IMG/VR virus record: IMGVR_UViG_3300042383_000326
Coordinates: 1 to 20,039 of that record
From: a virus
Reading direction: 5' to 3' (one strand)
Length of the DNA stretch: 20,039 bases
Below the pieces are notes generated by a model. That model saw nothing but the letters and a program-made list of their open reading frames with translations. It did not search any database and was not told the DNA's origin. Shown piece by piece: positions 1 through 20,039 of this stretch (the first letter of the stretch is position 1; the number at the start of each line of letters is the position of its first letter). A program made the position numbers and the translations under genes.

Positions 1-9
1 TTGGCTCAT
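1..9 (-). CDS. start of a further leftward phage gene (partial)
   Basis: An ATG lies at 9-7 on the minus strand and begins M-S-Q before the window ends. A good Shine-Dalgarno AGGAG sits about 8 bases upstream, inside the end of the tail gene. By position it is probably another tail or ejection gene, but only three codons are visible and no function can be read. Confidence 0.45.
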
Positions 10-11
10 CG

Positions 12-2705
12 TCAGTCTCCTAGCGCAACTTCAAGGGTCAGACCCACGACCGTCAGGGGCAGCGGGTCGGCTTGCCGGATGTAGACCTGACCGCCGGCCC
101 GCCACGCTGGCTTCAGGTCAACGTCGATCTCGTCGCTCTTCAGGCTCGGCGGGGTGCCGTATGGCTCGGTCGTGCGCTGCTTGGCCTCCACAAGCCGGTC
201 AGCCGTCGGGCCCACGAAGATCCCGCTCGACTTGAACACCCGCAAGTATGCCTTGTTGACGTTCTTATAACGCCCCTGCCCGTAACCGTCGATGCTCATC
301 ACCGCCGGCAGGGTCTGTAGATCGCTCTCGTAGGGCAGGCCGACGTGGATCAGGACTGCGGCACGGTCGAGCGTCACGGAGCCGCTGGAGACGGTTTCCT
401 GCGGCTGTACAGCCCCGTCAGCGAGGATGCTGACCGTAGCCCCCTCCAGATGCCCCAAGCCGCTCACGCTGTCTCTGGCGAACGCCCAGACGGTCGTGGC
501 GGTGTTGCGCAGGGCGACGGGCAGCGTGACGTCTACCCGTGCCGTCGCCACCGTCGTGCTGCTCGTACCGATGATCCGCAGGCGGTACTTGTTGCCCGCC
601 GAATCGGTCAGGACGATGGCGTCATTGACGTCGGTCGTTGCCGGGAACGCAAAGGTCGGGGTGCTAGACGTGATCGTCAGCACGTCGGACGGACCCCAAG
701 TCGTGCCGCCAGAGACAGTTACGGTCGTTGCCGTGGTGTTTGTGCCGTCGTACGTCAGGCCCGCGTCCACAAAGAAGCACGCCTCAAGCGTCGTAATCTG
801 CCGGCTGGCCATCCGCTCGATGTAGCGCACCGAGTTGCCGTTGATCGTGCGCTTGACGACCACGTACACGCGGTCCTCGTTGCCCTCGGCCACGGCTGTG
901 CATGACTCATACAGGCCAAGCGTGTCGTGCTGAGCCCAAGCCCCGATCTGTTGTTCGGGCATGTAGGTCAAGCTCAACAGGTTGCCGTTGCTGCTGACGA
1001 ACCACAGGATTGGCTGCGGGCTCTTGCTGTAGCACATGTCAACCAACGTCAGGTCATCGAACAGGTGGGCTGCCCGGATGGACAGGTCGCCAGTAATAAA
1101 CCCGCTGGACTGCCACGAGTAACCGAGCTCGCGCACGTGCCCGCCTCGAGCAGCGCAGTACACGACCGTGTTGTTCACGATCTCGGGCTGGACGTCGTTG
1201 GCACCGATGTACGACTGCGGGCGCACGCTGATCGTGGTCGGCGTCAGCGCATCGGAGTTGATCGGGCTGACGCGCCATTCCGCGCTGCTGGTCATCAGCA
1301 GCAACTGCGTCAGCGGGACGATGTGATTGATTGTGTTGAGTTCGCGGGCAGCCACGCGGATGCTGATACGGTCGCTGTCCTTGACCGGCAACGAGTACGA
1401 CAGGTCGCTTTCCGTACCCGAGCGCGTCATCCAGATCGTCTGCGGAGCATTGTTCGTGCCGGCGAAGATGCGCCGCTGCTCGAAGTACGACACCGAGCGC
1501 GGGTAGTTGTTCGCGCTGTTGAACGGCGTTTCGACGATGGGCGGCGTGATGCCCATGTCCGGCGCGATGTTGTCATCGTCAAACGACGTGGCAGCCGTCT
1601 GCCCGATGTAGCCGTACAGGCCGCTCTGACGCTTGTACACGTTGTACCGGAGCGCCCCCGCGACTGCGCTCCAGCTGATCGTGTTCTTGGCGCCGATGGC
1701 GTTCAGGTTGTTGATGACGTTGCCGCTCGGGCTTGCCGCGCTCTCGTCCACCGCGTTCTGCGCAATGGCCGTCACGACGTAGAAGTTGTCGAAGTCGAGG
1801 CTCTTGTCGCCGAACTGCACGAACCCGCCGCTGCTCCATGCGGTGTAGGTCGTCGTGTTGACCGGGATGCCAGTGTCGTACGCCTTGACCGAGAACGTGT
1901 TCGTGGCTGGCGTCGTGTTGACGAGGTAGAACCCGCTCAACTGCGTCATCGTGCCGCCGTCGATGTACACGCTGTCGCCGATGGCGAACCCGTGATTGCC
2001 GACCGTAGTCACAACACCTGGGTTTGCCTGCGTGATGCCCGTGATGTTGAGCGCGTCACCGCGGCTGGCCGTGACCGTCGGGGCGCCAGGCACAGCGACC
2101 GGAGCGACGAACGTAATCGTCGTCAGAGTCCACGTCGTAGCACCAAGGCGGCGCAGTTCACGCGGCGCGTGATTAGGGTGCACAAGCGTCAGCACGTCGC
2201 CTGACTGCACGTAGTGGATTGAGAACAGGTCGGCCTCTTGGTACGGCGACGGGATCTCGTAGGCGCTTGACGGCAGCGGATACCAGTACGTCGCGTTCGG
2301 CGGTGCGTTGCCAGTCGTGGCCGCGATGCAGTAGTAGTTCACCCCACCCGAGGACACCAAGTCACCCACCACGTACGCGGTCGCACCGTTGTAGGCCGCC
2401 GGTGATCCAGCCTGCAACGTGCTGCCCTGCGTGTGGAATCGGATATAGCCCTGCCCAAACTCAAGCACCATCGTCTGCGTCGTGCTGTACGTGAACGGCA
2501 GCAGTCGCGTGCTCTTGGTGCTGTCCTTGACCGTCGCCACGTAAGTGGTGCCAGGTCGGTTCTCTGCCGGCCCCTGCGGGGTTGGGATGAAGTTCCGCAG
2601 CTTGGCGGCTCCAGTCTGGAACTTGATGTCATCGATGCGCCCGAACATCTCCGGCGACAGCTCGCCGCCTGCGAACGACCTGTTGTAGATGCGGGTGCTT
2701 GGCAT
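12..2705 (-). CDS. large tail protein, nozzle/stabilisation type, with E1-FCCH-like domain
   Basis: This 897-residue protein begins with the signature of a widespread short-tailed phage family: FAGGELSPEMFGRIDDIKFQ followed by LRNFIPTPQGPAENRPG. Members are often annotated 'ubiquitin-activating E1 FCCH domain-containing' or phage stabilisation protein. Roughly residues 215-295 (ITQANPGVVTTVGNHGFAIG onward) resemble that small beta domain. About 338-390 looks like a fibronectin-III-like segment (ISWSAVAGALRYNVYKR). The conserved core follows (YFEQRRIFAGT, then TQLLLMTSSAEW). By context it is a structural tail component, probably the nozzle or hub distal to the head-tail adaptor, comparable in place to T7 gp12. 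The ubiquitin name reflects fold similarity only, with no enzymatic role implied. The start follows the adaptor stop by 3 bases, so translation is probably coupled. The family is clear; the exact virion position is inferred. Confidence 0.85.
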   Translation of the reverse strand: MPSTRIYNRSFAGGELSPEMFGRIDDIKFQTGAAKLRNFIPTPQGPAENRPGTTYVATVKDSTKSTRLLPFTYSTTQTMVLEFGQGYIRFHTQGSTLQAGSPAAYNGATAYVVGDLVSSGGVNYYCIAATTGNAPPNATYWYPLPSSAYEIPSPYQEADLFSIHYVQSGDVLTLVHPNHAPRELRRLGATTWTLTTITFVAPVAVPGAPTVTASRGDALNITGITQANPGVVTTVGNHGFAIGDSVYIDGGTMTQLSGFYLVNTTPATNTFSVKAYDTGIPVNTTTYTAWSSGGFVQFGDKSLDFDNFYVVTAIAQNAVDESAASPSGNVINNLNAIGAKNTISWSAVAGALRYNVYKRQSGLYGYIGQTAATSFDDDNIAPDMGITPPIVETPFNSANNYPRSVSYFEQRRIFAGTNNAPQTIWMTRSGTESDLSYSLPVKDSDRISIRVAARELNTINHIVPLTQLLLMTSSAEWRVSPINSDALTPTTISVRPQSYIGANDVQPEIVNNTVVYCAARGGHVRELGYSWQSSGFITGDLSIRAAHLFDDLTLVDMCYSKSPQPILWFVSSNGNLLSLTYMPEQQIGAWAQHDTLGLYESCTAVAEGNEDRVYVVVKRTINGNSVRYIERMASRQITTLEACFFVDAGLTYDGTNTTATTVTVSGGTTWGPSDVLTITSSTPTFAFPATTDVNDAIVLTDSAGNKYRLRIIGTSSTTVATARVDVTLPVALRNTATTVWAFARDSVSGLGHLEGATVSILADGAVQPQETVSSGSVTLDRAAVLIHVGLPYESDLQTLPAVMSIDGYGQGRYKNVNKAYLRVFKSSGIFVGPTADRLVEAKQRTTEPYGTPPSLKSDEIDVDLKPAWRAGGQVYIRQADPLPLTVVGLTLEVALGD

Positions 2706-2708
2706 AGG

Positions 2709-3389
2709 TCAGCGTCCTGCGATCCAGCCCGTGATGTGTTCCGGCTTGATGTTGCGCTGGTTTGCGTCAGACATGCGGGCCTGTTGCAGGTAGGCCATCA
2801 TCATCTGCGCCTGTCGCTTGCCCTCCGCCGCACCCTGATCGCCCTTGATGACCGGGCCGGCAAGCATGGCGGCGAGGTGGTGCGACAGCGCCATGACGAA
2901 CAGCGGGTCGAACTTGGTCGGGTCCGTGATGAGCGCCTGGTATCGCAGCAGCGCGTTCTCTTGGTCGGTGTACAGCACCTTGTTGCCGAGCGTGTCGGTC
3001 TCGATGCTGTAGGGCTGCGGCACGTAACGCCCAGCTGCAACGAGCGGTGCGTAGTTGTGCAGGAAGTCTGGGGTATCGCTTGGGACGAACTTGGCTGCGT
3101 AGTCGTTCTCAGCGTCGTGCGGCAGCACGCTGACGGCAACCATCATGTTGCCGGGGCAGGCATAGGCGTACTTCCACATGGAGTACGGCATCGAGACCTG
3201 CGCGAGCAGTGCGCGACGGGACGCGAAGTTCCAGGCGTGCATCTGGAGCAGGCTGTCCCGGGCGATGGGGTAGAACCGGGCACAGTGCTCGGCCTGCGCT
3301 GACCCCTCGGGCGGGTCGATGCTGGCGATGGAGGCGTCGTCGCCGAGGTGCGCGAGTGCCAGATTGCAGATCTCAACCACGCTTGCCAT
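2709..3389 (-). CDS. head-tail adaptor / tail tubular protein A-like
   Basis: The 226 residues open with VEICNLALAHLGDDASIASI and continue EHCARFYPIARDSLLQMHAWNFASRRALLA, the typical pattern of podovirus head-tail adaptor proteins (T7 gp11 or P22 gp4-like). These form a ring beneath the portal and connect to the tail nozzle. A strong AGGAGG Shine-Dalgarno sits 5 bases before the ATG, immediately after a terminator-like hairpin, so this gene may start its own translational unit. It lies directly upstream of the large tail protein, as expected for an adaptor-nozzle pair. Family assignment is by recognisable motifs and length; no structure-based check was possible. Confidence 0.85.
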   Translation of the reverse strand: MASVVEICNLALAHLGDDASIASIDPPEGSAQAEHCARFYPIARDSLLQMHAWNFASRRALLAQVSMPYSMWKYAYACPGNMMVAVSVLPHDAENDYAAKFVPSDTPDFLHNYAPLVAAGRYVPQPYSIETDTLGNKVLYTDQENALLRYQALITDPTKFDPLFVMALSHHLAAMLAGPVIKGDQGAAEGKRQAQMMMAYLQQARMSDANQRNIKPEHITGWIAGR

Positions 3390-3403
3390 TCGATCCTCCT
3401 AGG

Positions 3404-3440
3404 AAAAGAGGGGCGCCGGGTGTTTAGGCCGACGCCCCTC
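3404..3440 (-). terminator. intrinsic terminator-like hairpin between capsid and tail genes
   Basis: On the minus strand an 8-bp perfect stem (GAGGGGCG / CGCCCCTC, at 3433-3440 and 3408-3415) with a 17-base loop is followed at once by TTTT (3407-3404). It sits between the small gene ending at 3460 and the adaptor start at 3389. The T-run is short, so it may terminate only partly and act as an attenuator lowering expression of the tail genes. Confidence 0.5.
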
Positions 3441-3459
3441 CAGAGTCACATGCGTCGTA

Positions 3460-3657
3460 TCAGTCCGCCGTGACGGTGGTCTTGGCTGGCCGGCCTCGCT
3501 TGGGTCGCACCACAGGCACGACTTCAGGCTGCTCCGGTTCGCGGGGCGCGTCGAGCGGCTCGACGTTCCCGTTGGCAGGACCGTTGTACTCGAAGACTTC
3601 GCCCTCCTTGCGGAGGCCGTTGTCGATGAAACACGTCACGAGTGCGCGGACTTTCAT
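3460..3657 (-). CDS. small phage protein of the capsid module, unknown function
   Basis: This 65-residue protein begins MKVRALVTCFIDNGLRKEGE, a pattern seen in small proteins next to capsid genes in many tailed phages. The N-terminal half looks like a compact beta domain (EVFEYNG). The C-terminal half is a charged Pro/Glu-rich linker ending in a basic KRGRPAK patch, likely disordered and AT-hook-like. The ATG lies one base after the stop of the cement gene (TGACATG), so translation is probably coupled. Function is unknown; a minor head protein or assembly factor would fit the position. Confidence 0.7.
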   Translation of the reverse strand: MKVRALVTCFIDNGLRKEGEVFEYNGPANGNVEPLDAPREPEQPEVVPVVRPKRGRPAKTTVTAD

Positions 3658-3658
3658 G

Positions 3659-4117
3659 TCAGGTCACCGAGAAGCCGCTGGCGTAGAACTTGCGACCGTC
3701 CTGGATGTTGTGAACGATCTCAGCAAGGATGCTGCCAGTGGTCGGGTTGGTCCCGTTTACGTCGTAGCGGGCGCCGAGGTAACGCTGACCGAGGCTTGCA
3801 ATCTGCGGGGGCAGGGCAACCACGTACTGCTTGCCGGCGGTCAGTCCAGCAAGAAGGACGTTCGTTTCTGCAAGCACGGTGTGGCTGGACAGGTTCGCGT
3901 TCGCGCTGATGACCACCTCAAGATCGAGCGAGGTCAGGTTGTCGAATGCAGTAACCACGGTGAACACCATGAACAGATCCGAACCTTCACCGATGTCTCG
4001 GGCGGTGCCGAGATCAATGGTGTCGGTCGAAACGGCGTCAGCGGTAATGGCCTGCCCGCTGATGGCAGATCCGGGGTTGTTCGACCCGGACACGACGAGA
4101 AGACGATCAGTAATCAT
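3659..4117 (-). CDS. Bbp16-family capsid cement protein
   Basis: The 152 residues start MITDRLLVVSGSNNPGSAIS and contain SGQAITADAVSTDTIDLGTARDIGEGSDL and GQRYLGARYDVNGTNPTTG. This matches the Bbp16 family, the cement protein that sits on the outside of the BPP-1 capsid and stabilises it. An AAAGGA Shine-Dalgarno lies about 9-10 bases before the ATG. The gene directly follows the major capsid gene in transcription order, the same arrangement as in BPP-1. Length and the beta-rich composition agree with a jelly-roll cement protein. The family call is strong; the role is by homology. Confidence 0.85.
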   Translation of the reverse strand: MITDRLLVVSGSNNPGSAISGQAITADAVSTDTIDLGTARDIGEGSDLFMVFTVVTAFDNLTSLDLEVVISANANLSSHTVLAETNVLLAGLTAGKQYVVALPPQIASLGQRYLGARYDVNGTNPTTGSILAEIVHNIQDGRKFYASGFSVT

Positions 4118-4144
4118 TGTGTTGGTTCCTTTCTGTCGGTCCTA

Positions 4145-5176
4145 TTAGGACACGACGGCTTCGGTGTTGACGATGGCATCCACGCGGCGCAGGGGCACGC
4201 CCTGGAACGAGAGCCAGCTGTAGGGCTGACCGAACTGCGACAGACCTTCGTTGACCTTGAGCACGTACTGGCTCTTGTCGAGCGCAGCGATGGCAAGGCC
4301 GCTGTGGACGGTGCGGTTCATGTAGAACGCGGCCCGACCCATGCCCATGTTGGGGATGCGGTACAAGGCGCGGCTCATCAGCTTGATGATCGCGGTAGCA
4401 GCCGAAGGAGCCTGCGTAGTGGTCTGCGCAATCAGGTCATCGGTGTCGATGTTGCAGATGCGGACGACGTAGCGCCAGTCCTTGACCACCAGACCGTTCT
4501 TCCACTGGTAGCGGGTGGCATACGCCTGAAGACGGGTGCCATCGCTGTTGTAGACGGTCTGCTCGCCGAGATCTTCGTGGATCAGGCCGGCGCTGCTGCC
4601 CTTGGGGAAGGGGCAGTACACGGTCTGGTCACCCCACACGACGAGGTAAATCGACGTGTTGCTGGTGGCATCGCTACCGCCGGCGGTAATGATGTTCTGC
4701 GAGTTGTTCGGGCTGCCGGCGCCGATGTCTGAGTAACGCGGCGCGAGGCCGAGGAACTGCTTCGGATCGGTGGCGGGGTTGCCGTAGAACAGGGTGGTGG
4801 CCTGCGTCTGGTTCATTGCCTCGAGGAAGGCGACGTCTTCGGACAGGCGGAACTGAGCGGTGTTGCCGTTCAGCATCGCCAGATCCTTGTCCACCTCGCT
4901 GCGGGCTTCCAGAATGCCGCAAGCCTCATCGACCTGAGCGGTCGTGCTCTTGCTGTTCGGGATGCCCTGGTTGAGGGCGCGCCAGTACACCGAGGGAAGC
5001 CCGGTGCGGATGACGACGCGCTCGCCCGTGGGGAGGTTGCCTTCCTTGAAGACGCAGTCCTCGAGGATTTCGTTCGACTGCGAGAGGAGTTCCGCGATGA
5101 CCGGGACGCGGCCATCCGGATCGGTGCGCTTGGCCCAGTCGGCCAGCGTCAGATTCGACGTAGAGAGAGTTGCCAT
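4145..5176 (-). CDS. major capsid protein (BPP-1 Bbp17-like, HK97 fold expected)
   Basis: This 343-residue protein opens MATLSTSNLTLADWAKRTDP and carries conserved stretches such as EILEDCVFKEGNLPTGERV, GLPSVYWRALNQGIP and LVVWGDQTVYCPFPKGS, recognisable as the BPP-1-type major capsid protein. That family has an HK97-like fold and forms the icosahedral shell, joined by the Bbp16 cement protein encoded just downstream. An AAAGGA Shine-Dalgarno precedes the ATG at good distance. It lies between scaffold and cement genes, the usual order. No long N-terminal delta domain is apparent, which fits use of a separate scaffold protein. High confidence in identity. Confidence 0.9.
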   Translation of the reverse strand: MATLSTSNLTLADWAKRTDPDGRVPVIAELLSQSNEILEDCVFKEGNLPTGERVVIRTGLPSVYWRALNQGIPNSKSTTAQVDEACGILEARSEVDKDLAMLNGNTAQFRLSEDVAFLEAMNQTQATTLFYGNPATDPKQFLGLAPRYSDIGAGSPNNSQNIITAGGSDATSNTSIYLVVWGDQTVYCPFPKGSSAGLIHEDLGEQTVYNSDGTRLQAYATRYQWKNGLVVKDWRYVVRICNIDTDDLIAQTTTQAPSAATAIIKLMSRALYRIPNMGMGRAAFYMNRTVHSGLAIAALDKSQYVLKVNEGLSQFGQPYSWLSFQGVPLRRVDAIVNTEAVVS

Positions 5177-5201
5177 GTTGCGATTCCTTTGTAGGGGTTA
5201 G

Positions 5202-5876
5202 TTACGAGTACAGAACATCGGCCAGATCGGAGAACGACTTGGGGCCGGCCTTGGCCTGCCCGGTCGAGCCCGTCACGACACGATCCTCACTGATTGCCTT
5301 GCCTGCGCGGAAGAACAGCCGGACGATCTCCGGATGATTCCCCAGCCCAGACTCGTTGAGCAGTGTGCGGAGTTCAGCGGTGCCGAACGCATCCAGCGCC
5401 TTCTTGGCAACGGACAGATTCTCGGCAAGCGCGGGGCCGCCGAATTCCTTGTCCTGCTTGGATGCCTCCATCCAAGCGCCCTGAACGGCCTGAATCTGAG
5501 CCATTTGACGTTCGGCCATCTTCGGGCCCATGACGTCAAGCAGCTTCTGCGCAGCGTCCTGACTCAGCTTGAGTTCCCGTGCGACCTCCGAGTACGCGGT
5601 GATGGTGTCACCGTCAAACTCCTGACCTTCAGGAGCCTTGAATTCGTACTTCTCAGGCGTGGTCGGCTTGGCGTCGGCGGGTGCCTCGGCGGCCTTCTCT
5701 GCCTGTCCGGTCACAGGGGCGTCCTGCGCCTTGGCCGTATCGGCGGGCGCAGTCTGAGGTGCAGACGCCTTCTGCTCGCCATACAACTTCTCCGCCGTCG
5801 CGGAGGTGTTGCTGGCATTCGATGATGTGGGCGCCTCACTGGTTGGGGTCGCCAGCATCGTCGTTGGTTCGTTCAT
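5202..5876 (-). CDS. scaffolding-type capsid assembly protein
   Basis: This 224-residue acidic protein has an Ala/Thr/Pro-rich, probably disordered first ~75 residues. A helical region follows, starting KYEFKAPEGQEFDGDTITAYS and continuing with ELKLSQDAAQKLLDVMGPK and NHPEIVRLFFRAGKAISEDR. This is the usual form of the scaffold-like protein encoded just upstream of the major capsid gene in many podoviruses, sometimes labelled 'peptidase'. No catalytic motif is visible, so scaffold is preferred. An AAGGA site lies about 9 bases before the ATG. The first 41 bases overlap the end of the Bbp19-like gene in another frame, suggesting coupled translation. Confidence 0.75.
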   Translation of the reverse strand: MNEPTTMLATPTSEAPTSSNASNTSATAEKLYGEQKASAPQTAPADTAKAQDAPVTGQAEKAAEAPADAKPTTPEKYEFKAPEGQEFDGDTITAYSEVARELKLSQDAAQKLLDVMGPKMAERQMAQIQAVQGAWMEASKQDKEFGGPALAENLSVAKKALDAFGTAELRTLLNESGLGNHPEIVRLFFRAGKAISEDRVVTGSTGQAKAGPKSFSDLADVLYS

Positions 5877-6180
5877 TCGTGTGTTCCTTCAACATGACCG
5901 GATAAAGTTCCGGGCATACGGCATGGATAATACCAAGTAACTGTAGGCCGTAGTTACGGTTACCTTCAGAGAATGCCATCGTCATGCTGTTGGTGGCGAA
6001 CGAGGATCGGAACACTCCGGCCCTGTCCAGCAACCGCCACACCATGCGCCGGCCACGCTTGTTGTTCATCAGCCACTTGACGTCGGCGGCCTCGTTCTCG
6101 CGCTCGAGGCGTTCACGCTGGTCGCGCTCGGCCTTGCTGCGCTCCTGACCACGGATGTCGAGGGGGTCGTAATTGCTCAC
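5836..6180 (-). CDS. Bbp19-like small phage protein
   Basis: The 114-residue protein has a basic, helical start (QERSKAERDQRERLERENEA). A conserved core follows (VKWLMNNKRGRRMVWRLLDR AGVFRSSF, then MAFSEGNRNYGLQLL), characteristic of the Bbp19-like family found between portal and scaffold genes in BPP-1-related phages. The function is not established; a role in head assembly is inferred from position only. The annotated start is GTG at 6180 and has no clear Shine-Dalgarno, so the start is less sure than the frame. The C-terminus overlaps the scaffold gene by 41 bases. Confidence 0.75.
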   Translation of the reverse strand: MSNYDPLDIRGQERSKAERDQRERLERENEAADVKWLMNNKRGRRMVWRLLDRAGVFRSSFATNSMTMAFSEGNRNYGLQLLGIIHAVCPELYPVMLKEHTNERTNDDAGDPNQ

Positions 6181-6220
6181 GTTTGGACTGTCTGAGATGG
6201 CGAATGTTGAACTAGCAACG

Positions 6221-6802
6221 TCAGGAGATACCGTTGACCTCGTTGACGGTCAGGATCACAGACGGCGTAGCCGGCCTGGTCGGAGTCGATAGCGTGCCTT
6301 CGTAGGCAATCGACACGGCGGTGTTTGGCGTGGACCAAAGGATCTGCGCGTACTGGCCGGCGTTCATGGTCACGAAAAAGTTCCATGCTGCAACCAGCAA
6401 CCCGTCACCACCACCATGCTTTCTCGGCAGCGTGATCTGTGTATTGCTGTTTGCGACATTGGTTCCGTTCAATGCGAGCCACACGCTTACGTTGTGCTCC
6501 GATGAGTTGTCTGTGTTCTTGAACTGGGCGCTGAATTGGATGTTGTAGACCGAAGCGCGTGTCACTGTGATTTGGCTGTTGCTCACAACCGAAACTCCAT
6601 GCGAGAAGTCGGTTGTGTCGTATTCCATTGGCGTAGCAGTGTTTGCAAGCGCAGTCTGGTTTGACACGTCAAAAAACCCACCCGTATGCGGAGCTCTAGC
6701 GAAGATCAGTTCGCTGCCGTCGGGATCTTTCAATCCAGCGAAATCGCCTGTGGTTGAGTTGTAAAGCCAAGGACCACCGGGCGTCTTCATAAAGTATGGC
6801 AT
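6221..6802 (-). CDS. jelly-roll-like virion protein (C1q/TNF-like pattern)
   Basis: This 193-residue protein begins MPYFMKTPGGPWLYNSTTGD and then has alternating beta segments: ISVVSN-type strands, VYNIQFSAQFKNTDNSSEHN, VSVWLALNGTNVANSNTQI and AAWNFFVTMNAGQYAQILWS. The pattern NIQFSAQ...V.VWL..NG..V..S......A.N....AGQY..I.WS is common to C1q/TNF-like jelly-roll domains in phage structural or fibre proteins. A decoration or receptor-contact role is likely but inferred. AGAGG sits about 5 bases before the ATG. The DNA is visibly lower in G+C (near half) than the flanking portal and Bbp19-like genes, suggesting separate acquisition. Confidence 0.65.
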   Translation of the reverse strand: MPYFMKTPGGPWLYNSTTGDFAGLKDPDGSELIFARAPHTGGFFDVSNQTALANTATPMEYDTTDFSHGVSVVSNSQITVTRASVYNIQFSAQFKNTDNSSEHNVSVWLALNGTNVANSNTQITLPRKHGGGDGLLVAAWNFFVTMNAGQYAQILWSTPNTAVSIAYEGTLSTPTRPATPSVILTVNEVNGIS

Positions 6803-6811
6803 TCAATCCTC

Positions 6812-8524
6812 TCAAACTTCCAGCGCCGACGGGCTGGTGTATCCACTGAACATGTTCATCACGTCAGTCAGGGCGTTCTGCTGTCCGGTCGGAGCCTGCG
6901 CCATGTTCTTGACCGTCTGCGACGACTGTTGCAATGCCGCTGACTGCTCCTTGGCCGCCATCGCTTGGTTGCGGGCGGTGCGGATGGCCGCGACCTCCTT
7001 GTCGGCGATGATTAGCGACGGGTCCACGCCAAGCATGTCTGCGTAGATGTCGGCCCACTGGTCGCTGTCGAACTTGTCGAGGATGTCCGGCTTCATCGTG
7101 GCGATCTGGCCGAGGTTGCCGACGAAGCGGTCGACCGAGTTCGTGCCGATGGCACGCTGTGCCTGGGCGAGCATGCTGACGAACTCGACGTTCAGGTCCA
7201 TGCCCTGCAACTCCTCGGGCGCTGGCGGGATGATGCCGCCCTGCAACATGCGCGTGAACGTGATGTCCACCAGCGGGTCGAGCAGTTCGTTGTGCAGGCG
7301 CTCGAGCACGGGCCCGAGCATGAGCAACTTCTCCTCGTGGCGCTCGGCGACTTCTGTGGCCGTCATGCGGGTGTTCGGCTGGCCCGCCAGCATCAGGAAC
7401 ATGTCGGCATAGAACGCACCACGAACACGCTCGCGGCAGTCTTGGATGTCGTTCAGCAGGTACTGGAGGTTGAGGTTGACCTCAAACGCCGTCTTGATGC
7501 CCGCTGACGCGCCGTCCACGAACGAGATGCCTCCGGGCAGCGTCTCGACGTCGCGGTTCTTCATCGACACGGGCACCTGGAGCGGCGGCTTGGTCTGGTA
7601 GTCGATGGCCTGCGCCTTGCGCAACTGCTCGTGCTGTAGCTGCTTGATGTCGCCAAGCGACTCCATGCCCGGGCTGTTGCCGTAGATGTCGCCGCCGGCG
7701 GTAGCCCAGCGCGGGACGAGCGCGGGGAACTGCTCGAACCCGCTCTCTCGCAGGAACACGCCGTCCTCGCCGCCGACCTCGAAGTACCACGAGCCCCACG
7801 CCATGTTCTTGTTGTCGCGCTTCTTGTGGTCGCGGTCGGATCGCGGTTCGATGGCGTGGATGACCGGAATCCATTGGTCAAGCGTGCCTCGATCCCACAT
7901 GTTGCGCACGGTGGTTGAGCAGTTCTTGTAGCCAAACTCCTTCACCATCGCGGCGACCGTCATCTCGAACTCGCGGTACAGCGTGTCAACGCGGCCCTGC
8001 GCGTCGGTGGCAATGCAATACTCGCCCGTCGTGACGGGGTAGTGGTGGATGACGTTCTTGAAGTCGGGCAGCACGATGCTCGTGGCAGTGCCGAACGCAC
8101 CGAGCTCTTCGTACATCGTGTGCAGAGCGCGGTAGGTGTTGGACTTCTGGAAGACGAGCTGCATGCGGCGCGTAACGTCGTCAAGCCACAACTTGACGGG
8201 CTGGTAGGAGTTCAGTTCCGGGTCGGCGGTTGCCAGCCTGAACCACTGCCGTGCCGGGCTGGTCGCGCCAGCCATCATGCCAGCGCCGAGCGTGCGCAGT
8301 GCGCGGGTGCCGGTGTTGTCGTAGATGTTGTTGTGCCGGCGCCAGCCCTTGTCGCGGTCCTGGCGGAAGTAGCGCCCGTTGCGCGGGAGCAGGTAGGTCG
8401 TGATCTCCTGCCAGTGCGAGAGCCACGACGCACGCTCAGACTTGAGCTGCCACCACCGCGTGAACAGCTTGTCGCGTGTCGGTGCGCTTGGGTAGGACTG
8501 TGCGTCGCCGGTGTATTCGCTCAC
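6812..8524 (-). CDS. portal (head-to-tail connector) protein
   Basis: The 570 residues match podovirus portal proteins of the T7/BPP-1 connector type: KLFTRWWQLKSERASWLSHW near the start, ITTYLLPRNGRYF, RALRTLGAGMMAGATSPARQ WFRL, GFEQFPALVPRWATAGGDIYG NSPGMESLGDIKQLQ and MTATEVAERHEEKLLMLGPV. Twelve copies form the ring at the unique capsid vertex through which DNA passes, binding terminase during packaging and the adaptor afterwards. The start is GTG at 8524 with GGAGGG 5 bases upstream. The last ~80 residues are Ala/Gln-rich and helical, a usual portal tail. High confidence. Confidence 0.92.
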   Translation of the reverse strand: MSEYTGDAQSYPSAPTRDKLFTRWWQLKSERASWLSHWQEITTYLLPRNGRYFRQDRDKGWRRHNNIYDNTGTRALRTLGAGMMAGATSPARQWFRLATADPELNSYQPVKLWLDDVTRRMQLVFQKSNTYRALHTMYEELGAFGTATSIVLPDFKNVIHHYPVTTGEYCIATDAQGRVDTLYREFEMTVAAMVKEFGYKNCSTTVRNMWDRGTLDQWIPVIHAIEPRSDRDHKKRDNKNMAWGSWYFEVGGEDGVFLRESGFEQFPALVPRWATAGGDIYGNSPGMESLGDIKQLQHEQLRKAQAIDYQTKPPLQVPVSMKNRDVETLPGGISFVDGASAGIKTAFEVNLNLQYLLNDIQDCRERVRGAFYADMFLMLAGQPNTRMTATEVAERHEEKLLMLGPVLERLHNELLDPLVDITFTRMLQGGIIPPAPEELQGMDLNVEFVSMLAQAQRAIGTNSVDRFVGNLGQIATMKPDILDKFDSDQWADIYADMLGVDPSLIIADKEVAAIRTARNQAMAAKEQSAALQQSSQTVKNMAQAPTGQQNALTDVMNMFSGYTSPSALEV

Positions 8525-8526
8525 GA

Positions 8527-8871
8527 TTACCCTCCGAGGAGTGAACTGCGACCGAGCGCCAAATCCTGCGGGTTGACGCCGGTCGGTCCAGTCAGCATGG
8601 TGCTGGTCGGCCCGCCACCTGCGCCCTCCGCTGCGCCAGCCATGATCTCGCCCATGTTGGGCTGCCGGCGGTTGGCTGCGGCCATAGCCTGGGCGCTGCG
8701 TCGCTGCTGCGATGCTGCCTGTGCGCTCGCCTGCGTTTGCGCTTGCCGCTGCTCGCCAAGCGCCTGCTTCTGGGCCTCATCGGCACGCTCGCCTGAATAG
8801 ATCGCGTACCCCGTTCCTGCCGCCGCTGCCGTTGCTGCCGCCACTGCGGCGATGGTGCTGATCGCTGCCAT
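8527..8871 (-). CDS. small Ala/Gln-rich protein with N-terminal hydrophobic segment
   Basis: This 114-residue protein starts MAAISTIAAVAAATAAAAGT, a hydrophobic Ala-rich helix. A long Gln/Ala helix follows (ADEAQKQALGEQRQAQTQAS), then a Gly/Pro-rich tail. Short proteins of this kind are common between terminase and portal in podoviruses; they are unnamed and may be minor virion or ejection-associated proteins, though this is inference. AAGGAG lies 8 bases before the ATG. The gene stops 2 bases before the portal start. Low complexity makes family assignment unreliable, but coding is supported by the start site, the packing and the neighbours. Confidence 0.6.
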   Translation of the reverse strand: MAAISTIAAVAAATAAAAGTGYAIYSGERADEAQKQALGEQRQAQTQASAQAASQQRRSAQAMAAANRRQPNMGEIMAGAAEGAGGGPTSTMLTGPTGVNPQDLALGRSSLLGG

Positions 8872-8872
8872 T

Positions 8873-9325
8873 TCAAATCTCCTTGGAATGCATCCGCTCG
8901 GTCAGAGTGTAACCCATGATGCCGAGGATTCTTGCGGCAGGTGTCTCATCTCGCCCATTCATCACCAGATCGCTCATAGCCACGTACTTCAAACCGCGTT
9001 GCTTGGCCGCATTCTCAAACGCCTGCATGAGCCTGATGCCAGCCATGCCACGGTACGCAGGATCAACCCACCAAGCGAGCTCAACGGCGGTCTGAACGTG
9101 CGGCGCAAACCAGAGCGGGCCTACCACGCCAAGGATGCCGCCGATGATTTGCTCGCCGTCGAGCGCAACAAACGAAACTCCGCAGTCGATGACCGCGCTT
9201 ATACCGTTCGCTAGTTGCTCGTCGGTCAGATGGTCGTTGATCGACCTGTACTCGCTGAACTGAATGAATTGCCTGCCCATCGTCAGCAGCGCAAGAACGT
9301 CATCGCGGGTCGCTGGTCGGATCAT
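8873..9325 (-). CDS. GNAT-family N-acetyltransferase
   Basis: The 150 residues follow the GNAT layout: MIRPATRDDVLALLTMGRQF (strand 1 and helix 1), VSFVALDGEQIIGGILGVV (strands 2-4), TAVELAWWVDPAYRGMAGIR LMQAFENAAKQRG (strand 4 and the acetyl-CoA pyrophosphate loop, with a divergent Q/RxxGxG/A given as RGMAGIRL), then ARILGIMGYTLTERMHSK at the C-terminus. It should transfer an acetyl group from acetyl-CoA to an unknown target. The start ATG overlaps the TerL stop as ATGA, so it is translated with terminase. Acetyltransferases in this slot occur in related podoviruses; whether they act on host proteins or virion parts is not known. Confidence 0.82.
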   Translation of the reverse strand: MIRPATRDDVLALLTMGRQFIQFSEYRSINDHLTDEQLANGISAVIDCGVSFVALDGEQIIGGILGVVGPLWFAPHVQTAVELAWWVDPAYRGMAGIRLMQAFENAAKQRGLKYVAMSDLVMNGRDETPAARILGIMGYTLTERMHSKEI

Positions 9326-10641
9326 TGCATGCCCTCGTATGGGTCGTAGTCGCCTGGCCGTGTGTCGATGCGGTCGCGCACCTCGCGTGGGAGCTGCTTT
9401 CCGACGGGGAACGCGAACGTCAGCGCCAGCGCGTCGGCGATGTCCGGGCTCGCCCCACCCTGTAGCCGGCGCTTGATGTCGTCTTTGGACTCAAGCACCC
9501 GTCTGCCGTTGCTGTCGTACGAGTACGTTGGGGTGGCGAGTTCGGCCTTCAGGAACGGGTCGTTGGGGATCGAGCCGCCCTGCTCGAGCCATTCCCGCAT
9601 CGTCCACCACATTTCGGTGCGCCTGTTGACGAACAGGCCGGGGTTGTTGGGCTTGCCGCCGAAGTTCACCTCCACGATCCCGTAGCCCAACTGGCGCAGC
9701 CGGTCGATCACGCCCGCCCCGCCGCCGACGTCGATGAACACGCCGTCCGGGTCGCGCTCCTCGATGACGTTGGCGACACGGCCAGCCAGGCCCATGTTGT
9801 CGATCCCACGGTAGACCTGCGGCTCAAACACGACGAGCCCTTGGCGCAGAACGATCACGCTGCGGTCGTCACCGAACCGGGCCGGGTCAACGCCAACGAC
9901 CAGCGGGGAGTCGATGATGTCGCCGTCTGAGTATCGGCGCCGTGCCGCTGACTCAGCGTCGGACAGCGTTATCAACTGATCGTCGCCGGCTGCGCTGAAG
10001 TCGCACAGGTACTCGCGTGCGAACGCCGACTCTGGCATGTCGCGGCGCAAGCGCTTGACCTCGTCACGGTCGATGGCGTCCGTATCATCGACGGTATAGA
10101 GGGCAGACCACCAGTCCTCAAGGCCGTTGGAGCGGTAGAACAGCTCGCTGAACAGGTTGATGCCAGACGGCGTGCCAATGAACATCGCCCAGCCCTTGCG
10201 GTCGGACAGGGCAGGCTGAACGATGTCGGTCCAGACCTCGGGCTTGATCTGTGCGACCTCGTCAATCACGCAGCCGTCGAGACGGACGCCGCGCAAGGCG
10301 TCGGGGTTGTCGCCGCCGAACAGGCGGATGGTCGCGCCGTTGTGTTTGAACACGACGGCCAGATCCACCTCGTTGATGTCGATGGCCCCAGTCGTGCGCA
10401 TCGGGCGCAACTTGTCCTTCAATCGAGCCCATGCGATTGCCTTGGCCTGGCGCAGGAACGGTGCGATGTACACGTAGAACCCAAGCGGCTGCTTGCATTT
10501 CAGAGCCTTGTCCAGAAGCTCCATGATGGCAAGTTCCGTCTTGCCGGCACGGCGGTGCAGGGCTAGCACGGTGAACCGCTTGCGCTTGAGATGGCACTCA
10601 CGCTGCCATTGGCGCGGGTTGTAGTCAAGACTTATCGGCAC
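9322..10641 (-). CDS. terL: terminase large subunit (packaging ATPase and nuclease)
   Basis: This 439-residue protein has all the landmarks of TerL: an NPRQW entry motif, Walker A around residues 29-35 (HRRAGKT), Walker B at 124-128 (CVIDE), and a coupling motif GTPSG at about 156-160. The RuvC-like nuclease domain has Asp252 (VVGVDPARFGDD), Asp304 (FIDVGGGAG) and Asp400/Asp403 (SPDIADAL). It powers DNA packaging through the portal and cuts the concatemer. The start is GTG at 10641, overlapping the end of the small subunit by 17 bases; no strong Shine-Dalgarno is seen, so coupling is likely. The next downstream gene is coupled by ATGA. High confidence. Confidence 0.95.
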   Translation of the reverse strand: MPISLDYNPRQWQRECHLKRKRFTVLALHRRAGKTELAIMELLDKALKCKQPLGFYVYIAPFLRQAKAIAWARLKDKLRPMRTTGAIDINEVDLAVVFKHNGATIRLFGGDNPDALRGVRLDGCVIDEVAQIKPEVWTDIVQPALSDRKGWAMFIGTPSGINLFSELFYRSNGLEDWWSALYTVDDTDAIDRDEVKRLRRDMPESAFAREYLCDFSAAGDDQLITLSDAESAARRRYSDGDIIDSPLVVGVDPARFGDDRSVIVLRQGLVVFEPQVYRGIDNMGLAGRVANVIEERDPDGVFIDVGGGAGVIDRLRQLGYGIVEVNFGGKPNNPGLFVNRRTEMWWTMREWLEQGGSIPNDPFLKAELATPTYSYDSNGRRVLESKDDIKRRLQGGASPDIADALALTFAFPVGKQLPREVRDRIDTRPGDYDPYEGMQ

Positions 10642-11179
10642 TTGGCACGCCTGTGATGACGGTCAGGTTCACGCCGCCGGCATGGTCCACCCCGACCTTG
10701 TCGCCGTACTTCTTTGGGTTCCACTTGGCGAGGAGCTTGAGCCGCGTCTCAACCTGAAGGCGACGCCATGCGACCTCGACCTGATCGGCTGGCTTGGTGT
10801 CGGCCAGTTCCTTGCACTCGTCGGCGATCACGTCATGCCCGTCCTCACGCGCCTGCGCGATGCGTAGGTCAAACGCTGGATCTTTGGCTCTCCAGTCGTA
10901 GACCACGGTGAAATGAGGCTTGCCTTCAAGTCTGCACCATTCCCGCAGCGGCTTGCCAGCGGCCAACCATGCGACGAGTTCGTCGGCTAGGTCTTTCGGG
11001 ACGGGCTCTGGCGGTCGTCCTATCTGGCGCGGCGCTTGGCTGCCTTCGCCTTGTCCGCCCGCACGAACTTCTTTGCGACGGACATAGGGACGCCGACCTT
11101 CTTTGCGAACGACCGGGAGTGTGCTGCCGCCTGCATCAGGCGCTTCTGGGCGGGTGATTTGCTTGGCATCAGGTTTCAT
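10625..11179 (-). CDS. terS: terminase small subunit (DNA recognition)
   Basis: The frame is open further upstream, but the first ~72 codons are a shadow of the neighbouring gene. The ATG at 11179 (MKPDAKQITRPEAPDAGG) gives 184 residues. The first ~75 residues are basic and Pro/Gly-rich. The conserved part includes LVAWLAAGKPLREWCRLEGK, a helix-turn-helix style segment, then TVYDWRA-like sequence, ADECKELADTKPADQVEVAW RRLQVETRLKLLAKWNPKKYG, the typical small terminase pattern of many podo- and siphoviruses. It recognises phage DNA and presents it to TerL, whose gene overlaps its 3' end. The start overlaps the preceding gene by 11 bases. Confidence 0.85.
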   Translation of the reverse strand: MKPDAKQITRPEAPDAGGSTLPVVRKEGRRPYVRRKEVRAGGQGEGSQAPRQIGRPPEPVPKDLADELVAWLAAGKPLREWCRLEGKPHFTVVYDWRAKDPAFDLRIAQAREDGHDVIADECKELADTKPADQVEVAWRRLQVETRLKLLAKWNPKKYGDKVGVDHAGGVNLTVITGVPSADKS

Positions 11180-11414
11180 TCTTGTATGAAAGATGGATTT
11201 CCAGTCCAACGGATTCGGCAATGGCGATTGCGCTGGCGAGGTTGCATCCCTTGCGCCTGATCTTGGGTGCGTCAGAGAGCAGGCACCGCACGTTGTGTGC
11301 GGCCATGCGGTCCTCGGCGTCCATGCGAACAGCCAGCGCGTTGGTGACCTGTCCGGTCTGTGCCATGTGCTCGCGCACGGCGGCCTTCCAGTCATCGAAG
11401 CTTCGTACGATCAT
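11169..11414 (-). CDS. small protein with possible HTH (Cro/XRE-like) pattern
   Basis: An 81-residue protein beginning MIVRSFDDWKAAVREHMAQT. Its C-terminal half (IRRKGCNLASAIAIAESVGLEIHL) resembles the last helix of Cro/XRE-type DNA-binding domains, where a Leu-x-x-Ala-x-x-Leu-Gly pattern packs the fold. A small DNA-binding regulator next to terminase would be reasonable, but the recognition helix is not clear, so this is tentative. An extended -10 element (TGATATAAT) lies 6 bases before the ATG with no usable Shine-Dalgarno, so the message could be leaderless. It overlaps terS by 11 bases. Confidence 0.6.
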   Translation of the reverse strand: MIVRSFDDWKAAVREHMAQTGQVTNALAVRMDAEDRMAAHNVRCLLSDAPKIRRKGCNLASAIAIAESVGLEIHLSYKNET

Positions 11415-11420
11415 GGCGTG

Positions 11421-11429
11421 ATTATATCA
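11421..11429 (-). promoter_or_regulatory. extended -10 promoter element (TGATATAAT)
   Basis: The minus strand reads TGATATAAT here, a perfect TGnTATAAT extended -10. No good -35 is present at 16-18 bases, which extended -10 promoters can do without. The expected start of transcription falls at or next to the ATG of the 81-residue gene. It could drive the terminase and structural operon. It overlaps the stop of the upstream gene. Confidence 0.4.
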
Positions 11430-11714
11430 GTCCTTGGTGCTGTTTATTCCGAAATCTTGGATAGTTGCCGCCCACACTAGTCGCGGTGTGCCCGGACCCA
11501 TCCACCGTGCCTCGATTTCGTCGGTAACGAAGCACCGTGCTTCGACCTGGGTCATGCCCTGATCGTCGCGTAAGCGTGCTGCGATCATGTCCGCGCTGTA
11601 GACGACCACGGGCGGCCCTGCCTCGCCGGCGCGGGGGTAGTGCACGCCGAGGATGCAGTCATCGAGGCCCGCCAGCAGCACCTGCTTCCCCGACGACTTG
11701 CGCTTGCGTGCCAT
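11427..11714 (-). CDS. conserved small phage protein (GLDDC..VVYSADMI..L family), unknown function
   Basis: The ATG at 11714 (MARKRKSSGKQVLLAGLDDC) is chosen because the frame upstream of it is a shadow of the replication gene; this gives 95 residues. The pattern GLDD.ILG, PPVVVYSADMIAARL, DQGMTQVEA and an ending with W(M)GPGTP recalls a small family common in phages and plasmids (GLDdaivG...VYd.d.ii..L..dGMt.eEA...G..TP). That family has no established function known to me. It overlaps the end of the DUF1376 gene by 56 bases in another frame. No strong Shine-Dalgarno precedes the start, so coupling to the upstream gene is probable. Confidence 0.7.
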   Translation of the reverse strand: MARKRKSSGKQVLLAGLDDCILGVHYPRAGEAGPPVVVYSADMIAARLRDDQGMTQVEARCFVTDEIEARWMGPGTPRLVWAATIQDFGINSTKD

Positions 11715-12558
11715 GACCGGGATTGTACGGGGCGGCGAGTCGTGCCCTCCACACGGCTGCGATGTTCCTGACGCTCTTGTCGGCGAGATCGTTGCGCACG
11801 ACTGTCGCTGGCGATGGTCCGCCGTCAAGGTACTCAACTAGCCAGCGGCGGTAGAGCAATTCGGAGTCTCCGTCGGACAGTCCGTTCGTGCGCAGTTTGG
11901 CGAGCGTGAGCTCGCGCTCCTGCTCAACCTTGGCGGTCATCACGGCTATCCCGTCGGCAATGACCTCGTCCTCGGTCACAAGCCTCTGCTGTCCGTCCTC
12001 CCCCTTGACATACCAATCCCCCGCCCCCGCCCGTTCGACCCGTGTCCGCCAGGCCGGCTCACGCAGCAACAGACGTCGCATCGCGTCTCGAGCAAGGGGG
12101 GTAGGGGGGGTTTTGATTCTCTTTGACTCTGATTCTGATTCTGACTCTGAATGGCATTGCGTGGGCAATGCTCGCGCATTGCTCGCGCATTGCGTCGGCA
12201 TTGCGGGCGCAGTGCGTGCGCATGGTTCTGGGCGCTTGTGACGGGCTGCCGCAGCACGCCTCGCGTTGTTGCTAACTGCTTCTGCCTTCTCGACTTGCGT
12301 GCTACGGACGCTCTCCAACTTGGCGTTGCGGAGCCGACCGTCCTCGTCGCTGCGCTTGAACTTGTCTCGGATTATCAGCCAGTCACCTTCCTGCATCTGC
12401 ATTGCGCCCGCAATGCGTGCGCATTGCTCAATGCAGTCTGGCACGCTGCCGTTGTCCCATTGGAACACCAGCAGGCTGATGTAGATCCCGCGCTGGGCCG
12501 CCGACATGTGGCCGACCGACGCTGCCCATTCTTTCGTATACAGGGGAAACCAATGCAT
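11659..12558 (-). CDS. DUF1376/YdaU-like replication protein
   Basis: The ATG at 12558 (MHWFPLYTKEWAASVGHMSA) is preferred over one at 12591 because GGAAGG lies 7 bases upstream; this gives 299 residues. The N-terminal ~90 residues show the DUF1376 (YdaU) pattern: a W.PLY..EW opening, MSAAQRGIYISLLVFQWDNG and IRDKF. This domain is common in phage replication proteins occupying the lambda O position. A low-complexity linker (about residues 105-145) includes (SE)4 and PPTP. The C-terminal part has LLYRRWLVEYLDGG and a region that may bind partners. The linker DNA carries an 11-bp repeat array, so the gene may contain the origin it acts on. Initiator function is by family and context; the helicase partner is not in the window. 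Confidence 0.75.
   Translation of the reverse strand: MHWFPLYTKEWAASVGHMSAAQRGIYISLLVFQWDNGSVPDCIEQCARIAGAMQMQEGDWLIIRDKFKRSDEDGRLRNAKLESVRSTQVEKAEAVSNNARRAAAARHKRPEPCARTAPAMPTQCASNARALPTQCHSESESESESKRIKTPPTPLARDAMRRLLLREPAWRTRVERAGAGDWYVKGEDGQQRLVTEDEVIADGIAVMTAKVEQERELTLAKLRTNGLSDGDSELLYRRWLVEYLDGGPSPATVVRNDLADKSVRNIAAVWRARLAAPYNPGHGTQAQVVGEAGAAGGPR
12096..12110. repeat. G6-TA-G7 tract inside the replication gene
   Basis: GGGGGG-TA-GGGGGGG on the plus strand encodes PPTP on the minus strand of the DUF1376 gene. It immediately borders the low-G+C hexamer repeats. Such runs can form G-rich structures or be prone to slippage; here both runs keep the frame open. Confidence 0.6.
12115..12148. 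repeat. GAYTCT hexamer repeats, low-G+C tract (possible unwinding element)
   Basis: GATTCT at 12115 is followed after four bases by four hexamers GACTCT, GATTCT, GATTCT, GACTCT (12125-12148). On the minus strand they encode alternating Ser and Glu. The tract is well below the local G+C and strongly strand-biased (pyrimidine-rich on plus), and lies 5 bases from the 11-bp repeat array. In lambda an A+T-rich, strand-biased segment next to the O-binding iterons is the unwinding site; the same is inferred here. Confidence 0.55.
12154..12230. repeat. seven-unit 11-bp tandem repeat (iteron-like array, candidate replication origin)
   Basis: Units start at 12154, 12165, 12176, 12187, 12198, 12209 and 12220, exactly 11 bases apart, each beginning GCATTGC or a near variant (GCAATGC, GCAGTGC; the last is degenerate, GCATGGT). 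Because 11 is not a multiple of 3, the repeat is kept at DNA level and not as a protein repeat, although it lies within the DUF1376 coding frame. One unit per helical turn suits cooperative protein binding. Position and context resemble the lambda origin inside gene O. Confidence 0.75.
12399..12431. repeat. second cluster of the 11-bp GCATTGC repeat (three units)
   Basis: Units at 12399 (GCATTGC), 12410 (GCAATGC) and 12421 (GCATTGC) have the same core and the same 11-base spacing as the main array 180 bases away. They lie in the conserved N-terminal part of the DUF1376 gene. Confidence 0.6.
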
Positions 12559-12571
12559 GATTCTGCCTTCC

Positions 12572-12676
12572 GTCCGCCATGTAGCGGACAAATGAAATCC
12601 TGAGGAGACAGCGGGGAGCGAGTGCGAGCTGACCCGCTGCCCCCCAGGTTGGGTTGTTGAGCGTTTGCACTCGCTC
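12572..12676 (-). promoter_or_regulatory. inverted repeats in the leader of the DUF1376 gene
   Basis: Three perfect inverted repeats are seen. GTCCGC/GCGGAC at 12572-12577 and 12584-12589 lies just upstream of the Shine-Dalgarno. CAGCGGG/CCCGCTG is at 12609-12615 and 12633-12639. GAGCGAGTGC/GCACTCGCTC is at 12616-12625 and 12667-12676. The second and third are interleaved, so in RNA they would be alternatives to each other. No T-run follows, so these are not simple terminators. Confidence 0.4.
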
Positions 12677-12750
12677 TGGGGTCACAGTCTAGCGTGTCAT
12701 TTCATCGGCTGTTGGAGCAAATGCACTACACATCTGCACATCTGTATTCG

Positions 12751-12790
12751 CTTCACGCCTATTCACGCATCTTCACGCCTATTCACGCCA
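12751..12790. repeat. four-unit 10-bp direct repeat (NTTCACGCNN)
   Basis: CTTCACGCCT, ATTCACGCAT, CTTCACGCCT and ATTCACGCCA follow one another without gaps, so the array also reads as a 20-bp repeat in two copies. It is intergenic and at one unit per helical turn, which suits repeated binding of a regulator or initiator. It ends 10 bases before the possible -35 at 12801. Confidence 0.7.
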
Positions 12791-12800
12791 ATGCCTGCGA

Positions 12801-12828
12801 TTGCCGAAACGCATACAAACTGTATGCT
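12801..12828 (+). promoter_or_regulatory. possible rightward promoter overlapped by a 17-bp palindrome
   Basis: TTGCCG (12801-12806), a 16-base spacer and TATGCT (12823-12828) make a moderate sigma-70-like promoter. GCATACA-AAC-TGTATGC (12811-12827) is a perfect 7-bp inverted repeat over the spacer and -10, a typical place for a repressor. It resembles the operator-like site at 15897-15912. It would serve the gene at 12990. Confidence 0.45.
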
Positions 12829-12989
12829 CATCGGTAGTTATGAGCATGGGACACAACGCCTGAGCGTCTGTCCCCGGCGGCAGGTTCCCGTTACCCCAAT
12901 GTTCCGGCGCTGCGGCGTACCTCGCGGCCTTCAGGCAGCACCCATGTCGGCAGTCGAATCCGACGTCACCGCGCCCCTATCCTACCGCC

Positions 12990-13529
12990 ATGCGTCACTG
13001 CAACCTGCCGTACCACATCTATGTCAATGTGAACAATGTCGCGCTCGGGCCCGAAATGCCAGCCGGCACGACTCGCGGCATCTTGCACGGCATCTACTGC
13101 CGGCCCGGACAGGCCATCATGGGACACGTCCTGCTCGAGAGCGGAGCGCACTGGTCTGGGATGCTGTGGCATCTGATGAGCACCGGGTACACGTTCATGG
13201 AGCAGCCGATGACGTTGCAGCCGTGGGGAGCGATGGGCGAGGACATTGAGGCTTGGCATTGTCACTACCTCGATGGACTAGTTTGCTCGTCAGTTCGTGG
13301 CCCAGCATTGCACGGTCGTCACACGGGGATCATGGTGGATTGGCGGGATGGGTTTAGCCGGTACCCAGACGAGCACAAACCGTTGAACATGGTGCACCTC
13401 AACGGCGGCCAGTTCGCGCTGCTGCCCAACAACCACCTGCTGTTCAACGACAAGCACCTCGTGCGCCCGTCGGCGCGTACGAGCATCGCCAACTACCGGC
13501 GCAACTCCGAGGTCATTTGGGGTCCGTGA
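12990..13529 (+). CDS. conserved phage protein of unknown function, rightward
   Basis: A 179-residue protein starting MRHCNLPYHIYVNVNNVALG with GPEMPAGTTRGILHGIYCRP and GHVLLESGAHWSGMLWHLM in its first half, and NMVHLNGGQFALLPNNHLLF near the end. This reads as a well-ordered single-domain protein with many His and Trp, not a chance frame. I recall similar short proteins in other podoviruses, but no function is known to me. No clear Shine-Dalgarno precedes the ATG and no other start lies in frame nearby. It is the only rightward gene between two leftward blocks and overlaps the opposing gene's end by 17 bases. Confidence 0.7.
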   Translation: MRHCNLPYHIYVNVNNVALGPEMPAGTTRGILHGIYCRPGQAIMGHVLLESGAHWSGMLWHLMSTGYTFMEQPMTLQPWGAMGEDIEAWHCHYLDGLVCSSVRGPALHGRHTGIMVDWRDGFSRYPDEHKPLNMVHLNGGQFALLPNNHLLFNDKHLVRPSARTSIANYRRNSEVIWGP

Positions 13530-13782
13530 GCCGGTAGCCGAGCTTCCACAGCAGGCGGCTTAGATCGTTGGCGGTTGAAGCAACGGCGTCCTCGTCGAGC
13601 TCCGGCCTCGCGGCGTGCAGCGCCTCGTGGATGATCGTGTCGAGCATTTCTTGTTCGGACTGACCGCGTCGGATTCGGATGATGCGCGTGTCTGCACTAT
13701 CGCCGTGCTCAACCTCACCGAAATTGGTGAGGTGATTCACGAAGCGGAACACCCAGTACCGTTGGCCCAGGCGAACGCGCAT
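13513..13782 (-). CDS. small HExxH protein (putative zinc-metalloprotease-like)
   Basis: This 89-residue protein contains HEALH at residues 52-56 within MLDTIIHEALHAARPELDED, followed by DAVASTANDLSRLLWKLGYR. HExxH supplies two zinc-binding His and a catalytic Glu in many metallopeptidases, and an acidic residue further on (in ELDEDAV) could be the third ligand. Short proteins with this pattern occur in phages and environmental genomes without assigned roles. The N-terminal half has beta-rich segments (QRYWVFRFVNHL). The ATG is 6 bases after the stop of the 44-residue gene, so it is probably coupled. Catalysis is inferred from the motif only. Confidence 0.65.
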   Translation of the reverse strand: MRVRLGQRYWVFRFVNHLTNFGEVEHGDSADTRIIRIRRGQSEQEMLDTIIHEALHAARPELDEDAVASTANDLSRLLWKLGYRLTDPK

Positions 13783-13788
13783 GGTGGT

Positions 13789-13923
13789 TCACTTGAATCC
13801 GCGCTTCATCGCCTTGTACGCGGACGGGCTGACGGTGCTCTTGGACTTTGGTCGGCTAGTGCCGGCGGCCCGACGAGCGTTGATGTTTGCGTACAGACCG
13901 CGCTTTGCTGCTTTCTTTGCCAT
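13789..13923 (-). CDS. 44-residue basic phage protein (GLYANINARR family)
   Basis: Translation gives MAKKAAKRGLYANINARRAA followed by GTSRPKSKSTVSPSAYKAMKRGFK. This is the recognisable short basic protein found in many podoviruses and cyanophages, with the constant pattern GLYANI..RR..G.SR.KSKSTVS..AY..M..GF. Function is unknown; the charge suggests nucleic-acid binding or packing with a partner. GAGGAA lies 7 bases before the ATG. It sits 2 bases after the 88-residue basic gene, a pairing often seen. Confidence 0.8.
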   Translation of the reverse strand: MAKKAAKRGLYANINARRAAGTSRPKSKSTVSPSAYKAMKRGFK

Positions 13924-13925
13924 GT

Positions 13926-14192
13926 TCACTTCCTCGAGGTCTTGCCGCTGCACTTCCACTTCGCACGCGAGAGTCGGAGCGGGCTGTTCGGATCTCGTGC
14001 AGCCTTGGGATGCGCCTTCATCTGCGCGAACGAGCGTGCGCAGTAGGCGTCGCCCTTGGCGGTTCCGGGCTTGATGCGGTCGCCGCCGCCCTTGGCCTTG
14101 CCGGCCTGACCGTAGCTCACGGTGCGGGTGCGTCCGGTTTCTGGGTTGCGGACGGTCTTCGCGAATCGTTTGCCCTTTGCTGGTGTCGGCAT
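13926..14192 (-). CDS. 88-residue basic phage protein (GKRFAKTVRNPETG family)
   Basis: The protein begins MPTPAKGKRFAKTVRNPETG and continues RTRTVSYGQAGKAK, DRIKPGTAKGDAYCARSFAQ and SPLRLSRAKWKCSGKTSRK. This compact Lys/Arg-rich type (KTV.NP.TGR...V.YGQ.G....I.PGT..GD.YCARS) is widespread in phages beside the 44-residue protein, with no settled function. Two Cys (in YCARS and WKCSG) are conserved in style and might bind metal or form a bond. AGGAG is 6 bases before the ATG. A nucleic-acid or virion association is inferred from charge and linkage to structural genes. Confidence 0.78.
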   Translation of the reverse strand: MPTPAKGKRFAKTVRNPETGRTRTVSYGQAGKAKGGGDRIKPGTAKGDAYCARSFAQMKAHPKAARDPNSPLRLSRAKWKCSGKTSRK

Positions 14193-14225
14193 GTGTTCTC
14201 CTATCTGTCCTTCTGAAACGTCCAG

Positions 14226-15122
14226 TTACTGCGCCTCGCGCACTTCGTAGCGAAGTCTACGCGCTGGTGTTCCGTTGACCCGAGCATGATCCATGTAGAA
14301 CCGCAGCCAGAGCGCACCCTTGGGCTTCGGCGGCATGCCCTTCTCGACGGCCCAACCATTCTGCTCGCTGAACTCGTCCTTGTAGCCTGGGCTGCGTACG
14401 TGCATCACTCGGTCGAGATACGGGCGACCGTGAAGGGACAGACGCGCACGCTGGATAGGCATAATCCACTCGTCGTGCGTGTGGCCTGTCCAGATGATGT
14501 CGGCATCGGGCAGGTACACCGCCATGCGTGCGGTCTGGATCGTGCCTCGAGTAACCGGACCGCCGCCACCGTACCCGTGGTGCATGTACATGACAATGCT
14601 GTTGCCCACCACCTGGCGCCTGTCCTTTTGCCGCACGAGGAACCGAACCCAGTTCGCGTAGCTGCCGGCGTGTGCTGGGCATTGCGGATTGCGAGCCTTT
14701 GCCGCCTCAACCAGACGCTCGTTCATGTCCGTTTCGTGACGGCGCTTTACGGCAGTTTCGTGATTGCCTGGAGCAAAGATCATCGCCATGTCGGCGTGCG
14801 GAGCGATGTAATCGGCTGTCGTTCGGATCACGGTGTCGAGGTACTTGCCGTGCTGATGCTCTGGCCGGCAGGCGCTGGTGTCGCTACGCGGATCCCACTT
14901 CCCCTGCATCAAACACAGGAAGTCACCATTAGACATCCAGTATGCACCGCGCTCGCGGCACTGCCGCATGTGCTTCTCGAACATGCTGCGGTCGGCGTGC
15001 GCGTTGTCGATGTGAGCGTCGGATACCAGCAGGAAGTACTGCTCCCATCCCGCACTCAACGAATCACCGTTCATCTCCACAGTGAAGGAACCAGGCTGAT
15101 GCTGGATGATGGTCGCGCTCAT
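14226..15122 (-). CDS. calcineurin-like metallophosphoesterase
   Basis: The 298 residues carry the full metal-binding set of the family: D35-A-H37 (VSDAHID), N65-G-D67 (SNGDFL), G119-N-H-E122 (APGNHET), H181/H182 (MYMHHGYG) and G213-H-T-H216 (TGHTHDEW). It should hydrolyse a phosphoester using two metal ions; the substrate cannot be read. Relatives include lambda phosphatase and phage proteins of unknown role. The ATG overlaps the stop of the fibre-like gene (ATGA), so the two are made together, which is unusual for a free enzyme and hints at a late or virion-linked function. High confidence in family, low for role. Confidence 0.88.
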   Translation of the reverse strand: MSATIIQHQPGSFTVEMNGDSLSAGWEQYFLLVSDAHIDNAHADRSMFEKHMRQCRERGAYWMSNGDFLCLMQGKWDPRSDTSACRPEHQHGKYLDTVIRTTADYIAPHADMAMIFAPGNHETAVKRRHETDMNERLVEAAKARNPQCPAHAGSYANWVRFLVRQKDRRQVVGNSIVMYMHHGYGGGGPVTRGTIQTARMAVYLPDADIIWTGHTHDEWIMPIQRARLSLHGRPYLDRVMHVRSPGYKDEFSEQNGWAVEKGMPPKPKGALWLRFYMDHARVNGTPARRLRYEVREAQ

Positions 15123-15811
15123 GCCAGTTTGATCGCGTTGAGTTGCGTGGCATTGTTTCCGCTGCCGTTTGTTGCTGTCGCAGCTTTCAACAATTCGGAA
15201 ACTGATCCAACAGACGTTGCGGCCTGTAGATAAATCGTCGTTGTTGATGCGACAACAACAGTCGCTGCAACAAACAAGTTCGCGCTGTTCGGATTGACGC
15301 TCGGGTGATATTCCGAGGTGCTGGCGTAGTGGTTGGTCTTGTTCGTGATGCGCAGAAACCTAGTTGCTGCGGTCGTAGTGGCTCTGTTGTAAGTGGCATG
15401 CGCCAACACCAACCAGGTTCCAGCTGACAGGGAAATGCTTGGCCCGTCGTACCATTGATTGTTGACGCTCAACGCAACGTCTGAAGTTAGTGCTGCCGTG
15501 GAATTCGTGATTGCCCCAGCAGCCGGCGTCGTTGCAGCCCACGCAGATCCGTTCCACGCGATGACCTGACCGCTTGTGGCTCCGGATTGTGTCAGCTCGG
15601 TGATGCCGTGCGTGTGCGCATCGGGACGCCTGGAATCACTAAGTCGCGCATCGTCGCCGGCACACACTGTGGTGTTTGTCGTTCCGACAGGGAGGAGAGC
15701 GACACCTAGTTTCCCAGTGATGTCCGATGCATCATGCGTATGCCGACGCGAAGCTTTGTTTGCTAGTTCGCGTGCGATGCGTGGAACTGTGCGCAGGTCA
15801 CGATCAGGCAC
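15119..15811 (-). CDS. fibre-like tail protein with HTH-rich repeats and C-terminal jelly-roll-like domain
   Basis: This 230-residue protein has a short helical start and then repeats typical of phage fibres: KASRRHTHDASDITGKLG, TVCAGDDARLSDSRRPDAHT HGITEL and SGQVIAWNGSAWA. The last ~130 residues are beta-rich, with segments such as SAGTWLVLAHATYNRATTTA and STTTIYLQAATSVGSVSELL, resembling C1q-like jelly-roll tips that touch the receptor. The start is GTG at 15811; an in-frame stop lies four codons upstream, so no longer form exists, and the Shine-Dalgarno is poor. The region is lower in G+C than most of the window. It is shorter than usual tail fibres and may be a tip or accessory fibre. 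Confidence 0.75.
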   Translation of the reverse strand: MPDRDLRTVPRIARELANKASRRHTHDASDITGKLGVALLPVGTTNTTVCAGDDARLSDSRRPDAHTHGITELTQSGATSGQVIAWNGSAWAATTPAAGAITNSTAALTSDVALSVNNQWYDGPSISLSAGTWLVLAHATYNRATTTAATRFLRITNKTNHYASTSEYHPSVNPNSANLFVAATVVVASTTTIYLQAATSVGSVSELLKAATATNGSGNNATQLNAIKLA

Positions 15812-15885
15812 GACATCAGATTACGGACCCAAATAATGCAAACGGCTACAACCAAAAAAATTGGCAAATGCTCATGTTGACCCAC

Positions 15886-15914
15886 TTGACGCACGATATA
15901 CAGGGCTGTATAGT
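15886..15914 (+). promoter_or_regulatory. strong rightward early promoter
   Basis: TTGACG (15886-15891), a 17-base spacer and TATAGT (15909-15914) form a near-consensus sigma-70 promoter; a second TTGAC copy lies 9 bases upstream. Transcription should start near 15921, about 30 bases before the first gene at 15951. It lies in the divergent gap between the leftward fibre gene and the rightward operon. Confidence 0.75.
15897..15912. promoter_or_regulatory. operator-like palindrome TATACAGGGCTGTATA
   Basis: TATACAG-GG-CTGTATA is a perfect 7-bp inverted repeat covering the spacer and most of the -10 of the early promoter, so a bound dimer would block RNA polymerase. A 13/16-identical site is at 19644-19659, and a related palindrome is at 12811-12827. 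Confidence 0.6.
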
Positions 15915-15925
15915 CCACCCGGCCA

Positions 15926-15953
15926 CATGACGTGGCAGAAAGAGGATGACATG
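15926..15953 (+). repeat. 28-bp leader repeat, copy 1
   Basis: This stretch, including the Shine-Dalgarno AGAGGA and the ATG at 15951, is repeated at 16156-16183 with one difference (T to C at the ninth base). Each copy precedes one of two paralogous genes. Confidence 0.9.
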
Positions 15954-16160
15954 TGGGAATCCACACCAACCATGAAGTGCTTCACCGTGACCGATGCCGA
16001 ACGCAAGTCCGACATTGTGGCCATCATCAGGATCTACAGCCCACGCTTGGGATGGCGATGGGGCGCGGAGGGTTATGCCGGCTGGCAGTTTGCGAACACC
16101 CGCAGCGAATCCGTCAGCAAGGCGATTCCTTGGTACCGCAAGACCACCAACGCCGCATGA
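15951..16160 (+). CDS. small early protein, paralog 1
   Basis: The ATG at 15951 is chosen because AGAGGA lies 5 bases upstream and the promoter starts transcription near 15921; an ATG at 15927 in the same frame has no ribosome site. The 69 residues begin MWESTPTMKCFTVTDAERKS and contain WRWGAEGYAGWQFANTRSES. It aligns with the next gene product (FTVTDAER versus LDVTSAER; a central Trp-rich strand; SVSKAIPWYRKT versus AVTSAVAKFRTS), so the two are paralogs. Function is unknown; first place in the early operon and small size suit a host-takeover or regulatory protein. Stop to next start is 20 bases. Confidence 0.72.
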   Translation: MWESTPTMKCFTVTDAERKSDIVAIIRIYSPRLGWRWGAEGYAGWQFANTRSESVSKAIPWYRKTTNAA

Positions 16161-16183
16161 CGCGGCAGAAAGAGGATGACATG
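16156..16183 (+). repeat. 28-bp leader repeat, copy 2
   Basis: Second copy of the sequence at 15926-15953 (27 of 28 bases the same). It includes the stop of paralog 1, the Shine-Dalgarno AGAGGA and the ATG of paralog 2, and so marks the joint of a tandem duplication of leader plus gene. Confidence 0.9.
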
Positions 16184-16465
16184 CACCACTCAACCTTCAA
16201 GTTTCTTGATGTCACCAGCGCCGAGCGTGACGCTGGTATCCGGTCTGTCCTGACTTGCAAGCCAGACGGCAAGCCTAATTGGATTGCCGAGATTTCCCCT
16301 GCCGTGTGGGGTTGTGGGTTCACCCGACGCGAGGCGGTCACGTCTGCAGTTGCCAAGTTCCGCACATCCGTCGCCGCCGAGGCCAACGACGAGCCCGACC
16401 CCGACTACGGCGGTGCGATGGACTCGACCGGACATATCCACTCCGACGCCGAAGGGGGGCTGTGA
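16181..16465 (+). CDS. small early protein, paralog 2
   Basis: The 94 residues start MHHSTFKFLDVTSAERDAGI, then KPNWIAEISPAVWGCGFTRR EAVTSAVAKFRTS. The core lines up with the preceding 69-residue protein, with an added acidic C-terminal tail (ANDEPDPDYGGAMDSTGHIH). The fold may be a short double-stranded-RNA-binding-like or HicB-like beta-beta-alpha unit (W...ISP..WG.GFTRREAV..A), but this is tentative and no toxin partner is seen. The start has AGAGGA 5 bases upstream. The stop overlaps the next start by one base (TGATG). Confidence 0.72.
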   Translation: MHHSTFKFLDVTSAERDAGIRSVLTCKPDGKPNWIAEISPAVWGCGFTRREAVTSAVAKFRTSVAAEANDEPDPDYGGAMDSTGHIHSDAEGGL

Positions 16466-16779
16466 TGAACAGCCTTCCACTGTTCGACATCGTTGAGGCA
16501 GCACGTCGGCGTGATGCCGGCATGTCGCTGGCCGCGCAAACCCGTGAGCTCCTGATGACGCAGGCACGCCTGTTCGCCCACGAGTACGCAGCACAGCACG
16601 GCACCGTGACCGCCGATGACGTGGCGGCGCTCATGGCCGCAGCCGGCCTGAACTACGCTGACCTAGGCAATGCCGCAGGCAGCGTGTTCCGTGAGGGATT
16701 CGTCTGGACTGGCGACGTTCGCCAGTCTGCTCGCGTCAGCACTCACCGCCGCCTTGTGCGAGTTTGGAGGATCGCGTGA
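16465..16779 (+). CDS. small phage protein, possible winged-helix type
   Basis: 104 residues: MNSLPLFDIVEAARRRDAGM, a helix with LLMTQARLFAHEYAAQHGTV, TADDVAALMAAAGLNYADLG, and an ending VSTHRRLVRVWRIA. The order helix, TVTADDV helix, GNAAGSVF, W..TG, then a final strand RVSTHRRLVRVWR is a pattern of small phage proteins resembling winged-helix domains, in which a H/RxRPVRVW-like strand ends the wing. DNA binding in replication is a reasonable guess, not shown. A G-rich ribosome site (GAAGGGGGG) precedes the ATG. Joined to its neighbours by TGATG before and GTGA after. Confidence 0.7.
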   Translation: MNSLPLFDIVEAARRRDAGMSLAAQTRELLMTQARLFAHEYAAQHGTVTADDVAALMAAAGLNYADLGNAAGSVFREGFVWTGDVRQSARVSTHRRLVRVWRIA

Positions 16780-17096
16780 TTACCGAGCACACAATCGACC
16801 TCGATTTAGATTGGCTGGAACACGACAACGTCAAGGCTATTGAGTTCGTGCAGGAAAACCACGTCGTCGGCATCATTACCGCTCACTGGTTTGAGGAGTC
16901 GTATGAGCAATTCGACCAGCACGGCAATTCCTACCCGTCAAATGCGTGGGGTTTGTTGACTTGGACGCTCGATGGCGTTCTCGTCAACGGACACCAGATG
17001 CACATGCCTGACCTGCCCGCAGGCATCACGGCTGCGTTCGACGCTCACGGGTGCGTGAAGGAACTGATGCGAGAACAACCGAGGGGTACCCGATGA
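16776..17096 (+). CDS. small early-operon protein, unknown function
   Basis: The GTG at 16776 is preferred to the TTG at 16764 because GGAGG (16766-16770) lies 5 bases upstream; the product is 106 residues. It begins MITEHTIDLDLDWLEHDNVK and continues AIEFVQENHVVGIITAHWFE and NAWGLLTWTLDGVLVNGHQM. The composition is ordered (many Trp, His, hydrophobic strands) but matches no family I recognise. Overlaps are GTGA with the previous gene and ATGA with the next, so it is translated as part of a chain. Confidence 0.65.
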   Translation: MITEHTIDLDLDWLEHDNVKAIEFVQENHVVGIITAHWFEESYEQFDQHGNSYPSNAWGLLTWTLDGVLVNGHQMHMPDLPAGITAAFDAHGCVKELMREQPRGTR

Positions 17097-17509
17097 TCGC
17101 ATCCATAATTGCCGCCGTGCTGGTCGTGCCTCCGCCTGCCGGCACGGATGTCAACCGCATCCTGACCGCCATCGCAGCCGTCGAAACAGGCGGCAAGCGT
17201 CAGCCTGACCGCGCTGTCGGTGACAACGGGAAGGCGCTTGGTCGTTTCCAGATTTGGGAGGTGTACTGGGAAGACGCTTGCGAGTACGACAAGTCGCTTC
17301 GTTTGCGCCAGTACACCGACGTCACCGACCCTGAATACGCCAGGCGCGTAGTCATCGCCTACCTCTCGCGCTACGCGCAGGACTGGTCGATTGACACGGT
17401 GGCACGCATCCACAACGGAGGGCCACGGGGCGCAACTGGGAAGCGCCGGAGAGCCACGGACGGCTACGCGGCCAAGGCCGCAAAGGAGTATGACCGTGGG
17501 AGCACTTGA
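17093..17509 (+). CDS. lysozyme/transglycosylase-like protein with N-terminal hydrophobic segment (candidate endolysin)
   Basis: The ATG at 17093 overlaps the previous stop (ATGA) and has GAGGGG 6 bases upstream; 138 residues. Residues 2-12 are hydrophobic (IASIIAAVLVV), like a short signal or signal-arrest-release segment. Then come ILTAIAAVETGGKRQPDRAV and GDNGKALGRFQIWEVYWEDA, the lysozyme-superfamily pattern with a catalytic Glu (E31) before GG and a G(x)FQI strand. Near the end is TVARIHNGGPRGATGKRRRA, with the NGGP-type motif of related phage lysozyme-like proteins. It should cleave the glycan strands of peptidoglycan. No holin is evident beside it, and its place in an early operon is unusual. 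Confidence 0.75.
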   Translation: MIASIIAAVLVVPPPAGTDVNRILTAIAAVETGGKRQPDRAVGDNGKALGRFQIWEVYWEDACEYDKSLRLRQYTDVTDPEYARRVVIAYLSRYAQDWSIDTVARIHNGGPRGATGKRRRATDGYAAKAAKEYDRGST

Positions 17510-17690
17510 AAAACAACTGAAGGAACGCCTGCGGAAGGCAGCCGTTGACTTCCCTCGCAATCGGATTGACCCGTGGATGGACGAGTTGCTTACCGCTGCG
17601 GTAACTCGTATCGAAGACCTTGAGCAGCACAATCAAATCCTGCAACGCAGGATCATGGAGATGCGCGATGAGCTACGAACCAAAGCCTGA
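17496..17690 (+). CDS. small coiled-coil protein, unknown function
   Basis: The GTG at 17496 is preferred because AAGGAG (17483-17488) lies 7 bases before it; the ATG at 17490 is only 1 base from that site. The 64 residues read GALEKQLKERLRKAAVDFPR, then DPWMDELLTAAVTRIEDLEQ HNQILQRRIMEMRDELRTKA, a long amphipathic helix with heptad spacing, so probably a coiled-coil dimer. In lytic cassettes small proteins after a lysozyme can be spanins or holins, but no membrane segment or lipobox is present, which argues against both. It overlaps the lysozyme-like gene by 14 bases. Confidence 0.62.
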   Translation: MGALEKQLKERLRKAAVDFPRNRIDPWMDELLTAAVTRIEDLEQHNQILQRRIMEMRDELRTKA

Positions 17691-17925
17691 CACCGGAGCG
17701 ATGTTCCAGAACCGCAAGCAGCACGACCGCCAGCCTGATTGGCGCGGGAACTGCATGGTCAATGGAGTGGTCATGGAGATCGCCGCTTGGACGAAGACCA
17801 CGAGCAAGGGCACTGAGATGCTTTCGCTGAAGTTCAGCCTGCCGCGTGAGCGCGAGGATGCACCAGCAGCGCCGGCCAAGCAGGCTAATCACCGTCCGCT
17901 CCCCGATACCGACATCCCGTTCTGA
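17668..17925 (+). CDS. small protein with SSB-like acidic C-terminal tip
   Basis: The ATG at 17668 has GGAG 7 bases upstream; 85 residues. The body (MFQNRKQHDRQPDWRGNCMV, NGVVMEIAAWTKTTSKGTEM LSLKF) follows a pattern of small phage proteins with a beta-barrel-like core (F.N..K....PDWRG......G......AW.K.....G...LSLKF). The end is PDTDIPF, almost the DDDIPF tip by which bacterial SSB recruits replication and repair enzymes. It may bind single-stranded DNA or mimic SSB to draw host enzymes. It lies in the same operon as RusA and before ERF, which supports a DNA-processing role. The pattern is clear, the role is inferred. Confidence 0.68.
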   Translation: MSYEPKPDTGAMFQNRKQHDRQPDWRGNCMVNGVVMEIAAWTKTTSKGTEMLSLKFSLPREREDAPAAPAKQANHRPLPDTDIPF

Positions 17926-17933
17926 GGAACCAC

Positions 17934-18362
17934 ATGGCAAACGAAACCAAAGAACCAATCGCGGCACTAGCCGAGTTGTTGGGCGTTGGCGAATACACCG
18001 AGGTCAACAGTATTGCAACAGAGGCCATCGGCGAGATTGAGGAGTTGCGAGCCAGCATGGATATGCCTGGCGAAGAACGCATGCTGCGACTGCTACGACG
18101 TGTCAACGACCGAGACGAACAACAGTGCGCCGAATATGCGGACTGGCTCACCAAGCGCGACATGGGAGAACGTGACGGATTCGCAAGGAACAAGGTGCTG
18201 AACCGCACTATGGCAATCGTTGAGGGAGTGCTGTGCAACTACGACAAGGTTGTCGATGGACACGGGAACACTCACGACATGTTTGACGAGCGGTCGAACA
18301 TCTGCGACAAGATCCGCAAGGAGTTCAATCGTGTGTTCTGGAAACGGGAGGACGCCAAGTGA
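17934..18362 (+). CDS. acidic early-operon protein, unknown function
   Basis: 142 residues from an ATG with GAGG 6 bases upstream: MANETKEPIAALAELLGVGE, then EERMLRLLRRVNDRDEQQCA, FARNKVLNRTMAIVEGVLCN and a C-terminal DKIRKEFNRVFWKREDAK. It is predicted to be mostly helical and acidic. I do not recognise a family. The stop overlaps the next gene's GTG (GTGA). Coding is supported by ribosome site and gene packing. Confidence 0.62.
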   Translation: MANETKEPIAALAELLGVGEYTEVNSIATEAIGEIEELRASMDMPGEERMLRLLRRVNDRDEQQCAEYADWLTKRDMGERDGFARNKVLNRTMAIVEGVLCNYDKVVDGHGNTHDMFDERSNICDKIRKEFNRVFWKREDAK

Positions 18363-18643
18363 ACGACAATGACATCGTTGAGCGGATGCGGTTCTGGAGC
18401 CAGACGCGGAACAACAACCCAACCGCATGGAACATTGACTGCGCATACGCTGCCGACACCATCGACCGTCTCCGCGCCGAGCGCGACGAGGCGCGCAGAG
18501 AGGTGTCGGTTCTTCGCCCGTGCGTCTGTCTCGGAGCGCAGACCGCACACGAGTACGCCAAGCAGCGCGGCTGGGATTGTTTTGAAATAACCATGTGCAA
18601 GGAGGCACAAAATGACCTTGAGGCAGACACGCATCCCGGCTGA
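18359..18643 (+). CDS. small early-operon protein with helical 'AAD.I..LRAERDE' segment
   Basis: The GTG at 18359 has GGGAGG 7 bases upstream and overlaps the previous stop; 94 residues. It starts MNDNDIVERMRFWSQTRNNN and has IDCAYAADTIDRLRAERDEA, a pattern very common in small phage proteins (multiple units of AADEIERLRAE type) whose function is unknown; this part should form a coiled coil. The remaining sequence has three Cys (VLRPCVCLG; WDCFEITMC) that could bind metal. The end overlaps the CsrA-like gene by 32 bases. Confidence 0.65.
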   Translation: MNDNDIVERMRFWSQTRNNNPTAWNIDCAYAADTIDRLRAERDEARREVSVLRPCVCLGAQTAHEYAKQRGWDCFEITMCKEAQNDLEADTHPG

Positions 18644-18839
18644 CTTTGGCACCGTGGTCCTGACGCTGAAGGGTGGGGAAAGCGCCATCCTGACGCTCGA
18701 GGACAAGGTTGTCGCCGTGTTCAGACCGAGCAGCAAGAAGGCGACCAAGGTTCGCGTTAGCGCACCAATGCAAATAGCTATCTGGCGCACCACTATCATT
18801 GAGGACGATGATGCACGACGATCTGATGCGCCGGATTGA
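18612..18839 (+). CDS. CsrA-like RNA-binding protein
   Basis: 75 residues from an ATG with a perfect AAGGAGG about 6 bases upstream. After a 14-residue start, VLTLKGGESAILTLEDKVVA, a variable loop, and KVRVSAPMQIAIWRTTIIED line up with the CsrA plan (LILTR.VGE.L.I...V.V........VRIGV.AP..V.V.R.EI). The Arg in IWRTTII corresponds to the RNA-contacting Arg44 of E. coli CsrA, and the VR...AP segment is kept. CsrA dimers bind GGA in mRNA leaders and block translation. A phage version could redirect host messages. Similarity is by eye and partial: the glycine-rich loop differs and the N-terminus is longer, so this call is moderate. Confidence 0.55.
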   Translation: MTLRQTRIPADFGTVVLTLKGGESAILTLEDKVVAVFRPSSKKATKVRVSAPMQIAIWRTTIIEDDDARRSDAPD

Positions 18840-19050
18840 TTCGTACCTCGCCGGAAACGCGCCGGACCTGGACGGTGTCACGTTAGTGCGAGAGTGCCGT
18901 ACTGCCTTGGCTTTGCGGACGCTACAGGCAAGCCTGCTCGAGCAACGCATCGAGGATCTGCGTGCATCGCACATGCGTGCCCGCATCGCGCTACAGGATC
19001 TGATGACAAAGCATCAGGACACACTGCGATACATGCACAGGGATACGTGA
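18811..19050 (+). CDS. small helical early-operon protein, unknown function
   Basis: Two ATGs lie at 18808 and 18811; the second has the better distance (6 bases) from GAGG at 18801-18804 and gives 79 residues. MHDDLMRRIDSYLAGNAPDL leads into a long helix (ALRTLQASLLEQRIEDLRAS HMRARIALQDLMTKHQD) with coiled-coil character. No family recognised. It overlaps the CsrA-like gene by 29 bases and joins the next by TGATG. Confidence 0.55.
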   Translation: MHDDLMRRIDSYLAGNAPDLDGVTLVRECRTALALRTLQASLLEQRIEDLRASHMRARIALQDLMTKHQDTLRYMHRDT

Positions 19051-19352
19051 TGCCAGAGACTGACGAGGACATCATCGACCGCATTGATGTCCAGCCGTTC
19101 GTCAGCCCGATCTTGGCCGAGGCACGCGAGGAAATCATCTACCTGCGAAACGAGATGGCGCTCCTCATGCGAGGGTGCAACGAGCTCACGCAAAGACTCC
19201 TGACCTATGAGCGAACGCCTGATCGAATTCACCGTGCCGGGTATGGCAGCACCGCAAGGGAGCAAGCGCTTGGTGCGCCTGCGGAACGGTCGGACGGTGA
19301 TGCTGGACGCATGCCAGCGCCTGAAGTCGTGGAGAGCCGCCGTCGCCTATGA
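19050..19352 (+). CDS. small acidic protein, 3' half overlapping rusA
   Basis: The ATG at 19050 overlaps the previous stop (TGATG). The first ~52 residues look real: MPETDEDIIDRIDVQPFVSP, then ILAEAREEIIYLRNEMALLM, a helical type common in phage early operons. After residue ~53 the frame runs 146 bases into the RusA-like gene, giving Arg/Ala/Pro-rich sequence (HRAGYGSTAREQALGAPAER) of shadow type. Either the natural stop was lost or the overlap is real. I keep the open frame and mark the C-terminal half as doubtful. Confidence 0.5.
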   Translation: MPETDEDIIDRIDVQPFVSPILAEAREEIIYLRNEMALLMRGCNELTQRLLTYERTPDRIHRAGYGSTAREQALGAPAERSDGDAGRMPAPEVVESRRRL

Positions 19353-19638
19353 GGCTGGGCGTGCCTGGGTCGGGCCGCCGGCTGAGGCTGCCTGCACCAT
19401 CAGCGCCGAGTTCGTGTTTGAGCGGCCCAAGAGTCACTGGCGCAAGGCTGGCGAACTAACCAAGACCGCACCGCTGCACCCCGGTAAGCCTGACATAGAC
19501 AAGCTGTGCCGCGCACTGCTAGACGGTCTGACCGGGGTTGTGATGGTCGATGACTCGCAAGTCATTTGGCTGAACGCACATAAGCGTTACGGGTCGCAGT
19601 CAGAAACCTTTGTCACGATTTCCTACGCAGCCCGTTGA
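19207..19638 (+). CDS. RusA-like Holliday junction resolvase
   Basis: 143 residues with the RusA pattern: FTVPGMAAPQGSKRLVRL near the start, KSWRAAVAYEA, then PGKPDIDKLCRALLDGLTGV V with D96, D98 and D106, and MVDDSQVIWL with D115/D116. These Asp residues match the metal-binding active site of RusA, which cuts four-way DNA junctions in phage recombination and removes branches before packaging. The start ATG at 19207 lies within the previous frame and has a weak ribosome site; Met13 is a less likely alternative. It is the last gene of the operon, just before the ERF promoter. Confidence 0.88.
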   Translation: MSERLIEFTVPGMAAPQGSKRLVRLRNGRTVMLDACQRLKSWRAAVAYEAGRAWVGPPAEAACTISAEFVFERPKSHWRKAGELTKTAPLHPGKPDIDKLCRALLDGLTGVVMVDDSQVIWLNAHKRYGSQSETFVTISYAAR

Positions 19639-19663
19639 CAGCGTATAAGGGACTGTATACAGT
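19635..19663 (+). promoter_or_regulatory. rightward promoter for the ERF gene
   Basis: A perfect TTGACA (19635-19640) lies at the end of rusA. TACAGT is at 19658-19663 with a 17-base spacer; TATACA at 19656 is a closer -10 match but only 15 bases away. The region aligns with the promoter at 15886, including the shared operator-like element. The ERF start is 40 bases further on. Confidence 0.6.
19644..19659. promoter_or_regulatory. operator-like site TATAAGGGACTGTATA
   Basis: This 16-base site is 13/16 identical to the palindrome at 15897-15912 and lies in the same position relative to a -35 box. Overlapping it is a perfect 12-bp palindrome ACTGTATACAGT (19652-19663). A regulator that controls the early promoter could bind here as well. 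Confidence 0.5.
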
Positions 19664-19703
19664 TCCCGAGTCGAACGTGGTGTTCGACACATTGAGGATG
19701 CAC

Positions 19704-20039
19704 ATGCGTACGAGTCAGACCATCGGGGCGCTCGCCAGTTCGCTGGCGCTCGCCAACACCCAGATCAAGAACCCAAACCTTGACAGCGTCAACCCGCACT
19801 TCAAGAACCGCTACGCCAGTCTGGGCGCGATCCTGAACGCAATCCGCGTTCCGTTTGCAGCGCAGGGGCTGACGCTCGTCCAGTCAATCAACACCGACAA
19901 CGGCATGGTGTCGGTCGAGACGACCGTCATGCACACCAGCGGTGAGTTCATCGCCGAGACGGTCAGCATGCCGTTCCCCGAGCGGGCCACGGTTCAGACC
20001 CTCGGGTCGATCTGCACCTACCTGCGCCGGTACAGCGCG
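19704..20039 (+). CDS. ERF-family single-strand annealing protein (partial, cut by window end)
   Basis: 112 residues are visible. The ATG at 19704 has GAGG 6 bases upstream; the ATG at 19698 is too close to it. MRTSQTIGALASSLALANTQ, then IKNPNLDSVNPHFKNRYASL GAILNAIR and TVQTLGSICTYLRRYSA match the ERF family (IG.LA.AL...Q..I.NP..DS.NPHFKN.YA.L, G..L.Q, Q..GS..TY.RRY). ERF proteins bind single-stranded DNA and anneal complementary strands in phage recombination. Together with RusA and the SSB-tip protein it forms a recombination set. The C-terminal part is outside the window. Confidence 0.9.
   Translation, partial: MRTSQTIGALASSLALANTQIKNPNLDSVNPHFKNRYASLGAILNAIRVPFAAQGLTLVQSINTDNGMVSVETTVMHTSGEFIAETVSMPFPERATVQTLGSICTYLRRYSA

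Follow-up and report, generated by a model that had tools for sequence, protein, structure and literature searches.

In bacteriophage lambda, the origin iterons (39034–39118) lie inside the initiator gene O, right after the part coding for its N-terminal domain (residues 22–115). This origin is described as having four 19-bp iterons (PMC3985674), with an AT-rich element adjoining them (PMC3349717). A related arrangement is described for gp38/oriL of SPP1: the direct repeats that this initiator binds are part of the gene encoding it, and an AT-rich element for unwinding is present (PMC6316719). Further, the Rac prophage of E. coli is described as having an active origin, oriJ (PMC3945230). In the literature we found no treatment of a DUF1376 origin; coverage of subscription papers was thin, and an older account of oriJ or of a DUF1376 origin may exist.

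Here, we analyse a DUF1376 gene from a viral DNA stretch of 20,039 bases (the window). Read from its sequence, the gene quite probably codes for an initiator of phage replication and has the origin inside itself. Its N-terminal domain, the iterons, a low-G+C tract and the C-terminal part follow one another along the gene (Table 1), an order which the preliminary description of the locus had likened to lambda and which holds here. The differences from lambda are nevertheless clear. First, lambda O matches PF04492 only, whereas the window protein matches only DUF1376 (PF07120) and not PF04492; thus, the defining domain of the lambda O family is absent. Second, the window gene has many palindromic cores of about 7 bp on an 11-bp period as against the four 19-bp iterons described for lambda (PMC3985674). 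Third, unlike lambda, it has a second array in the domain-coding part, as does a minority of other DUF1376 genes. Its way of working looks like that of lambda O, though membership of that family fails on the domain. SPP1 gp38 is a different protein from a different host group, and the window gene is likened to it by description, not by sequence.

The E. coli Rac protein YdaU shares the N-terminal DUF1376 domain (92.2 bits). Its linker-coding DNA has repeats around GATGTTCAA(ACA), spaced by 33, 33 and 12 bp, together with a ATGTTCAAACA pair that is complementary throughout; self-match exceeds that of synonymous shuffles at lags 23 (p 0.001) and 33 (p 0.011), but not at lag 12 (p 0.296). An AT-rich tract and a C-run are present as in the window gene, from which YdaU differs in its repeat sequence and in its lambda-O-like C-terminal part (phrog_678). 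The linker repeats of YdaU may perhaps be oriJ. A separate observation concerns the ydaU of E. coli 442/2 "Rac" (L056, 1228–2016): the C-terminal part of its product is the same as in K-12 YdaU, and the N-terminus lacks DUF1376. Its linker has its own inverted repeat, GTAACGCTG/CAGCGTTAC, and the repeats accompanying this N-terminus gave no significant lag.

Table 1. Features of the DUF1376 gene, in positions of the window
Feature	Position	Strand	Remarks
DUF1376 gene	11659..12591	(-)	310 aa from TTG; likely alternative start is ATG at 12558
DUF1376 domain	12313..12555	(-)	Pfam match and AF2 model
Second array	12399..12427	none	three exact GCAWTGC, 11 bp apart, within DUF1376-domain-coding DNA
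Main array	12154..12226	none	seven 11-bp units: five match GCAWTGC exactly, a sixth has one mismatch, the last is weak
Low-G+C hexamer tract	12112..12150	(-)	G-poor on gene strand; candidate unwinding element
C7-TA-C6 run	12096..12110	(-)	directly after tract; right cassette edge about here
C-terminal part	11659..12110	(-)	kept across both cassette types
Exchangeable cassette	12111..12591	(-)	about 480 bp: domain, both arrays, tract

The DUF1376 protein of the window

The window protein matches PF07120 with 38.9 bits, above the curated cut-off of 30.1, over residues 13–93; its PHROG matches, phrog_3992 and phrog_9327, are both annotated as "primosomal protein". The AF2 model of the domain (pLDDT 93, pTM 0.81) has four helices, short strands and a long last helix. 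By our own reading of this confidently predicted model, the domain would have a winged-helix-like fold. The model agrees well with predicted DUF1376 proteins of other phages; at E ≤ 0.001 there were 32 matches, most of them either DUF1376 proteins or without a name. Its agreement with solved winged-helix replication proteins is weak: all matches are below Z 8, the best being 5.3, with ORC2 at about 5, DnaD-N (2vn2) at 4.5, and 4pql and 4pt7 at 4.3 and 3.9 (RepA-type about 4), and unrelated structures score alike. A sequence search of the PDB with a five-sequence DUF1376 alignment returned no matches.

The C-terminal part, which presumably touches the helicase or its loader, matched no Pfam family. 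Its AF2 model (pLDDT 77, from a shallow alignment) matched no solved structure, and a search for its relatives reached none beyond the known family, with all 39 loci retrieved belonging to that family by identity (74–97%). Within the window the gene is located near the terminase genes. Elsewhere in the window are a probable single-strand DNA-binding protein (17620–17925; phrog_18154, E 2.4e-7) and a RusA resolvase (19207–19638). Direct repeats (12729–12789) immediately precede the DUF1376 gene, close to where the exchanged cassette described below has its left edge, with CACATCTG present twice and TTCACGC on a 10-bp period as detected by TRF; these are possibly an operator.

Two arrays of palindromic cores in one gene

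The preliminary description had reported seven units spaced by exactly 11 bases in the linker-coding part of the gene. The spacing is indeed exact, with starts at 12154, 12165, 12176, 12187, 12198, 12209 and 12220. The units read, in order, GCATTGC, GCAATGC, GCATTGC, GCATTGC, GCATTGC, GCAGTGC and GCATGGT; thus, five are exact copies of GCAWTGC, the sixth departs from it at one position, and the last can be counted only with doubt. As the core is palindromic around a central A/T, the orientation of the array is ambiguous. The linker array is real, but a second one had been overlooked, with core starts at 12399, 12410 and 12421. The main array is the top 11-bp-periodic place of the whole window (26/33 matches, from 12163); the second array (19/33, from 12384) ties with a place at 8687 for second.

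GCAWTGC occurs 13 times in the window against 5.07 expected, a count that none of 100 shuffles reached. Eight of these copies, forming six 11-spaced pairs, are in the DUF1376 gene. Permuting its codons 5000 times gave at most 3 copies and 1 pair. The same number of synonymous shuffles gave a mean of 2.06 copies, indicating that the protein itself favours some cores, and at most 7 copies and 4 pairs. No shuffle of either kind matched the copies and pairs of the gene. Thus, neither codon usage nor the protein accounts for the arrays, and the constraint acts on the DNA. The earlier case for such a constraint, that the period is not a multiple of 3, was insufficient by itself because 33 bp corresponds to an 11-residue protein repeat; the conclusion is upheld by synonymous shuffling and, across the family, by the signal at lag 11 and the reading frames in which the motif occurs (below).

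The strand-biased, low-G+C hexamer tract noted earlier was recovered by TRF, with a period of 6 at 12124–12150. In base composition, 12112–12153 is 36% G+C, compared to 53–68% across 500-bp intervals. The tract follows the linker array along the gene and is itself followed by the C7-TA-C6 run. This sidedness extends to the family: in 61 of 80 genes the G-poorest 36 nt begins 0–60 nt 3′ of the last iteron start, as against 13 for the C-poorest. Runs of the form C4+..TA..C4+ shortly after the tract were also seen in 9 of the 199 DUF1376 linkers surveyed below (0.1 expected); besides the window, loci with this run are L041, L043, L143, L175, L200, L292, L337, L374 and L406. Several C-runs are followed by a G-run with which they could form a hairpin, such C-run/G-run pairs being found in 10 of 199 linkers against 4.3 expected.

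Exchange of a cassette among close relatives

Among the 39 related viral loci, we analysed the 30 with complete or nearly complete genes, leaving out 9 partial ones. These fall evenly into two types. Fifteen have the window-type domain, and in them both GCAWTGC arrays are kept with the spacing of the window, except that L010 is missing one core. The eight cores together comprise 56 positions, of which 2 vary across 14 distinct window-type cassettes, both of them palindrome centres, compared to 45 of 424 positions elsewhere. The other 15 have a different DUF1376 domain (32.8 bits in L025) and no GCAWTGC in the gene. In this sister allele the repeat expected of homologues is thus lacking, but another palindromic repeat, AGGGTGGCTCAAGCMACCCT, takes the same two places, namely the domain-coding part and the linker. 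L025 has one copy and a half of AGGGTGGCTCAAGCMACCCT in the domain-coding part, whereas its linker has three full copies and a half at distances of 23 and 34 bp; in all 15 second-type genes, four or five of the five L025 positions fit the AGGGTGGCTCAAGCMACCCT pattern. An ACAACC-type tract replaces the hexamer tract in the four second-type loci whose sequence was inspected.

Comparison of L025, L028 and L037 with the window locates the edges of the exchange. Their DNA identity to the window is 66% over the first 60 nt of the gene, 41–51% from about +60 to +480, and mostly 85–100% from +480 on, except for a variable patch near +600 to +780. Upstream of the gene, identity is mostly low to about −180 and, beyond about −240, mostly 73–100%, a gap in L028 excepted. 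As the drop lies between better conserved flanks, the domain, the repeats and the tract have been exchanged as one cassette. This co-exchange is strong evidence for recognition of the repeats by the domain, though not conclusive, because physical closeness alone could keep the two together. The variable patch, in C-terminal coding DNA (window 11811–11991), has two alleles of its own, with 48% versus 86–96% identity to the window at +660; these assort independently of cassette type, with L015 and L037 having the same allele despite their differing cassettes.

Recurrence across the DUF1376 family

The survey drew on four scans (the best 80 of 585, the best 80 of 143, the best 80 of 591, and 37 of 37 loci), and its sample is accordingly not a random one. 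The 277 loci minus L248 were combined with K-12 and 14 named phages into a set of 291 genes, from which removal of 8 short ones and of redundant ones left 199. Another 80 Rac-like loci were left out. Domain, linker and C-terminal parts were cut at fixed codons (85 and 185), which left 198 linkers long enough for the per-gene test. Since loci L217–L253 (19 non-redundant genes) were partly chosen by their linker peptide, we also ran a set omitting them, comprising 180 genes and 179 tested linkers. As a positive control, the same repeat test was applied to lambda O and returned the lags expected from its annotated iterons, namely 20 and 44.

Among lags 3–45, the 199 linkers showed their highest mean self-match at lag 11: 0.316, against 0.262 for codon shuffles (z 25.9) and 0.292 for synonymous shuffles (z 19.1). 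Lag 22 was also raised; raised values at lags 6, 7 and 12 probably come from the tract. The C-terminal control gave no signal at lag 11 (0.266 versus 0.263). Per gene, at the 0.01 level, 89 of 198 linkers were significant at lag 11 (50 when judged against synonymous shuffles) compared to 4 of 168 C-terminal parts; the domain parts gave 38 of 199 (23 by synonymous shuffling). Linkers significant at lags 14, 22, 23, 28 and 34 numbered 51, 45, 33, 20 and 14, respectively, and those at the other twelve lags between 1 and 5. Lags 14 and 28 reflect the tract. At p ≤ 0.005, 114 of 198 linkers were significant at one of lags 11, 14, 22, 23 or 28, compared to 12 at five control lags.

In the reduced set, lag 11 was significant in 80 of 179 linkers, compared to 4 of 173 flanks upstream; the two downstream flanks gave 0 of 168 and 3 of 164. 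The expectation that homologues would keep an 11-bp repeat is thus borne out in these 80, but many DUF1376 linkers have no significant array, and more than half of those surveyed lack a significant 11-bp one. No array was visible in the DUF1376 genes of Bradyrhizobium ppBeUSDA76-2 and Komagataeibacter phiKX1. In PfDIW6 and Lbo-JY16, both of the best 11-bp-periodic places of the genome lie inside the DUF1376 gene, as does the best one in IFTN2; P19250A and PGB have their strongest 11-bp-periodic place outside that gene. Cumulative GC skew, proposed earlier as an origin marker, was uninformative: its extremes lie away from the gene in all five whole phage genomes analysed and likewise in the window, which has only a local minimum at 12751–13250, just upstream of the gene.

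The linkers differ in repeat sequence. GCAWTGC is present at least twice in 54 of the 199, where 0.3 would be expected; the corresponding numbers are 26 for CGTTSAAC-like repeats (0.55 expected) and 9 for TGTTSAAC (0.95 expected). Simple counting showed no enrichment of a loose AACCC/GGGTT class (31, with 25.75 expected), which is not relied on, and 79 of the 199 genes fall in no repeat class. The GCAWTGC pairs lie mainly 11–12, 22–24 and 33–36 bp apart, with 32 pairs at 11 bp, 16 at 12, 22 at 22, 20 at 23, 7 at 24 and none at 13–21; for NGTTSAAC, the corresponding pairs number 24 at 11 bp, 14 at 22 and 8 at 33. The motif uses at least two reading frames in 50 of 55 GCAWTGC genes and in 23 of 26 NGTTSAAC genes. 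Spacing and frame use together point to helical phasing of DNA sites, not to a peptide repeat.

The type of repeat in the linker also extends to the DNA coding for the domain. Genes typed as GCAWTGC by their linker have 24 copies of this motif in their domain DNA compared to a synonymous expectation of 7.8 (16 of 54 genes), and those typed as GTTSAAC have 16 copies of theirs compared to 5.0 (9 of 28 genes). The motif of the other type is not raised (0 versus 1.4 and 2 versus 1.2 expected). All 24 GCAWTGC copies and 14 of the 16 GTTSAAC copies lie at codons 55–74. On a tree of one domain class (66 genes, of which 13 untyped ones were left out), the repeat types of 53 genes require 11 changes; 500 label shuffles required 25.4 on average and never fewer than 18. 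This test used three labels, including the loose AACCC/GGGTT class and a widened GCAWTGC class. Thus, the repeat type follows the DUF1376 domain. Because phylogeny confounds the most informative alignment columns, we claim no specificity positions from them.

Genomic contexts

The C-terminal parts in YdaU, IFTN2, PfDIW6 and Lbo-JY16 match O-like initiators, the first three through phrog_678. Next after the DUF1376 gene, PfDIW6 has a DnaC-like gene and Lbo-JY16 a DnaB-like one; the gene in this place is annotated as an endonuclease in IFTN2 and a cell wall hydrolase in P19250A. No DnaB_C or IstB gene was found in six records of the window family, all of which are possibly incomplete. In Rhizobium phage RHph_TM3_3_3 (L054, 2271–2729), the gene after the DUF1376 gene has the DnaA C-terminal DNA-binding domain PF08299, which would be unusual company for the initiator of a phage; a gene with a like annotation is present in RHph_N28_2.

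A proposed model of DUF1376 proteins as initiators, and its alternatives

On our best reading, DUF1376 proteins would be initiators that bind an origin within their own gene, a lambda-O-like design on another domain family. That the protein binds the cores, that the tract opens, that a helicase is recruited and that replication starts here are the steps that we infer. The winged-helix-like N-terminal domain would bind the palindromic GCAWTGC cores; as these are about one helical turn apart, several protein units could align on one face of the DNA. Units bound to the array of the linker, and probably others bound to the smaller one in the domain part, would form a wrapped or looped complex that strains and opens the adjacent G-poor tract of 6-bp repeats. 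The C-terminal part might then recruit the host helicase or its loader.

An unlikely but more serious competitor is that the arrays are operators through which the DUF1376 protein regulates transcription of its own operon, with replication starting elsewhere. A winged-helix-like domain with palindromic sites would suit a repressor as well as an initiator. However, the exact cores of the window sit 165–438 nt inside the gene, away from the promoter; the G-poor repeat tract occupies one fixed side of the iterons in the 61 of 80 genes noted above; and several relatives have C-terminal parts in common with O-like initiators.

A considerably less probable proposal is that the repeats are sites for another protein, such as a packaging, partition or host factor, and lie in this gene by chance. 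The proximity of the gene to the terminase genes in the window would fit this, but in PfDIW6, IFTN2, P19250A and PGB it is not beside them. Moreover, the repeat sequence changes along with the DUF1376 domain, for which a third protein would not account. That the repeats are instead a by-product of a low-complexity linker, in which 11-residue peptide duplications copied the DNA, is scarcely credible: the window array also repeats at 33 bp, and the linker therefore does have an 11-residue repeat, but the motif occupies multiple frames in nearly all GCAWTGC genes with 11, 22, 23 and 12 bp as the commonest spacings, its counts exceed those of synonymous shuffles, and the cores of the window-type cassettes vary only at palindrome centres.

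Implications

Beyond the putative initiator with its own origin, we lean towards a broader view of DUF1376 as a widespread plug-in module for origin recognition. Here, the domain, its own sites in one or two places, and a strand-specific tract of 6- or 7-bp repeats would travel as a cassette of about 480 bp, which is replaceable as a unit and joined to varied C-terminal parts, including the lambda-O type. If this holds, a Pfam domain named for its "unknown function" would gain a function, and sequence alone could suffice to locate the origin in a great many phages and prophages, with oriJ of Rac perhaps among them. The many natural domain–site pairs, including a domain swap, would provide data for a recognition code and would show how recognition evolves in DNA that must also code for protein.
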